The notes under the pieces are model-generated. The model saw nothing but the letters and a program-made list of their open reading frames with translations, did no database searches and was not told where the DNA came from. A DNA stretch of 64,000 nucleotides. Source: Fischerella sp. JS2 (GTDB lineage: Bacteria; Cyanobacteriota; Cyanobacteriia; Cyanobacteriales; Nostocaceae). Where the stretch lies: NCBI RefSeq assembly GCF_032393985.1, contig NZ_CP135918.1:2976001-3040000 (forward strand), written 5' to 3'. Made by a program: the position numbers and the translations under genes. This document shows positions 1 to 64,000 of the stretch, piece by piece (the first letter of the stretch is position 1; the number at the start of each line of letters is the position of its first letter).

Positions 1-1
1 G

Positions 2-334
2 GGAGCAGGGTTGCAATTACTGATTCCACGAATACTAGGCGAAGTTGCAGGACATATGGCTTGGAGTGGCTGGTTTGGATATTGTATTGGTTTGGGTATC
101 CTCAAGCCACGTCTAGCTTCGCGAATTCTGCCCATAGGATACTTAAGTGCTGCTGGGCTGCATGGTTTGTGGAACAGCAGCGCGGGTTTAGCGGGATCGT
201 TGGGAGTTTTCGTTTTAGGGTTGTTGGTAGTAGTTGGGGGAATATCTTATGCTTTGTTGGTAACAGCAATTATCAAAGCACGTGCTTTGTCGCCGACGCG
301 TGAGCAGAATTTCGCCACTCGCTTTTTTAAGTAA
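2..334 (+). CDS. PrsW-family intramembrane protease, C-terminal part (5' truncated)
   Basis: The reading frame is open to the left edge of the window, so the gene begins outside; the TTG at 11 is not a convincing start. The visible ~110 residues are very hydrophobic and contain GEVAGHMAWSGWFGY near the beginning and LHGLWN in the middle. These match the last conserved histidine-bearing transmembrane segments of PrsW/CPBP-like membrane proteases. The protein would sit in the cytoplasmic or thylakoid membrane. PrsW in Bacillus cleaves an anti-sigma factor; no such partner can be assigned here. The family call rests only on the C-terminal third and is therefore moderate. Confidence 0.6.
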   Translation, partial: GAGLQLLIPRILGEVAGHMAWSGWFGYCIGLGILKPRLASRILPIGYLSAAGLHGLWNSSAGLAGSLGVFVLGLLVVVGGISYALLVTAIIKARALSPTREQNFATRFFK

Positions 335-350
335 TGACCCGAAAGTTGAT

Positions 351-400
351 TTTTAAACGCAGAGTCACGCAGAGGTTTTCGCAAAGGAACGCAAAGTGTT
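351..400. repeat. Dispersed repeat, AAACGCAGAG family, copy 1
   Basis: The segment reads as near-tandem units of ACGCAGAG / ACGCAAAG with GCAAAGGAACGC in the middle. Related copies lie at 41079-41125 and 53199-53250. Downstream, AAATTTGGGATGC (about 430-442) recurs in inverted form as GGCATCCCAAATG just before the copy at 53.2 kb, so the family has extended ends. It fills most of the 335-562 gap, in which no gene is seen. Confidence 0.6.
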
Positions 401-562
401 AATAAGAGCTACTTCGCTTTGTGTTTTGAAAAATTTGGGATGCTCTCGTAGAGGTTGGTGAGCAGGTAAGTAGGAAGTCTCATAATTTCCCGTAATTTTT
501 CTGACGTTGGCGATTATCATTATTGCTTACCCTTATTCTAGGATTGACACTCAGGGTTCAAG

Positions 563-3070
563 ATGTCGCCACTAACCTCTAAGCAAATAAACTACCAATT
601 TTTACTCCTCACACATATGGTGTGTGCTGATGAGCAGATTCACAGCGAAGAAGCAAAGGTGCTGCGAGAGTTAGCACAAAATACGAACATGGGAACACAT
701 ACCATCGAAGAGATGGAGAAAATATTGAGTCAAGATGAAAACTTTGTATCTGTTGAGAATGTAGCACGTCAAATCCAACAGAGTGAGCAAAGTGAGGCAA
801 TGCGACAGATAATAGCTATTGCCTATATTGACGGTTATTTTTCACCATTAGAACGGGAGATGGCAGACCATATTGCAAAAATTTGGAACTGGTCGAATTC
901 AGAAATCGAAAGGTTGCTGGAACAAACCGAAAAATTAGACAGAGTTAAACGCACTACTGACAATAGAGACGAATCAGAATTATCTGTGGGTGCGCGTCTT
1001 TTAAAGGGGGTAGATTCGGTTTTATCTCGCGCATTAGTAGATAATTTAGCAAAAGTTGCTCCTGAAAATCTTGGACGTAGAATTGAGCAATTGCGGAAGG
1101 AAATATTACTAGCGGGACCTGAGTATGACGATGCAATCCAGCGATGTACAGTCATAGCAACTGAAGATTACAATTATGCAGAAAATTCACTCAAAAGTGC
1201 TTATTCTGCTCTTGCGAGTTTAGCTAAAAATCTTGAAAAAGCTACTGAGGCAATACAGCAAAAAACAAGCAATAAAGGACAAGCTAATCAAGCTAAAAAA
1301 GTAGCAGAACAGCTTGAAAGTACGAGAAATGCTCTCTCCGCTAAAACTCTCAAAGAGCTTGAAGGGGTACGTGAATTGCTGCGTGCAAAACAACGTGCTT
1401 TAAAGCATTTCAGTATCGCCTTCATAGGTAAAACTAAGGCAGGCAAAAGCACTCTCCATGCGATTATTACAGGTGGTGGCTGGGATGCTATTGGTGTAGG
1501 TAAACAGCGTACTACTCGTTTTAATCGAGTTTATGAGTGGAAAAATATTCGGATTATTGATACTCCTGGGATTGGTGCACCTGGTGGTAAAAGTGATGAA
1601 GAAATTGCCGAAAGCATTATCGAAGAATCTGATGTTATTTGTTATGTAGTCACAAATGACAGCATTCAAGAAACAGAATTTAAATTTTTACAGTTGTTAA
1701 AAGAAAAATCAAAACCATTAATTATATTACTTAACGTTAAAAATAATCTTCGAGACACTCGAAGGTTAGAACATTTCTTAAAAGACTCAGATAAATTGTT
1801 TGTAATGGATAGTAAAAGCGGTTTAGGTGGACATATTGAACGCATCCGTCGCTACGCCAAACAGCATTACGCTAACGACTACTTTGATATTATTCCTGTA
1901 ATGCTTTTGGCTGCACAAATGTCACGGGAATCAGAGCATCAAAAATATAAAGACAAACTATTTAAAGCAAGCCGTATACAGAATTTTCTTGATGCTATTC
2001 GGGTGTCTTTAGTTGAGCATGGAGTAATTAGACGTTCTCAAACCTTACTTGGTTCTACAGTTGGTGCAATTGAAGAGCCTAACAAATGGGTGACTGAGCA
2101 GGTATAAGCTTATCAAAACTTGACTAACCACTTGAAAAATATGCGTGATAAGTTTCAAGAGGAAATCACAAAAGCATCTAGGGATAATCACGAATATTTA
2201 ATACAGCAAATTAACACAGTTTTTAAAGACGCATTCGATACAATTTAACCTTTTGCAGAAGAAAATTGGGATGCTGATGAAAATCAGTTGAAATTTAGAT
2301 GGGAAAATAGGCTAAGAATATTAAAATTTCAAGATAGATTAAATAATACTTTTGAAGAAAGCGGAAAAAAATTCAATCACGAAATTGAAGAATTACTAGA
2401 AGAAATTGGTAGTGAATTACAATTGATGGCTAAGTTAGGAGGTGAAAATTTCAATTTTAATAAGCAAAGTAGTATTAACTTTAAAGATATGTTACGTATT
2501 GGTGGCGCTATGGTGGGACTTGCACTAAGCTTCGCTTTTGCTGCACCTCCACTTGCTATTTTTGTTGTGGCGATTGGTGCTGTTTTTAGTGTAATTACAA
2601 ACTTTTTTAAGTCTCAGAAAGAGAAACAACGTGAAGCGGTAGAAAAGATTAGCCAATCTTTAAACAATCAATTAGAAGAGTATCAACGGAAAACTCTCAG
2701 CAAAGCCGCAGAAGAATTTAGCAAGTATTGTGATGCTGTAGCCGTTAATATTAATAATTACTTTGATGAATTGATTCAGGGAATAGAAAAAATAAGTAAG
2801 CATCTCGCCAAAGCTAAAAGTCAATTAGATGAATCTGCTAATTATCTTAACCGTGCTTATGCCAAGCGCGTTATCGATTGGTGTTTTGAAAAATACGAAC
2901 AATTAACAGATGAAGGGATTATCAAAACCATTGGTAAAGTACAACGTAATTTTGGACGAAGTATAAAAATTCAAACAAAATATAAATTGACTTTTGTAAA
3001 ATCTCAAGAAATAGTTAACAGAGTTTTACAAGAAGACATTTATATTATTTCACCAGAAATATCTCGATGA
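563..3070 (+). pseudogene. TerB-domain dynamin-like GTPase, broken by two in-frame TAA codons
   Basis: One reading frame runs from ATG 563 to TGA 3068 and is interrupted by TAA at 2105-2107 and 2246-2248. Residues ~8-115 look like a helical TerB fold (CADEQIHSEEAK, AYIDGYFSPLERE). The GTPase domain follows at ~290-480, with P-loop GKTKAGKST, DTPG and a degenerate G4 (NVKN). After the stops the same frame encodes coiled coil, a strongly hydrophobic hairpin (about 2490-2610, GGAMVGLALSFAFAA) and more coiled coil. That is the usual layout of bacterial dynamin-like proteins, where the hydrophobic part inserts into membrane. Because frame and domain order are kept, I read this as one gene with nonsense mutations rather than two genes. 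The 5' 514-residue piece could still be made. It pairs with the GTPase gene at 3596; such pairs are typical of bacterial dynamins. Confidence 0.7.
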
Positions 3071-3595
3071 ACATCTACAGGTGTACAAGCTTTCGATACT
3101 TTAGTAAATACTAAAAATTTTTCAACAGGATTAAAAATGCAAGTCGTATTTTTCGCTGAATTTTGTGGACGCTGGGGTTGTTCTTGGCAAGAAAGGATTT
3201 TGACTCTATTGTTAATGTCATTATCCAGGCTCGGTCTATTTGGAACAATGTTGCTAATAATACTTATCATCTTTTTACCAATAGTATTTATTTGCGATAT
3301 TTACGAGAGAATAACATATTTGATGTTGCCAGAAGAATTGAAAAAACAAAAAGAGTTAGATTCTCAAAAAATGCTGAACGTATAAATTTTGCAATCAAAG
3401 GAGAAAAATTAATTTATAAACTGAGACAAAACAATAAAAATAATAGCAATTCGCAAGAGTCTCAAACACAATATTTATGTTCAACGGAAAAAGCTGACCT
3501 AACTAAAACACGTAGATGGATAGGATGTGCAGTTAAATTAGTTAATGAAAATAAAACACATTAAAGGTAATTAAATAAGTTAGGAGTAGCCAAAA
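3071..3595 (+). other. Gap between the two GTPase genes with unrecognised ORF debris
   Basis: An open frame at 3163-3564 (133 codons; frame differs from the upstream gene) gives a lysine- and asparagine-rich sequence with no motif I recognise. An overlapping 82-codon frame at 3137-3385 is largely its shifted shadow. The segment may be the frameshifted tail of the upstream GTPase gene or a separate decayed gene. I see no promoter or terminator I would defend. A plausible Shine-Dalgarno sequence for the next gene (TTAGGAG) lies at about 3579-3585. Confidence 0.35.
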
Positions 3596-5485
3596 ATGAT
3601 TCAACAACAAGTATTTAATGCTGCTGAAATCGTTACTAAATTCAAAAACGCCTGTGTTGATTTTGATAAAATTTTAGCTCAAGCCAATCATCCTGAATTT
3701 GTAGCTATTCGTCATCAACTACGTGATGAAGTCAAAGAATATCGTAAAGATGGGATTATTATGGTAGCTTTTGTCGGACAATATAACGCGGGTAAATCTA
3801 CAACTATTTCTGCACTTACAGGAAGACGAGATATTAAAATAGATTCTGATATTGCAACTGATGTAACTGCTACCTATGACTGGAATAGTATCAAATTAAT
3901 AGATACGCCAGGACTATTTACAGACCGTAAAGACCACGATGAAATCACCTATGAGGCAATTAATAAAGCCGACTTATTAGTTTTCAGCCTCACTTATATG
4001 CTTTTTGATTCAATCACAGTAGAAAATTTCAAGAAGCTAGCTTATGAAAAAGGTTATCGCTGGAAAATGATGCTGCTCATCAATAAAATGTCTGATGAAG
4101 CAGGAGAGGAAGCGCAAAAAATTGCTAATTATCGTAAAACTTTAGCAGAGGCACTTAAGCCCTACAGTCTCAATGAATTTCCTGTCTGTTTTATCGATGC
4201 AAAAGATTATTGTGAAGGTGTAGATCAAGATGATGATTTTCTCATCGAAATCAGTCGTTTCCAAACTTTTATTGATGCTTTAAATAATTTTGTCGAACGC
4301 CGCGCCGCACTTGCTCGTTTTGATACACCAGTACGAATTGTTTTAGCTTCTGTAGATGAAGCCCAATTAAGCTTTACACGCAATTCTAATCAAGATGCCA
4401 CTTTTTTGGAAGTACTGACACGATTATCTCGAACAGTGCATAAGGAAAGAGAACGCTTGCGAACAAAATTTCATAGTCTAGCCTTAGAAATCTCCTCTGC
4501 AATTGCTAAAGAGGGAATTAAGCTAGCATATTCCGTGGGAACAATAACTAAGGAAGATTTTGAAAAACTGAATAAAAAAACTGAGTTATATCGAGTTCGG
4601 TTAATCACTTAATAATAAAACCTCACCCCGCCTTCGGCACCCCTCTCCTTAGTAAGGAGAGGGGTGCCGAAGGCGGGGTGAGGTTAAACGGGAATTATAA
4701 GTAATCATGCGAACTTGATATTAAATGTGCAAAAGCATTATGATAATGCCACAGAAAAATTAAAAAAGTTGGTAGAAGTAGCAGTTGAGGATATTAGTCA
4801 AGAAGTAGAAAAAGTGTTGCAGAGTAACCTTGTACAAACATTTATTGCTTGCTTGGAAAATACTCAAAAAGTATCTGCTAAAAATGTTGATAATGATATG
4901 AATGTTGAGCGGCTACAAAGTCAAGTCGAGGCGCTACAAAAAATTGGTGATGTGTTAGGAGTTCCTTGGGATAAATTTACTGCTGGTAGGGTTGCTTCTA
5001 GTGGTCAAGGTTTTTTAAATGCCACGAATGTAGCAGGTAGTAATCTCCATCATGTAGTTTATGGTGTAGGAAAATTTATTGGTGTGGATTTCAAGCCTTG
5101 GCAAGCCGTTGGTATTGCTAAAGATCTTGCTAATTTTACTATGTTTATTGGTCCTGTACTGTCAGTAGTTGGTGCTGGTTTAGATGCCCATTCCATGCAA
5201 AAAGAAGCAGAAAGACAAGATAAAATGGCTGAAGCTCGTCAAGAGATTACAAGTCAGTTTATTGCCATTGCAAAAAATCTTGAAAATCAAATAGAAAAAC
5301 TACTCACAGAAGTAGAACTACAAGTTTACAGCGAGATTGACAAGCAAATTGTAGCCGCACGTCAACAGGAAGAAAGTGCGATCGCTGCTTCTAACACTGG
5401 TGTAAGACAACTGCTTAAAATTCGTCAAGACTTGCAGTTGATTCTTAATGACATCAGCAAAGCGACAGACAATTCAGTGATTTGA
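3596..5485 (+). pseudogene. LeoA/HP0731-like dynamin GTPase interrupted by a MITE-like insertion
   Basis: The 5' part (ATG 3596 to TAA 4610) has a GTPase domain: P-loop GQYNAGKST at about residues 61-69, DTPG at ~102-105, and G4 LINKMS. The 3' part (about 4721-5485, same frame) has coiled coil, a hydrophobic stretch (FTMFIGPVLSVVGAGLDA) and a second coiled coil. The two halves together give ~590 residues, a normal dynamin-like length. They are separated by a ~130 bp palindromic element at about 4588-4720 that brings in stop codons. The last residues of the 5' ORF (YRVRLIT) therefore come from the element. Known relatives act on membranes (vesicle secretion, membrane repair, phage tolerance), but function here is inference. 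An internal TTG at 4715 could restart the second half, with no good ribosome binding site. Confidence 0.75.
4588..4720. mobile_element. MITE-like palindromic element inside the GTPase gene
   Basis: The core is a perfect palindrome: 31-nt arms at 4621-4651 and 4653-4683 around one base, beginning CCTCACCCCGCCTTCGG. Outside the core the ends are imperfect inverted repeats: ATATCGAGTTCGGTTAATCA on the left, and on the right, read on the minus strand, ATATCAAGTTCGCATGATTA. There is no coding capacity, so any movement would need a transposase in trans. A truncated relative lies at 59877-59966 and a short end-like piece at 58016-58040. Target duplication cannot be fixed from one site; the exact edges are uncertain by a few bases. 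Confidence 0.75.
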
Positions 5486-5544
5486 AGAGTATCTGTCGTT
5501 AATTACTAGCCACTTTTAATTTTTGCAAATTTGTATAACTGAAA

Positions 5545-6123
5545 CTATTCCCACACTGTTTTCAAATCTAGAACAAATCCAGGCAAAATATCTTCTCCTG
5601 ATAAACTAGCAGGAAGCTGTAATATTTCTGTTGCTTTTCCTGGTCGATAAATTTCGACGCGGCCAGTTTTTCTATCAATTAACCAACCAAGTTTTACCCC
5701 TGCATCGATATATTCTTGCATTTTCTTTTGTGTTTCTTGCAAGCTATCAGTGGGGGACAATAACTCTAAAACAAAATCAGGGGCAATGGGAGGAAATTTT
5801 TCCTTTTGTTCTGATGTCAGTGCATCCCATCTATCTTTTTTTATCCAAGCAACATCGGGGGAGCGATCTGCACCGTTGGGCAATTTAAAACAAGTTGAAG
5901 AATCAAATACTTCACCCAATTTAGTTTTTTCGTTCCAAAAAACAAATTGAGCAGTCAATCTAGCATTGTGTCTCCCAGTTTCTCCCCCGGTAGGTGACAT
6001 TATAATGATTTCTCCCAAAGCATTACGCTCAAATTTAACATCAGGATTATCCCGACACAATTGATAAAACTGGCCGTCGGTTAATTTGATGATGTTGTTG
6101 AGGTTAAATGTAATAGCAGTCAT
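5545..6123 (-). CDS. Uma2 family (DUF820) PD-(D/E)XK-like nuclease
   Basis: The 192-residue protein has the hallmarks of the Uma2 family, which is greatly expanded in cyanobacteria: SPTGGETG near residue 44, SPDVAW at ~88, and PDFVLELLSPTDS at ~115-127. The Asp of PDVAW and the E of ELLSP are the predicted nuclease residues. The C-terminus (GWLIDRKTGRVEIYRPG) is typical. The biological role of the family is not established. The gene stands alone, converging on the GTPase gene and lying downstream of the RND operon on the same strand. A second, broken family member is at 49882-50525. Confidence 0.9.
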   Translation of the reverse strand: MTAITFNLNNIIKLTDGQFYQLCRDNPDVKFERNALGEIIIMSPTGGETGRHNARLTAQFVFWNEKTKLGEVFDSSTCFKLPNGADRSPDVAWIKKDRWDALTSEQKEKFPPIAPDFVLELLSPTDSLQETQKKMQEYIDAGVKLGWLIDRKTGRVEIYRPGKATEILQLPASLSGEDILPGFVLDLKTVWE

Positions 6124-6158
6124 AATACTTTGGTTTGAGCAACACAGCTAATTTTAGT

Positions 6159-9100
6159 TTAGAGTTTCCTCAACGTTCTCAATCGCATGATTACAGAGTT
6201 TATCCATTTCCAGTTCAAAACCTCATGCAGTAAGGTATAGAAACAAGGAATAATAAACAACGTTAATAGTGTTGCCAAAGACAATCCTGCAAACACCACA
6301 ATACCTAAAGGTTGTAAAAATTCTGAACCTTCGCCAATTCCCAATGCTAAAGGGAACATGCCTAAAACTGTAGTAATTGTAGTCATTAATACTGGGCGTA
6401 GACGTTGGGGAGCAGCTTGTAAAATTGCTGTTTTACGGTCAATGCCTTGCTGTTCCCGAATTTGATTTGCTAGTTCCACCATGATGATGGCGTTGTTAAC
6501 AACGATGCCTACTAGCAAGACTGCACCAACTATCACTGTTGCACCGATCGCAGTTTTGGTAATGTAAAGCCCAAAAATACCCCCAGCTAACGCTAAGGGA
6601 ATTGTAAACATAATTACCAAGGGGTCGATGAGGGAATTGTATTGCACAGCCATAACTACGAAGACTAGAAAGGCGGCTAATCCCCCTAATAACCATAGAG
6701 AATTTTGTAATTGCCGATTAGCTTCTGCTGTCTCACTAGGTAGGACACTCACACCTTGAGGCAATTTTAAGTTATTCAATACTTCATTCACTTGGGCTTG
6801 GGCATCACTGAGATTTGCGCCTTCGCTCAAGTTACCAGCGATAATGTAAACCTGACGCTGGTTAATGCGTTGAATTTCTGAAGGGGCTTGAGCATCGACA
6901 ATTTCTGCAACGTCGCTAAGACGGACTTGGCGATTATTTTCTACAAATAAAGGTAATCTTTCTAGTTGGGAGGGCGATCGCACAGATTCTTCATTTAACT
7001 GCACCCGCACATCTACAAGCCGATTACCACGTTGTAACTGTGTTGGTACACTACCTTCAATGGCAGTCGCAATTGTGTCACCGATCTCTCTAGCAGTTAA
7101 TCCTACGGCTGCAACCCTTTCCCAATCTGGACGAATTTGCAGTTCTGGTTGACGTGCATCAGCATCGGGGCGGAATCTGGCTAGGGTAACTTTTTCTTCT
7201 AGAGTAGCTAGTAATTGCTGTCCAGCTTTTTGTAAGGTGTCTGCATCATTTCCTTGCAGGATAATGTCAACTTCTGCTCCTCGTACTGGAGAATTGGTAA
7301 GAATTAAACCCCGGACTTGCCCAGGAGCAACACGCAAACGCACACCAACTAAATTCAGTTTATTAAATTCTTGAGTAACTCGTTCCACATAGGCCTCCAC
7401 ATCAGAACCTGGTTTGAGGGTGATGGTGCTAGAACTCCGTAGGGGATTTTCGGTAGTATTACTACCAAATAAACCACCACCAATTGTGGAAAATACGTAT
7501 TCTGTCTCTGGCTGACCACGGAGAATTTCATCAACCGCAGCCATAACTTTTTGGTTATTTTCTAAAGGTGTACCGGGAGGAAACTGAGCAAATAAAGTAG
7601 CTTGTCCAGTGTTGATCCGGGGTAAAATTTCTTGGGGAATTTGTGGTGCTACCCATAAACTGCCACCACCTAATAAGCTGATCGCGATCGCCACTGTAAT
7701 CAAGCGAAAACGCAAAATTTTACTTAAAAAAGCACCGTAATTTCTCATTGCAGCATCAAAACGGCGATTAAACTCCCGAAGGAACCAAAAATTACTCAAA
7801 CCACTGGAAGTACGCCACGATAACATCCGAGAAGCGAGCATCGGCACTACAGTTACCGCAATTAAAATAGAAGCAGCAACAGCAAAGCTAATAGTCAGAA
7901 TTAATTCATTGAATAGCAGCGAAATAAAGCCGCCAATCAGCAAAAACGGTAATACCGACACTAGGTTGGTGCTAGTAGAAGCTAGCAAAGCAGATTCTAC
8001 TTCTTGGCTACTTTGTTCTGCCTGTTGAATGAGTTGCCATGAACTGAGGCGAGTTCTGGTATCTTTACCAGGAGTCATGCCTGCACCTTCGGCAATATTC
8101 TCCAACATGACGATGGAGTTATCTACTACGATACCTACGCCCAAGGCTAAACCACCCAAGCTGAAAATATTGAGGGATAGTCCAAACAATCCCATTAAAA
8201 TGATCGCAGCTAGGGTTGCGAGGGGAATGGCAACTACAATAATTAGAGTTTGCCGCACCGAACCCAGAAATAACAGAACTGCGATCGCGGCTAGTGCTGC
8301 TCCGATTAAACCAGAACTTGTGACGTTAGAAATAGAATTACGGATAAACCGTGATTCATCCAAAGTAGGTGTAAGAATTGCTCCCTCTGGAATGACACCA
8401 GATTTTCGCAATTCTTCGATCCGTTTTTTCACTCCATCCACAACGTCTATAGTATTAGCATCCGGTTGCTTTTGAATGCTGACTTTTACTGCTGGTTGTC
8501 TGTTGAGTAAAACCGAAAGGCGTTGGTTTTCAGTACCATCAATGACTTGAGCAAAGTCACGTAGGTAGACGCGGCGATTAGGAATGGAAGTAGGAGAAGT
8601 TGAGGAACTAGGGGCAGAAGAAGAGACTTCAAAAGAAAGATTGCTGATTTCATCCGCACTCTGGAAGCGTCCGACGGTACGGGTGAGAGGTTCGGAATTT
8701 TGTCCAAAAATTCGACCACCAGAAATGTCTTGGTTACGGTTGGTGAGTTCGTCAAGTACATCTGTTAAACCTACACCAATAGCTTGCAAGCGATCTAAAT
8801 CAATATTTACTCTGACTTCTTCTTGTACTCCCCCTGATACATCTACCCCCGCGACACCAGATACCACACTGAGTTCACGGGCTAGTTCTTCTTCGGCAAA
8901 TACCCGCAAATCTACACCTTCTAATGAGGGTGAAGTTAAGGCTAATTCGTAAATTGGGGATTGGGAGGGGTCAAATTTGAAGATGCGCGGTTCTTCAATT
9001 GTGTCTGGTAAACCACTTCTAGCTCTGTTAAATGCGGCAGTAGCATCGTTGAGGGCTTGGTCAATATTACCCCCTGGTTGAAAGAACAGATCCACATTCA

Positions 9101-9392
9101 CCTGTCCTTCACGGGTTTGAGAAAAAATTTGCACCACACCCTCAGTAGCCGCAAAAGCTTCTTCCAGTGGTCTGGTGATTTCATCAATTGCTACTTCCGG
9201 CGAAATTCCAGGGGCTTGCACCCGTACACCAATGCGGGGATAAGTAATTGATGGCAGTAAATCTACTGGCAGTTTAGTGATAAAAAACATGCCCATAATG
9301 ATGACTGCAAGAGTCAGCATCAGTGTACCAATGTGTTGGCGAATCGCGAGGGCGCTAACACTCAATCCCCCACTTTTTTTGGTTGCCTGCAT
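6159..9392 (-). CDS. RND efflux transporter permease (AcrB/HAE1 family)
   Basis: The 1077-residue length and the two-fold repeated layout (TM1, large periplasmic loop, TM2-6, then again) are those of a hydrophobe/amphiphile-efflux RND pump. Diagnostic motifs are TKLPVDLLPSITYPRI just after TM1, and GVGIVVDNSIVMLENI in TM4, which keeps the proton-relay Asp. The late motif FTIPLALAGGIFGLY is also present. It would sit in the inner membrane and work with the adaptor encoded 107 bp upstream and a TolC-type outer membrane channel that is not in this window. The substrate cannot be told from sequence. The ATG at 9392 has no strong ribosome binding site, and the intergenic stretch before it is largely heptad repeat. 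Confidence 0.95.
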   Translation of the reverse strand: MQATKKSGGLSVSALAIRQHIGTLMLTLAVIIMGMFFITKLPVDLLPSITYPRIGVRVQAPGISPEVAIDEITRPLEEAFAATEGVVQIFSQTREGQVNVDLFFQPGGNIDQALNDATAAFNRARSGLPDTIEEPRIFKFDPSQSPIYELALTSPSLEGVDLRVFAEEELARELSVVSGVAGVDVSGGVQEEVRVNIDLDRLQAIGVGLTDVLDELTNRNQDISGGRIFGQNSEPLTRTVGRFQSADEISNLSFEVSSSAPSSSTSPTSIPNRRVYLRDFAQVIDGTENQRLSVLLNRQPAVKVSIQKQPDANTIDVVDGVKKRIEELRKSGVIPEGAILTPTLDESRFIRNSISNVTSSGLIGAALAAIAVLLFLGSVRQTLIIVVAIPLATLAAIILMGLFGLSLNIFSLGGLALGVGIVVDNSIVMLENIAEGAGMTPGKDTRTRLSSWQLIQQAEQSSQEVESALLASTSTNLVSVLPFLLIGGFISLLFNELILTISFAVAASILIAVTVVPMLASRMLSWRTSSGLSNFWFLREFNRRFDAAMRNYGAFLSKILRFRLITVAIAISLLGGGSLWVAPQIPQEILPRINTGQATLFAQFPPGTPLENNQKVMAAVDEILRGQPETEYVFSTIGGGLFGSNTTENPLRSSSTITLKPGSDVEAYVERVTQEFNKLNLVGVRLRVAPGQVRGLILTNSPVRGAEVDIILQGNDADTLQKAGQQLLATLEEKVTLARFRPDADARQPELQIRPDWERVAAVGLTAREIGDTIATAIEGSVPTQLQRGNRLVDVRVQLNEESVRSPSQLERLPLFVENNRQVRLSDVAEIVDAQAPSEIQRINQRQVYIIAGNLSEGANLSDAQAQVNEVLNNLKLPQGVSVLPSETAEANRQLQNSLWLLGGLAAFLVFVVMAVQYNSLIDPLVIMFTIPLALAGGIFGLYITKTAIGATVIVGAVLLVGIVVNNAIIMVELANQIREQQGIDRKTAILQAAPQRLRPVLMTTITTVLGMFPLALGIGEGSEFLQPLGIVVFAGLSLATLLTLFIIPCFYTLLHEVLNWKWINSVIMRLRTLRKL

Positions 9393-9419
9393 TTTTTTAT
9401 ATTCAGAGTAGATAATAGT

Positions 9420-9505
9420 ATTTTCGGTTGTGGCTGTTAGTGGATAGTAGATAGTGGTTAAAAACTAACTATTAACTAATAACTACTAACTACTAACCAC
9501 TACAA
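9420..9505. repeat. Heptameric short tandem repeats between the RND genes
   Basis: The intergenic DNA consists of degenerate 7-mers such as TTAGTGG/ATAGTAG, followed by AACTAAT/AACTACT units on the same strand. The two halves are roughly complementary and could form a long imperfect hairpin in the operon transcript. Similar heptads occur at about 16432-16460, 39755-39795, 51285-51345 and 56440-56495. These are cyanobacterial STRR-type repeats, not a CRISPR array. Confidence 0.6.
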
Positions 9506-10855
9506 TTTTTCCGAAAGTATCGAAAGACGTACAACATCCCCTTCTTTTAGAGGCTTACCACTGCGTACTACATACTCCTCACCCGGTTGCAAACCAGAGA
9601 TAATTTCTACATTGCCGTCATTACTTTTGCCTAATTTTACAGGTTTAGTTGCAACTGTAGTTTTGCCTTGTTCTCGCTTCACGATAAACACCTTACCCTG
9701 ATCCGTTTTTGGTTTCGAGTTGGAATTTCGGTTTTGGTTATTCCCTCCTCCTGTCTGAATTGCAGTTAAAGGTACTACTACTCGTTCTTGTTCTTTTTCA
9801 ATAAAACTTACTCTTGCTAAAAGTCCACTGCCGATTTTTGCCCCATTATTGGGAATCACTACTTCTACTGGTACTAAACGAGCTGTATTGTCCGCAGCTG
9901 GGGAGATACGTGCCACAGTACCGACATATGTATTATCAGGAAAGGCATCTAAGCGTACTTGTACTGATTGTCCCACCTGAATATTTGCCAGTTCTAATTC
10001 GGAAACTTCGACTCTAACTTTGACACGGCTAAAATCGCCGATTTTTAAAACTTCATTACCTGGTTGCAAAAGATTTCCGGGTTCTGTAACCTTTTCTAAG
10101 ACAGCCCCAGCAATCGGGGATATCAACTTGGCATAGGAAAGGCGTTCTTTGGCTTCTGCTACCAAGGCTTGTTGAGCAGTTAATCTACCTTTAGCAGCAG
10201 CAACGGCTTCTTGTTCTGTACGTACTTGCTGTTGTGCAGCGCGGAATGCTTGTGTCGCCGTATTGGCGTCAGTGCGTGCTTGTTGGGCTGCTTGTTGAGC
10301 GATCGCTCCTTCTTTGAGGAGTTTATCTTGTCTTTCGGCATCGGCAAGGGCTTGTGCAACTTCTAATCGCGTCCGTTCTACCTCCACACGCGCATTATTA
10401 ACTTGAGCATTTGCCCTTGCCACTTCTGATTTGAGGGCTGCTAGTTCTGCTTTGGCTTGATTTAAGGCTGTTAGCAGGAGCGCATCATCTACCTGTCCAA
10501 CTATTTGACCTTTTGATACCACATCCCCCACATCTACATTCAAAGCCAAAAGCTGTCCTTGGATTTGCGATCGCAACGATACAGTGCGCAACGGTGTAGT
10601 ATTACCTGTGTATTCTAATTTTTTTTGCAAATCATCTTTACGAGCGATCGCTACATCTACAGGTATTGCACTATTTGCTTGTCCAGATACACTAGGACGC
10701 TCTTGCTGAGCCTCCACTGATTCTTTGGGAAATGATCCGCAACCCCCCATCAACAATCCTATACCTAGCCAACCAACCAGTAAGAATACAGATGAATTCG
10801 GCAATAAGGGGGGATTTTTAACTAATATACGCAGCTTATCTCCGTCACAAATCAT
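9500..10855 (-). CDS. RND efflux periplasmic adaptor subunit (HlyD/MFP), lipoprotein
   Basis: This 451-residue membrane fusion protein is the partner of the downstream AcrB-like pump. An N-terminal hydrophobic segment ends in LLMGGCGS, a lipobox that predicts lipid anchoring at Cys ~39. Next come a biotinyl-lipoyl half (VSLRSQIQGQLLALNVDVGDVVSKGQ), a long Ala/Gln-rich coiled-coil hairpin (~130-235), the second lipoyl half (LISPIAGAVLEKVTEPGN) and the beta-barrel and membrane-proximal domains. The start is supported by AGGAG nine bases upstream of the ATG. A poly-Gly/Asn linker (GGGNNQNRNSNSK) near residue 375 looks like a low-complexity insertion. It is in an operon with the permease gene. 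Confidence 0.93.
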   Translation of the reverse strand: MICDGDKLRILVKNPPLLPNSSVFLLVGWLGIGLLMGGCGSFPKESVEAQQERPSVSGQANSAIPVDVAIARKDDLQKKLEYTGNTTPLRTVSLRSQIQGQLLALNVDVGDVVSKGQIVGQVDDALLLTALNQAKAELAALKSEVARANAQVNNARVEVERTRLEVAQALADAERQDKLLKEGAIAQQAAQQARTDANTATQAFRAAQQQVRTEQEAVAAAKGRLTAQQALVAEAKERLSYAKLISPIAGAVLEKVTEPGNLLQPGNEVLKIGDFSRVKVRVEVSELELANIQVGQSVQVRLDAFPDNTYVGTVARISPAADNTARLVPVEVVIPNNGAKIGSGLLARVSFIEKEQERVVVPLTAIQTGGGNNQNRNSNSKPKTDQGKVFIVKREQGKTTVATKPVKLGKSNDGNVEIISGLQPGEEYVVRSGKPLKEGDVVRLSILSEKL

Positions 10856-11961
10856 TATATTTGGCTCCTACTGGGGCAGCTTTTGCCTAATTATGATTGT
10901 CTGTTAATAAATAGTCCCAATGAATAACGTGAATATCACTGAGGCTGGATGAATAAACAAAGACATTCAGAAACAAAAAAGTGTAAGTCTTATTTCATAA
11001 CTTTTATTAGATTTTATGTATAGTAAATTACTTTCTTTTCAAAAAAAGTATACTAAGCATGTCGAAGAAGATGCTAATCGTCCAAAATCAGAAAGACTTG
11101 GTCTGAGTTGATACAATTATTAACATAGTATAAATATTTGTAATTTAACTTGTCTCTACTTAAAGGTATAAGACTCAAAAGGGGGGAAAATAATCCTATT
11201 TCTAGTTAGTTTTTAGCTAATACATGTATTGTTTATTAGGCTGTAACAAAAAATTCTTTAACTATCCACAAATAATCTCTAAAAAGCCAACATGCTATCA
11301 CTCCTTGTAGTTTTTGTCTTTATCTTAAAAACTACACCTAGCAAGTACATGAGGAAAAAGTCATGTATACACCCGTGACTTTAGTCATGTTTTGACCATG
11401 AGAAAGTTTGTATCTATAAATTTGTGGTGAAAAAATAAATTGATTTGTGTGTGAGAGTTTTTCGGTTTGGCTGGAACGAGCAAAGCGACATAACAGCCCT
11501 AAGCCAAATTCAGCAACGGCTAGAAATCCATTTAACCGGAGCAGAAATAGTTTCTTTACCTATAAAACTACCATCTCTTGAGCGGAAAAATCCTTAGTTA
11601 GAAATGGCTAGAGTTTTTAAAGATGACTCACAATTTGAACAAATGCTCGAAGCGATTGAAAACTATCCACATGAATTAAATATAACTATAGAAGATGATT
11701 CTCCTCAAGAGTAGGATAATATTTTCATTAGTTGATATGTTCGTGAAGTTGTGCGAGCGCATTCTTTAACCCTGCTTTTACTTAAGTATTCATATATTTT
11801 TTAGAAATAGATACTTCTTCTAAAGTTGTAGCAACTTTATCAATAACTCTTGGTCTTTTTAGTTTATATTAAAAAAAGTAAATAATTTGAAAAACAGGAC
11901 ACATATTGTGTATGTCCTTATATGAACAACTTAAATTAACTTGACACGAGGAAGACTACCA
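10856..11961. other. Long AT-rich intergenic region with a decayed small ORF
   Basis: This region separates the divergently transcribed RND operon and the lyase gene, and must hold promoters for both. The only coding trace is the broken small ORF at 11451-11714. A short inverted repeat (AGGACA at 11896-11901, TGTCCT at 11913-11918) lies just before the ribosome binding site of the lyase gene and could form a small hairpin in its leader. I recognise no known ncRNA. Confidence 0.4.
11451..11714 (+). pseudogene. Unrecognised small ORF with one in-frame stop
   Basis: From GTG 11451 a frame encodes MRVFRFGWNEQSD and then a helical stretch, hits TAG at 11595-11597, and continues in the same frame with a new ATG at 11604 (MARVFKDDSQFEQ...) to TAG 11712. 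The composition of both halves looks protein-like (amphipathic, acidic end DDSPQE). The frame is preserved across the stop, which suggests a nonsense mutation or two very small coupled genes. I do not recognise the family. Confidence 0.35.
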
Positions 11962-12498
11962 ATGATATTACCACTACAAATTTTACAAACAAGCGACGAA
12001 TCTCTGCTTGCTGAATTTTTTCAAGCATCTGTAGGTCAATGGCGCTCGGAACGTCGCTATTACACTCTCCCAGAGGGAGAAACCAAAGAAATGGTAAGTG
12101 TAATTACTATCAATTTTTTGGAGCAAGGATGCGAAAAATTACGTAAACTTGCTCAAATGCACGGCTTGCCTAATACAGCGAGTTTAACCTGTGGTGCTGA
12201 AGTCATTTGGGAAAGCACTAATTCGATTTCAAACAAGAAGGAATCAAAGGGCACAACCTTATTTGGGGCTTTAGGAAACACACTATATCGCGATCGCGGT
12301 TTTGCCACAGCTAAACCAGTGACAGCCCAGTATTACTTCCCCAACCCCACAACACTATGTCTGCGAACTGAATACAATAATTCAGTATTTGAAGAAGAAT
12401 TAAAGCTAGTCGGCAGCAAATACCGCACACGCCAATCTATAATTTCCCGTGCAGGTGAGCAGTTGATGATTGGTCAATATTTGGAAAAGCGGATTTAG
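11962..12498 (+). CDS. CpcS/CpeS-type phycobiliprotein lyase
   Basis: The 178-residue protein matches the CpcS/CpeS/CpeU lipocalin-fold lyases, which attach phycocyanobilin or related bilins to cysteines of phycobiliproteins. Recognisable blocks are GQWRSERRYYTL, GETKEMVSVITI, FGALGNTLYRDRGFAT, KPVTAQYYFPNP and the C-terminal SRAGEQLMIGQYLE. I chose ATG 11962 over the upstream TTG 11941 because GAGGAAG sits at 11948-11954, seven bases before it. The gene stands alone on the plus strand and converges on flv1. The exact paralogue (CpcS, CpcU or CpeS) cannot be decided here. Confidence 0.9.
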   Translation: MILPLQILQTSDESLLAEFFQASVGQWRSERRYYTLPEGETKEMVSVITINFLEQGCEKLRKLAQMHGLPNTASLTCGAEVIWESTNSISNKKESKGTTLFGALGNTLYRDRGFATAKPVTAQYYFPNPTTLCLRTEYNNSVFEEELKLVGSKYRTRQSIISRAGEQLMIGQYLEKRI

Positions 12499-12565
12499 TC
12501 AGTAGCTAGAGATGAGCAGAAATAAGGTTATAGTTTCCACCCCTTCCCTTCTGCCTTCTGCTTTC

Positions 12566-14275
12566 TTAATAATGATTCCCTGACTTGCGATGATGCACAG
12601 CAGTAACACCATCACTAAGTACTTTGCCATTATCTATAGTTGCGTACACTAGCCAGTGATCACCTGCTTCCATTCGAGTTTGCACAGTACATTCCAAGTA
12701 AGCCAACGCATCAGTCAGGATAGGATTACCGTTCTTGGCTTCTGTGGTAGCAACACCAGTAAAACGATCTTGTGCTGGGCCAAAGGGTTTCAAGAAGTGC
12801 TTCATTAAGCTTATGTGGTTCCCTTCTTTAAGGATATTGAGAACAAATTGATTACCTGAGTGCGTCAACGGTTCAATTGCCCGATCTTTGGCAACAGCGA
12901 CAGTGAAACCAGGAGGATTAAAGCTGGCCTGAGATACCCAAGAAGCTAACATTGCACTAGATACATCTTCTCGCTTCGCTGTAATCACACACAAAGAACC
13001 AATAATCCGCCCTACAGCTTGTTCGACATTGCTGGCGGGTTGGCTAGGAGTACGGACTTTTTTAGCTTTTTTCAGTGCTTGGGCGAAGTCTGTTCCGGCT
13101 TCTTCACAAGTTTGCAAAGTGACATCGTTAGGTTTGAATTTTACTCGGATAGGTTCAAAGCCAAATTGATAACCAGCATCTTTGAGTTTGCCTTCAATTA
13201 AATCAATGGCTTCGCCACTCCAACCGTAGGAACCAAAAACACCCGCGAGTTTGTTTTTGGCAGCAGTGGAAAGTACTATACCCAAAGCAGTTTGGACTGG
13301 CGTCGGTGCATGTCCACCAAGAGTAGGGGAACCAATGATAAATCCTGCTGCTTTCTCGACAGCAGCTTGAATTTCGCTAGGTTCGGCTACTTCGCAGTTA
13401 ATGGATTCAACGCTGACACCTGCTTTAGTAATACCGTGAGCGATCGCTTGAGCTAAGGTTGCGGTATTTCCGTAAGCTGAGGCATAAATTAATGCCACGG
13501 TAGTATCTTGAGATGTCTGCTGCTGACTCCACTCCCGATAGGCTTTTGTTAAATCAATTAAGCCATAACGCACCAATGGCCCGTGATTCGGGGCGTACAT
13601 CCTCACTTGCAAATCAGCAAGTTTTTCCAATGAAGTTTCGATTTGACGGGCATGAGGAGCCATTAGACACTCAAAGTAATAGCGTCTGTCTTCGAGAAAA
13701 GTTTGCCAGCCTTCATCAAATACCTGATCGCCGCAGATATGCGCTCCAAAGAGCTTATCTGTGTATAAAATTTCTGTTTGTGGGTCGTAGGTGCAGAGTT
13801 GATCGGGGTAGCGGGGATTAGGTGTGGGAATAAATTGCAGGTGATGACCTTGGCCTAAATCGAGGGTTTCTTCTCCACGTTTCACCAAAATAGGTAAATC
13901 TGGATTTTCCAATGCCCCCCGCAAATTGATTGCTCCTGGATTAGAACAAACAAAAGTTAACTGCGGCGCATGTTCCAGTAAAACTTTTAAAGTCGCGGCA
14001 CGGTTGGGATTGACGTGACCGAGAATCACATAATCAATTTGTTTTAAATCAAACCGTTTTTGAAGTGCATCTAAGTAAATTTTCGTAAAAGTTTCTCCTG
14101 GTGGATCAATCAAGGCGATTTTATTGCCTTGAATCAAATAGGAATTTGCAGTTGTACCCTTGGCAAGGGCGTATTCAATTTCAAATCTCAGACGAGTCCA
14201 ACTGCGCGATCGCAATATTGTTGTATCTGTTGCAATGGGGAGAATTTGAACGTCACGGGGTTTTGTGGATGTCAT
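12566..14275 (-). CDS. flv1: Diflavin flavodiiron protein, Flv1-like (non-canonical iron site)
   Basis: About 570 residues, with a metallo-beta-lactamase-like domain, a flavodoxin domain (ALIYASAYGNTATLAQAI) and the cyanobacterial C-terminal flavin reductase module (SAMLASWVSQASFNPPGF). At the diiron site the canonical HxExDH is replaced by HVNPNR, as in Flv1/Flv2-type subunits, which work as heterodimers with Flv3/Flv4 to reduce O2 at the expense of NADPH. The ATG at 14275 (MTSTKPRD) is preferred; the frame stays open 47 codons further up, but that extension is translated low-complexity repeat (HSPHSPHS). It lies directly downstream of flv3 on the same strand. Adjacent flv3-flv1 is the arrangement of the heterocyst pair all0178-all0177 in Anabaena, so it may be the B-type pair. 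Confidence 0.88.
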   Translation of the reverse strand: MTSTKPRDVQILPIATDTTILRSRSWTRLRFEIEYALAKGTTANSYLIQGNKIALIDPPGETFTKIYLDALQKRFDLKQIDYVILGHVNPNRAATLKVLLEHAPQLTFVCSNPGAINLRGALENPDLPILVKRGEETLDLGQGHHLQFIPTPNPRYPDQLCTYDPQTEILYTDKLFGAHICGDQVFDEGWQTFLEDRRYYFECLMAPHARQIETSLEKLADLQVRMYAPNHGPLVRYGLIDLTKAYREWSQQQTSQDTTVALIYASAYGNTATLAQAIAHGITKAGVSVESINCEVAEPSEIQAAVEKAAGFIIGSPTLGGHAPTPVQTALGIVLSTAAKNKLAGVFGSYGWSGEAIDLIEGKLKDAGYQFGFEPIRVKFKPNDVTLQTCEEAGTDFAQALKKAKKVRTPSQPASNVEQAVGRIIGSLCVITAKREDVSSAMLASWVSQASFNPPGFTVAVAKDRAIEPLTHSGNQFVLNILKEGNHISLMKHFLKPFGPAQDRFTGVATTEAKNGNPILTDALAYLECTVQTRMEAGDHWLVYATIDNGKVLSDGVTAVHHRKSGNHY

Positions 14276-14419
14276 AGTTTTGGAGTGGGGGGAGTGGGGG
14301 GAGTGTGTAGACGCGCAAGCGACTTCCCGCAGGGTGGAGTAGGGGGAGTGTGGGGAGTGTGAGGAGTAAAGAAGATATATAATGCCTTTTCTTCTCATAC
14401 CCCTCACACTCCTCATACC
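14276..14419. repeat. Repeat-filled spacer between flv3 and flv1
   Basis: The spacer is built of GGAGTGTG/GGGGAGTG units plus a conserved module TGTGTAGACGCGCAAGCGAC at about 14305-14324, followed by TTCCCGCAGGGTGGAGT. A relative of the module, in the other orientation, lies at about 47757-47800. A dispersed repeat thus sits inside the operon transcript between stop and start codons. Confidence 0.6.
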
Positions 14420-16138
14420 CTAATAATGATTACCTACCTTACGATGATGCACGGCAGTTAAGGCATCTGGCTTACTCACCCGTCCGGTATCAACTGTACT
14501 GTAGACAATCCAGTGATCGCCGCAGTCCATCCTACTGGTAACTTCGCACTCCATGTATGCCAAAGCATCGGTGAGGATAGGCGCACCATTTTGGGCACTC
14601 TGGGTTCTAACTCCTTCAAAACGATCTGCACCAGGGGCAAAGCGTTTGAGGAAATGTTTCATTAAGCTTTGGTAATTGCCCTCTTCTAGGACGTTCAACA
14701 CAAATTTATCGCCCACTTGCATGAGTGATTCGATCGCCCGATCTTTTGCCACCGCAATTGATATTCCCAAGGGTTTAAAGCTAGCCTGACTAACCCAAGA
14801 GGCAAGCATGGCACTTTTAACATCACCTTTTTGGGCAGTAATGATATACAACCCACCGCTAATTCTACCTAAGGCCTTATCCACGTCAGCATCCAGAGAT
14901 TTCATCTGTTTGATGCTTTTATCGCGTGTTACCCATTGTCCTAAGTCTGTTCCCGCTTCTTCTAAAAGCTTGTAAGTATTTTCTGTGGGTGTTTCTCGAA
15001 TTTGAATGGCCCGGAAGGCTAGTGTTAAACCCAAATCCCGGAATTTATTCATTAAGGGATAAATTGGTTCATCATCACCACCATTAGATTCAAAAATCCC
15101 CACAGCTTGTTTTTCTTTAGCCGAACCTAAAACAGTGCTAAGGGCAGTTTGTGCGGCTGGGTTGGATACTGGTGGTGTGCCAACAACAATCCCTGCACAA
15201 CGACCAACTATTTCCCGAAGTTCTTGCAAGTCTGCGGTTTTGAGGTCTACTAATTCCACCGCTACGCCTGTTTTGGTAATACCATTGCTAACAGCTTGGG
15301 CTAAGCGATCGCCCCAACCATAACCGGAAACGTAAAATACTCCAACTGTAGTTTCTGCCTTAGTTTGAGATTGACTCCAACTGCGGTAGCGTCCGGTCAG
15401 TTCTTCAACGTTGTGATAAAGTAGCGGGCCGTGACCTGTGGCAATCATACCGATTTTTTCTAGTTCACCCATGCGCTTGAGTGCAGACAGCACCGACCGG
15501 GCATTAGGAGCCATCAAGCATTCATAGTAGAATTCAAAATCTGGAGATATGGCTTCTAAATCTTCGTCAAAAGTGTCGTCTGAGCAATAATGCAACCCAA
15601 AAGCATCACAAGTAAACAGAATTTGGGTTTTATGGTCGTAGGTAAAGATAGTGTCTGGCCAGTGTAAGTTTGGTGCGATGACAAATTCTAACTCATGCCC
15701 ATTACCTAAATCTAAGCGATCGCCATTTTTCACAATCCGCCGCTTGAAGGGTTGATGTACCAAGTCTTCCAAAAATTGAATTGCCACCTTGGAACCTACA
15801 ACGGTAACATCCGGGGCAAGTTGCAAGACATCTTTAACTAAACCACTGTGGTCTGGTTCGGTATGACTGATAATTAAATAGTCAATGTCTGCTGGATTAA
15901 TTTGATTTTTAAGGGTATCTAAATATAACTGGCGAAACTTTTCGTGAGAGGTATCGACTAAAGCAGTCTGCTCACCGCGTATGATAAACGAGTTATAGGT
16001 AGTACCGTTTTGTAAACCAAATTCAATATCGAAGCGATCGCGATCCCAGTCCAGAGAACGAATGGTGGTTGTTTGTTCAGCGATATCGACCACCTGTACA
16101 GTTAGTCTTTTCTTGGGGTTTTCGGTGAGCGCTACCAT
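14420..16138 (-). CDS. flv3: Diflavin flavodiiron protein, Flv3-like (canonical iron site)
   Basis: 572 residues with the same three-domain order as its neighbour. The diiron motif is intact (SHTEPDHSGL), as in Flv3/Flv4. The flavodoxin domain (VGVFYVSGYGWGDRLAQAV) and C-terminal NADPH:flavin oxidoreductase domain (SAMLASWVSQASFKPLG) follow. The start ATG 16138 is chosen over the 18-bp-upstream alternative because TGGAGGG lies six bases before it. Together with Flv1 it would form the photoreduction or oxygen-scavenging heterodimer that protects photosystem I or, in heterocysts, nitrogenase. It is the first gene of the flv3-flv1 operon. Confidence 0.9.
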   Translation of the reverse strand: MVALTENPKKRLTVQVVDIAEQTTTIRSLDWDRDRFDIEFGLQNGTTYNSFIIRGEQTALVDTSHEKFRQLYLDTLKNQINPADIDYLIISHTEPDHSGLVKDVLQLAPDVTVVGSKVAIQFLEDLVHQPFKRRIVKNGDRLDLGNGHELEFVIAPNLHWPDTIFTYDHKTQILFTCDAFGLHYCSDDTFDEDLEAISPDFEFYYECLMAPNARSVLSALKRMGELEKIGMIATGHGPLLYHNVEELTGRYRSWSQSQTKAETTVGVFYVSGYGWGDRLAQAVSNGITKTGVAVELVDLKTADLQELREIVGRCAGIVVGTPPVSNPAAQTALSTVLGSAKEKQAVGIFESNGGDDEPIYPLMNKFRDLGLTLAFRAIQIRETPTENTYKLLEEAGTDLGQWVTRDKSIKQMKSLDADVDKALGRISGGLYIITAQKGDVKSAMLASWVSQASFKPLGISIAVAKDRAIESLMQVGDKFVLNVLEEGNYQSLMKHFLKRFAPGADRFEGVRTQSAQNGAPILTDALAYMECEVTSRMDCGDHWIVYSTVDTGRVSKPDALTAVHHRKVGNHY

Positions 16139-16641
16139 AACTACCCTCCATAGCAAATGAGTATTTTTTCCTCTATGTTATATTTTGACACGGAGTTATT
16201 GTAAATATTTATTAATTTTTTTATATATTTGGTTAAATAAACTAAAAGTATAAATCTCTACCAAAAAATTTAAGAGCATCAGGAGTTTGGAACTGGGTAT
16301 AAAAGTGTGGGGTGTAGGGGGAAATTACCATCGCAGTATTAAAATTATGAGTTCTGTCCATTGAAAATGGTTGAGACAATCTCGTTTTACCACTTAGATA
16401 TAAATTTATTACACATAATTATTTCTCTATTCCCTATTCCCTATTGCCTATTCCTTTTTATCTAATTACTTAACTACCCGCCACTTAGTTGAATATCCTT
16501 AGGTAGAAGAAATGTATAACTGTAGTCTTATAGCATGTCTCTAGGAAAATTCAACCTTTAATCTAATAACAACGATAGTATTAATATTGTTTTTTAATCT
16601 TTAGAAATTGACTGCGTCGACATATTAAAAATATATTAAAA
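16139..16641. other. Divergent intergenic region between flv3 and coaX
   Basis: AT-rich DNA upstream of both genes. A run of CTATTCC/CCTATTC heptads at about 16432-16460 is an STRR-type repeat. No operator or structured RNA stands out. Confidence 0.4.
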
Positions 16642-17451
16642 ATGTGGTTAGCTCTTATAATTGGCAATTCCCACTTGCACTGGGGCTTGTTTAACGGCAA
16701 AACCCTTTGCCACACCTACGATACACAACGCCTTCCTAAATCATTCGTATATCAATTATCTAAATGTCAAACACTGCCCGAGGCACAAGAAATCCTTTCC
16801 TCAAGTCTTCCCCCTACTCCCCACACTACCCACATTCCCCCCACTACCCCATCTCTCCCCCTCCTCCTTGCCTCAGTGGTTCCTAGTCAAACAGCCTTAT
16901 GGTTAACTTACCCCAATGTACGTGTTATTACCTTAGAAGAAATACCTCTCCAAGGTATGTATCCTACCTTAGGAATTGACCGGGCTTTGGCTTTGTGGGG
17001 TGCGGGTAATGCTTGGGGTTTTCCCATCTTAGTAATAGATGCAGGTACATCACTCACCTTTAGTGGTGCTGACGCTAACCAAAATTTTTTTGGGGGTGCA
17101 ATTCTGCCAGGATTAGGTTTACAGATAGCAACTCTTGCCGAAAATACAGGACAATTACCAGATGTAGAATTACCCCTAGATTTACCGCAACGTTTTGCTG
17201 TCAATACTCAAGAAGCAATCCAAAGTGGGGTGATATATACTTTGTTGGCAGGAATTAAAGATTTTGTGGAAGCATGGTGGCAATCATTTCCCCAAGGTAA
17301 GATTGTCATTACTGGTGGCGATCGCACTTTATTAACTAAATATCTTCACTCCCTATTTCCTGAGATTGCAATGCGTTTGATTGTGGAACCGAATTTGATG
17401 TTTTGGGGAATGGAAAGAATTCACAATGATCAAAATTTTCATTATTCATAA
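16642..17451 (+). CDS. coaX: Type III pantothenate kinase
   Basis: The 269-residue protein starts [18 protein letters not shown], the cyanobacterial form of the CoaX phosphate-binding motif (DxGNT in others). It continues with [25 protein letters not shown] and [23 protein letters not shown], and ends with ITGGDRT. It phosphorylates pantothenate in the first step of CoA synthesis and needs K+/NH4+ in known members. Residues ~54-70 ([17 protein letters not shown]) form a Pro/Thr-rich loop encoded by the same CCCCACACTCCCC-type low-complexity DNA seen between genes here, so it is probably an in-frame repeat insertion. No clear ribosome binding site is seen. Confidence 0.93.
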
Positions 17452-17452
17452 T

Positions 17453-18271
17453 TCATAATTCATTGGTCTCAATAAAATCCCGAGTTTCTCCAGCCACAAT
17501 TGCTGCACACATCTCCGGTAAATTATTTCCTACATGGGTAATTATTTTTAAGTTGGCTTGTGGAATCAAACTCGCGTATTTATTACTCTTGGCTAATGCA
17601 TCAGGTGTATCTTTGCCACCCTGTAAAATCAAAACAGGAGTTGTTAAAAAATCTAATTTTTCTTGTAGTAATTCGGCACGAATTTCTGGTAATTGGCGTA
17701 AGAATAATAAATCACTAGCCGTCGGATATTGCAACATAATTTTTCTTTGTTGCCAATCCTGTTCAATTTGGGTATCTAAGCCTAATATTTTAGTCAAGGG
17801 ACTAAGTATCCTTAACATTTTAAATATCCACAAGGGACGTTTCATCAAACTCTGTATTTTTTTCCAATTTTTGTCTAATTCCTCAGTCTCTACACCCTCT
17901 GGTGCTAGTAGTACTAATCCATATACTTGTTCTGGATACTTTAAAGCATAACTCGCAGCAATCCAAGCACCAAGGGAATGCCCCACTAAATATATCCTTT
18001 CTAATTTCAAAGCTTGTAAGAACTCAGCAAGACATTCAACTTGCAAATCTATTGAGTAGTGAATATTTGGATAATCAGACTCACCAAAACCAAATAAATC
18101 TGGTGCAAAACAATGGAAATTTGATGAAAGCGACTCCATTACAGCTACCCATTCACTACTATCATTCCAAGCACCATGCAAGAAAACTACAGGTATTCCA
18201 TTTCCAATTTCACGCCAGAACAATAACCCTTGAGAAAGCTTTCTTCGAGAGTTACGAAATAAGTTATTCAT
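17453..18271 (-). CDS. Alpha/beta hydrolase
   Basis: 272 residues with the alpha/beta hydrolase signature: oxyanion motif PVVFLHGAWND near residue 28, nucleophile elbow GHSLGAW at ~95-101, a variable lid region (130-200), and LILQGGKDTPDA carrying the catalytic Asp region. A late His is within THVGNNLPEM. It is soluble and has no signal peptide. The substrate is unknown. The stop codon nearly touches the end of the convergent coaX gene (two bases apart). Confidence 0.85.
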   Translation of the reverse strand: MNNLFRNSRRKLSQGLLFWREIGNGIPVVFLHGAWNDSSEWVAVMESLSSNFHCFAPDLFGFGESDYPNIHYSIDLQVECLAEFLQALKLERIYLVGHSLGAWIAASYALKYPEQVYGLVLLAPEGVETEELDKNWKKIQSLMKRPLWIFKMLRILSPLTKILGLDTQIEQDWQQRKIMLQYPTASDLLFLRQLPEIRAELLQEKLDFLTTPVLILQGGKDTPDALAKSNKYASLIPQANLKIITHVGNNLPEMCAAIVAGETRDFIETNEL

Positions 18272-18369
18272 TTTTAATTTAGTAACTAAGTTATTTAATG
18301 AATATTGTTTGTTGTTTGTTGTTTGAAGAAACTACCAACAATCAACTACCAACTATCAACCATTAAAAA

Positions 18370-18864
18370 TTATGCTAGTGTTGTCAGACCGTTTAAGTAA
18401 TCTTCTAGTTGGCGATTATGGTCATGAGACATACACTCTTGGGGTAAAGAATTGAGAGGAAAAGCCTGGATTTCCATTACTTCTAATGTGTCTTGAATCT
18501 CCATTTTTCCTTTCACATCTGCTTCTACTACAATACATATTGAATGGATTCTTGGATCACGATCTGGGGCAGAATAAACTCCTACTAAACGCCGAATCCT
18601 GACTAACTCCAATCCTGTTTCTTCCATCAGTTCTCGGCGAACTGCATTCGGTATGTCTTCTCCCCAGTCCACCATACCCCCTGGTAATGCCCAGCGACCA
18701 TTATCTCGCCTCCGAATAAGGACTATTTGACCATCAGGTAAAATTGGAATAATGCTTGTACCAGGGATCGGATGACGGAAAATAATCCCCAGTACAGTTT
18801 GTCCAAAGCGCCATAAGCTACGTGTGGACTGGATTGCCACAGTAAAAAAAGCCAAAACGTTCAA
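18370..18864 (-). CDS. Nudix hydrolase
   Basis: 164 residues with a complete Nudix box, GGMVDWGEDIPNAVRRELME followed by ETGLEL (GX5EX7REUXEEXGU), at ~72-95. It hydrolyses nucleoside diphosphates linked to another moiety. The region before the box (GTSIIPILPDGQIVLIRRRDNGRWALPG) resembles the general MutT-like group. The protein begins with a hydrophobic segment (VLAFFTVAIQSTRSLW), so it may be membrane-associated or may start slightly later. It stands alone downstream of a long AT-rich region. Confidence 0.85.
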   Translation of the reverse strand: MNVLAFFTVAIQSTRSLWRFGQTVLGIIFRHPIPGTSIIPILPDGQIVLIRRRDNGRWALPGGMVDWGEDIPNAVRRELMEETGLELVRIRRLVGVYSAPDRDPRIHSICIVVEADVKGKMEIQDTLEVMEIQAFPLNSLPQECMSHDHNRQLEDYLNGLTTLA

Positions 18865-20008
18865 TCTGCAAATTTTAGTAAATTGTATATTGTACTTTAG
18901 AAATTACCCACTAATCATATTCACTCAACAATTTTGTTGAGTATGTTCGTTATCATACAAGAAAACTTATGATTTTGGGTTAATGCTAATGATTAGCTTA
19001 GAACAATGTAAATTCTAACATCTACTTGCAATAATTATTGTGAATTTTAAGTATACATAATTAAACTTCCCTAAGCAAGATATATACTGGCTATAAACGA
19101 AGTTAAATAGCTATTTAGTCTATAAAAAGCCTCTCAAACTTATATACAAAATCCCAAGTTTTCTTAAATGAAATTTTTAAATATTTTTCCAATTGAATTT
19201 ATAATTTTTATTTTTTAAATATTCCAATATGACTTTATATTTTAAGTTATAGAAATAATAGTTTTTCAACAGAAGTATTAGTCATTTAGATTTTATAAAT
19301 GCAAATTACATTACATATATTCCCAAATTAAGGTCAGTCATATTGTTGACTTAATTATTTTTGCTCATTTTTAATTTTAAACTCATGTTAATTCGCGAAT
19401 TCGCGTTTCATTTTATCATCTACTCTCATCAATACGTCTAACTAAAGACAGAGTTATTAAATAGGAATCTAAATTTTAGTTGACACAATTATATAAGATG
19501 CGTTACGATAGATTGCTGTTTAACAATCTGGTGCATGACAAACCTAGTAAAACTAGGCAATAAAAGCATCCAGATAAAGCGTAAAGCTGATTTAGATTCA
19601 GACAAAATAAGGTAAGCTCAAACCTTATAAGAGCAAATAGGGAGTATGAATCACACCACATGCTATAACGAGGGCAACCTCCGAATGCAGTGGCTCCCAA
19701 ATTTACGCCTGTGGACAAGAAGATAAAGCAGTATGCCCTTGTGGGTCTACCTGTTGTAGAAACTGCTATGTCAGTACTCTTGGTAGAAGCAGGAAATAAA
19801 ACCTGCTACAGTCTCATAATTATAGATTTAAGTGGGTTTTATGTAGCGATTTCACAGGTTTAGCCTGTCTTTTAAATAATCCTGTTGCTTTTTGCCGCAG
19901 GAATATCAAAGCTAAACTAGGCTCAAACTAAAATTAAAGATAATCCTAGCTAAAATTGCCTAGATATCGCCTAAGTAAGGCTTTTTGTTGTTTATTCATG
20001 AGGTGAAC
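18865..20008. other. Long AT-rich intergenic region with a transposase remnant
   Basis: The first ~600 bases are strongly AT-rich with no coding signal. From about 19500 the composition changes and includes the probable TnpB tail at 19669-19863. I see no tRNA or recognised ncRNA. The last ~140 bases must contain the promoter of the small basic protein gene. Confidence 0.4.
19669..19863 (+). pseudogene. Probable C-terminal remnant of an IS200/IS605-type TnpB
   Basis: A 64-codon open frame without a start reads PPNAVAPKFTPVDKKIKQYA... and then SVLLVEAGNKTC. The combination of TPVDKK and LVEAGN resembles the tails of cyanobacterial TnpB/OrfB accessory proteins, as I remember them. The catalytic RuvC and zinc-finger parts are absent. 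A hairpin-rich stretch follows (CCTGTTGC...GCCGCAGG), as at IS605 right ends. The call rests on a short tail only. Confidence 0.35.
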
Positions 20009-20173
20009 ATGGCTAAGCGCCGCAATCCGAAAAAAGAAAAGGCGCTACGGAACCAGGCGTATGCCCGAAAGTTTCGTAAACGGACTACCACAGGACGGAT
20101 GCAGAGAAGGTTCCAACAAAGACCACCAAAGAGTGAAGAAGATGAGGGAGCAGCAGCAATTGATGCTGAATAA
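20009..20173 (+). CDS. Small highly basic conserved cyanobacterial protein
   Basis: 54 residues: a Lys/Arg-rich N-terminal part (MAKRRNPKKEKALRNQAYAR) followed by an acidic tail (SEEDEGAAAIDAE). I chose ATG 20009 because GAGGTG lies just before it; the upstream in-frame ATG at 19985-20008 has no ribosome binding site. The charge pattern suggests RNA or ribosome binding, which is inference. Its function is unknown to me. Confidence 0.65.
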   Translation: MAKRRNPKKEKALRNQAYARKFRKRTTTGRMQRRFQQRPPKSEEDEGAAAIDAE

Positions 20174-20368
20174 TCTGGCGTGAGTTCGACACAAAGAAAG
20201 ATTTTTTGACCCTTCCCTACTAAAAAAGGAGTTGGAGTTAGGGTTTGTTGAACTCACTTTATTTTGACCTGAACTGACAACAAATAGCATTTGTTGTCAG
20301 CTCATGTTCTATTGCTTACTGTTCAATAGTTTCTAACCACTAAACAAGTAACAAAAATAATGAAAATA

Positions 20369-20402
20369 CCGTAGAGAGATTTTATGTAACATCTCTACGG
20401 TA
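20369..20402. terminator. Inverted repeat between convergent genes, probable terminator
   Basis: ACCGTAGAGAGAT and ACATCTCTACGGT form a long stem with a short loop, placed between the plus-strand basic protein gene and the minus-strand phoX stop codon. There is no T-run on either side, so it may act bidirectionally or only protect RNA ends. Confidence 0.5.
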
Positions 20403-20463
20403 GTGATGGCTTGTTAGCGCAATGAAAATTTGGTCAATCCGTTAATAGTGATCACATAGGTTG

Positions 20464-22860
20464 TTAGATAAATCTACCTTTACCTTCTTTGCGGTAGATA
20501 CCAATTACAGATGGAATTGGAGTCCCTGTAGGATTATCTTTACCACCATCTTCTGTAGAGATGTTGCTAGGCCAGCTGCTACCACGAGGCACTGTACGAG
20601 TCTGATTGAATGTTTTTCCATCCAAATCCAGTATTTCAATTGTACGACTCAATATTGTGCCATCGTTAATTGGGCAATTTTCACCAGGATGTTGTACCGA
20701 AATAATCAGTGTATCTCCGACAAAAGTTGGGCCGGTCATCTCGCAACGTACTGGTCCTTGAGCAAAGGGTATTACTGTTCCTGCATTGGGACCAACAGTA
20801 GGAATAAAGAAAAGCCAGTTGTTACCGAAAACACCTGTAAAAGTGGAAACATTTCCACTAGCTGTATGGTCGATAGTGTTTGGAGTACCAGTAGCACCTA
20901 TAGTAAAGCCATTGTGGGTATCGGTGGACATATCTGTCACACCCCAAACATTGCCACGATAGTCAAAGATTAAGTTATCTACATTAGCAAAACCAGCCCC
21001 GGTTTCTGAACCAGCTTCCCCACCTTGTTTAAATTTCTCCCACCGGAAGGTAAGACCTGTACCGTCAGTGCTATCTTCAATTATTTTATAAAGTCCTCCT
21101 GATTGCTGAGTTGCATCTGGATCTGTGCTTAACTTAGCAACTTGGAAAATGCGTGAATCAGGATAACCATCACTTCCTGGCGCACCATCGGTATAGGCAA
21201 TAAATACTTCTTTGGTGAGTGGATGAACTTCTAAATCTTCTGGACGTGCTGTTGGAGTTCCACCAATCAGGTTTGCTGCAAGGAAAGCATCACAGAGAAT
21301 AGCACCTTGATTTGCATAGAAGTCAGATAACTTTTTACCCTGATAATCAGGTAATGCTGTTGATTCGTTAGTACGATCGCAATTAAATGCACCACCATCA
21401 CTCGTTTGTCCAGCAATACCATTGCGTTTTGGTAGTTTGATCAGACCATTTCTTTGTGCTGAACCTAAAGCAGCAAATTCTACAGAAGAAATCACGCTGG
21501 GTGCTATGGGATCAGTAGGAGTATCTATAAGCAACGGTATCCACTTACCTGTGCCATCTGGATTATAACGGGCAACATATAAAATACCGCTTTCCCACAA
21601 TTTACTGTTGTTTTTATCAGTTGGGTTAGATACAGTACCTGTGCTGACAAATTTCCAGGTGTGTCCCCCTCGTCTGTCATCACCCATATAACCGACTAAT
21701 TTCTTACCTGCTTCCGCGCGGACAGCAATATTTTCATGACGGAAACGACCCAACCAACTATGTTTCCGGGGGCGGAAGTTGGCGTCGGCGGGATCAATTT
21801 CTACCATCCAGCCGTACTTTTCCCCTACTAAACCAAAGGTCTTGCCAGTAGTACCATCGGTGTAGCCTGTTTGAGTGCCATTAGGTTTGACTGATTCGGT
21901 TACACCAACAAAAAATTCTGCACTTCCTTGGAAGTTTTCTTCAGCAGTTAATACAGTTCCCCAAGGAGTTGTACCACCAGAACAATTGTAGGCAGTACCA
22001 ATAATTCTGTTACCTAATCCGTCGGCGCTGATGGTGAAAACTTCGGTTGCAGCTGGGCCTGTAGCGATTAAATAGTTTTGATCACCTTGCTGGTGAGGAC
22101 GACTTCCCCAAGCAGTAACGCTTTTATAATCATCAGTCCGTTGACTGTTAATTCCTAATCCCGAAAGACCATGAATGCGACGATTATTGGGGTCTTTGAC
22201 AACCTGGAATTTATCGCTACGGTTAGAACGGTTACGGCGAGAGATACGGATAATAGATGCACCCAGGTTATATAGAAATTCTCCGTCTAGTTCAACGTTT
22301 CTTTCGCTGGGTAATGACCAACCTATCACTGAGGCGAAGGTAGTGGGAAATCCTTGTCCTTTGAGATCAGATGGAATTTCTGGTACTAATTCAGAGATAG
22401 GGTAACTAACGTATTCGTGATTGATGAATAAGTAACCATCATTCTTATTGATACTGGGTTCTGGATTTAAGTCTCTGTCAATCGAGATAAAACTGGTGTG
22501 GTCGCAGTTGTAACCTACATAATCATCGTCATTGGGAAATAGGCGATCGCCCCAACGAACTATTACGTAGCGATCATACTCTGGTGGAACTACCACATCA
22601 TCAATAACTGTGTAGCTACTTAACTTAGCATCTCCAGATGCCTTGCGTACTTCTCCCTTTTCAATTCCTGTTGGTAAATAGTTATCTAATTCTTGATAAA
22701 TCGGTAAAGGATGGGGTAGACGTACAGGTGTAAATCTTAAAGGTACAATTCTTGCTTCTGCAATACTGGAAATACTATCTATAATTTTGTCTCCTAGCAC
22801 AGCAGCACCAGCACTACCAGCAAAAAATACTAAAACTTTTCTCCGACTTAATTTAGACAT
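20464..22860 (-). CDS. phoX: PhoX-type alkaline phosphatase (DUF839), Tat-exported
   Basis: 798 residues. The N-terminus SRRKVLVFFAGSAGAAVLGD is a twin-arginine signal. The body has PhoX/DUF839 blocks: YVIVRWGDRLFPNDDDYVGYNCDH, LFINHEYV, NCSGGTTPWGTVLTAEENFQG, and late RPEDLEVHP and DNLIFDYRGNVWGVTD. PhoX enzymes are Ca2+/Fe3+-dependent phosphomonoesterases secreted to scavenge organic phosphate. A Pho-box-like repeat lies about 400 bp upstream, and a second unrelated alkaline phosphatase gene (phoA-type) follows the same orientation just upstream, so this is a phosphate-starvation island. Confidence 0.93.
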   Translation of the reverse strand: MSKLSRRKVLVFFAGSAGAAVLGDKIIDSISSIAEARIVPLRFTPVRLPHPLPIYQELDNYLPTGIEKGEVRKASGDAKLSSYTVIDDVVVPPEYDRYVIVRWGDRLFPNDDDYVGYNCDHTSFISIDRDLNPEPSINKNDGYLFINHEYVSYPISELVPEIPSDLKGQGFPTTFASVIGWSLPSERNVELDGEFLYNLGASIIRISRRNRSNRSDKFQVVKDPNNRRIHGLSGLGINSQRTDDYKSVTAWGSRPHQQGDQNYLIATGPAATEVFTISADGLGNRIIGTAYNCSGGTTPWGTVLTAEENFQGSAEFFVGVTESVKPNGTQTGYTDGTTGKTFGLVGEKYGWMVEIDPADANFRPRKHSWLGRFRHENIAVRAEAGKKLVGYMGDDRRGGHTWKFVSTGTVSNPTDKNNSKLWESGILYVARYNPDGTGKWIPLLIDTPTDPIAPSVISSVEFAALGSAQRNGLIKLPKRNGIAGQTSDGGAFNCDRTNESTALPDYQGKKLSDFYANQGAILCDAFLAANLIGGTPTARPEDLEVHPLTKEVFIAYTDGAPGSDGYPDSRIFQVAKLSTDPDATQQSGGLYKIIEDSTDGTGLTFRWEKFKQGGEAGSETGAGFANVDNLIFDYRGNVWGVTDMSTDTHNGFTIGATGTPNTIDHTASGNVSTFTGVFGNNWLFFIPTVGPNAGTVIPFAQGPVRCEMTGPTFVGDTLIISVQHPGENCPINDGTILSRTIEILDLDGKTFNQTRTVPRGSSWPSNISTEDGGKDNPTGTPIPSVIGIYRKEGKGRFI

Positions 22861-23226
22861 TAATTTCTCCTCTCTTGTATCGTCAATTTCATCAACTTTT
22901 TAGTGGATGAAAAGCAAGGCGTTCTTAATAGAGACTTGCTCTAGAATCTCGAAAATGATTCTTATTTCATCTCGTGGTTAATAAGGCTATTAAGTAAAAC
23001 CCTTTGGAAATGAAGCTATGAAATAAAAAAAATGGATTTGGCAATTGAGTTTTTGATTTCAAAAACATCAATAATATTTATTAGCTTGAAATTACTTGAT
23101 AAATAACATTTATATTTTTTGTAGAAATGTCGCCAAAGTTTGTGATTTTTGCTTATATACGGGAATACAGATGAAAAAGATAACAATCTAAATCTAAATA
23201 GAAAATATTAAAAATAGATTATATCT
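22861..23226. other. Long phoX leader region
   Basis: AT-rich DNA between the Pho-box-like site and the phoX start. If transcription starts near the box, the 5' untranslated region would be around 350 bases. No uORF or conserved RNA structure is recognised. Confidence 0.35.
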
Positions 23227-23279
23227 AGGTTAATTAAAGTAATTTAAAATGATTAAAATTAGGTTATTGATAGGTTAAG
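23227..23279 (-). promoter_or_regulatory. Pho box (PhoB/SphR-type) upstream of phoX
   Basis: On the minus strand CTTAACCT (23279-23272), a 3-base spacer and AATAACCT (23268-23261) match the cyanobacterial Pho-box pattern of 8-bp direct repeats CTTAACCT spaced by 3 bp. A further half-site ATTAACCT lies at 23234-23227, about three helical turns away. The position ahead of phoX and the function of that gene support regulation by the SphS-SphR two-component system. Confidence 0.7.
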
Positions 23280-23428
23280 TAAAAATTTAAATATTGCTTA
23301 TATTTCCTATTTAATTTTAAATAGGAAATATAAGATTGATATACCTTTATAGAATAAGAGCTAACTTATTAGCTATTGATTGACAGAAATTTAAATCGAT
23401 TTAAAGTTATGAAACTTCTGCTTAAACT

Positions 23429-23462
23429 AGGAACCTTACGAAAAATCAAGTGTAAGGTTCCT
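23429..23462. terminator. 11-bp perfect hairpin downstream of phoA
   Basis: AGGAACCTTAC at 23429-23439 and GTAAGGTTCCT at 23452-23462 are exact complements around a 12-base loop. It lies just after the phoA stop on its transcript. No T-run follows on the minus strand, so factor-independent termination is uncertain. Confidence 0.5.
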
Positions 23463-23516
23463 ATCATTTCTCCAGTTAAGATAGACAATTAGGCTTAATT
23501 ACAAGCATTGTCTCGA

Positions 23517-24881
23517 CTACTCTGCACCGATAGCGCGGGCAATGATATGAAATAAATCGGTCTGATCAATTACACCAACAACATTTGCTGCTTGTGGTCC
23601 CTGTGCAGCAATCCGTACTTGAGTACCAGTGTGTTCCTGCGAACGTGTAGGAAGATTTGTCGCATAATTAACAGTCATTTCTGCATCATCAGCAGTAATG
23701 AGCGTACTAAATTCGCCAGGACTATGATCTGTTTCAGTTGGTTGAGGAATAATTTGACTAGTGTGTCCGTGATCTGCTGTCACAACTACTAGTGTGTCTG
23801 GATGCTGCTTGGCATACTCAAGCCCTGCTTTCACAGCTTGATCAAATGCGACAGTCTCGCCAATTTGTTCACATGGATTACCAGCGTGATCGCGCTTATC
23901 AATCGAAGCTCCTTCAACTTGTAGGAAAAATCCAGTTCTACCTCTAGACTGCTGTTCGAGCAAACTAATTGCCTTTGTCGTCATATCAGCTAGGCTAGGC
24001 TGATCTGCTGGTCGGAGGTTTTCTTGACAACGCTGCGGTCCGCTACCTGGATAAGGAATTGCTGGTTCACCACCCCATTCAAGACTCATATTGCCAGAGC
24101 TAAATAGACCAAGTAACTTTGTTCCAGGCTGTGCTGACTGCAACTGGGCAGCACTGGTCACAATATCATAACCTTGAGCTTGTGCTGCCTGAATAACAGT
24201 CTTACCCGTAAACTGACCGCCATCAATTATTTGATCAAATCGCTGTTTACCACCGCCTAGTAAGACATCAACATTGTGATCAATTGATTGCTCAGCTATT
24301 GAACCAGATCCTCCTGCTGATTTCTTGTCTTGCGGACACTTAGCCATGTCTTGTGGACCTTGGCAACTGCGGTCATTTACATGAGACATTAGCACTGCTG
24401 GTGTAGCGTCAGTCAGTTCAGCGGTACTAACATTGCCTGTTCGGAAGCCTTTTTCCTTAGCAATTTCCAGAATTGTTTTTAAATCTTGGTCTGTACCAGC
24501 TGTAGTCGAAATTCGACCATTTGAAGTCTTATTTCCTGTTGCCCAACCTGTTCCTGATGCTGCTGAGTCAGTAACGTAGTCAGGTAGCTTTGGGTTGCTT
24601 TCTTGCAGTGCGTATGTAGTGTATGCTCCTGTTAATGGCAAGGTGTCAAGTGCAAGACGACCAGCAGCTCCGACAGAGTAGTTACGGGCAATGGTGATTT
24701 CTGAATCTCCCATACCATCGCCGATGAATAAAATGACATTCTTGGCGCGACCACCAAAAACAGACCTTCTGATTGATCGAGGATAATCGTCTGCATTGCT
24801 ATTGCTTGCTGTTACTACAGCAAGAACTATCGCAGCAACTGTGGTGATAGCAAAAAATGTACGTTGTTTGAGCGAGAACAT
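23517..24881 (-). CDS. phoA: Alkaline phosphatase, PhoA family
   Basis: 454 residues. After an N-terminal hydrophobic export signal (FFAITTVAAIVLAVVTA), the metal-binding start VILFIGDGMGDSE, the catalytic YVTDSAASGTGWATG (nucleophile Ser), the late QVEGASIDKRDHAGNPC and VVVTADHGH identify the classical Zn/Mg alkaline phosphatase fold. It would act in the periplasm or outside the cell on phosphomonoesters. Two Cys-rich loops (CQGPQDMAKCP) are unusual but present in cyanobacterial homologues. A Pho-box-like repeat lies ~320 bp upstream. It is transcribed toward phoX, but an intergenic hairpin and a separate Pho box argue for separate transcripts. Confidence 0.93.
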   Translation of the reverse strand: MFSLKQRTFFAITTVAAIVLAVVTASNSNADDYPRSIRRSVFGGRAKNVILFIGDGMGDSEITIARNYSVGAAGRLALDTLPLTGAYTTYALQESNPKLPDYVTDSAASGTGWATGNKTSNGRISTTAGTDQDLKTILEIAKEKGFRTGNVSTAELTDATPAVLMSHVNDRSCQGPQDMAKCPQDKKSAGGSGSIAEQSIDHNVDVLLGGGKQRFDQIIDGGQFTGKTVIQAAQAQGYDIVTSAAQLQSAQPGTKLLGLFSSGNMSLEWGGEPAIPYPGSGPQRCQENLRPADQPSLADMTTKAISLLEQQSRGRTGFFLQVEGASIDKRDHAGNPCEQIGETVAFDQAVKAGLEYAKQHPDTLVVVTADHGHTSQIIPQPTETDHSPGEFSTLITADDAEMTVNYATNLPTRSQEHTGTQVRIAAQGPQAANVVGVIDQTDLFHIIARAIGAE

Positions 24882-25199
24882 ATTACGTTTACCTTATGTA
24901 ATATTCAGAGATTGCCTGAAACTTTTAACTTGAGGCTATTTGTAAAAAATTACGATTTTCAGCAAAAAAATACTAGAAATACATTTTGATTATGCCTAGA
25001 TTACAACTTAAGATATTTAATTTTTTTCATGAGACTATTAACAAAAAAGCTTTAATAATTGATAAATATAAGCTGAACAATATTACAGCTTTTTTGTCTT
25101 GATATTTTATATATGTAATAAAAATGGTTTTTGTTTGAGTTCAGAAGAAAGGAGTAGAAAATCTAACAATTAAAACTTTAAATAACCAATATTAAAATT

Positions 25200-25218
25200 A
25201 GTTTATCTTCAGGTTAAT
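25200..25218 (-). promoter_or_regulatory. Pho-box-like direct repeat upstream of phoA
   Basis: On the minus strand ATTAACCT (25218-25211), GAA, GATAAACT (25207-25200) give the 8-3-8 Pho-box spacing; the second repeat is degenerate. It is ~320 bp from the phoA start in an otherwise AT-rich 461-bp gap shared with the divergent glycosyltransferase gene, which it might also affect. It is weaker than the phoX site. Confidence 0.5.
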
Positions 25219-25342
25219 TAAATCAATTTATTAAGTATTTACTATCAAGCCTCTATAAGGCACTAGATTAAAAATTTTGCCTTTAGTCTCTTTAAGATAA
25301 TTTAGGAACAGTGTTTGTGTCTGAGTTGTCCTATCTTAAAAG

Positions 25343-26302
25343 ATGGTTAATAGTGTGGTGAGTGATACTGTGTTTTTGAGCGTTGTTATTCCGACATACA
25401 ATCGTAAGGCGATCTTGGAAAAGTGTCTTAGGGCATTAGAGACACAGCAATTGAGTGCATCTAGTTCAATCACTGGTTATGAAATTATCTTAGTAGATGA
25501 TGGTTCTACTGACGGCACATTAGAATGGTTGGAAACCAACAAAACCGACTTTCCCCATGTGCGAACCTTTCAGCAAGATCATCAAGGCCCTGCTGTGGCG
25601 CGGAATCTCGGTGTAGAGAAAGCGCAGGGAGACATTATTATCTTTATAGATAGTGATTTAGTAGTAATAGAAAATTTTCTACAAGCTCATGTAGATGCGC
25701 TAGTGCAGGGATGGGAAAAATTGGGAAGTGATCGCTTTTTCACCTATGGCACAGTCATTAACACTTGTAATTTTGAGCATCCTACCTCTGAACCATACAA
25801 ATTCACAGATTTTTCTGCCGCTTTTTTTGCTACAGGTAATGTGGCAATTCCTAAACATTGGTTAGAGAAAGCGGGATTATTTGATACTCGTTTTCAACTT
25901 TATGGCTGGGAAGATTTAGAATTAGGCGTGAGGCTGAAAAAACTAGGTTTAACACTAATTAAATGTCCACAAGCAGTAGGCTACCATTGGCATCCACCCT
26001 TTAGCTTAGACCAAGTTAAGAGTTTGATTGATAAAGAAATTCAGCGTGGCAGGATGGGGGTTTTATTTTATCAAAAACACCCTACTTGGGAAGTGCGAAT
26101 GATGATTCAGATGACTTGGTTACATCGCTTATTGTGGGGGATGCTTTCATTAAATGGCACATTGAATGAGCATACAATGGCTCCTGTTTTGCAATGGCTG
26201 ATTAATAGAGGTAAACCCCAATTGGCTTTAGAAATTGCCCGAATTTTCCTCAATTGGTATAACGTCAAGGGTGTATATGAAGCGTATGCGGAAGTGAGGT
26301 GA
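25343..26302 (+). CDS. Glycosyltransferase family 2
   Basis: 319 residues beginning LSVVIPTYNRKAILEKCLRA, with ILVDDGSTDGTLEWL, the DxD-like FIDSDLVV and a GT2 acceptor-side motif LYGWEDLELGVRLKKLG (the ED of the catalytic base region). It is a GT-A fold inverting enzyme using a nucleotide sugar, with no transmembrane segment. The acceptor is not deducible. The gene is monocistronic in appearance and lies upstream of rpsB, separated by ~220 bases. Confidence 0.9.
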   Translation: MVNSVVSDTVFLSVVIPTYNRKAILEKCLRALETQQLSASSSITGYEIILVDDGSTDGTLEWLETNKTDFPHVRTFQQDHQGPAVARNLGVEKAQGDIIIFIDSDLVVIENFLQAHVDALVQGWEKLGSDRFFTYGTVINTCNFEHPTSEPYKFTDFSAAFFATGNVAIPKHWLEKAGLFDTRFQLYGWEDLELGVRLKKLGLTLIKCPQAVGYHWHPPFSLDQVKSLIDKEIQRGRMGVLFYQKHPTWEVRMMIQMTWLHRLLWGMLSLNGTLNEHTMAPVLQWLINRGKPQLALEIARIFLNWYNVKGVYEAYAEVR

Positions 26303-26455
26303 GCGGGGATTAGGGGCAACGGGGAACGGGAATTGGCAGACAAGGGAGACACGGGAGAATTGTTTAACAAGTCTCTTCCCAATCCTCAATCTCCGATCCC
26401 CTATCAGCTTTTCCAAAATATGCTACCCTAGTATGGTTCTTTAAATTCCGCACAT

Positions 26456-26518
26456 CCAGGAGTTCGGGTGTTTCCCATAAGGAAATACACCTGGGTGGAG
26501 GTTTAACCCGAATCGGAG
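26456..26518 (+). promoter_or_regulatory. Structured rpsB leader, possible pseudoknot/autoregulatory site
   Basis: TTCGGGT (26463-26469) is exactly complementary to ACCCGAA (26506-26512), which lies immediately before the rpsB Shine-Dalgarno GGAG (26515-26518). CCAGG (26456-26460) is complementary to CCTGG inside the same span (26490-26494). If CCAGG/CCTGG pair, TTCGGGT is in the loop and its pairing with ACCCGAA makes an H-type pseudoknot. Alternatively CGGGTG pairs locally with CACCTG, extended by TTTCC/GGAAA. The pairings compete, so a switch at the ribosome binding site is plausible. S2-dependent feedback on rpsB-tsf is known in E. coli; homology of this leader is not shown. Confidence 0.5.
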
Positions 26519-26525
26519 TAAAAAC

Positions 26526-27320
26526 ATGCCAGTAGTTTCTTTGGCTCAAATGATGGAGTCAGGGGTTCATTTCGGTCATCAGACCCGCAGATGGAACCCA
26601 AAGATGTCTCAATATATCTACACTGCCCGCAACGGAGTACACATCATTGACTTGGTGCAAACAGCCCAGTTAATGGAAGAAGCATATACTTATATGCGAT
26701 CGCAAGCAGAGCAGGGCAAAAAGTTCCTCTTTGTTGGCACTAAGCGACAAGCAGCAGGTATTATTGCTCAAGAAGCTTCCCGTTGTGGCGCTCACTACAT
26801 TAACCAGCGTTGGTTGGGCGGGATGCTCACTAACTGGTCGACGATTAAAACGCGGGTAGATCGTCTCAAAGATTTGGAACGTCGGGAAGAAAGCGGCGCT
26901 CTTGATTTATTGCCAAAGAAAGAAGCCTCAATGCTACGCCGCGAGTTAGCGAAGCTTCAGAAATATTTGGGCGGCATTAAAACAATGCGGAAAGTCCCCG
27001 ATGTCGTGGTAATTGTAGACCAACGCCGGGAATACAACGCAGTGCAAGAATGCATTAAACTCGGAATTCCCATTGTGTCTATGTTGGACACAAACTGCGA
27101 TCCAGATGTAGTAGATATTCCCATCCCAGCCAATGATGACGCCATCCGCTCAATTAAGCTGATTGTTGGTAAGTTGGCGGACGCAATTTATGAAGGCCGT
27201 CACGGTCAGTTGGATGTAGAAGAAGAATACGAAGACTACGAGGGCGCTGAGGAAGAATACGATTACGAAGAAAGCGATTTTGCTGACTCGTTCATTCCCG
27301 ACGATGAAGAGGAAGAATAA
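26526..27320 (+). CDS. rpsB: 30S ribosomal protein S2
   Basis: 264 residues starting [26 protein letters not shown], followed by [21 protein letters not shown], and [19 protein letters not shown], all standard uS2 blocks. The C-terminal ~35 residues form a highly acidic tail ([18 protein letters not shown]), common in cyanobacterial S2. The start is supported by GGAG seven bases upstream. It is followed by tsf on the same strand, the usual order. Confidence 0.98.
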
Positions 27321-27322
27321 AT

Positions 27323-27357
27323 AGAAGGTAGAAGGCAGAAGGCAGAAGGCAGAAGGG
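27323..27357. repeat. Heptameric AGAAGGC repeat after rpsB
   Basis: Five consecutive units of AGAAGGY/AGAAGGC lie directly after the rpsB stop codon in the rpsB-tsf spacer. It is an STRR-type repeat. Confidence 0.7.
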
Positions 27358-27503
27358 TAAACAATTAATACTTCATCTTACCCTTCAAGAAGCCGCCTAA
27401 AGGGCGTTTACACACTTGATACTTCATCCTTCATCAGTAAGATAAAAATACTCAAAACCCCAGAGCAATTAAAATTGTCAGTCTAAGTAGGAATTGAGGC
27501 AAA

Positions 27504-28163
27504 ATGGCGGAAATATCTGCAAAACTCGTCCAAGAGCTACGCCAAAAAACGGGCGCCGGCATGATGGACTGCAAAAAAGCGCTAAAAGAAAATGATGGTG
27601 ATTTGGCAAAAGCCGAAGAATGGCTACGTAAGAAGGGTATTGCCAAAGCCGGAGCCAAAGCTGATCGGGTGGCGGCGGAAGGACTCGTAGGCAGCTATAT
27701 CCACACTGGTGGTAGAGTCGGTGTACTTGTTGAAGTTAACTGTGAGACTGACTTTGTTGCTCGTCGCGAAGAATTTCAAACCCTCGTGCGGAACATTGCC
27801 ATGCAAATTGCGGCTTGTCCAAACGTAGAGTATGTGAAAGTGTCAGACATCCCAGCTGATATCGTCCAAAAGGAAAAAGATATTGAAATGGGACGCGATG
27901 ACATTTCCAACAAGCCTGATAACGTTAAAGAAAAAATTGTTCAGGGACGCATTGATAAGCGGCTGAAAGAAATGACTTTGATGGATCAGCCTTACATCCG
28001 TGATCAAAGCATCACAGTAGAAGAACTAGTGAAACAAGCGATCGCTCAAATTGGTGAAAATATCCAAGTGCGTCGTTTCGTTCGCTTTGTTCTGGGTGAA
28101 GGAATTGAAAAGCAAGAAACCAGCTTTGCAGATGAAGTAGCTGCTCAGATGGGTAACAAGTGA
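27504..28163 (+). CDS. tsf: Elongation factor Ts (short form)
   Basis: 219 residues with the N-terminal UBA-like module [20 protein letters not shown] and the core [15 protein letters not shown] that inserts into EF-Tu. It promotes GDP release from EF-Tu. The protein is the short single-core type found in many cyanobacteria and Thermus, compared with ~280 residues in E. coli; nothing is missing from the N-terminal or core motifs. It is cotranscribed with rpsB and ends at a clear terminator at 28257. Confidence 0.98.
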
Positions 28164-28256
28164 TTTTAGTTGTTGGTTGGTTGTTGTTTGTTAATGGTTT
28201 GATAGGCTAGTGACCATCAACAGCTAACTACCAACAATTAAATATAATTTTAGGAC

Positions 28257-28289
28257 AGGTCAACTTAAGTATAGTTGACCTATTTTTTG
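28257..28289 (+). terminator. Rho-independent terminator of rpsB-tsf
   Basis: AGGTCAAC (28257-28264) and GTTGACCT (28274-28281) form a perfect 8-bp stem with a 9-base loop followed by ATTTTTTG. The remaining gap to 28513 holds no supported gene. Confidence 0.8.
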
Positions 28290-28513
28290 TTGTAATTTAC
28301 TAAAGTCGAAGTGTTAAAAATGTTTGCTGTCGCTTGCGATTCTTTACTTCCATTAAAGCATTTTTTGGGCTGCTTTAGGTCATCTGTAGGGTGGTGTTTG
28401 TAAGTTGCTTGTGGGTATTCTTGGACAGAGTCCGCGTCGATTATGGACAAGGTAAATCTCTCAGGAGTTCCAGGTATTATCCTAAGAAAGTTGGTGATTG
28501 CAGACAAAATTTA

Positions 28514-29161
28514 TTAATTTTGAGTTAAAGTGCATCGCTTCTGTTCAAGTGAGCAAGTTGCTCGTGTCCCTTGTAAATTTTCTCCTTTTTGTGAAATTTG
28601 AACATTACCAAGCAGAGTTACTTGTCGTGCTGTTGGGACATATCGAATTTCATCAGCATTGCCTTGAATTTGAGCTTCTGGATATACGAAAGCAGCATTG
28701 CCAATTGCCCTGACTTCTTGGGTAGTTTCATCATATTGCTGAGCATCTGCGGTTACGGTGATTTGTCCTGTTTCCATTAATTGGGCAATTGTTTGCGCGT
28801 TTGCTTTTAGATCAACTGTTGGGTTAACAAGTGCTGCAAGCCATCTAGACGTACGTCCTGATGTGATAATAGGAACAGCGAAAACTGCCGCGATCGCAAC
28901 AAAGGCACAAGCAACTAGAGAGGCACGACGATTAAATATAAGACGATTAAATATAAATAGTAGAAATACTGAATTTTTGTGATTATACCCTTTGTGTGCT
29001 TTTTGATGTGAGTTGGATGGGTGAGTTTGCAGTAGTTCAGCTTCCAAGTGAGCCTTGAAGGTCTGATCTGGTTCGATCTTTTCTGCCAAATCAGTTAACT
29101 GGCAGAGGAAGTCAGCATCTAACTGAGAAAGGTAATTCTGTTGATTGTGTTTAGGATTCAT
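28514..29161 (-). CDS. Putative membrane anti-sigma factor with LptA/OstA-like periplasmic domain
   Basis: About 215 residues. The N-terminal ~65 residues are cytosolic and helical (LDADFLCQLTDLAEKIEPDQTF...), one transmembrane segment follows (ASLVACAFVAIAAVFAVPII, near 85-105), and the rest is a periplasmic beta-rich domain (ITVTADAQQYDETTQEVRA, NADEIRYVPTARQVTLLGNV). That domain has the repeating pattern of LptA/OstA LPS-transport proteins. It starts at ATG 29161, or at GTG 29173, which overlaps the ECF sigma stop codon; either start implies translational coupling. Coupling, membrane topology and position after an ECF sigma gene suggest an anti-sigma factor sensing envelope lipid state. 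That role is inference. Confidence 0.65.
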   Translation of the reverse strand: MNPKHNQQNYLSQLDADFLCQLTDLAEKIEPDQTFKAHLEAELLQTHPSNSHQKAHKGYNHKNSVFLLFIFNRLIFNRRASLVACAFVAIAAVFAVPIITSGRTSRWLAALVNPTVDLKANAQTIAQLMETGQITVTADAQQYDETTQEVRAIGNAAFVYPEAQIQGNADEIRYVPTARQVTLLGNVQISQKGENLQGTRATCSLEQKRCTLTQN

Positions 29162-29165
29162 AAGC

Positions 29166-29753
29166 TTATTCACAGGTTGTTTTTAGGTATTTGCGAAGAT
29201 CTTTGAGGGCGCGACAAACCAGCATTTTGACAGCAGCCTCGCTTTTGCCCATCACTTGGGCTGCTTCAGCCATACTTAATCCACCGAAGATTTGCAGCGC
29301 GATCACTTCTGCTCGGTCGGAAGTGAGTTGGCTCAATGCCTGAGCTACTTGCTCCAAAGACAATTGCTGAGCGACAAATTCTTCTGGTGCAATAGAATCG
29401 TCTTCAATCTGAGCAGCTTCCTCTAGTGGCAAGATTGACCGTTGACGACGGAAGTGATCTGCTGTCTTTCGAGAAGCAATTCCCATCAACCAAGCAGCAA
29501 ACTTACCACGTCCTTGAAAATTAGCTATGGCTTCTTGGGCTGCCAAAAACGTTTGAGTAGTCAAGTCTTGAGCATCATGGACGTTACCGACTCGTGAAAA
29601 ATGATAGCGGTAGACAGCTTTGAGATTTCGTCGATAGAGTTCCGCAAAAGCTTCTGAACTGTGTCGCGCTTCCTTAGCCAATTCTTCATCCGACTCCATT
29701 TTGAGATTTAAGAGCCTTTGACTGTGAGACGGACACAGTGAGAGAAAATTCAT
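29166..29753 (-). CDS. ECF-type RNA polymerase sigma factor
   Basis: 195 residues. Region 2 (AFAELYRRNLKAVYRYHFSRVGNVHDAQDLTTQTFLAA) is followed by NFQGRGKFAAWLMGIA and by region 4 (LSQLTSDRAEVIALQIFGGLSMAEAAQVMGKSEAAVKMLVCRALKDLR). Both are typical of group 4 sigma factors, and regions 1 and 3 are absent. ATG 29753 is preferred because GAGGAG is seven bases upstream; an internal ATG at 29699 lacks a site. It is coupled to the membrane protein gene downstream, forming a likely sigma/anti-sigma pair. Confidence 0.93.
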   Translation of the reverse strand: MNFLSLCPSHSQRLLNLKMESDEELAKEARHSSEAFAELYRRNLKAVYRYHFSRVGNVHDAQDLTTQTFLAAQEAIANFQGRGKFAAWLMGIASRKTADHFRRQRSILPLEEAAQIEDDSIAPEEFVAQQLSLEQVAQALSQLTSDRAEVIALQIFGGLSMAEAAQVMGKSEAAVKMLVCRALKDLRKYLKTTCE

Positions 29754-30010
29754 TCATACGCTCCTCAGAAATAAGCTTCTGTAGGTATGTCGTAGAATAA
29801 CGTCATTTCGTAACAACCAAGATCCGAAAAGTTTTTGCTTACGGCATCGCGTCTGACCCTAAATAGTGCAATATATCAGACAACCAACAATCAATAACCA
29901 ACAACCAACAAAATCAAGCTAAAATTTAAAATCTTTGGACAACTATCCTAAAATATAAGCGTACTTTTGTACTATTATGTTTGGTTTGCAATGGGCAATC
30001 AGTAGAGAAT

Positions 30011-30928
30011 ATGGCGAGACCAATCGAGCGAATTGAGCGGGATCTTGCAGCTTTAGAAGAAGCGATCGCCGTGATCGCTAAAGAACTGCAAACCGCTTAT
30101 ACTAGTTATCTCAACACTTTAGGACAAGCCGTACAGCAGCAGTTGATTCTGGCGGCTTATCACTTGTGTACTCAAGGGTATTCCGAAAACTTTCTCAAAC
30201 TAAGCTTGAGTCAGCGGCAAAATTTGCAGCAGTCACTCCGCAAACTAGGTAAAAAGTCAGCGCAGCAGTTGCTAGCTTTAATTAATGGGGAAGAAGCAAA
30301 GCTACAGCCGCAGGACGTGGAAAGTGAAAAACTCCCAGAATGCAATCAAGATGATCCTGAAATTGTCTCTGCACAAGCAGCAACTGATGTAGAAAGTGAA
30401 TCAGAGGAAGAACAAGAGCAACAAGAAAAACAAGAAGACACAAATTTCTCCTCTTTACCTCCTGATCCTACTTTCCCCTCCTCTGCAAACCCGATAGAAC
30501 TAGCAAAATGGCAACAATTCTTAGAGAGAGCCACACAATATACCCTCAGAAGAATTTCTCATGAGGCTAATCTCCTTCTACAAAAAGCCAAAATCTTGCC
30601 TCAAAAATTGCCAGAACCGATTTTAGAGGCGGTTGGTTCAGAAACATCTGCGGATATAGTACCAAGTCCACCTAACCTAATGAGCTTGGTGATTGAAATT
30701 GAAAATGGGCAACAACCAGAAGAGTCTAGCTTGACACGGCTCATGGCTATTAACCTGCGTCTTGTGGAAATTGAGTTTTCCGACACCAAACTTTCATCAG
30801 AGCGCAAGCAGATTCGCTATATTCTAGCCCAGCTGAATAAACTAGGACTAGAGTATCAGAAAAAACTGCGGGAACGGTCAGTTGCTGAAGCTGAAGTAGC
30901 ATGGCGTGCTAGTTGGTATGAAGATTAG
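30011..30928 (+). CDS. Conserved cyanobacterial protein of unknown function, upstream of recG
   Basis: 305 residues from ATG 30011 (MARPIERIERDL); a TTG/ATG further up lacks support. The N-terminal ~110 residues are helical (AALEEAIAVIAKELQTAYTSYLNTLGQAVQQQLILAAYHLCTQGY). A Glu/Gln/Ser-rich disordered middle (EEEQEQQEKQED) and a second helical part (ELAKWQQFLERATQYTLRRISHEANLLLQ; LVEIEFSDTKLSSERKQIRYILAQLNKL) follow. No enzymatic motif is seen. It is followed by recG after a short repeat-rich spacer and may be cotranscribed. I cannot assign a function. Confidence 0.75.
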   Translation: MARPIERIERDLAALEEAIAVIAKELQTAYTSYLNTLGQAVQQQLILAAYHLCTQGYSENFLKLSLSQRQNLQQSLRKLGKKSAQQLLALINGEEAKLQPQDVESEKLPECNQDDPEIVSAQAATDVESESEEEQEQQEKQEDTNFSSLPPDPTFPSSANPIELAKWQQFLERATQYTLRRISHEANLLLQKAKILPQKLPEPILEAVGSETSADIVPSPPNLMSLVIEIENGQQPEESSLTRLMAINLRLVEIEFSDTKLSSERKQIRYILAQLNKLGLEYQKKLRERSVAEAEVAWRASWYED

Positions 30929-31017
30929 TTTTTTGTCATTTGTCCTTTGTCATTTATCCTTTGACCAATGACTCTTGACCTCTTCCCCAATAACCAATGA
31001 CCAGTGACCAATTACCA

Positions 31018-33531
31018 ATGACTATCGACAAACCGGACTGGATACGATTACAAAAAGCCCTGGCAATAGAAGAAGAACAAGGCTTTACCGACTTGGTGGG
31101 TAGACAATACCGCTTCAGTGAGTTCTTTACCTTGACTTTCGGTAAATTTCCGAATGACTTACCAAGTTATGAACGCCGTCGTTGGCAACAACTGGCGACT
31201 CAGTTTTCCAATTATCCAAATCTGAGACTTGAAGATAGAAAAAATTTAGTATTGGAGACTAGTCAATATCTGTATCAACTGGAACAGCAGGAAGAGGAGA
31301 CGGGGACACGGGGACAGGGAGGACAAGGGGGACAAGGAAGAAACATTACTTCTTTGTCTTCTGCTGCCAAATCTAAAAAACCTAATCCTAAATCTCAAAT
31401 TGTCGCAGAGGTAAGTCGTAGTCTTGCCCCAAAGCTAGATCAAAAATTGAAGGATTTACCGGAAATTGGATTACGAAAGGCTGAAAAATTAGCGCGCCTC
31501 GGTTTATACACTGTGCGCGATTTGCTTTTTTACTATCCCCGTGACCATATTGATTATGCGCGTCAGGTGAGTATTAGTGAATTAGAAGCGGGTGAGCCGG
31601 TAACGATAGTAGCGACGGTGAAAAGTTGCAATTGTCGTACCAGCCAAAAGAATCAAAAGTTGACAATTTTAGAACTTTTACTGCGGGATAATACTGGCAA
31701 AATCAAAATCAGCCGCTTTTTTGCGGGTACGCGCTTTACCAGTCGTGCTTGGCAAGAAAGTTTAAAACGTCGTTATCCAGTTGGTAGTATTGTGGCGGCG
31801 TGTGGGTTGGTGAAAGGAACAAAATACGGTCTCACGCTAGAAGATCCAGAATTAGAAGTTTTGGCTAACCCTGGTGATACGATTGAATCTTTGACTATTG
31901 GGCGGGTAGTGCCTGTTTATGCCCTGACTGAGAGTGTGGGTGCGGATTTGGTGCGACAGGCGATGATTGCTGCTTTGCCAACTGCGGCACATTTAAAAGA
32001 TCCCCTACCTAGTGGTTTAAGAGGAAAATATGGGTTAATGGAATTGAAAGACGCGATCGCTAATATCCATTACCCCTCAGATAGCGACACTTTACAACAT
32101 GCCCGTCGTCGCCTCGTCTTTGATGAATTTTTCTACCTCCAACTGGGTTTACTGCAACGTCAGCACCAAGCCAAGCAAATTCAAACTAGCGCTGTGCTTG
32201 CACCCAGAGGTCAATTATTAGATAAATTTTACGAAATACTGCCTTTTAAGCTCACTAATGCCCAGCAACGAGTTATCAACGATATTCTCAACGACTTGCA
32301 AAAACCAGTGCCGATGAATCGTCTCGTACAAGGTGATGTTGGTTCAGGGAAAACGATTGTTGGAGTAGTCGCTATCCTAGCTGCAATTCAATCAGGATAT
32401 CAAGCAGCACTCATGGCTCCTACAGAAGTACTAGCAGAACAACATTACCGCAAGCTAGTTAGCTGGTTTAATTTGTTGTATTTACCAGTAGAATTACTGA
32501 CAGGTTCTACAAAAACAGCAAAACGGCGACAAATTCACGCCCAGTTAGAAACAGGAGAATTACCTCTGTTGGTAGGAACTCATGCCTTAATTCAGAACCC
32601 TGTCAACTTTCATCGCTTGGGTTTAGTAGTCATCGACGAACAGCACCGTTTTGGGGTGGAACAACGAGCAAAATTACAGCAAAAAGGCGAGCAACCCCAT
32701 GTACTAACTATGACAGCTACACCCATTCCTCGGACACTGGCGCTAACAATTCATGGGGATTTGGATGTAAGTCAAATTGATGAATTGCCACCAGGGCGGC
32801 AAAAAATTCAAACCACAGTATTAACCAGTCAGCAGCGTCCTCAAGCTTATGATTTGATGCGGCGGGAAATCGCACAAGGGCGGCAGGTTTACGTAGTTTT
32901 ACCCTTAGTAGAAGAATCAGAAAAATTAGATTTGCGATCAGCAACAGAGGAACATCAAAAGTTAAAAGAAAGTGTGTTTCCTGATTTTCAGGTCGGGTTA
33001 CTACATGGTCGCATGACTTCTGCTGAGAAAGACGAAGCAATTAATAAATTTCGCGATAATGAAACTCAAATCTTGGTTTCTACTACCGTTGTCGAAGTCG
33101 GTGTAGACGTACCTAATGCTACAGTTATGCTCATAGAAAATGCGGAGCGCTTTGGCTTGTCGCAACTACACCAGCTACGCGGACGTGTTGGTCGAGGTGC
33201 AGCGCAATCCTACTGTTTGCTAATGAGTAGTTCTAGAAGTCCCGATGCTCAACAACGGCTAAAAGTATTGGAGCAGTCTCAAGACGGCTTTTTTATCTCT
33301 GAAATGGATATGCGGTTTCGTGGCCCGGGTGAAGTACTTGGAACTCGTCAATCAGGTGTACCAGATTTTACCTTAGCAAGTTTAGTAGAAGACGAGGAAG
33401 TCTTAATGCTAGCACGGCAAGCTGCGGAAAAAGTAATAGAAATAGATGCAACCTTAGAGCGTTGGTATTTGATGAAAGAAGAATTAAAGTATCGATATGA
33501 AAGGTTAATGGGTGGAGCGATTTTGACTTAA
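31018..33531 (+). CDS. recG: ATP-dependent DNA helicase RecG
   Basis: About 837 residues. A cyanobacterial N-terminal extension (~130) precedes the wedge/OB domain (YYPRDHIDYARQVSISELEAGEPV). The helicase core has GDVGSGKT (Walker A), APTEVLAEQHY, DEQHRFGVEQR (motif II), TATPIPRTL (III) and QLRGRVGRGAAQSYC (VI). RecG remodels stalled forks and branched DNA. The start is uncertain: ATG 31018 or ATG 30997, both lying in heptad-like repeat (ACCAATG units). A Gly/Gln patch (GTRGQGGQGGQG, at about 31306-31340) is encoded by GGGGACAAGG-type low-complexity DNA also found between gcvH and gcvP, and looks like an in-frame repeat insertion. Confidence 0.97.
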   Translation: MTIDKPDWIRLQKALAIEEEQGFTDLVGRQYRFSEFFTLTFGKFPNDLPSYERRRWQQLATQFSNYPNLRLEDRKNLVLETSQYLYQLEQQEEETGTRGQGGQGGQGRNITSLSSAAKSKKPNPKSQIVAEVSRSLAPKLDQKLKDLPEIGLRKAEKLARLGLYTVRDLLFYYPRDHIDYARQVSISELEAGEPVTIVATVKSCNCRTSQKNQKLTILELLLRDNTGKIKISRFFAGTRFTSRAWQESLKRRYPVGSIVAACGLVKGTKYGLTLEDPELEVLANPGDTIESLTIGRVVPVYALTESVGADLVRQAMIAALPTAAHLKDPLPSGLRGKYGLMELKDAIANIHYPSDSDTLQHARRRLVFDEFFYLQLGLLQRQHQAKQIQTSAVLAPRGQLLDKFYEILPFKLTNAQQRVINDILNDLQKPVPMNRLVQGDVGSGKTIVGVVAILAAIQSGYQAALMAPTEVLAEQHYRKLVSWFNLLYLPVELLTGSTKTAKRRQIHAQLETGELPLLVGTHALIQNPVNFHRLGLVVIDEQHRFGVEQRAKLQQKGEQPHVLTMTATPIPRTLALTIHGDLDVSQIDELPPGRQKIQTTVLTSQQRPQAYDLMRREIAQGRQVYVVLPLVEESEKLDLRSATEEHQKLKESVFPDFQVGLLHGRMTSAEKDEAINKFRDNETQILVSTTVVEVGVDVPNATVMLIENAERFGLSQLHQLRGRVGRGAAQSYCLLMSSSRSPDAQQRLKVLEQSQDGFFISEMDMRFRGPGEVLGTRQSGVPDFTLASLVEDEEVLMLARQAAEKVIEIDATLERWYLMKEELKYRYERLMGGAILT

Positions 33532-33685
33532 TAATGGATTGGGAATTGGGAACTAAACGCTGGCTATAGGCGTAGTCAAAAAAGGGAAGAAAAAAATACA
33601 CTCCATACCTGAATCAAAACCAAAAAATTTTCGTCATTGAATATAACAACTCCCTAATTTGATTGATATTTCAGTGTAAATTCTT

Positions 33686-34483
33686 ATGTCTATGTCATCA
33701 CGAATCTTGAAATTACTTGCAGCTAGTGGTCTCGGTTTAACTGTATTTGTAGGTAATGCGATCGCTTCCGCACAAGTTGGTGATGTGGTAGTGCCAACCC
33801 AACCAGCCAACGGTACTTCAACCACGACTAGTTCTTCAAACACTACAACCAGCACTTCTACTACATACAGCACAAATGCCCGGTTTACCTGTCAAAACTA
33901 TAACGGGCAGTATACAGTCATGTACCAACCAGAAAGTCGACCAGGGCAATTCTTTGCTTGGGCGACTCCGCAAAGATTGGGCGGTGGTTGGGATGAATAT
34001 AAACGCTGTCTAACCATAGCCGAACGTTTGGAAAGTTACCGTCCAGATGGCTTAACAGAACTCCGTAATGCCACGCAAAATGGATACAATATTCTCTGTG
34101 TAACTAGTGAAGCTAACCCAGCTTGCCGAATTGTACTCACAGTACCCCCCGGATACGACCCCTATAACGTACGTAATAGCGTCTTCCAAAACCTAATCTC
34201 AGCCGACAACGGTCAGCAAACCATAGCCGTCAATACTTACAATAGTCGTAATAGCGGCGGTAGCCAAGTCGAACAAATATACAACCAGGCTAGAACTATT
34301 TTTGGTAGCGGCAATAACAATACTCGTACATCTAAGGGGCCAGTCAACCTCAAACCTTTCTTGGATCAAAAAGATGGTGGTACTGGTAGCCAACTGAAAA
34401 AAGGTGTAGCACTTAAAACTCAAACCCAAACTCAGACTCGGACTCAATCTGGTACTCGTCTCAATCCCAGAAATTTCAAGTAA
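33686..34483 (+). CDS. COP23 domain protein, secreted
   Basis: 265 residues with an N-terminal signal peptide (LKLLAASGLGLTVFVGNAIASAQ), a Thr/Ser-rich linker (GTSTTTSSSNTTTSTSTT) and a ~130-residue domain. The domain has FTCQNYNGQYTVMY, a conserved RC (DEYKRCLTIAERLESY), ILCVTSEANPACRIVLTVPPG. This is the pattern of the cyanobacterial COP23 (circadian oscillating protein of 23 kDa) family. The C-terminus is low complexity with a QTQTQTRTQ run. Two disulfides are likely (C-C pairs). The molecular role of COP23 is unknown; circadian regulation of this copy is not shown. Confidence 0.85.
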   Translation: MSMSSRILKLLAASGLGLTVFVGNAIASAQVGDVVVPTQPANGTSTTTSSSNTTTSTSTTYSTNARFTCQNYNGQYTVMYQPESRPGQFFAWATPQRLGGGWDEYKRCLTIAERLESYRPDGLTELRNATQNGYNILCVTSEANPACRIVLTVPPGYDPYNVRNSVFQNLISADNGQQTIAVNTYNSRNSGGSQVEQIYNQARTIFGSGNNNTRTSKGPVNLKPFLDQKDGGTGSQLKKGVALKTQTQTQTRTQSGTRLNPRNFK

Positions 34484-34520
34484 CTCAATAGTCAAGAGTG
34501 AGTGGTTAGTGGTTAGTGGG

Positions 34521-34552
34521 TAGAGACGCGAGGAACATCGCGTCTGTACATT
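34521..34552. repeat. Dispersed hairpin repeat AGACGCGA/TCGCGTCT, copy 1
   Basis: AGACGCGA (34524-34531), loop GGAACA and TCGCGTCT (34538-34545) form a perfect 8-bp stem, followed by GTACATTAG and TTAGTGG heptads. A copy at 39730-39751 has the reverse-complement loop TGTTCC; a decayed copy is near 59622-59643. It lies downstream of the COP23 gene. Confidence 0.7.
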
Positions 34553-34769
34553 AGTGGTTAGTGGTTAGTTGTTTACCACTTCTCACACCCCACCCTTACC
34601 TTAAGCCTATGAGCGTGTCTACACACCCCTCATACTCCTCACACTCCCCAATCCCACATAAAGGGTCTGACCCCCTAGCGTATCATTAACTCTTTGCTTA
34701 CAATGATGCTTCCAAATAACCGATAGCACCAGCGCCAGGTTTTGCACCGTATTCACTGGCGCTTTTATT

Positions 34770-35810
34770 TTACTTCTGCATGATGGCATCCAACAGCTTG
34801 TCGGCACCAAAACGAATCGGATCTGTACAAGGTAATCCAGTTTCTGTTTCTGTTTGGGCGATCGCTGCTTTTGCTTCTGCTTCGTTTAAGTGACGAGTGT
34901 TGAGGGCAATTGCTACTACTGGTACTTTCGGGTAAGCGCCACCTGCACTGGCAACTGTTTCATAAAGTTTGACTACATCTATTAAAGGTGGTATTTGCAC
35001 ACCATCAGCAACTTCTGTTTGTCCTGCCCGATGTACTAAAATCATCTGCGTTGGTTGGGAACCGCGTATTAGGGGCAATGTGGCTGTAGAACTAGGGTGC
35101 AGTAGGGAACCTTGTCCTTCAATGTGCAAAATATCGTAGTTTTTACCATAGCGCATGACCATTTGTTCCACTGCGCCAGCAGCAAAGTCCACGCGCACAG
35201 CATCTAGCGGTATACCATCTCCTTCTAACATCAAACCAGTTTGCCCTGTAGGCAGAAACTTAGAACGCCAGCCCTGCAATTTTGATGCCCAGTGTAATTC
35301 TAAGCTAGTTGACATTTTGCCAACTGCCATATCAGTTCCCACTGTCAGTACCCGTCGACAGGGAAGGGTACGCGCCATCGCCGCAGCCACACTCAAGTTC
35401 GGTGGTTCTTTGCGTACATCCCAAATCATTTGTCCTGGCTTCAGGAGTGCTTTTAAATCGGGTATGGTTGATAGTGGTGCGTGCAAACCATTTACCAGTG
35501 ACATTCCCGCAGCTAAGGCATCTTTGATATCATGCCAGTAATCATCTGGTAAAACGCCACCTAGAGGTGCAATGCCAATTACTAAGACTTGCGGTTTGTA
35601 CTCTAGTGCTGCTGAGACTGATGCAACTATTGGTACATCGCGGCGAATACCTGTTAACTCTGACAAAGATTGCCCTGGACATTCGCGATCAATCGCTACT
35701 ACAATCGGGGCTTCACTGTAGCGTAAAAGTGATAACCCTGTTTTACCGCGAGTTCCCTTGATTCCCTCATGTAATAAGATAGCTACTCGTTGATTAAGTG
35801 GCAGACGCAC
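34770..35810 (-). CDS. DUF1611 protein, DgcN-like (D-glutamate N-acetyltransferase family)
   Basis: About 346 residues from GTG 35810 (RLPLNQRVAILLHEG), which has GGGG nine bases upstream; an ATG at 35891 would add 27 residues overlapping the preceding gene by ~98 bp. Blocks include HEGIKGTRGKTGLSLLRYS, VLVIGIAPLGGVLP, a P-loop-like TVGTDMAVGKMSTSLEL and HIEGQGSLLHPSSTATLPLIRG, all typical of DUF1611. Family members next to an enolase-superfamily epimerase (as here) have been characterised as DgcN, which acetylates D-glutamate in a D-amino-acid degradation route. Function in cyanobacteria is inferred from that pairing. Confidence 0.8.
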   Translation of the reverse strand: MRLPLNQRVAILLHEGIKGTRGKTGLSLLRYSEAPIVVAIDRECPGQSLSELTGIRRDVPIVASVSAALEYKPQVLVIGIAPLGGVLPDDYWHDIKDALAAGMSLVNGLHAPLSTIPDLKALLKPGQMIWDVRKEPPNLSVAAAMARTLPCRRVLTVGTDMAVGKMSTSLELHWASKLQGWRSKFLPTGQTGLMLEGDGIPLDAVRVDFAAGAVEQMVMRYGKNYDILHIEGQGSLLHPSSTATLPLIRGSQPTQMILVHRAGQTEVADGVQIPPLIDVVKLYETVASAGGAYPKVPVVAIALNTRHLNEAEAKAAIAQTETETGLPCTDPIRFGADKLLDAIMQK

Positions 35811-36846
35811 TGCGTTGTACCCCCAAGCCTGGTAAGTCGTTTGGTATAATTTTTCCTGCTTGTACAAATGCCCCTGTAAAAGGGTCATCAATCAAATTCA
35901 GATGACTATCTAAATCTAAATAGTCAGCTAGTGGTGATAGGTGTGCTGCTGCTGTGTTGAGAAGCGCACTATCAGAATAGCAGCCAAACATAACCTGTAA
36001 CCCATTGGCGCGGGCTGTATTTACCATCCGCATCGCCTCGCTTAATCCCCCCGATTTCATTAACTTGATATTAATTCCATCGACAATATTAGCTAGTTGA
36101 GGGATATCAGCACTGGTGAAACAACTTTCATCCACAAAGATAGGTAAAGGCGATCGCATCTTGAGTTCGGCTAAACTTTGCTCTTGACCTTGGGCAAGGG
36201 GTTGTTCTACATACTTTACACCCAAATCTGCCAGCCAATTACACATATAGGTCGCATCAGCTAAATTCCAACCACCATTAGCATCAACATATAATTCCTG
36301 TATTGGTGCTTCTTCTCGTACCGCCATCAACATTTTTTGATCGGCGTTAATACCCTCTGGGCTACCCAACTTGATCTTAAAAACACGGACATCCAGAAAT
36401 TCCAACCAATCCCGTACCCTAGCTTTTGCCCCTGCTGGTGAATTAATGCTAATAGTTACAGAAGTTGGTGCGATCGCGTTTGTGTCAAGTCCCCATAGTT
36501 GCCACAATGGTAAGCCAATGTGCTTTCCTAGCCAGTCATGCATTGCTACATCTAACGCTGCTTTCGCTGCTGAAGGAACTTTGGCTGTTGTTAAAATCTG
36601 TTCTACTTGCTGCCTTTGCAACGGGCTATATGCTTGCAAAGCAGGGGCGACTTTTTGCAAAGCATCTTTAATAATTTCCGTTGATTGCGGATAATTGCCT
36701 GTACTAAACGGCGACGCCTCTCCCCAACCTTCAATACTATTATCGGAAATCTTCACCCAAACATTAGTTGTCTGTGCTGTTGTCCCACGACTAATAGTCA
36801 AAGGAAATCGTTTGTTAACCGTAAAGATTTCCACCTCAATTTGCAT
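35794..36846 (-). CDS. Enolase-superfamily dipeptide epimerase / DgcA-like racemase
   Basis: 350 residues. N-terminal capping domain (IEVEIFTVNKRFPLTISRGTT), then the barrel with FKIKLGSP (the first catalytic Lys in KxK), metal ligand YVDANGGWNL, YVEQPLAQGQ, FVDESCF and GINIKLMKSGG (second catalytic Lys). This is the signature of L-Ala-D/L-Glu epimerases and the related N-acetyl-D-Glu racemase DgcA. It epimerises peptidoglycan-derived dipeptides or N-acetyl-glutamate. The overlap with the DUF1611 gene and shared strand indicate a two-gene operon. Specificity between dipeptide and N-acyl substrates cannot be read from this sequence. Confidence 0.87.
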   Translation of the reverse strand: MQIEVEIFTVNKRFPLTISRGTTAQTTNVWVKISDNSIEGWGEASPFSTGNYPQSTEIIKDALQKVAPALQAYSPLQRQQVEQILTTAKVPSAAKAALDVAMHDWLGKHIGLPLWQLWGLDTNAIAPTSVTISINSPAGAKARVRDWLEFLDVRVFKIKLGSPEGINADQKMLMAVREEAPIQELYVDANGGWNLADATYMCNWLADLGVKYVEQPLAQGQEQSLAELKMRSPLPIFVDESCFTSADIPQLANIVDGINIKLMKSGGLSEAMRMVNTARANGLQVMFGCYSDSALLNTAAAHLSPLADYLDLDSHLNLIDDPFTGAFVQAGKIIPNDLPGLGVQRSASAT

Positions 36847-37097
36847 AATTCAAATTTCAGTTTAATTCTTAGATTTTAGATTTGGAATTAACCCACAGAT
36901 AATTTTGGAGAATTGTACCCTGGGAGAAATTATCAGGCAACACTTTGTATCTCTTCTAATTTTTCACTAGTATTATTTTATGAAAACCTTTGTGTTCTTC
37001 GTGTTCTTTGTGGTTCGTTACTTATAGATATTTTACCCTGGGTCATCTATCATATCAGAAAATTCTCATATTCATTTACACAGAATTAATAAACTCT

Positions 37098-37661
37098 ATG
37101 GAAAAATTAAAAAAATGGCAATTATTACAATCCAAAATGGTCTTAAACCATCCCTGGTGTCAAGTTAGGCAAGATGAAATTCTTCTCCCAAATGGCAAAA
37201 TTATCGATGATTACTTTGTCCATCTTAAACCAGAAGTAGCATTAATTTTACCCATAACTGCCAATCAAGAAATTGTCTTTGTCCGCCAATACAGACATGC
37301 AGTCAAAGATTTTTTTATCGAACTACCAGCAGGCAGTTTTGATCCCAATCAAGAAAGTGCCGAAATAGCAGCAAAAAGAGAGCTACAGGAAGAAACTGGC
37401 TATACAGCTAAAGAAATAAACAAAATAGCGACTTTATATGATCGACCCAGCAAAGATACTAATCGATTACATTTATTCTTAGCAGAAAATGTCAGCAAAA
37501 CTAGTGAACAGCAACTGGATATCACAGAAGAAATAGAAGTAATTCTCATCCCTATAGAATTAGTTTTCACAAAAATTATTCAAGGAGAAATTTGTGTAGC
37601 TGGTAGTGTTGCTGCTCTGTTTTTAGGTTTAAATTTTATTAAGCAATATCATCAATTTTAG
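37098..37661 (+). CDS. Nudix hydrolase, ADP-ribose pyrophosphatase-like
   Basis: 188 residues from ATG 37098 (MEKLKKWQLLQ). An upstream start at 36990 would add a sequence of no protein character. EIVFVRQYRHAVKDFFIELPAGSFD precedes the Nudix box (GSFDPNQESAEIAAKRELQE, then ETGY). The E-L-P-A-G element is characteristic of ADP-ribose/ADP-sugar pyrophosphatases (NudF-like). It would recycle ADP-ribose to AMP and ribose-5-phosphate. It stands alone, opposite to dgcA-like, and converges on the small membrane protein gene. Confidence 0.88.
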   Translation: MEKLKKWQLLQSKMVLNHPWCQVRQDEILLPNGKIIDDYFVHLKPEVALILPITANQEIVFVRQYRHAVKDFFIELPAGSFDPNQESAEIAAKRELQEETGYTAKEINKIATLYDRPSKDTNRLHLFLAENVSKTSEQQLDITEEIEVILIPIELVFTKIIQGEICVAGSVAALFLGLNFIKQYHQF

Positions 37662-37767
37662 ATTGGTTCTAAACATAAATTTAGGGAACTGTTCCATTCA
37701 GGAGTCATCAGATTGTGAGATGCGTGAATTGATTCTATAGATAAATCTAGGGCTTTGATCATTGAGT

Positions 37768-37788
37768 AATCATTTGGTTAAAATGATT
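37768..37788. other. Inverted repeat between convergent genes
   Basis: AATCATTT (37768-37775) and AAATGATT (37781-37788) are perfect 8-bp arms around a 5-base spacer. They lie between the Nudix stop and the small membrane protein stop. The sequence superficially resembles a Fur box, but the place, behind both genes, fits a bidirectional terminator better. Confidence 0.35.
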
Positions 37789-37838
37789 CTCAATTATTCA
37801 CAACGAACAGTATGAATTGGAATTCATGTTGATTCCCA

Positions 37839-38057
37839 TTAATCTAAAATTTTGGTTGGATAATATATATACACTAGCCCTAACAACAATAATCCAAAAC
37901 CGATTTGTACAGGTGAAGGAGCCAATATTAACCCCATTGCTAATAGCATTCCTCCACTAAACACAACGGCAATGCGGTAGACTTCCTCCCGTATTTTCAT
38001 TCCCAGAATGGTAGCACTCAAACCAATAATTAATAATAACAAATAGCTTGCTAGCAT
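37839..38057 (-). CDS. Small two- to three-helix membrane protein, probably ArsR-controlled
   Basis: 72 residues from ATG 38057, which has AAGGAGA five bases upstream; the frame extends to 38099 without a better start. Almost the whole chain is hydrophobic: LASYLLLLIIGLSATILGM, IAVVFSGGMLLAMGLILA, and IGFGLLLLGLVYIYY. I do not recognise the family. An exact palindrome (38131-38150), identical in its arms to the one upstream of the arsR-type gene, lies about 75 bp before its start, so the regulator probably controls it. Confidence 0.65.
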   Translation of the reverse strand: MLASYLLLLIIGLSATILGMKIREEVYRIAVVFSGGMLLAMGLILAPSPVQIGFGLLLLGLVYIYYPTKILD

Positions 38058-38130
38058 ACTTATCTCCTTTATACAGCGTTGGCTACCTACCCTTCGCACC
38101 TATACGATAGCAGTATTTTGATGCTTAGAA

Positions 38131-38150
38131 ATATCGAACAATCTCGATAT
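38131..38150. promoter_or_regulatory. ArsR-type operator ATATCGA-N6-TCGATAT (site 1)
   Basis: A perfect 7-6-7 palindrome between the regulator gene and the small membrane protein gene, placed to control the latter. The same palindrome occurs at 38508-38527. Confidence 0.7.
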
Positions 38151-38192
38151 AAGAAAATAAAAAACAAAACCCAACTATCTATAAATTTTTAT

Positions 38193-38498
38193 TTATATAT
38201 CAGTGGCAACATGAGTAACAAACATAGAAAAAGCTTCTTCATTACGACGATAGTAAGTACACTGTCCTATGCGTGTTGAAACAACTAACCCTGTGTCTTC
38301 TAGCATAGACAAGTAATGAGATATTGTAGATTGGGCCAAACCAGTTTTCTTCTGAATACTACCTACACAGACTCCAACTGTGCGAGGATCTACATCCTGG
38401 CAGGGAAAATTCACCTCAGGTTCTTTTAACCAATGCAAGATCTGTAATCTAGTCTCATTTGCTAGGACTTTAAAAATATCAATATCTTTACTATCCAT
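38193..38498 (-). CDS. ArsR/SmtB-family transcriptional regulator
   Basis: 101 residues with the winged helix-turn-helix of ArsR regulators: VLANETRLQILHWLKEP, KKTGLAQSTISHYLSMLEDTGLV (recognition helix) and STRIGQCTYYRRNEE (wing). Cysteines at PCQD and GVCVG lie in the central part, and a third in the wing (GQCTYY), which could serve thiol or metal sensing. The classical ELCVCDL motif is absent. Two identical palindromes flank the gene, one over its own promoter, implying autoregulation. The inducer is unknown. Confidence 0.88.
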   Translation of the reverse strand: MDSKDIDIFKVLANETRLQILHWLKEPEVNFPCQDVDPRTVGVCVGSIQKKTGLAQSTISHYLSMLEDTGLVVSTRIGQCTYYRRNEEAFSMFVTHVATDI

Positions 38499-38507
38499 AA
38501 TTCAATT

Positions 38508-38527
38508 ATATCGATTTATTTCGATAT
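38508..38527. promoter_or_regulatory. ArsR-type operator ATATCGA-N6-TCGATAT (site 2)
   Basis: A perfect 7-6-7 palindrome only ten bases upstream of the regulator's ATG (38498), where bound protein would block transcription or initiation. Spacer sequences of the two sites differ, so the conserved arms are the recognition element. Confidence 0.7.
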
Positions 38528-38597
38528 ATCAAGTTTAATAAATTGTTGTTCATTGATAGTTTTTGGTTAATTGGAACACACAAACAACAACAAGCAA

Positions 38598-39188
38598 CTA
38601 ATTCACTACTTGACTACCATGACTGCGAGGATCATTGCTGCTACCTGCTGGTGCTACTGATGTTGAAACTTTGGAAACTTGTCCACTAGCTTGAGCATAC
38701 GGCAGGGGTGAGCCAACAGCCAAGGCTTCTAAATTACTTGCCATGATACTGCGGGGTTGATCACCGATCGCTTGAGCAACAGGTTCTCCATTTTCACTTA
38801 AGAACACAAAATGGGGAATACCATCAACGCGATACTTCAGCATCTCGGGTAGCCACTTGTTATTATCCACATTCAGCATCACAAAATTAATTTTTTCTGT
38901 ATACTGCTTTTCCAATGCGGCAATATCAGGAGCCATTTTTTGGCAAACTGTACACCAGTTAGCATAGAATTCCACTAACGATGGCTTGCCATTAGCCAAA
39001 GCTACTTCTAAAGGAGTAGATTCTTCACCCAGCTGAGTCAGAGAAACTGTGTTACCTTGAGATTTCAACCCCAAAACAAGGGTAATACTAAGAGCGATCG
39101 CCACTATGGCGACTAAAAAGTTTCTTACACGGGTTCCAGCGTTGAATTCTGATTTAGTTGGAGATTTCCCAGAAGTATCGGTACTCAT
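38598..39188 (-). CDS. txlA: Thioredoxin-like thylakoid protein TxlA
   Basis: 196 residues: N-terminal membrane anchor (NFLVAIVAIALSITLVLGL), then a thioredoxin fold with LVEFYANWCTVCQKMAPDI (WCxxC active site) and the cis-Pro loop RVDGIPHFVFL. The C-terminal ~35 residues are Ser/Gly-rich and disordered. TxlA, the homologue of plant HCF164, carries reducing power across or on the thylakoid membrane and affects photosystem and cytochrome assembly. It lies after the ArsR gene on the same strand but with no shared operator between them. Confidence 0.93.
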   Translation of the reverse strand: MSTDTSGKSPTKSEFNAGTRVRNFLVAIVAIALSITLVLGLKSQGNTVSLTQLGEESTPLEVALANGKPSLVEFYANWCTVCQKMAPDIAALEKQYTEKINFVMLNVDNNKWLPEMLKYRVDGIPHFVFLSENGEPVAQAIGDQPRSIMASNLEALAVGSPLPYAQASGQVSKVSTSVAPAGSSNDPRSHGSQVVN

Positions 39189-39292
39189 AACAGAATTTAT
39201 TAAAACTTATTAAGCATTCTTATTTTTAGTTTACCGCTTTATTTAATTCTGACTTCCGAGTTCCAAATTTCCCAATCCCTATTTCCAAATCT

Positions 39293-39697
39293 GTGAAAAA
39301 ACGAGTTACCCTTACTTTCCCCAAACGTGCTATTCAAATGCCAGTCACCTACCGACTAGCAAAAGATTTCAACGTCGCCGCTAATATCATCCGCGCCCAA
39401 GTAGCACCGAATCAAATTGGTAAATTGGTAGTAGAACTTTCTGGGGATATAGATCAATTAGATGCTGCTGTAGAGTGGATGCGATCGCAAAATATCAGTG
39501 TATCTCACACTTTAGGAGAAATAGTCATAGACGAAGAAGTCTGTGTTCACTGTGGGTTATGTACAGGGGTTTGTCCTACCGAAGCCCTAACCCTCAACCC
39601 AGAAAGCTATAAACTAACATTTACGCGATCACGCTGCATCGTCTGCGAACAGTGTATACCTACTTGTCCAGTGCAAGCAATTTCCACAAATATTTAG
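39293..39697 (+). CDS. NIL domain + 2x[4Fe-4S] ferredoxin protein
   Basis: 134 residues starting at GTG 39293. Residues 1-75 form a NIL domain (VTLTFPKRAIQMPVTYRLAKDFNVAANIIRAQVAP), as found at the end of methionine-uptake ABC transporters. Residues ~80-130 carry two ferredoxin motifs, CVHCGLCTGVCP and CIVCEQCIPTCP. NIL-ferredoxin proteins occur widely in cyanobacteria and methanogens, where they have been linked to sulfur assimilation and homocysteine formation. That role is not proven here. It diverges from txlA. Confidence 0.9.
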   Translation: MKKRVTLTFPKRAIQMPVTYRLAKDFNVAANIIRAQVAPNQIGKLVVELSGDIDQLDAAVEWMRSQNISVSHTLGEIVIDEEVCVHCGLCTGVCPTEALTLNPESYKLTFTRSRCIVCEQCIPTCPVQAISTNI

Positions 39698-39715
39698 TTA
39701 GTGGTTGGTTGTTGG

Positions 39716-39872
39716 TTGTTGTTGGGTAGAGACGCGATGTTCCTCGCGTCTGTACATTAGTAGTTAGTGGTTAGTAGTTAGTAGTTAGTGATTAGTGATT
39801 ATTCCTCCACTCCCCACACTTCCCACACTCCCCATCTTCCCATCTCCCCACCCCCCCACCTCCCCACCTCCC
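39716..39872. repeat. Composite repeat region (hairpin copy 2, heptads, C-rich tract)
   Basis: From left to right: AGACGCGA/TCGCGTCT hairpin at 39730-39751 with loop TGTTCC (inverted relative to copy 1), a run of TTAGTAG/TTAGTGG heptads to about 39800, then a pyrimidine-rich tract of CTCCCCAC-like units to 39872. No gene is seen. Confidence 0.7.
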
Positions 39873-39875
39873 CAG

Positions 39876-40943
39876 CTAGCCCAACTTAAACACATCTGCA
39901 ATTACACTACCATCACTCACTAACCTATTATTTGCTGGAGAATCATAAACTACTAGTAGCGAAGGTGTTCCGCTGATCTCTTCAAACAGCGTTATTCCTT
40001 CTGCATGATCATCTCTATTGCCAAAGGGAATATCTTGTAAGTATTCAGGGTAGTGTAGGACATCATCTTGCAAGCTGGGGTTAACTTGCAAACGATATAC
40101 TTGCACTGGGCCATCTAAATCCATTGTTGGGCCTGCTAGAATCAGTAAATCTTCTCCAGCTAGATGTAAATCTCTAATTCCTAAACCATTCAAAAATACA
40201 AAATACTTTTTATAGCATTGACCTGTTTGTGCTATTGATTTTAGTGTTAGTAGTCCTGTTTGCAAAAGTTCTACCTCTATTTCTAAAATTACAGCCCAAC
40301 CCCGTAATACTGGGCCGCGTAAACCCAAAAAAATTCGCTCTTGATAAACTGCTATACCTTCTATATCAAAGCCATTATCTTTACCAGGAATTTTAGCAGT
40401 GACAAAAAACCCTAGATGAGGATCATCTGCCAAAACTTCCATCAACATATTTGTAGATTCAGTTAATTTCAACTTAGCAGCAGTTAACTGCACATTTGCA
40501 TCTTCCGGATGAGAGCAAGATTTACATAATTCTCCGTCGACCAGGGGAATACGTGCTAGGATATATCGATTTGGTTCCGATGCTACTTTAGCTAATCTCT
40601 CAATGTTATTGATATCCGATTTATCTGGTTTGGGTTTTTTACGTTTCCAACTATGGGAACCAATAATCCAGAGATAGCTATTACTATACTCGATGCCTTC
40701 AATATCAATTTCTTCCTCTTCTGGTGCAGGTAAATCAATAAATTCTGCTACACGAAATTGTTTATGTTCACTAAAATTATTAGCATCGATATAAGAGAGG
40801 CGTTCAATAGTTGAAGTTTCATCTGAACCAAACCAGAGATGCTTTTCTGGTGTTAGCATTACTGCCGATAGGTCTTCTCGATGTTCTTTAAAGCCATCAG
40901 TAAATGTGAGCAAAACCTTGTTTAACAAAGTTGAGTTTTTCAT
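39876..40943 (-). CDS. DUF3616 domain-containing protein
   Basis: 355 residues with repeated beta-strand blocks: LSAVMLTPEKHLWFGSDETSTIERLSY, DIEGIEYSNSYLWIIGSHSWKRKKP, GFDIEGIAVYQERIFLGLRGPVLRGWAVILEI and HAEGITLFEEI. Together these are the DUF3616 family, predicted to be a beta-propeller-like protein. The recurring (D/A)-x-E-G-I motif marks the blades. There is no signal peptide. Function is unknown, and the neighbours give no clue. Confidence 0.85.
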   Translation of the reverse strand: MKNSTLLNKVLLTFTDGFKEHREDLSAVMLTPEKHLWFGSDETSTIERLSYIDANNFSEHKQFRVAEFIDLPAPEEEEIDIEGIEYSNSYLWIIGSHSWKRKKPKPDKSDINNIERLAKVASEPNRYILARIPLVDGELCKSCSHPEDANVQLTAAKLKLTESTNMLMEVLADDPHLGFFVTAKIPGKDNGFDIEGIAVYQERIFLGLRGPVLRGWAVILEIEVELLQTGLLTLKSIAQTGQCYKKYFVFLNGLGIRDLHLAGEDLLILAGPTMDLDGPVQVYRLQVNPSLQDDVLHYPEYLQDIPFGNRDDHAEGITLFEEISGTPSLLVVYDSPANNRLVSDGSVIADVFKLG

Positions 40944-41397
40944 GTTAAATTTTTTCTACGTGTTTTATTCTGTATCATTAAATATTTAGGTGTTAAATAA
41001 TACTTATTACTGATTTCAATTTTATAAATCTATTAAATCATTAGCTAAGTAGTACAGCTTTGCGTCAAATCTTTACATTTTTAAACGCAGAGGCACGTGG
41101 AGTAAGCACGGAGTCACGCAGAGTTTTTCATATGTAATTCGTTACGAGTTAATTAAGGTTTGTACTTAGTTAGAGATTTTTTAATTAGAAAATAAATTCT
41201 CAACGACTTTTCTGTTATTTAAGATTAATAATTATATGAGTTTTCACAAAAATATAAACATTAGTCGTAATAATTATATTTTCAGACAGTAATTTTATAT
41301 AAAATTAGTTACAAACAAACTATTGTAACTTTTGACTAATGCTATGATTCAAGAAGTATAGGTAACAGAAATAATTAGATAAGGCGTATCATTTTTT
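40944..41397. other. Intergenic region with AAACGCAGAG-family repeat (copy 2)
   Basis: The repeat spans about 41079-41125 (AAACGCAGAGGCACG... GAGTCACGCAGAG) and is a variant of the copies at 351 and 53199. The rest is AT-rich upstream DNA of the divergent DUF3616 and CHAD genes; no site I can name. Confidence 0.5.
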
Positions 41398-42366
41398 ATG
41401 ACATTGGCTGCCAAACCGAAAGCGAAAAATCTTGGATATTACGCTTATTCGGCACTCCAAAAACACTTTAAGAAAACCTTGAAATGGGAATCAGAAGTTA
41501 AAAAAGATAAAGATCCAGAAGCATTACATCAAATGCGAGTAGGGATGCGTCGCTTACGTACAGCTACTAGTAGGTTTGCAGTTGCTGTGAATCTACCAAA
41601 GGCTGTAAGCGATAAAAATATTGGAAAAATAGCGCGTCGTCTTGGCAATCTTCGAGACTTAGATGTATTAAAAGAAACTCTTGAACATCTTTCTCAACCA
41701 CAATTGCCTAAAAAAGAACAACAATCTCTACAAACAGCTTTGGATGCTTTAGATAAACAACGGAAAGAGGCGCTTGCAGATGTGCGAGACACACTCAAAG
41801 ATGAACGTTATAAAGCAATCAAACTAGCGTTAAAAAACTGGTTAGATGAACCAAATTATCAACCACTGGCATCTTTACCAATGCAGGAAGTTCTACCAGA
41901 CTTGCTTTTACCAGAGGTCAGCGACTTCTTACTACATCCAGGTTGGCTAGTCGGGACTGAAATTGCAGAACATCAAATAGTAGTTTTGCATAATTGGGAA
42001 GCAAAAAAAATAGAACAAGAATTAGTAACCAACGGCAAAACTCTTCACAGTCTACGTAAGCAAACCAAACGCATACGTTACCAAATGGAGTTATTTTCTG
42101 ATTTATACGGTGAAACTTACACAGCTTATATTGCAGAACTAAAAAAGATCCAAGATATCTTGGGTTCTATACAAGATAGTATAGTACTGGCTGAGTGGTT
42201 AGAAGGTATCTTTGAGTCAAAAATTCAAACTCAAATTCCTACTGTTGCTGCTTTATTAGTAGAAAATCGTTACCAAATGTGGCAACAATGGCAACCATTA
42301 CAAGAACGGTATCTGCAAGGGAAAACTCGACAGGATTTGCATTTGACAGTACTTCATCCTGCTTAA
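41398..42366 (+). CDS. CHAD domain protein
   Basis: 322 residues. The diagnostic opening ALHQMRVGMRRLRTATSRF, the second conserved helix ARRLGNLRDLDVLKETL and the later LHSLRKQTKRIRYQMELFSDLY identify a CHAD domain, an all-helical fold with conserved His/Arg/Lys that binds inorganic polyphosphate. It is often linked to triphosphate tunnel (CYTH) enzymes, but none is adjacent. It may associate with polyphosphate granules. Family assignment is firm; the physiological role is not. Confidence 0.93.
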   Translation: MTLAAKPKAKNLGYYAYSALQKHFKKTLKWESEVKKDKDPEALHQMRVGMRRLRTATSRFAVAVNLPKAVSDKNIGKIARRLGNLRDLDVLKETLEHLSQPQLPKKEQQSLQTALDALDKQRKEALADVRDTLKDERYKAIKLALKNWLDEPNYQPLASLPMQEVLPDLLLPEVSDFLLHPGWLVGTEIAEHQIVVLHNWEAKKIEQELVTNGKTLHSLRKQTKRIRYQMELFSDLYGETYTAYIAELKKIQDILGSIQDSIVLAEWLEGIFESKIQTQIPTVAALLVENRYQMWQQWQPLQERYLQGKTRQDLHLTVLHPA

Positions 42367-42419
42367 ATTAATTTATTATTGGGTTGCACTACCCTTAACC
42401 GACTGAAGCTTTTAAATAC

Positions 42420-44189
42420 TCATGGCTTGATGAGACGTTCTTCTGACTGGCGGTATTTAGCAATTAACTGACGTCGCCGGAGGGGTGGATAAAGCAACAT
42501 AGTTACTAGGGGTAATCCGGTCATGGCTAGTGCTGATAGGATGTAGGGATCAAGAAATCCGACTAAAGAGCCAATTCCGATGCTGGTTCCTAATGCCAAT
42601 GTGAGTAGAAACAACACAGCTGTAGACACATCCTGTGTATATTTTGGCGTATCCGAATATTCAGAAAACTCCATACAAAGCCTGAACGGAGCATAGGTGA
42701 AAGCTATTGACCCAGCTATGATCACAACAAAAATCCCGATGTCATCCCCCAAAGCCCAAGCAAAAGCCAAAGCTACCGCCCTTGTCACTGCTATAAACAA
42801 AGCCACACTGACAACATCAATAACAACTGTAACTAAAATCTCGGCAGCCTCAAAACTATTCGTCATCCTTGCCCAAGCTATAAGCACAACCCAAACAGCA
42901 ACTATACCCGCTATCAAAGACATAAACTTAGTGTAAAGTATGGGTAGTATGAAGTAAGTTGTAAAGACAGATGCGATGGCAGAGGCCGACAGCAAAGCAG
43001 CAAGCCCAGCATACGGTAATTTTCGCTTCTCAATCGGTAGAGGAGCTGTTTGTACTCTCACAGTCATAGGATAAATTTCTGGATACGCATTCGTATGCAG
43101 AAGCAGCTGACGTTTATACAACTTGTCAGCCATCAACTTGCTACTATCCACATGAATATGACACACAGTACGATCGCGGGTAAACTTAGTAGGCTCTACA
43201 GAAATCCAAGTGTGAGCATTTGGGGTATGTGGTGGATCTTGGAGATGGGGGGCGACTTCCCATGTACCCGCCAAAACTGTGTCAGGTATTGGATTTTCGA
43301 CAGTGATAGTTTGCGTCAGTCTTTCGCCTAAGCGAGTCGCTTGGAACTCTAGCACAGATTGACTCAACTCAACTCCTGGTACACGGATGACATCAAGTGG
43401 TTTTAGTGCTTCTAAAGCCGTTTGAGCATTGGTAAAGCGTTTTTTGAGACTTGGTTGCACCATCAATTCCAGCCAGTTCAGAAAGCGCAGACTTAGTCTC
43501 GGTAGTAAATGACGGAAATTGATTAAATAAGGGTCATCATTATCAGTCAAATTCTGAATTGCAGTTGATTTTGTACCTGTGAGTAGACAAATCAGCGTTG
43601 CACCCAAACCATAAAGATCAGAGGCTAAAGTAGGCTGTCGCATTTGCTCAGGCGGGATAAAACCAGGAGTACCTTTAAATACACTACTACCAGATACTTC
43701 TTGGCTACCAAAGCAACTCATCCCAAAGTCAATCAAATAAACATTAAGTTGGTCATCCACCAGAATGTTTTCTGGTTTAATATCTCGATGAATGACGGGA
43801 GGAATGCGATTTTGCAAATAAACTAAAATTTCTAGTCCTTTGACGGCAATTTGTTTAATTTCCTCAGGTTGAAAGCTGCGTGGTTCTGCAAGAGTAGAAG
43901 CATTTTTGTATTCTTGAATCAGACAAAAGCCATCTTCAGTTTCAAATGCACCTAAATAACGGGGAATACCAGGATGATTAAGTTCCTGTAGCACTTGAAT
44001 TTCTCGTTCATGGGCGTTATAAGCCGACCAATTGGAACCAATTTGGGCAAAGCAAAACTGCTTCAATACCACCTGTTGAAACTTATTTAAGTCAGTTGCA
44101 AGCCAGGTAATTCGTCCCCCTTCTCGATTTCGTCCTAGTTCAGTGATAACTTGATAACCTTGTGAGGAAAAATCTGGATAGCTACTCAT
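42420..44189 (-). CDS. Membrane-bound serine/threonine protein kinase
   Basis: 589 residues. The kinase domain occupies ~14-275: degenerate glycine loop ELGRNREGGR, ATP Lys in VVLKQF, catalytic loop VIHRDIKPENIL, IDFGMS, KGTPGFIPPEQ and SDLYGLGATL. A middle ~110-residue beta-rich region (SVLEFQATRLGERLTQTITVENP...) follows. The C-terminal ~190 residues are a multi-helix membrane domain (GLAALLSASAIASVFTTYFILPILY and further helices). The kinase is therefore tethered at the membrane by its C-terminus. Signal and substrate are unknown. All core catalytic residues are present. Confidence 0.93.
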   Translation of the reverse strand: MSSYPDFSSQGYQVITELGRNREGGRITWLATDLNKFQQVVLKQFCFAQIGSNWSAYNAHEREIQVLQELNHPGIPRYLGAFETEDGFCLIQEYKNASTLAEPRSFQPEEIKQIAVKGLEILVYLQNRIPPVIHRDIKPENILVDDQLNVYLIDFGMSCFGSQEVSGSSVFKGTPGFIPPEQMRQPTLASDLYGLGATLICLLTGTKSTAIQNLTDNDDPYLINFRHLLPRLSLRFLNWLELMVQPSLKKRFTNAQTALEALKPLDVIRVPGVELSQSVLEFQATRLGERLTQTITVENPIPDTVLAGTWEVAPHLQDPPHTPNAHTWISVEPTKFTRDRTVCHIHVDSSKLMADKLYKRQLLLHTNAYPEIYPMTVRVQTAPLPIEKRKLPYAGLAALLSASAIASVFTTYFILPILYTKFMSLIAGIVAVWVVLIAWARMTNSFEAAEILVTVVIDVVSVALFIAVTRAVALAFAWALGDDIGIFVVIIAGSIAFTYAPFRLCMEFSEYSDTPKYTQDVSTAVLFLLTLALGTSIGIGSLVGFLDPYILSALAMTGLPLVTMLLYPPLRRRQLIAKYRQSEERLIKP

Positions 44190-44590
44190 AGCCTTATGAA
44201 AGCATGTTTCTTTTAAATTTACTATGCTGTTGTGATCATAAGCTTTCGCTAAAAATAAATCTCAAGGATAATAGCAATAGTGCTTAAATAAGAGCCGTAA
44301 AATAAATTTTTGGTTCAAAGCTAAAACCTGCTCAAGTATGTTAGAACTCTATATTCGATTAATATTTCAGTTGTAGAAACACCAATTTTCATGTCTCTAC
44401 ATAGCTCCAAATTTAGTTGTAGGTGACATTTTCAGATAGATAAAATACACCAATTTCCAGAATTAAAACAACCACAGATAAACAAGAGATGCACACCGAT
44501 AAATCATCTGTGTTCATCGGTGTGCATCTGTGTTCGACATAATATATTTTTCTTTGGGCAAGCAGAGAGATATTTGAGAATCAGCCTTAA
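44190..44590. other. Intergenic region downstream of gcvP
   Basis: AT-rich region upstream of the kinase gene and downstream of gcvP. Besides the strong hairpin at 44488-44528 it holds nothing I can name. Confidence 0.4.
44488..44528. repeat. 13-bp perfect inverted repeat
   Basis: GATGCACACCGAT (44488-44500) and ATCGGTGTGCATC (44516-44528) around a 15-base loop, flanked by ACCACAGATAAACA on the left and CTGTGTTCG on the right. The flanks resemble a common cyanobacterial dispersed repeat built of ACAGATGAACACAGAT units. It lies just after gcvP on its transcript and could stabilise its 3' end; no T-run. Confidence 0.65.
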
Positions 44591-47497
44591 CTACGAATAT
44601 GCCTCCATAGGTAGACAAGAACAAACAAAATTCCTGTCTCCAAAAGCTGCATCAATACGCCCAACAGCAGGCCAGAATTTGTGTTCGCGTGTCCAAGGTG
44701 CAGGGTAAGCAGCTTGTTCACGGGAGTAAGGATGATTCCATTCTCCGATAATTAGACTTTCGGCAGTGTGGGGTGCATTTTTCAGGACATTATCTTGCAC
44801 ATCCGCCTTACCTGCTTCAATTGCGGCAACTTCTTGACGAATACTAATCATCGCATCGCAGAACCTATCCAACTCTTCCTTGGACTCGCTTTCGGTAGGT
44901 TCCACCATGATTGTACCCGCCACAGGCCAAGAAACAGTGGGTGCGTGGAAGCCATAGTCCATCAACCGCTTAGCTACGTCATCAATTTCGATGTTGGCAG
45001 ATTTTTTGAGCGATCGCAAATCTAAAATACACTCATGGGCAACATACCCATTTTTGCCTTGATACAAAATAGGATAGTGTGCTTCCAGTCGTTTAGCGAT
45101 GTAGTTGGCATTGAGAATAGCCACTTTTGTAGCATCCGTCAAACCATCTGCACCCATCATCGCGATGTACATCCAAGAAATTACCAAGATGGAAGCGCTA
45201 CCCCAAGGTGCAGCAGAAATCGCGCCTATCGATTTTGGATTGTGGTGTGATATTGCAACAACGGCGTTTCCAGGCAAGAATTCTACTAAATGGGCTGCTA
45301 CGCCAATCGGTCCCATACCAGGCCCACCACCACCGTGGGGAATACAAAAAGTTTTGTGTAAGTTCAAGTGGCAAACATCCGCCCCAATATCTCCCGGACG
45401 ACAAAGTCCCACCTGGGCATTCATATTTGCCCCATCCATGTAGACTTGTCCACCGTGGGCATGAACCACAGCACAAATTTCTTGAATTGCTTCTTCAAAC
45501 ACGCCGTGGGTAGAAGGATAAGTCACCATCAAAGCAGCGAGTTCGTTGCTATGCTTTTCTGCTTTTGCCTTGAGATCATTCAAGTCAATATTACCTTGAA
45601 GATCACAAGCGACAGCTACCACTTTCATCCCACACATCACCGCACTTGCTGGGTTAGTTCCGTGGGCAGATGTAGGAATTAAGCAAACATTGCGGTGTGC
45701 TTCCCCGCGACTTTCGTGATACTTGTGGATTACCAGCAACCCGGCATATTCACCTTGGGAACCAGCATTTGGTTGCAGAGAAATTCCTGCAAAACCAGTA
45801 ATTTCTGCTAACCATGCTTCCAACTCTTGGAAAAGAATTTGATAACCCTGAGTTTGTGACTGTGGTGCAAAGGGATGAATTTTACCAAATTCTGCCCAAG
45901 TGACTGGAATCATTTCTGAGGTTGCATTCAACTTCATCGTACATGACCCCAAAGGAATCATTGATGTAGTTAACGACAAGTCTTTGGTTTCCAACTTGTG
46001 CAGGTAACGCAGCAACTCGGTTTCTGAGTGATAACGGTTGAAGATGGGGTGGGTGAGGTATGGGCTTGTCCGCTTAAGGGGGAGGTGGGGAGGTGGGGGG
46101 GTGGGGAGAATAAACTCTTCTCCAAGGGCGAAAATTTCTAAGAGATTTTGTAAATCTTCTGTAGTTGTTGTTTCATCCAGTGAAATACCTACAGCAGTTT
46201 CATCAAAAACCCGTAGGTTAATTTTTTTGGCTTCACAAGCAGCGAGAATTTCTTGTAAACTGCGACTTCCTAGTTCTACACGAATAGTATCAAAGAAACT
46301 TTCAGAACTAATTTTGTAACCCAGATTTTTCAATCCTGCTGCTAAGGTTCCAGTCAAGGTGTGAATATTCTCAGCTATTTTTTTCAGTCCTGCCGGACCA
46401 TGATAAACAGCATACATACTTGCCATCACAGCCAGTAACACCTGTGCTGTACAAATATTGCTAGTAGCTTTTTCTCGCCGGATGTGTTGTTCGCGGGTTT
46501 GTAAAGTCAAACGTAATGCTGGTTGACCTTGGGTATCTTTTGATACGCCCACAATTCGTCCTGGTACTTGCCGCTTATACTCTTCTTTGGTAGCAAAGTA
46601 TGCCGCATGGGGGCCACCGTAACCCAGGGGAATACCGAAGCGCTGAGTACTACCAATAGCGATATCAGCACCAAATTCCCCTGGAGGAGTCAATAGTGTC
46701 AAGCTTAAAGGGTCTGCTGCTACCGTTACCAATGCTCCCACAGCATGTGCTTTTTCTACAAAAGCGCGGTAGTCGTAAATAGTGCCATCACTGGCGGGGT
46801 ATTGCAGAATTGCCCCAAAAATCGGTTCTGAGAGTTCTGAGAAATCAAAAGATTCATGGTCGCTGATGATAATCTTGATTCCCAAAGGCTTAGCCCGTGT
46901 CTGCAACACATCAATAGTTTGGGGATGGCAGTTTTGCGAGACAAAGAAGGCATTTGCTTTATTTTTGCAAATACCATAGCTCATACTCATTGCTTCGGCT
47001 GCGGCTGTGGCTTCATCTAATAATGAAGCATTCGCAATTTCCAAACCCGTTAGATCGATAATCATAGTTTGGAAATTCAACAGTGCTTCTAGTCGCCCTT
47101 GGGCAATTTCTGGCTGATAAGGAGTATAGGCAGTGTACCAACCTGGGTTTTCTAAAATATTACGCTGTATCACCGCCGGAGTGATAGTGTCGTAATATCC
47201 CATACCAATGAATGAACGGAAAATTTGGTTTTTTAAAGCAATTTCTTTTAACTTTGCTAGTGCTGCGTACTCACTAAGTGCTTCTGGCAAATTTAAAGCA
47301 TAAGGTAGCCGGATGGACTGCGGTACTGTTTGGTTGATGAGATCATCTAGGGAAGAAACCCCCAGCACATCCAGCATTTGCTGTATATCATCGGCGTTAG
47401 GGCCAATATGTCTTTGCTTAAAATCACTTAATTTTTCAGTGCTTTCGCCCAGAACTTGCTGATTACCTGACTGGGGACGAGGAGCAGATATTACCAC
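44591..47497 (-). CDS. gcvP: Glycine dehydrogenase (decarboxylating), P-protein
   Basis: 968 residues, the fused alpha-beta P-protein of cyanobacteria. Recognisable are [17 protein letters not shown] at the start, [10 protein letters not shown], and the PLP-binding [24 protein letters not shown] (Schiff-base Lys) in the second half. It decarboxylates glycine and passes the aminomethyl group to lipoyl-H-protein, which is essential in photorespiration. The start is GTG 47497 with GGAGAAG six bases upstream. Around residues 465-480 a Pro-rich stretch ([12 protein letters not shown]) is encoded by CCCCACCTCCCC-type repeat and is probably an in-frame insertion. It is the third gene of gcvT-gcvH-gcvP. 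Confidence 0.98.
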
Positions 47498-47832
47498 AAA
47501 GAGCTTCTCCAGACGTTACTATTTCATATTTTGCAATAAGTATGCTTGATGTGTTGGATCTAAAATATCAGTTCATCTAAGATTCATGAAATTTTCCCGG
47601 ATAGCACGGGGACACGGAGGCTAGGGGAAGGGGGAAAGGGGAGAGGGACAAGGGAGACAAGGACGACAAGGGAAGAGAGACAAGGACGACAAGGGAGACA
47701 GGGGGGACACAGAGAATATCAATGAAAGAAATACCCCTCACACTCCTCACACTCCTCACACTCCACCCTACGGGAAGCCACTTGCGTGTCTACACACTCC
47801 CCATTGCCCCATCTCCCCACCTCCCCACTCTT
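47498..47832. repeat. Repeat-packed gcvH-gcvP spacer
   Basis: About 47600-47710 is GGGACAAGG/GGAGACAAGGACGAC low-complexity sequence; 47730-47765 is CTCACACTC units; about 47757-47800 contains the ACACGCAAGTGG...TCCCGTAGGGTGGAG module (read on the minus strand) also seen at 14305-14341; and 47800-47830 is CTCCCCAC-rich. The whole operon spacer is therefore repeat DNA, and I see no terminator. Confidence 0.65.
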
Positions 47833-48219
47833 CTACCCCTCCACCTCAGCACTATATTCCTGTGCTGTAAGTGCATCATCAATTTCACCAGGGTCATTCA
47901 CCCGTACTTTAATAAACCATCCCTCACCGTAGGGATCTTCTGCTATTTGTTCGGGAGATTCGATCATCTCCTCATTACGTTCTATAACAGTGCCAGTTAC
48001 TGGTGAGTTTAAATCTTCAACAGCTTTGACGGATTCGATGGTGCCAATTTTTTCTCCCTTGGTAACAGCGTCACCAATATCTGGCAATTCCAAAAATACA
48101 ACATCTCCTAGTTGATCTACAGCAAAGGCAGTAATACCAATTGTGGCTATTTCACCTTCTAGACGCACATATTCATGAGTATCTAAGTACCTTAAATCCT
48201 GTGGATATTCCAAAGACAT
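47833..48219 (-). CDS. gcvH: Glycine cleavage system H-protein
   Basis: 128 residues. The lipoylation site is in [18 protein letters not shown] (Lys in ESVKA), preceded by [23 protein letters not shown] and followed by [24 protein letters not shown]. It carries the aminomethyl group between P- and T-proteins and needs lipoate. The start ATG 48219 has AAGGAAG five bases upstream. It sits between gcvT and gcvP. Confidence 0.97.
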
Positions 48220-48339
48220 ATCACTTCCTTTTCCACATGCAAAAATTTAACATGGTTAATGACTAATGGCTAATAATAGCGGTTTTCTATTACAGAAAAT
48301 ACATGTTTTTTATAGGTTCGCACCGCTACTTGCCCCTAT

Positions 48340-49476
48340 TTATTTTGAGATCCGAGTTTGAGAACGGTAAAACGGTTTCTTAACTACTGTGGCTGGGTAT
48401 GTTTTACCGCGAATTTCTATATCTAGCTGCTGACCAACGCTTGCTAGCTGGGTAGGAACATATGCTAGGGCAATGGGATAACCAAGTGTGGGTGATAGTG
48501 TACCACTAGTTACCTCTCCCACTATGACACCTGCTGATAGTACTTGGTAGCCATGACGGGCAATGTTGCGTCCTTGCATTTGCAAACCTACCAGTCGGCG
48601 CTGCACTCCCGCAGCTTTTTGTCGTTCCAAGATAGGACGACCAATAAAATCTCCTTTGGTATCAAGATGCACCAACCAACCTAAACCTGCTTCTAAGGGC
48701 GTGGTGGTATCATCAATATCTTGTCCGTAGAGTGCCATTGCTGCTTCTAGTCGCAGGGTGTCTCTAGCACCAAGTCCACAGGGAATGACACCAGCCTCAA
48801 CAAGACTACGCCATAATTTTACGCCTTCTTCTGGGCCTAGCATCACCTCAAATCCATCTTCGCCTGTGTAGCCTGTGCGAGCAACAAAGGCGGGCTTATC
48901 TAAAACGGATGCTTCTAAGTGTCCGAAGGCTTTCACTGATGATAAGTCTGCTGGCACAAAAGGCTGAAGATACTCAACAGCTTTTGGGCCTTGGACAGCA
49001 ATTAAGATTTTTCCTTGGGAAAGGTCTTGGAAATTAATTTCTTTGGTGTCAAGGTGTTGCAATAGCCATGTTTTATCTTTACTCGTTGTCGCAGCATTGA
49101 CTATTATTACTCCTTGCTGTTCGCCGTCAGAGTTTTCCCCTTGATAGTAGAATATAATGTCGTCGATGATACCAGCTTGTGGATTTAATAAGACGGTGTA
49201 TTGAGCTTGACCTGGTTGCAGGCGACTTAAGTCTGATGGAACTAAGTACTGAAGTTGGGCAATTAGGTTTTTTCCTTTGAGAATAAATTTGCCCATGTGG
49301 GAAATATCGAATATGCCAGCAGTATTTCTTACTGCTTGGTGTTCTGTGGTAATGCCACTAAATTGTACGGGCATTTCCCAACCGCCAAAGCTAGTCAGTC
49401 GTGCTTTTAGTTCTTGGGCAAGGAAATATAGAGGTGTTTGATATAGGGGAAGGGCGTTTTCTTCTGGTTTAGCCAC
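48340..49476 (-). CDS. gcvT: Glycine cleavage system T-protein (aminomethyltransferase)
   Basis: About 378 residues from GTG 49476 ([17 protein letters not shown]); a TTG two codons further up is possible. Blocks: [48 protein letters not shown] (folate site) and [18 protein letters not shown]. It releases ammonia and makes 5,10-methylene-THF. It is the first gene of the gcv cluster, with ~120 bp to gcvH. I looked for a glycine riboswitch upstream and did not recognise one. Confidence 0.97.
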
Positions 49477-49606
49477 GGGCAATTCTTTCGTAGGTCAACA
49501 TCTTATATACTACGGAATTGATTCAGGTACGAGCTGCGATCGCTTGCATTATTTAAACCACAAATACACAAAGGATACAAAGCACAACGACTCATCCATC
49601 GCGTTA

Positions 49607-49654
49607 TTAAGCAGCGATAATTTGGGTGTAGGGTAAATTGGGAACTTGACTCAC
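49607..49654 (-). pseudogene. hicA toxin stub (first 15 codons)
   Basis: A GTG at 49654 overlaps the hicB stop codon (GTGA). It opens a frame reading SQVPNLPYTQIIAA and then TAA at 49609-49607. The sequence fits the start of cyanobacterial HicA/YcfA toxins (a P-x-L-x-Y-x-x-x-(I/V)-x-A pattern), but the double-stranded-RNA-binding-like body with its catalytic His is missing. The overlap is typical of toxin-antitoxin genes. Confidence 0.5.
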
Positions 49655-49851
49655 AGCACCAGTTCCCTCACAATTGTGCCTTCTTGAGTAATTTCATCTT
49701 CCAATGGTTCAAGATAGAGTTCTATTGCCTCTTGGATATTTTCTAATGCTTCTTCGATGGTTTCTCCTTCACTAATGCAGCCTGGAAGTGAAGGAACGTA
49801 AACAGTGTATCCACCTTCATTACTGAGTTCTAATACAACTTTTAACTTCAT
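49651..49851 (-). CDS. HicB-family antitoxin (orphan)
   Basis: 66 residues: MKLKVVLELSNEGGYTVYVPSLPGCISEGETIEEALENIQEAIELYL, the HicB partial RNase H-like fold. There is no C-terminal DNA-binding extension. In intact systems HicB neutralises the HicA mRNA interferase. Here only a 15-codon hicA stub follows (GTG overlapping the stop), so this antitoxin appears to have lost its partner. It lies upstream of nothing obvious on this strand and may be decaying. Confidence 0.85.
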   Translation of the reverse strand: MKLKVVLELSNEGGYTVYVPSLPGCISEGETIEEALENIQEAIELYLEPLEDEITQEGTIVRELVL

Positions 49852-49881
49852 CGTTGGGCTTTTGAAACTACTTTTCTATTC

Positions 49882-50525
49882 TTAACTAGGTTGAGCGATC
49901 GCTAGCATTGTTTCATCCTTTCCAGCTATAAAAATTTGTTCAGCAGTTAGATTTAGCTCTGGAAATGTTGACGATTTGATATGCTCGTCACCTCGAAATT
50001 TGCTAATTCGATATTCACCTTCATCCAAAGAACAAACCATGATAGTTGGTTGCTTTGGCTCTCCGATAAATTCTCTACTGCCTAAAGCAGCATAGTCAAC
50101 AATCCAGTATTCAGGAATTCTCATTTCTTCGTAATCAGCATATTTTTTGTGGTAATCATCACGCCAATTAGTGCTAACAACTTCAATGACTAGCGGTATT
50201 GAAGTCGGTTGACTAACAGTAGATTCTTTTTCCACAAGAGTTCATTTGTTAAATTGGGTCGATTCAATAACAGTACATCTGGCAAGTAACCACATTGTCT
50301 ATTAGGTGGTTTGACTAACGTTGTCTTGGGTATAAAGTAGGGGAAATTTAAGCGAATACGCTCTCTAGTCAGTTCAAATGCTAAAAAACCTGTAATCTCT
50401 TCGTGTTCACCTACAGGCTGAGGCATTTTAATGATCACTCCATCGTGTAATTCATAGCGTTCTCCATTAGGCTTCCACTCTACAAATTCTTCAAAAGTTA
50501 CGAGTTTTGGTAAAGCTTGTGTCAT
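49882..50525 (-). pseudogene. Uma2 family nuclease gene with a frameshift
   Basis: The N-terminal half runs from ATG 50525 (MTQALPKLVTFEEFVEWKPNG, with a GGGGGG ribosome binding site) through GYLPDVLLLNR. The C-terminal half is in another frame: LVEKESTVSQPTSIPLVIEVVSTNWRDDYHKKYADYEE... to 49882. The frames change at about 50225-50231 in a GGAAAAAG run, consistent with a one-base indel. Joined, they give a ~213-residue Uma2 protein with PDV and E-V catalytic parts. It could be a real decay event, a sequencing error at the A-run, or, less likely, programmed slippage. Confidence 0.8.
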
Positions 50526-50785
50526 TTTACCCCCCTTGTTGACGCAGCTTTTTATTTTGATATTAAGCCATACGAACGCGATCGCTTTGAGAAAGGTAAG
50601 GAACCCCAAAGAATTTGGGAATGGTTAGAACAAACAAAGAGATTAGGTGAGTTAGATGTATTTTTCTTCCTACACCCTTCACCTTCATACCTCCACACCC
50701 CTAAACTCCTAATTCTCCATAAATAACTTACCCATGATGTTTAATAATTAATTGTGTAAGTATTGAGATTTATTAAGTTAACGTT

Positions 50786-51280
50786 ATGAAGTTTTGGCGA
50801 GTATTTGCAGCCCTTATCTTAGCTATGACGCTGCTGTTGTTTCCCCTGTCAGCAGAAGCAGCAAAATCTTCTAGCAGCCGTTTTGCAGGCTATCAGCAAA
50901 TGAGTAATGCAGATTTTTCTGGTCAAACCTTAATTCGTGAAGAGTTTACCAAGGTGAAACTGGATCAAGCTAATTTTAGTAATGCTGATTTGCGTGGTGC
51001 TGTTTTTAACAGTGCGTATTTAGAAAAAGCAAATCTACATGGGGCAGATTTTACCAATGGCATCGCTTATCTAGCTGATTTTCGTGATGCGGATTTAAGT
51101 GATGCAATTTTTACAGACGCCATGTTGCTCTATTCTACTTTTGATAATGTTGATATCACAGGTACTGATTTTACCAATGCAGTTTTAGACGGGTCAGAAT
51201 TGAAAAAACTCTGTGCTAAGGCAAGTGGTGTAAATTCAAAAACCGGTGTGTCTACCAGAGAATCTTTAGAGTGTAGTTAA
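50786..51280 (+). CDS. Exported pentapeptide-repeat protein
   Basis: 164 residues. Cleavable signal peptide (VFAALILAMTLLLFPLSAEA) is followed by ~17 pentapeptide repeats of the A(D/N)LXX type (NADFSG, QANFSNADLRGAVFNSAYLEKANLHGADF, DADLSDAIF). These form a right-handed quadrilateral beta-helix. Two Cys near the C-terminus (KLCAKA, LECS) may form a disulfide. Similar proteins are located in the thylakoid lumen of cyanobacteria and chloroplasts; their function is unknown. It is not in an operon. Confidence 0.88.
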   Translation: MKFWRVFAALILAMTLLLFPLSAEAAKSSSSRFAGYQQMSNADFSGQTLIREEFTKVKLDQANFSNADLRGAVFNSAYLEKANLHGADFTNGIAYLADFRDADLSDAIFTDAMLLYSTFDNVDITGTDFTNAVLDGSELKKLCAKASGVNSKTGVSTRESLECS

Positions 51281-51359
51281 TAGTTGTTGATGAGTAGTTA
51301 GTGGTTGGTCGTTGTTACAACAATCAACAACCAACCGCCAACAAATAACTCTTACTTAA

Positions 51360-51433
51360 CGAGCGTGGAGGGACTCGAACCCCCGACCTACAGAACCGGA
51401 ATCTGACGCTCTAATCCACTGAGCTACACGCCC
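51360..51433 (-). tRNA. tRNA-Arg (anticodon CCG)
   Basis: On the minus strand the sequence folds as acceptor GGGCGTG/CACGCTC, D-arm GCTC-AGTGGATTA-GAGC, anticodon loop TTCCGGT (anticodon CCG), T-arm GGGGG-TTCGAGT-CCCTC and discriminator G. The encoded length is 74 nt and CCA is not encoded. It reads CGG arginine codons. Confidence 0.95.
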
Positions 51434-51577
51434 TTGCACTGCTAATAAACGCAGTCACAATATCAAGATTATAGCATAAATATAGCTTTTTTATGCTTTT
51501 TAGCAAAGTGTTTTTGGTTGTGATCATTCAATTCAGTGAATATTTATCTAAAAAAAACAACTGATAACTGATAACAG

Positions 51578-52774
51578 TTAAAGATAATTCATCGGGTCTA
51601 CGGGTGTACCATTTTTGCGAACTTCAAAGTGCAGGTGGGGGCCTGTAGATAAACCTGTGGAACCAACAGCAGCGATCGCTTGTCCGCGTTTTACTGTTTG
51701 CCCTTCGGAAACATATAATTCACTAGTATGTCCGTAAAGTGTAGTTAGACCGTTGCCGTGGTCAATAATTACAGCTTTACCATAACCACCGTACCAACCT
51801 GCAAAAATGACTGTACCTGAGTCGGCGGCTCTAATTGTACTGCCGTAGCTGGCAGCAAAATCTTGACCCGCATGAAAGCGGCGATAACCGAGAATAGGAT
51901 GTACTCGCCAACCAAAGGGACTACTGGTAGGTGCATCGGTAGGATATGCAAACATACCTGTACCACGAATGATGACACTGTTGCGGCTGTTTGTCTTAGT
52001 TCTTGCTTCCGCCTCTGCTATCTTTTGTTGAATTAAAGTTGTAATTGCCTGGGAGTCTTTCTCTAACTGGGTTTGTGCTGCTTCTAATGCCAAGCGATCG
52101 CTATTGAGACGCCCAATTAATTCCTGCTGTAAGTCTGCTTGGGTTTGATAATCTGCTTTTTGGGCAAGTAATTGCTGTCTCATCAGTGCTATTTCGTTTT
52201 TTTGCTGTTCTACTGCTATTTTTTGGTTATTGATCTCGTTGGCTTGGGTTGTCAGCTTAACTAAAATTTGCTGGTCTGCCTGATAAACTAACTTTAGATA
52301 ACGACGCTGACTCATAAAGTCGCTGAGATTTTGACTTTGCAGCAAAACTGCCCACCCTTGAGTTACTGGCGAACGTTGGAGAAAGCGTAGTCGGGAAATC
52401 GTTGCTGCTTGTCGTTGTTGATAAGTAACTTCTTTGGCTGCTAAATCTGCTTGTAGCTGCTGCAAGCGTTGTGTTGCTAGCTTGAGACGTAATTCACTAT
52501 CTTGAATTTGCGTGTCAGTAGTTTTCAGGTTTTGCTGTAAGCCGTTCAGCCGTTCTTGGGCTGCTTGTTGTAAATTAGTTAAGCGATTGCGTTCTTGTTT
52601 GACACTTTGATGCTGTTGGTTGATTTGCTGTTGCTGCTGCTGCAAATTTGTAATTGCATCAGATGTCGTTAGTGATGCGTTAGTTGGCAATCCTAGTAAG
52701 ATGCATAAAATTCCACAAAATGCAAGACAAATAAAATCATAAATTCTCTTTTTTTCTAGAAATAGCGCTCTCAT
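51578..52774 (-). CDS. EnvC/NlpD-like M23 peptidase (LytM) with coiled coil
   Basis: About 398 residues from ATG 52774; the frame also allows 52804. A signal/anchor segment (IYDFICLAFCGILCILLGLPTNA) is followed by a long Gln-rich coiled coil (~45-255) and a C-terminal LytM domain (FGWRVHPILGYRRFHAGQDF, HGNGLTTLYGH, GPHLHFEV). The zinc ligands HxxxD and HxH are intact, so it may be an active endopeptidase rather than only an amidase activator. It acts in the periplasm on peptidoglycan, probably during cell or septum remodelling. A degenerate copy of part of its coiled-coil coding sequence lies upstream at about 53096-53172. Confidence 0.92.
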   Translation of the reverse strand: MRALFLEKKRIYDFICLAFCGILCILLGLPTNASLTTSDAITNLQQQQQQINQQHQSVKQERNRLTNLQQAAQERLNGLQQNLKTTDTQIQDSELRLKLATQRLQQLQADLAAKEVTYQQRQAATISRLRFLQRSPVTQGWAVLLQSQNLSDFMSQRRYLKLVYQADQQILVKLTTQANEINNQKIAVEQQKNEIALMRQQLLAQKADYQTQADLQQELIGRLNSDRLALEAAQTQLEKDSQAITTLIQQKIAEAEARTKTNSRNSVIIRGTGMFAYPTDAPTSSPFGWRVHPILGYRRFHAGQDFAASYGSTIRAADSGTVIFAGWYGGYGKAVIIDHGNGLTTLYGHTSELYVSEGQTVKRGQAIAAVGSTGLSTGPHLHFEVRKNGTPVDPMNYL

Positions 52775-52804
52775 GTTGTTAAATAGAGACAAGCGATCGC
52801 TCAA

Positions 52805-53305
52805 AACATCATGAGTAGTGTTCCCAAAAATTTGTTAGGTGTAACGGGGGATTAGGGAATAGCTACGGCGACAGACGCGATTGAATGAAAGCATAACCAC
52901 GATCAAACCTTGGTATCATCCTGCAATTCAAGCTGTTAAGTTCATCAACAATGTCCCGGACTGTCAAAATCTTTGGAGTTTCGATTGAGAAAACATGCTG
53001 CTGTGGGTGAATGTTGTCGCAGATGGGTGATGACTGATTATCTATTGTTCTGACCCAGGATACTTTTAGTGAACTATTATCTCAACCATACTACTGTCGC
53101 CGTTGGTGTTGTCGATAAGCAACTTCTTGGGTTACTAAATCTTGTTTGTAGTTGCTTTAGGCGTTTTGTTACGGGGCATCCCAAATGTTTGAGTGTATTT
53201 TTAAACGCAGAGGATCACAGAGGTTAACGCAAAGGAACGCAGAGTGTTGAGCAGAGTTACCCTAGTTTTGTATTGAGAAAAATTTAGGATTACAAAAAAA
53301 GGGCA
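52805..53305. other. Gap with an envC-like fragment and a repeat copy
   Basis: About 53096-53172 is recognisably similar to 52402-52478 inside the peptidase gene (shared GTTGTTGATAAG-like, AACTTCTT, CTAAATCT, TTGTAGCTGC-like blocks in the same order), so a partial duplication has decayed here. It is followed by the AAACGCAGAG-family repeat at 53199-53250. 52860-53090 contains no coding frame I recognise. Confidence 0.55.
53199..53250. repeat. Dispersed repeat, AAACGCAGAG family, copy 3
   Basis: AAACGCAGAGGATCACAGAG then GTTAACGCAAAGGAACGCAGAGTG. It is close to copy 1 at 351-400, and it is preceded by GGCATCCCAAATG, the inverse of a segment flanking copy 1. Confidence 0.65.
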
Positions 53306-54062
53306 TTACTGTTGTAGATCTGCATCATCAATGACTCTCCGTTTTGGTTGTATTGCTGCTTTTTGGATACAAAAGTGAACTTCTGTTAAATTGAAATTCA
53401 TGTATGAAAGCAACGCATATATGAAGACAACGATACCAAACATCTCGCAGAACTCTTCAACAGCTGTAATCATTGCATAGGTCATATTCTCAAAACTGTA
53501 AAGTTCCTCATGGCGTCCGGCAAACATTTCCACGCCAATTGCACCACTCACGAAGATAGTACCAGCAACAAAAAATAAAAGTCTTATCTTTCTTGGAAGA
53601 TGAGCCAAAAATTTTAAATATGACAGCAAAAAGAAAAGTGTAAGGGGAATGGCAACAGCAATCCAACCGTAGTAAAGAAAACCTGTTCTAGTGATGCTTG
53701 AGCCTAATATTCTGTCTGCATTTTCATGAATCATCGCTACTTCGTCTATAGATAGATACAAAAAAATAGCTGATAAAACTTTTCAATGGAGGATGTAGCG
53801 AGTACGAGCTATCTTTTTATATGTAGCAATCAATGCCAACAGGAGCAAACAAATATAGTAGTGTAATGGATGAGTACCATGTAGGAATGTTAGAATCCTC
53901 ACCCACATTGAACAACCTTACTAATCTAAAAAGATTACCATGACCGAGAACATACCTGGAAAATTGTCCAGCTAGGCTGACAATACTTAAACAGATAACT
54001 ATGATGGTTAAGACTAAGGCAACCTTTTTAGGAGAAATAGATACTGTCAATTTTACTACCAT
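53306..54062 (-). pseudogene. Multi-spanning membrane protein gene, frameshifted and with a Trp-to-stop change
   Basis: The 5' part (ATG 54062 downwards) encodes TM1 (VALVLTIIVICLSIVSLAG) and IPTWYSSITLLYLFAP. The 3' part (to 53306) encodes several more helices (FLYYGWIAVAIPLTLFFLL, LLFFVAGTIFVSGAIGVEMF, EFCEMFGIVVFIYALLSYM). In the joint, another frame reads ALIATYKKIARTRYILH, then TGA (53785-53783) exactly where Trp is expected, then KVLSAIFLYLSIDEVAMIHE. A frameshift near 53830-53850 plus this nonsense codon separate the halves. Restored, it would be a ~250-residue cyanobacterial membrane protein of unknown function. Confidence 0.7.
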
Positions 54063-54207
54063 TATGCTCTTAAAATTGAAATTACAAAAGTAATTTTATT
54101 TACTAGTATTCTATATTTAAGCATGAGTTAATATTTTTTTTACCTAGATTTAACTTTAATAGCAGCTTTAAGTCCTCATACCCAGACATATGAATTATTT
54201 CAAAAGC

Positions 54208-54236
54208 TTGACATTGAGTAGAGACTTGTTTTAATA
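54208..54236 (+). promoter_or_regulatory. Sigma70-type promoter for the Thr leader region
   Basis: TTGACA at 54208-54213, a 17-base spacer and TTAATA at 54231-54236, about 38 bases upstream of the first leader ORF. Transcription would start near 54243. Confidence 0.55.
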
Positions 54237-54273
54237 AAATAAAAGGAGCAATATTTAAACTTTTTGCATCATC

Positions 54274-54336
54274 ATGTCAGTAAACGTCTGCCTAACAACA
54301 ACTACCGCTACTACTACCAACTCAGGAGGGTTGTGA
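54274..54336 (+). CDS. Thr-rich leader peptide 1 (thrS attenuator)
   Basis: A 20-codon ORF (ATG 54274, TGA 54334-54336) encodes MSVNVCL-TTTTATTTN-SGGL with seven Thr codons (ACA, ACA, ACT, ACC, ACT, ACT, ACC). The stop codon comes directly after GGAGGGT (54325-54331). This segment is complementary over 7 bp to ACCCTCC (54376-54382), the left arm of the following terminator. A ribosome finishing the peptide would cover GGAGGGT and let the terminator form. A ribosome stalled early on Thr codons would leave it free to sequester ACCCTCC and allow read-through. No strong Shine-Dalgarno precedes the ATG. Confidence 0.75.
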   Translation: MSVNVCLTTTTATTTNSGGL

Positions 54337-54375
54337 GGCGATCGCGTTGACTTGAAATTCGATAGAACTCCATCT

Positions 54376-54404
54376 ACCCTCCAGGTAATACCCAGGAGGG
54401 TTTT
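54376..54404 (+). terminator. Attenuator terminator 1
   Basis: ACCCTCC (54376-54382) and GGAGGGT (54395-54401) pair over 7 bp with a 12-base loop that can pair further (GG/CC), followed by TTTTAAG. The right arm is identical in its CAGGAGGGTT context to the segment at the end of leader ORF 1, which is the competing partner. Confidence 0.7.
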
Positions 54405-54438
54405 AAGTTGTTATTGTAATCCAAATTAGGAAAAACAA

Positions 54439-54507
54439 ATGTTCATTTATCAATTTATTCACCTCACTACCACTACCACCACCACAATCGCGCCTGGAGG
54501 GATGTGA
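54439..54507 (+). CDS. Thr-rich leader peptide 2 (thrS attenuator)
   Basis: A 22-codon ORF (ATG 54439, TGA 54505-54507) encodes MFIYQFIHL, then seven consecutive Thr codons (ACT ACC ACT ACC ACC ACC ACA), then IAPGGM. AGGA lies seven bases upstream of the ATG. CCTGGAGGG (54493-54501), within the last codons, can pair over nine positions (one G-U) with CCCTCTAGG (54544-54552), the left arm of the next terminator. Same design as leader 1 but with different peptide context, so the conserved features are the Thr run, the terminal GG codons and the A:B:C pairing. Confidence 0.8.
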   Translation: MFIYQFIHLTTTTTTTIAPGGM

Positions 54508-54543
54508 GGAGAATTGCTGCTTGGCAAATTGAAACTCAAACGC

Positions 54544-54572
54544 CCCTCTAGGTCGAACCTAGAGGGTTTTTT
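54544..54572 (+). terminator. Attenuator terminator 2
   Basis: CCCTCTAGG (54544-54552) and CCTAGAGGG (54558-54566) form a perfect 9-bp stem with a 5-base loop (TCGAA), followed by six T. It is a strong intrinsic terminator 36 bases upstream of the thrS start. Confidence 0.85.
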
Positions 54573-54607
54573 ATTAGCAAAAAACATGATTTACAGGAGA
54601 TACAACC

Positions 54608-55830
54608 ATGTCTGATCATCGAGAACTAGCAAAAGCAATGAGATCTATTTCACTTTGAAGAACATAGTCCGGGGATGGTGTTTTGGCATCCAATCGGGTT
54701 AAAGTTATTGCGGCTGATTGAAGACTTTATGCGACAGATTTACCAAGATCATGGCTTTGAGGAAGTGCGATCGCCAGTAGCCTTGAATCGATCGCTTTGG
54801 GAACTTTCTGGACACTAGCAAAAGTTCCGTCAAAATATGTTTGTTGTGGGTAGTTCGAATGCAGAAGAAGAACCAGATTATGCATTGAAACCAATGTCAT
54901 GTCCCGCACACATCGCGATCTACAAATCCCACAAGCGGAGTTATCGAGAAATACCGATGCGATTGATGGAATTTGGTATGGCTCATCGCAACGAACCTTC
55001 GGGAACGCTATCTGGCTGTATGCGTTTGCGCTAGTTTGTCCAAGATGATGCCTATATCTTTTGCCCTGAAGCCGATATCAGAAGTGAGATTGGCAATTTT
55101 CTCAGGATGGTGAAACAGGTTTATGCAGTCTTTGGATATAATAACTTTTCCATTCGGATTGCTTTGCGACCAGAACAACGTCTTGGCTCAGATGAACAAT
55201 GGGATCGGGCTGAATTTGCCTTAATTGAAGCCGTTCAAGCGCTGGGTTACGCTTATGAATTAGCGCCAGGTGAAGGCTCTTTTTATAGTCCCAAGATTGA
55301 AATCAGTATGCAAGATCATCTAGGAAGATTGTGGCAATGTGGTACGATTCAAGTTGATTTGAACTTTCCTCAACTTTTTGATTTGTCCTTTATTAATCAA
55401 AAAGGAGATTTAGAGCAGGTAGTGGATATTGCACCAAGCAATTTTAGGTTCTTTAGAACGCTGGATTGGCATTTTGTTGGAAAATCACAATGGAGTTTTA
55501 CCACTGTGGGTTGCTCCTGTGCAAATAGCTGTGGCTTCAGTTTCTGAAAAATCTGCGAATTGGGCAGAAGTGATTTTTAGAAGGTTGAAACAGATCGGGG
55601 CAAGAGTAGAATTGCATGTGAGCGATCGCACGATTGCCAAAAAGATTCGAGAACTATCTGCGCGTAAGATTCCACTGATTGCAGTTGTTGGCGAAAAAGA
55701 AGTAATGAATCAATCTCTCAACTTGCGTCGTTTGGGAATTTCTGGACAGCAAGAGATTCAGCTTGCTGAGTTAGAAGTTGAATTTTGTTCGCTACACACT
55801 GAACCAAAATTCCAGCTATGCCAGCATTAG
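54608..55830 (+). pseudogene. thrS: Threonyl-tRNA synthetase gene, multiply broken
   Basis: Starts well: AGGAGA seven bases before ATG 54608 (MSDHRELAKAM). A frameshift near 54639 leads to DLFHFEEHSPGMVFWHP, the class II motif 1 region follows (FEEVRSPV), then TAG at 54816-54818 where Trp is expected (SGH-W-QKF), [27 protein letters not shown] (motif 2), TAG at 55032-55034, FVQDDAYIFC. After that FGYNNFSIRIALRPEQ and YGPK-like FYSPKIEI lead to a second frameshift near 55430. HQAILGSLERWIG (motif 3 region) and the anticodon-binding domain to 55830 complete it. With no TGS/editing domain it would be ~405 residues, a short ThrRS form. Two nonsense and two frameshift lesions make it non-functional. 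An intact ThrRS must be encoded elsewhere. Confidence 0.92.
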
Positions 55831-56121
55831 TTTAAAGATAAGTAACTAGACGCAAATAAACACAACTACTTTGACTGGGTGTATCAGGATGGGGTAAGCT
55901 CATAAATCTGCCTCTTTACCTCACACCCAGCCTTCTTCAGTCAGCTTTGTTAGAAGCTCTAGTTCTTATATCGTTATCTCTTCCCCATCTTCAAGATAGT
56001 CAATCACGGGAAAATCCCACAACCTTTGCATGAAAATATGACTTTTCCTACACCCCTACACCCTTAAACCCCCACACCCATTTTCAAGTCAGAGGATTTC
56101 TCAAGTTAATACGAGGTTTTT

Positions 56122-56439
56122 ATGAGTATAGGCAGAGCCATTCTTTTGATTGCTCTGGTTTTTCCAGGCTTGATGGTAGTAGCAACATCAATCTACGCAT
56201 ACAATGCTGATTACGCAACAATGGAAAGAACCGAAAGGTATGTCGAACAACTAGCAAGGCAAAGAAGAGCAGATGATAGACAATTACAATTAGCCTATCA
56301 TCGGAGTATGGTTCATCGCATGAATGCTTTTACTAATGGCACATGGGGTTTTATCGGTGCGACGATCGCAGCCATTGGTATACATGGATTAGCAATTACC
56401 AAAGAGGACTATATTCAAGACCAAAAAAGATCAAGTTAG
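56122..56439 (+). CDS. Small membrane protein of unknown function
   Basis: 105 residues with a hydrophobic N-terminal helix (AILLIALVFPGLMVVATSIYAY), a charged helical middle (MERTERYVEQLARQRRADDRQLQLAY) and a second hydrophobic helix (GTWGFIGATIAAIGIHGLAI). This hairpin-like topology would put both ends on the same side of the membrane. I do not recognise the family. The ATG at 56122 has ACGAGG upstream. It stands alone between the thrS remnant and trmFO (convergent). Confidence 0.6.
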   Translation: MSIGRAILLIALVFPGLMVVATSIYAYNADYATMERTERYVEQLARQRRADDRQLQLAYHRSMVHRMNAFTNGTWGFIGATIAAIGIHGLAITKEDYIQDQKRSS

Positions 56440-56473
56440 TAGATAGTAGGTAGTAGTTAATCACCACTAACAA

Positions 56474-57802
56474 CTAACCACTAACCACTAACTTATGATC
56501 AATAAACCTTTTGAGGTCAGCTAAAGCGCGATCGCGATAACGTCCGTAGCGCTCTTGTTTATTTTTGATTTTCTCTCCTAATTCTGGCAAAATCCCAAAG
56601 TTGGGTGGCATGGGTTGAAAATGCTTGGGTGAAGCCGAACTAATAAATTCAAACAGCGCTCCCATCATTGTTGTTGATGGTAGGGTTAACGGTTCTTTCC
56701 CTAAAGCGATGCGTGCGGCGTTTGTACCAGCTAACCATCCATCAGCAGCAGCAGCAGTGTAGCCTTCAGTACCAATTAACTGCCCAGCGCCTAACAATGT
56801 GGGACGATTTTTGAATTGTAAGGTGGATAGCATCAGCTGGGGAGCATTAATAAAGGTGTTACGGTGCATCACCCCCAGCCGTACAAACTCAGCATTTTCT
56901 AAGCCGGGAATCATGCGGAATACGCGCTTTTGTTCACCCCAGCGCAAGTTAGTTTGGAATCCTACCATATTCCAAAGTTGCCCGGCTTTGTCTTCTTGTC
57001 GTAGCTGCACTACAGCATAGGATCTTTCACCTGTGCGACTATCTGACAATCCTACTGGCTTTAAAGGCCCGTAGCGCATTGTATCTTCTCCTCGCCGTGC
57101 GAGTTCTTCTATGGGTAGACAAGCTTCAAAAAATTTCGCTGTTTCTTGCTCAAAGTCCTTTAATTCTGTTTGTTCGGCGTTACGCAGTTCTTGCCAAAAC
57201 TGAAGATACTGCTCTTTGTTCATCGGACAGTTGAGATAAGCGGCTTCGCCTTTGTCGTAGCGAGAGGCGAGAAAAGCAATGTCATGGTTGATTGTTTCAC
57301 CCACAACAATTGGACTGGCAGCATCAAAAAAGCTGAGATATTCCATCCCCGTGAAGCGGCGTAAATCTTCAGCTAAGTCAGGGCTGGTTAAAGGGCCTGT
57401 CGCTAAAACAACAATACCTTCCGGTATAGCACGTATTTCTTCTCGACGCAATTTAATCAAAGGATGTTGAGAGAGGGTTTGTGTCAAATCTTGGCTAAAT
57501 TGCCCCCGATCAACTGCTAGCGCTCCCCCGGCAGGAACTTGGTGTTCATCAGCTTTGCCAATAACAATCGATTTTAATTGGCGCAGTTCTTCGTGTAATA
57601 AACCAGCAGCGCGATCGCTTGCCATTGCTCCAAAGGAATTGCTACAAACTAATTCCGCTAAGTGTTCTGTGTGGTGAGCAGGACTGAAGCGTTGGGGGCG
57701 CATTTCATAGAGAATTACTGGTACTCCCGCCTGGGCAATTTGCCAAGCTGCTTCTGTTCCAGCGAGTCCACCTCCTATAACTGTGATCGGTTGCTTTTCC
57801 AT
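56474..57802 (-). CDS. trmFO: Methylenetetrahydrofolate-tRNA-(uracil-54-C5)-methyltransferase
   Basis: 442 residues. The N-terminal FAD-binding motif [21 protein letters not shown] is followed by [23 protein letters not shown]. The family's conserved CPMNKEQY and [14 protein letters not shown]-type end ([22 protein letters not shown]) also appear. TrmFO uses FADH2 and methylene-THF to make T54 in tRNA. Length and motifs are complete. The gene begins at ATG 57802 and is monocistronic in appearance. Confidence 0.97.
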
Positions 57803-57833
57803 AATTCAGCGCTGCAATAAAAATTTTTAGAGA

Positions 57834-58022
57834 TTAGTGAGTGGTTAAATGATGAATGATAAATTCTTTGCCTTTCTCTTGTCCATGCTGATATAAAACA
57901 GCTAACCCTTCAACAGTAGCATTTATAAAATTGACTTCAAACTCTTTGGGGTCTATATCTGGTTTAATGACGCGGATATTCACACCTTGGTAGTTATGAG
58001 GTGAACAACTAGCTAATATCAA
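57834..58022 (-). pseudogene. Truncated ORF abutting a MITE-like end
   Basis: A 62-codon frame from TTG 58022 reads MILASCSPHNYQGVNIRVIKPDIDPKEFEV..., ending HHLTTH at 57834. Its upstream side is formed by the MITE-like end (58016-58040), so the original 5' part appears to be lost. The remaining sequence is protein-like, but I do not recognise the family. Confidence 0.35.
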
Positions 58023-58040
58023 GTTCGGCTAATTGCTTAC
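58016..58040. repeat. Short MITE-like end sequence
   Basis: ATATCAAGTTCGGCTAATTGCTTAC resembles, over ~25 bases, the inverted-repeat ends of the element at 4588-4720 and of its partial copy at 59877 (ATATCAAGTTCGCATGATTA). No palindromic core follows. Confidence 0.5.
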
Positions 58041-58096
58041 GCCTAAAGAACAAGCGAGCGCCAATTTTTTAATATTTTACTCGACATATTTCTTTG

Positions 58097-58762
58097 CTAC
58101 TGTAAACGATTTACTCGGCTCATTTCACGTTGCTTTAATTTCACAAAAACCCGCTTAAATTGCTCAAATTCTTCTTGGCTGAGTTCTGTCTTTTGCCATG
58201 CTGGACGTTGCATTAAGCGCTCGAACCAATCATTTAAATTAGGATAATTACTAAAATTGATACCTAATTTAGGTAATAAAGATATATCTGTACCAACGAC
58301 AATATCTGCCAAGGTTAACTGTTCCCCACCAAAGAAAGAGTTATTACCTAAAGTTGTCATCAAAAATTTTAATACTGTATTTAGATGTTGTTTTGTTTGG
58401 ATAAATTTTGGTGAGTCTTCATTTTCAAACATCAAAGTAATCATTTTTGGCAATAGTTCATTTGTAGACACCATTTGCACCATTTTTACAGTTGCTAATA
58501 GTTCAGGTTCTTTTGGTAACAGTGCAGGTTGAGGATATTTTGCTTCTAAATAATCTAAAATCACCAGCGATTCTAACACTCGAAAATTATCATCAACTAT
58601 GACTGGAACGTGATGAAAGGGGTTGAGTTCTAAATATTCTGGTTGTAATTGATCACCATCTAATTTCATTAAAATCGGCTCAAAATAAATTTCTTTTTCC
58701 AGTAGAGTCCGCCATACACGACGAGTCATTGGCGACCGCGGATTATAGTAAAACTTGAGCAT
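58097..58762 (-). CDS. Glutathione S-transferase family protein
   Basis: 221 residues. The thioredoxin-fold N-terminal domain (LKFYYNPRSPMTRRVWRTLLEKEI) with Ser in the active position (PRSP), HHVPVIVDDNFRVLESLVILDYLEAKYP (the cis-Pro and Glu-Ser glutathione contacts), and the helical C-terminal domain with QLTLADIVVGTDISLLPKLGI are all present. It would conjugate or reduce with glutathione. A perfect CAGACC-TTTT-GGTCTG palindrome lies 29 bp upstream of its start, and a TetR regulator is encoded immediately upstream with a related palindrome in front of it, so it is probably repressed by that regulator. Confidence 0.9.
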   Translation of the reverse strand: MLKFYYNPRSPMTRRVWRTLLEKEIYFEPILMKLDGDQLQPEYLELNPFHHVPVIVDDNFRVLESLVILDYLEAKYPQPALLPKEPELLATVKMVQMVSTNELLPKMITLMFENEDSPKFIQTKQHLNTVLKFLMTTLGNNSFFGGEQLTLADIVVGTDISLLPKLGINFSNYPNLNDWFERLMQRPAWQKTELSQEEFEQFKRVFVKLKQREMSRVNRLQ

Positions 58763-58790
58763 AGTCTATTTCTCTTCAAAAAAGAGAACA

Positions 58791-58806
58791 CAGACCTTTT
58801 GGTCTG
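58791..58806. promoter_or_regulatory. TetR-type operator in front of the GST gene
   Basis: CAGACC-TTTT-GGTCTG, a perfect 16-bp palindrome 29 bp upstream of the GST start. A near match of equal length lies before the tetR gene. Confidence 0.7.
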
Positions 58807-58905
58807 AAAACACATAAAAAAACTAAATATTTAAATGTTTTGATTAACCTCTTTATACTCAAAATATTTCTGCTGTAATTCTTCGGTAATGCGAAAAAAC
58901 AAAAC

Positions 58906-59499
58906 CTACATTCGCAATTGACTTTCCATGTAATTATTTAAATGATTAATTGCTCTATCTAAATGAATTGCATCTCCGTATAACTTACTCATCATTACGG
59001 CTCCTTCGAGGATGGCAATCATAATAGTTGCAAATTCATCAGCGTTAACCGTTGGACGAATTTCTCCTCTTTCAATTCCCTTTTCGATAATTAGACAAAT
59101 TAATTCGCGCCAGGAATTCATTGCCTTTTGAGTGCGTTCCCGTAATGCTGGGTGTGTATCATCACTTTCGATCGCAGTGTTCAATAATGGACACCCCCCC
59201 TTAATGGGTGAATGATTTATATATCTGTGAAATACACCCATGATTGCTTGCAAACGCTCGATCGCATGACGCTTACTTCGCCAGGCATCTGTGTAAAGCT
59301 TTTTAATTTGAGCGATCGCATAATCAAATGCTTGTAATGCTAATTCATCTTTGCTGCTGAAATGATTGTATATGCCTCCCTTTTGTAATCCTGTTACCCG
59401 CATGATGTCTGAAATAGATGAACCAGCATACCCCTGTTGGTTAAACAGTTCGGCTGCTTGCTGGAGAATTTTTGCTTTTGTTTCTTCGCCTTTAGACAT
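58906..59499 (-). CDS. TetR/AcrR family regulator
   Basis: 197 residues. N-terminal helix-turn-helix (KAKILQQAAELFNQQGYAGSSISDIMRVTGLQKGGIYNHFSSKDELA) is followed by a ligand-binding domain with a conserved GGCPLLNTAIESDDTHPALRE, as in the NemR/AcuR-like subgroup. That subgroup often senses electrophiles through Cys; here the single Cys in GGCPLL is at the position of interest. It controls itself and the GST gene by the operators at 59510-59525 and 58791-58806. The inducer is inferred to be an electrophile. Confidence 0.9.
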   Translation of the reverse strand: MSKGEETKAKILQQAAELFNQQGYAGSSISDIMRVTGLQKGGIYNHFSSKDELALQAFDYAIAQIKKLYTDAWRSKRHAIERLQAIMGVFHRYINHSPIKGGCPLLNTAIESDDTHPALRERTQKAMNSWRELICLIIEKGIERGEIRPTVNADEFATIMIAILEGAVMMSKLYGDAIHLDRAINHLNNYMESQLRM

Positions 59500-59509
59500 T
59501 AAGATATTT

Positions 59510-59525
59510 CAGACCAGTGAGTCTG
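59510..59525. promoter_or_regulatory. TetR-type operator in front of tetR
   Basis: CAGACCAGTGAGTCTG, ten bases upstream of the tetR ATG. The outer five bases of each arm (CAGAC/GTCTG) are the same as in the GST site; only the inner bases differ. Confidence 0.65.
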
Positions 59526-59841
59526 TTTAAGTTTAACCAGATGAGTAGCTTATGGTCAAGACCTTTACCATATATGTTACTTGGTGTCTTAGTGGTAAAA
59601 AATATTTTGAGTTAGTAGTAGAGACGGAAGAAACATTGCGTCTGTACATTAGTAGTTAGTGGTTGGTTGTTAATTATTTCCTATGCCCAATTACCAATTA
59701 CCCATTACCGACACAAGCGGGTAGTATAAGTGTTCAAGCGTACACGATATAAATAATTGCCATTTTGGCAACTTTTAACGCTGAGAATAGGTACATTTAG
59801 TAAACATATGCCGTCCTTTAGCGAATTGCGAAAACCTCCTC

Positions 59842-59867
59842 CCCCGGTAGACAGCTAACTACCGGGG
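59842..59867. terminator. Strong hairpin, terminator-like
   Basis: CCCCGGTAG (59842-59850) and CTACCGGGG (59859-59867) form a 9-bp perfect stem followed on the plus strand by TCTTTCATTT. No plus-strand gene precedes it, so it may belong to an unannotated small RNA or be a relic. Confidence 0.45.
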
Positions 59868-59876
59868 TCTTTCATT

Positions 59877-59966
59877 TATATCAAGTTCGCATGATTACTT
59901 ACAATTCCCTTTTACCTCACCCCGCCTTCGGCACCCCTGTTCTTGCTAAGGAGTGGGGCCGGTGAG
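59877..59966. repeat. Partial copy of the MITE-like element
   Basis: TATATCAAGTTCGCATGATT opens the copy and matches the right end (minus strand) of the element at 4588-4720. ACCTCACCCCGCCTTCGG then follows, but the second palindrome arm is degenerate (CTAAGGAGTGGGGCCGGTGAG). Only one terminal repeat is present. Confidence 0.7.
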
Positions 59967-59985
59967 TTCCCCACTTCCCCATCCC

Positions 59986-60588
59986 TCAAATCCAGCGCCA
60001 ATTATAACGATTCCACTCGTAAATACCTTGAATTTCGTACTCAGCGCCGTTATTGAAGCGAACAATGCAATTAGCACAAGATTTGTTACCATTTTGGACT
60101 TCATCAACTTGAATAACTATGCAAGGAAACCATTCCCGTGGACAGGGGCCATCATCTTGTACCCATTCCCATAGTGCATTGCAGACTTCTATGCGATCGC
60201 CTACTTTGAGATTTAATGTATTTTCTGAAGAATACTGATTAAAATGATACGGCTGAATCCGGTTGAGCCACTGTAAGCCGTAGCGATCGCGGATAAATTG
60301 TACATCTCCAGAGTCATTCTCACGTAGCCAGTCATTTAGTAGCTGCGCTTTCCATGAGAGGTTTTGTTCTTCCTGGGCTTTAATGTAACGTAAAAAAGCT
60401 TGTAACTCTTGTGGTGTCAACTCATCTAATGGGTTAGCTTGAACTAACACTTCTGGATGAGAGTTTCCTTGAATTTGCTCGACTATTTGCAGTAATATCT
60501 GTTTTTGCATATCAGTGAGAGGGCAGTTAGCTATTTCACAGCGATTAAAGGCTGTTTGCAATACTGCTTCAATCTCATCTGGTTTCAT
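59986..60588 (-). CDS. Conserved cyanobacterial protein of unknown function
   Basis: 200 residues. An N-terminal helical part (MKPDEIEAVLQTAFNRCEIANCPLTDMQKQILLQIVEQIQG) and a middle LTPQELQAFLRYIKAQEEQNLSWKAQLLNDWL are followed by a beta-rich SH3-like C-terminus (LKVGDRIEVCNALWEWVQDDGPCPREWFPCIVIQVDEV... NGAEYEIQGIYEWNRYNWRWI). The end is Trp/Tyr-rich. I know of no function. It is monocistronic. Confidence 0.7.
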   Translation of the reverse strand: MKPDEIEAVLQTAFNRCEIANCPLTDMQKQILLQIVEQIQGNSHPEVLVQANPLDELTPQELQAFLRYIKAQEEQNLSWKAQLLNDWLRENDSGDVQFIRDRYGLQWLNRIQPYHFNQYSSENTLNLKVGDRIEVCNALWEWVQDDGPCPREWFPCIVIQVDEVQNGNKSCANCIVRFNNGAEYEIQGIYEWNRYNWRWI

Positions 60589-60741
60589 AGGTAAACAGTT
60601 ATTAACAGGCTACTAAATCACATCCTATTGATTACTGATAGTAGTTTTTTCTCTAATCCTCTTCCAACTTGAAAGGGAACAGAGGGATATTATTCAGTAA
60701 TTGACTGGATTTGATATTAATCTAATTATTACAAATTATAT

Positions 60742-60975
60742 CTACGAAGACAGGGAAATATTAAAGGGTAAATAGGAAGAGAAAACAGACTGACGAAGCG
60801 GAATCGCGATCGCAAATTCTGTTCCTTCAGCAGCTATGGAAGTACCTTCTGGAACTGAGTCTAATTTCATATCTGCATCAATCCATGCCAGCTGCAAAGG
60901 GGTTTGTATTAATTTAAGTAACTTTTCTGCATGGACTGGCTTTGGTAGAAAAGCATTTGCTCTTGCATCTAAACT
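60742..60975 (-). pseudogene. C-terminal fragment of a response-regulator receiver domain
   Basis: A 77-codon frame with no start codon, between in-frame stops, reads SLDARANAFLPKPVHAEKLLKLIQTPLQLAWID.... The FLPKPV block is the conserved Lys-Pro of receiver domains, and the following amphipathic helix fits alpha-5. In cyanobacterial hybrid kinases this is the usual C-terminal end (EKLL...L-x-L-x-W). The Asp-bearing part is missing. The frame ends IPLRQSVFSSYL. Confidence 0.55.
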
Positions 60976-60990
60976 TTAGTCAACTAACAA

Positions 60991-61932
60991 CTAACAAAAC
61001 TTATCTGTTGCTGCAATCAAAGCACTAGTAATTCCTGCTTCACTCATAGAATGCCCAGCATCAGGGACAACAATAAATTCGGCTTCTGGCCAGGCGCGAT
61101 GTAATTCCCAAGCAGAGATCATTGGGCAAACCACATCATAACGCCCTTGCACAATTACTGCTGGAATGTGACGAATGCGCTCAATATTTAAAAGTAAATA
61201 ATCTTCTGGTTCAAAAAAGCCTTTATTCATAAAATAATGACATTCAATTCGTGCAAAAGCATCAGCAAATTCATTCTCACCAAATTTTTGCATTAATTCT
61301 GGATCTGGCAACAATCTGCTAGTACTAGCTTCCCAAATTGACCAAGCCTTAGCAGCTTCTAGCCTAATTTGCATATCTGGATTTGTTAAGCGTTGGTAAT
61401 ATGCTGTCAGTAAATTTCCACGTTCCGCTACAGGAATTGGTTTAAGATACTCTTCCCAAGCATCAGGAAAAATATAACTTGCTCCCTCTTGATAGAACCA
61501 GCGCAATTCTTTTTGTCGCAGCATAAAAATACCGCGCAAAATTAGCCCACTACAACGTTCTGGATGAGTTTCGCTGTAGGCTAAGGATAGAGTACTTCCC
61601 CAACTACCACCAAAGACAACCCATTTTTCAATACCTAAATGCTCTCGCAGTTTTTCAATATCATTAACTAAATCCCATGTGGTGTTTTCTCGTAATTCGG
61701 CGTGGGGTGTACTTTTTCCACAACCACGTTGGTCAAACATGATCAATCGCCATTTTTCTGGATGAAAATATTGTCGGTAATGTGGTGGACAGCCTCCACC
61801 AGGACCACCATGTAGTAAAACTATGGGTTTGCCTTGGGAATTACCTGATTCTTCAAAATGAATTGTGTGGATGTTTGATACTTGTAATTTACCTTCGTAA
61901 TAAGGCTCAATGGGTGGGTAAAGTTCTCGCAT
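60991..61932 (-). CDS. pip: Prolyl aminopeptidase
   Basis: 313 residues. PIVLLHGGPGGGCPPHYRQYF (oxyanion hole), MFDQRGCGKSTPHAELRENTTWDLVNDIEKLREHL and VVFGGSWGSTLSLAY (nucleophile Ser in GGSWGS) identify the proline iminopeptidase family. GRYDVVCP (Asp) and DAGHSM (His) complete the triad. It removes N-terminal Pro from peptides in the cytosol. The ORF is complete and standard in length. Confidence 0.95.
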   Translation of the reverse strand: MRELYPPIEPYYEGKLQVSNIHTIHFEESGNSQGKPIVLLHGGPGGGCPPHYRQYFHPEKWRLIMFDQRGCGKSTPHAELRENTTWDLVNDIEKLREHLGIEKWVVFGGSWGSTLSLAYSETHPERCSGLILRGIFMLRQKELRWFYQEGASYIFPDAWEEYLKPIPVAERGNLLTAYYQRLTNPDMQIRLEAAKAWSIWEASTSRLLPDPELMQKFGENEFADAFARIECHYFMNKGFFEPEDYLLLNIERIRHIPAVIVQGRYDVVCPMISAWELHRAWPEAEFIVVPDAGHSMSEAGITSALIAATDKFC

Positions 61933-62008
61933 TTTAAAAAAAGTTGATTGTTGGTGGTTGGTTCTTGGTAGCTGTAGAGTGTGCTAACACACCTTGAATT
62001 CTTGACGG

Positions 62009-62150
62009 TGCGTTGTGCTGTGCGACAACAAACCCTACACGCAAATCAAACCGACGAAAAGCGCGTCCAGTAATCATATTAAACGATAAAATCTGCGGAT
62101 TAATTAGCTCTCCCGTAAGGTACGTTGCGCTTTGCGACAACGCACCCTAC
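62009..62150. repeat. Two copies of a GTGCGTTG...CAACGCACC hairpin repeat
   Basis: 62009-62040 (GGTGCGTTGTGCTGTGCGAC then AACAAACCCTAC) and 62119-62150 (GGTACGTTGCGCTTTGCGAC then AACGCACCCTAC) are variants of a repeat that pairs GTGCGTTG/CAACGCAC within itself, a well-known type in cyanobacterial intergenic DNA. They lie in the 61933-62280 gap, which has no gene. Confidence 0.65.
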
Positions 62151-62208
62151 CAACTAACAGAACTCTTATGCACCAAATAGTTTCCCAATCCAAAATCCAA
62201 AATGGTAT

Positions 62209-62236
62209 AAAAAAACCCCGGCGTTAAGTACCGGGG
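62209..62236 (-). terminator. Rho-independent terminator of the lipoprotein gene
   Basis: On the minus strand, CCCCGG, a 9-base loop and CCGGGG are followed by seven T (plus-strand A-run 62209-62215). It lies 45 bases after the lipoprotein stop codon. Confidence 0.85.
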
Positions 62237-62280
62237 CGAAGAGGAGAAGTGTGAATGACGGTGAAAATTGCAGCTTACTG

Positions 62281-62475
62281 TTAACAATCAGTTGAGTGCT
62301 TAACCTCGGTTTTACCGTTATTCTGGCGCACCTCAACACGCGAACACTGACGCTGACCGCCTGAGGTGTACTCAGATGTACGTGTTTGCTGTACTTGCTC
62401 ATTCTGTTGAGTGGTACAGCCTACTAAAATAGCGACTAGCATGTAAGGCAAAAGTTTGTTGAATAATCTATGCAT
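62281..62475 (-). CDS. Small lipoprotein
   Basis: 64 residues from ATG 62475: a lipoprotein signal MHRLFNKLLPYMLVAILVGC (lipobox LVGC) followed by a short hydrophilic chain rich in Gln/Thr and ending with Cys-containing QCSRVEVRQNNGK and STDC. The upstream frame to 62568 is not needed. The two non-lipobox Cys could form a disulfide. Function is unknown. It has its own terminator. Confidence 0.6.
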   Translation of the reverse strand: MHRLFNKLLPYMLVAILVGCTTQQNEQVQQTRTSEYTSGGQRQCSRVEVRQNNGKTEVKHSTDC

Positions 62476-62710
62476 GGACTGAGGTTGATACGAATCAGAT
62501 AGGCGTGATTCTTCGGTTTCTAGACCAATTGAGCAATCAATAAAATTTAAATCTTTCTTATTCTTCACTCCTAAACAGCGATCGCATTGGTCTATATGAG
62601 TATCTACAACTTGAGTGCTTGCCTTTCCAGAAAACTTACTATTTTTTTGCTGATACTGTAATCAGGAGACGATCTTCGAGAAGATGCTAAGTGTTTACGC
62701 GCCCCACAAC

Positions 62711-62739
62711 AAAAAAAACCCCGGTGAAACCAACCGAGG
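62711..62739 (-). terminator. Terminator of the Psb34-like gene
   Basis: On the minus strand CCTCGGT, a loop and ACCGGGG (one U-G pair) are followed by eight T (plus-strand A-run 62711-62718). It lies ~50 bases after the stop of the Psb34-like frame. Confidence 0.75.
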
Positions 62740-62789
62740 TCAAGCAGAGAAGAACGAATGACAATAAGAGATATCGTGAGAAAAAAATC

Positions 62790-62960
62790 TTAACTAACGC
62801 TAAAACCAACCAAAACTAAAGCAGTCACAATTAAAGAAGCGAAAACAGCTTGGATAAGGTATTTGCGTTGTTCCCAAATTGCTCTTTACTCGGCATAGTA
62901 CATCTTGGGTTCAGTTGCGTAGTTGTTGAGAACGCCGTCTTCATTCACAGTGGTGTACAT
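62790..62960 (-). pseudogene. Psb34/Ssl1498-like light-harvesting-like protein gene with an in-frame TAA
   Basis: From ATG 62960 the frame reads MYTTVNEDGVLNNYATEPKM, YYAE, then TAA at 62888-62886, then RAIWEQRKYLIQAVFASLIVTALVLVGFSVS and stop at 62790. LNNYATEPKMY and the single C-terminal hydrophobic helix fit the small Ssl1498-type (Psb34) protein that binds CP47 during PSII assembly. The stop removes the membrane helix. The promoter side and the terminator look undamaged, so the mutation may be recent. Confidence 0.6.
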
Positions 62961-63256
62961 AGCTTGTTTTTTATATTTATTTTCCTTTATAAATAAATAT
63001 AACAATTTTGTTACATAAGGTCAATAAGACTTGACAAAAAAATCTGATATCTCTAAAAAGAGCCACCTATCAGAAAAAAGAGAGTCAGGTGATGAAGGTC
63101 TAATTCTCAATGGAACCCGCAAAATTGTTTGTAGCGTTTACAGTTGACGGATGAGCTTAAATATATAAAATCACTTTAAATTTTTTAATACTTGAATGCT
63201 GCTCATCGTTTAATCTACTACTAAATATATTTCACGTAGGAAATGTTAAAAAACAT
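62961..63256. other. Divergent intergenic region before pfkA
   Basis: AT-rich DNA shared by the Psb34-like gene and pfkA. Nothing structured stands out apart from AT-rich runs. Confidence 0.35.
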
Positions 63257-64000
63257 ATGGCAAAATGCAAGCGTATTGGCATTCTTACTAGTGGAGGAGA
63301 TTGCTCTGGTTTAAATGCAGCCATCAGAGCTGTTGTCCATTGTGCTTGTGGAAAAGGTTGGGAAGTACTAGGAATTCGTCAAGCAACTCTGGGGTTAATG
63401 GCGCGTCCACCGCAATTTATCAAACTGGAAATCGACCAAGTTGACCCACTGTTAACTTCTGGTGGAACAATGTTAGGAACTACCAACAAAGGTGATCCTT
63501 TTGCTTTTCCTATGCTTGATGGCAGTATATGTGATCGCTCTGAAGAAATCATTGCAGGCTACCATCAACTAGGTTTAGATGCTTTGATTGGGATTGGTGG
63601 CGATGGTAGCTTGGCGATTCTGCGTCGCTTAGCCCAACAAGGCGGTATTAATTTAGTGGGTATTCCCAAAACAATTGATAATGATATTGGGATTACCGAA
63701 CATGCGATCGGTTTTGATACGGCAGTTAACATTGCCACAGAAGCACTTGATCGCTTACATTTTACTGCTGCATCTCACAGTCGAGTCATGATTTTAGAAG
63801 TCATGGGTCGTGATGCGGGACATATAGCCATTGCTGCGGGAATTGCTGGGGGAGCAGATGTGATTTTAATTCCAGAAATTCCTTACACGATTGACCAAAT
63901 TTGCTCTCAAATTAAACAGCGCCAAGACCAAGGCAAAAACTATTGTTTAATTATTGTTTCAGAAGCGGTTCGTACTCAAGACGGTGAAACTCTCACAATG
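63257..64000 (+). CDS. pfkA: 6-phosphofructokinase, 5' part (runs off the window)
   Basis: 248 codons from ATG 63257 to the edge. RIGILTSGGDCSGLNAAIRA (phosphate-binding start), LLTSGGTMLGTTNKGDP, GIGGDGSLAILRRLA, GIPKTIDNDIG (catalytic TIDND), GFDTA and VMGRDAGHIAIAAGIAGGAD are the standard group A PFK motifs. GGDGS, not GGDD, points to ATP rather than pyrophosphate as phosphoryl donor. The PKTIDND form suggests the cyanobacterial/mixed-type subgroup. It would phosphorylate fructose-6-phosphate in glycolysis. The C-terminal third is outside. Confidence 0.95.
   Translation, partial: MAKCKRIGILTSGGDCSGLNAAIRAVVHCACGKGWEVLGIRQATLGLMARPPQFIKLEIDQVDPLLTSGGTMLGTTNKGDPFAFPMLDGSICDRSEEIIAGYHQLGLDALIGIGGDGSLAILRRLAQQGGINLVGIPKTIDNDIGITEHAIGFDTAVNIATEALDRLHFTAASHSRVMILEVMGRDAGHIAIAAGIAGGADVILIPEIPYTIDQICSQIKQRQDQGKNYCLIIVSEAVRTQDGETLTM

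Follow-up and report, generated by a model that had tools for sequence, protein, structure and literature searches.

Two short open reading frames, each with seven Thr codons, lie between a probable promoter and a threonyl-tRNA synthetase gene (thrS) in the cyanobacterium Fischerella sp. JS2. The question that this locus raises is what such frames do upstream of thrS, and why there are two of them. The window analysed here is a stretch of 64,000 nucleotides, positions 2,976,001 to 3,040,000 of contig NZ_CP135918.1, forward strand. Very probably, the two frames belong to two ribosome-mediated (leader-peptide) transcription attenuators in series, which would sense charged tRNA-Thr and control the gene of an accessory ThrRS without an editing domain. 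The sequence basis of the attenuator reading is the anatomy of the region, its conservation, Thr codons that vary mostly at third positions, alternative pairings and association with a short form of thrS. The features are as follows, in window coordinates.

54208..54235, plus strand: probable promoter, with TTGACA at 54208-54213, a 16 nt spacer and a weak −10 element TTTAAT at 54230-54235; from sequence and from TTGACA in 38 of 43 loci
54274..54336, plus strand: leader ORF 1, MSVNVCLTTTTATTTNSGGL, 20 aa with 7 Thr, ending in GGL-stop; Thr tract in 43 of 43 loci
54325..54331, plus strand: unit 1 segment A, GGAGGGT, putative 5' arm of the antiterminator, within the end of ORF 1
54376..54382, plus strand: unit 1 segment B, ACCCTCC, common to the predicted antiterminator and terminator
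54395..54404, plus strand: predicted terminator 1, segment C (GGAGGGT, 54395-54401) with a T4 tail; B:C hairpin with T-run in 41 of 43 loci
54439..54507, plus strand: leader ORF 2, MFIYQFIHLTTTTTTTIAPGGM, 22 aa with 7 Thr, ending in IAPGGM-stop; Thr tract in 40 of 43 loci
54489..54506, plus strand: small unit 2 hairpin enclosing A, candidate 1:2-type, CGCG (54489-54492) with TGTG (54503-54506), from RNAalifold
54493..54501, plus strand: unit 2 segment A, CCTGGAGGG
54544..54552, plus strand: unit 2 segment B, CCCTCTAGG
54558..54572, plus strand: predicted terminator 2, segment C (CCTAGAGGG, 54558-54566) with a T6 tail (54567-54572); hairpin with T-run in 39 of 43 loci
54595..54599, plus strand: thrS Shine-Dalgarno sequence AGGAG, from sequence, preceding the ATG at 54608
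54608..55830, plus strand: short-form thrS, a pseudogene in the window with in-frame stops and a frame change; ATG at 54608

The region 54208-54607 consists of two consecutive units, each with a short ORF of seven Thr codons, the segments A, B and C and a T-run. A preliminary description of this DNA had placed the ORFs, the three segments and the T-runs at coordinates that prove exact on checking, and had pointed to the thrS ribosome binding site, which is the AGGAG listed above. Its central observation, two tandem Thr-codon leaders upstream of thrS, is borne out by their rarity: at least seven Thr in 12 codons occur at only two of the 2940 short ORF ends on both strands of the window, exactly the two leader ORFs, and at none in 15 dinucleotide shuffles of the window. 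An AGGA at 54428-54431 lies 7 nt upstream of the ATG of ORF 2, while ORF 1 has no clear Shine-Dalgarno sequence at normal spacing; the leader ORFs may be translated, given the coding signature described below and, for ORF 2, this AGGA. The T-run of unit 1 is the short TTTT at 54401-54404, followed by AAG. A terminator scan of the window finds the terminator of unit 2 (one found against 0.5 expected) and misses the weaker one of unit 1. The promoter, called sigma70-like in the preliminary description, is probable: TTGACA precedes unit 1 in 38 of the 43 loci compared below, but the −10 element is poor, so the pair TTGACA/TTTAAT is missed by a consensus scan, whose single called site lies elsewhere in the window, where 2.0 are expected by chance.

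In the proposed mechanism, a ribosome would translate leader ORF 1 while RNA polymerase transcribes the region. With ample charged tRNA-Thr, the ribosome would reach the stop codon and cover A, B would pair with C and transcription would end. A ribosome stalled in the Thr run would leave A free to pair with B as it emerges, C would stay unpaired and the polymerase would continue to unit 2, where a second, equivalent decision would be made. Since thrS would be reached only by transcripts that pass both units, its output should be tight and steep. The ORFs have the Thr codons of an attenuator, a U-run terminator stands before the gene, the target charges the same amino acid, and the predicted folds give a mutually exclusive antiterminator and terminator with one shared arm. 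From this we infer ORF translation, stalling, termination and its relief, and the AND-gate logic of the pair.

The gene downstream has its own distinctive features. In the window it matches threonine--tRNA ligase in two TIGR00418 pieces, 54627-55415 with four stops (one TGA, three TAG) and 55414-55773 with one (TAG). Since the target of the window's leader copy is a pseudogene, this copy is probably a relic. Among 31 relatives the short form, of about 400 aa, is uninterrupted at 395-423 codons in 27, and the frame is shorter in the other four (L047, L051, L064 and L080). Fischerella muscicola PCC 7414 (L055) and Chlorogloeopsis fritschii PCC 6912 (L049) are among those with an intact frame and both units; TTGACA is present in the former and missing in the latter. 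Two short forms that were scanned contain the class II core and the anticodon-binding domain and lack the tRNA_SAD editing domain, which is present in the full-length ThrRS of the window's genome. In an alignment, one Cys and two His columns, presumably the zinc ligands, are retained in both forms. In a ThrRS tree, the 24 short forms included make up a single clade (100/100), which excludes all eight cyanobacterial full-length forms in the tree, among them that of the window's genome; the program warns of long branches between the groups. Of 32 genomes with a short thrS or its remains, 30 also encode an uninterrupted full-length ThrRS that matches the whole model; in the other two the full-length enzyme is a 622-aa frame matched in two pieces (G085) or is split over two frames (G377). 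Since a full-length ThrRS stands alongside in nearly all of them, the short form is regarded as accessory. It also seems dispensable, because it is visibly damaged in seven of the 32 (the window's genome, G001, with traces only, G006, G023, G031, G360 and G377), and the damage differs in kind: stops, a deletion, a split or mere traces.

Conservation of the two units was followed in loci collected by two routes. One route, a search of 198 relatives at the DNA level, yielded 21 loci (L006-L026) that have one Thr ORF or more together with the short gene or traces of it. A genome scan with the N-terminal 75 residues, of which the best 80 of 434 confirmed relatives were kept, gave 31 cyanobacterial short forms and 49 proteobacterial matches among those 80. 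One of the 31, L035, has just 67 bases upstream; both Thr ORFs, counted by a 5-Thr rule, are present in 27 of the other 30. The second ORF of L052 has only three Thr in its tract, and L040 and L061 show loss or decay of unit 2. With unit 1 retained and thrS open over 396 and 410 codons, these two loci are natural single-attenuator variants. The window, the 30 short-form loci, ten further genomes and two Acaryochloris plasmids make up a pool of 43 loci, which includes related rows, some of them near-duplicates (L036 and L037). In this pool the Thr tract of unit 1 with A is present in all 43 loci and its B:C hairpin with T-run in 41 (missing in L124 and L025); unit 2 is present in 40 (missing in L040, L061 and L025) and its terminator in 39, L010 being the unit 2 carrier that lacks it. 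The Thr frame is out of the usual frame of A in unit 1 of L009 and unit 2 of L051, and ORF 1 of L041 ends just before A. In L010 (2600-3200, genome G092) segments A and B of unit 2 are separated by an insertion of about 160-170 bases, which resembles a small transposable element in having inverted ends and a copy of GATAGTTGC at each edge.

The Thr tracts themselves are conserved at the amino acid level. In unit 2, codons −4 to −10 before A encode Thr in 79-93% of 29 rows, and the entropy of the tract is 1.1-1.9 bits at third positions against 0-0.9 at positions 1 and 2. Unit 1 (31 rows) is less even: codons −10, −9, −7, −6 and −4 are Thr in 81-100% and codon −3 in 71%, while codons −8 and −5 are Thr in just 42% and 39%. 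Leader Thr codons thus differ among relatives mostly at third positions. ACT and ACC together (ACY) account for 86% and 91% of the Thr codons in the two leaders; among Thr codons of 38 long window ORFs their share is 59%. Fisher values are descriptive only, since the rows are related. The excess of ACY suggests that the leaders may sense the tRNA-Thr that reads ACY.

Any ribosome halted upstream of A would shift the balance between A:B and B:C, and the leaders might for this reason respond to slow translation in general, caused by an antibiotic or any other stall, rather than to uncharged tRNA-Thr. This is improbable, since Thr is kept in both units of nearly all loci while its synonymous codons vary, and since the downstream gene makes Thr-tRNA. 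That the peptides are conserved might also mean that they are themselves functional, in trans, as Thr-rich products. Such a role is hardly to be expected: conservation is focused on Thr and on the GG end, whose codons are the pairing segment A.

Predicted RNA folds agree with the alternation that attenuation would need. In the stalled state, with the RNA from A to B exposed, A:B is held in 30 of 31 unit 1 and 29 of 29 unit 2 sequences; in the completed state, with A covered, B:C is held in the same numbers, 30 of 31 and 29 of 29. The mutual exclusion of A:B and B:C claimed in the preliminary description is reproduced by prediction across relatives. The single miss is L050, in which the wrong B was picked and whose fold does show A:B. 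Mean z values of the stalled and completed folds are −2.7 and −2.8 for unit 1 and −4.1 and −3.2 for unit 2. In naked RNA before C is made, A:B is predicted in 31 of 31 unit 1 and 28 of 29 unit 2 sequences; since A:B forms first when no ribosome is present, an untranslated leader RNA should read through, a point against the attenuator reading. The complete naked RNA is divided between A:B (13 and 11 sequences of units 1 and 2) and B:C (18 and 18), so that, as modelled, the leader RNA is a bistable switch. A candidate hairpin that would protect A was found in unit 2 only.

Covariation was assessed for unit 2 in alignment A3, which holds 28 of the 29 rows (L037 omitted as a near copy), 27 of them distinct. 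B:C pairs in 91.8% of cells, against 65-71% after a one-column shift; one of 500 shuffles reaches the B:C covariation score. Changes on both sides occur at two of nine pairs, in six cells, with CG to UA at one pair in five rows; the counts are unremarkable both for changed pairs (reached by 355 of 500 shuffles) and for pair types (306 of 500). A:B pairs in 90.9% of cells, its core is nearly invariant and its covariation is not above that of shuffles, 280 of 500 of which reach the score. In the hairpin around A, 94.4% of cells are paired, one of four pairs changes on both sides, in three rows, and 46 of 500 shuffles reach the score; by its predicted fold this hairpin may correspond to the 1:2 hairpin in classical attenuators. 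In alignment A4 of unit 1 (30 of 31 rows, L037 omitted), RNAalifold returns A:B, with no both-sided changes. A further candidate, covariation of an extension of A in unit 1 between the stop codon (TGA or TAA) and TCAC or TTAC in the A-B interval, was suggestive only and was dropped as proof. In that table, which contains related rows, includes L047 and L009, for which unit 2 was picked, and omits two TAG rows, TCAC occurs in 12 of 24 TGA rows against one of 17 TAA rows, and TTRC is unspecific (13 of 24 and 16 of 17). The preliminary description had proposed looking in relatives for conserved Thr runs and for compensatory changes. The runs are conserved, in 43 of 43 loci for unit 1 and 40 of 43 for unit 2; compensatory changes are seen to some extent in B:C, but none beyond shuffles in A:B. 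Conservation is strong and covariation modest, and it is mainly the conserved layout as a whole, less the covariation, that carries the case.

The leader keeps close company with the short gene. Two covariance models, R1 for unit 2 and R2 for unit 1, match 12 of 388 class-level genomes each, the identical 12, the window's included, and in all 12 the leader precedes a short thrS or its remains; neither model places a leader before another gene at E 0.001 in this class sample. In an order-level sample of 388 genomes R2 matches 13; 12 of these matches precede a short thrS or its remains, G001 has gene traces only, and no leader before other genes was found. The two samples overlap, and scans of this size use stricter filters, which may lose weak matches. 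Among the 49 proteobacterial matches the frame is open for at least 243 residues upstream of the match in 48 and for 185 in L095, consistent with full-length ThrRS. Since the 900 bases searched lie mostly inside the proteobacterial genes, whole loci were searched with both models: the 57 full-length thrS loci (49 proteobacterial and eight cyanobacterial) contain no leader at E 0.01. The best match there is antisense, in the full-length locus of the window's genome (L001), with 14.2 bits and E 0.86, and a positive control, L049, was recovered in the same search.

This association bears on a plainer view of the two terminators, as constitutive insulators or as one decayed regulatory leader, with incidental Thr ORFs. 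The weakness of terminator 1 in the window, the thrS pseudogene there and the losses elsewhere would fit such a view, but it is very improbable, given that Thr frames, A, B and C are retained together in diverged relatives and found only with short thrS in the genomes searched. R1 and R2 each cross-match the other unit. The pair of units may have arisen by an old duplication, even though shared motifs alone could cause the cross-matches.

The short gene and its leaders appear to travel together. The grouping within the short clade crosses families, with Moorena placed with Leptolyngbya and the Acaryochloris plasmids, and Mastigocoleus apart from Fischerella; a comparison of 18 loci by eye shows mostly different flanking frames, except that Fischerella and Chlorogloeopsis have theirs in common; and two Acaryochloris marina plasmids typed as conjugative, pREC2 and pREC1, each carry a short thrS with both leaders. 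Together, the cross-family grouping, the mostly different flanks and the two conjugative-plasmid copies suggest that promoter, leaders and gene have spread horizontally as a single cassette. On pREC1, cysS adjoins the short thrS, and no Cys leader was found in the 400 bases upstream of this cysS. A broader proposal, put forward tentatively and with some doubt, is that the locus is a mobile cassette for Thr starvation, complete in itself. Its spare ThrRS, free of editing and moving horizontally, would have a promoter of its own and be governed by a double attenuator acting as an AND gate on the charging of ACY-reading tRNA-Thr; the gene would be turned on once the housekeeping enzyme fails, for example under a natural ThrRS inhibitor. 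If this is true, selection for serial Thr sensing on thrS would have been convergent, working through ribosomes in cyanobacteria and through T-boxes in Bacillota.

Tandem T-boxes on Bacillota thrS, described in a section of PMC12452182, suggest a different reading of the present locus, in which the leader binds tRNA directly as a T-box or responds to a metabolite as a riboswitch. This is extremely unlikely. Neither in the window nor in four relatives does the leader match an Rfam family at gathering score; the best leader-type match is His_leader, at 17.1 bits against a threshold of 49, and the four relatives give only a tRNA, located elsewhere. A survey, as excerpted from PMC2494555, lists T-boxes in none of 13 cyanobacterial genomes, and the conserved core of the leader is a coding Thr run. 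Elsewhere in the window, Rfam matches the photosynthesis regulatory RNA PsrR1 on the minus strand at 62714-62792 (57.2 bits).

The mechanism is a classical one; what is new is the phylum, the target gene and the conserved serial pair. Korolev et al. 2016, in a passage of PMC4833913, state that there are no reliable data on attenuation in cyanobacteria. Among the literature matches listed, in a scope with subscription journals mostly outside it, there is neither a published report of the thrS leader element nor a study of an accessory editing-less ThrRS. A conserved cyanobacterial attenuator would imply transcription-translation coupling tight enough for ribosome position to steer termination, and the leader offers a direct genetic test of such coupling. 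The tandem build, paralleled by the tandem T-boxes of Bacillota thrS, raises the question of why Thr charging has two gates, and the finding points to an accessory ThrRS without editing, plasmid-borne in places.

Leader-peptide control is familiar from enterobacteria, where thrL, a Thr-rich ORF with alternative antiterminator and terminator hairpins, controls thrABC, and where pheST has an attenuator with the pheM leader peptide. The cyanobacterial leaders share the Thr-rich ORF and the alternative hairpins with thrL, but thrL is a single proteobacterial unit with mixed Thr and Ile codons that serves biosynthesis through thrABC. With pheST/pheM they share leader-peptide attenuation of a synthetase gene, but there the amino acid is Phe, the unit single and the synthetase a housekeeping one. 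An auxiliary trpS of Streptomyces has reportedly been described by Vecchione and Sello; the trpS and leuS genes of Streptomyces are similar in having a predicted classical attenuator before a synthetase gene, one of them auxiliary, and differ in amino acid, in being single units and in belonging to Actinobacteria. The preliminary description was right to name pheST as a known synthetase attenuator, which a passage of PMC1262725 mentions, but its list was short: the same source has attenuators predicted before trpS and leuS in Streptomyces, and a part of PMC2965389 gives a His leader before the hisS paralogue hisS* and hisZ in bacilli. The leader of hisS* likewise sits on a synthetase paralogue, but it is a single unit, specific for His, in Firmicutes.

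In cyanobacteria, a parallel is thrS2 of Anabaena, which encodes an inducible second ThrRS (T2) under Zur control according to a portion of PMC4787780. The short form resembles it as a second ThrRS in a cyanobacterium. Anabaena thrS2, however, is full-length and zinc-controlled at its promoter, and the short form matches neither its lineage nor its domain layout, having no tRNA_SAD domain in the two scanned and a separate clade of its own (100/100). In serial arrangement, the counterpart is found in Bacillota, where thrS and thrZ carry tandem T-boxes (sections of PMC12452182 and PMC2494555), thrS being the sole Bacillota synthetase gene said to bear them in the former. Both systems place serial Thr-specific antitermination before a ThrRS gene; the T-boxes bind tRNA directly through RNA, with no leader ORF or ribosome, whereas the cyanobacterial pair would read the same signal through a ribosome at each of its two Thr runs.
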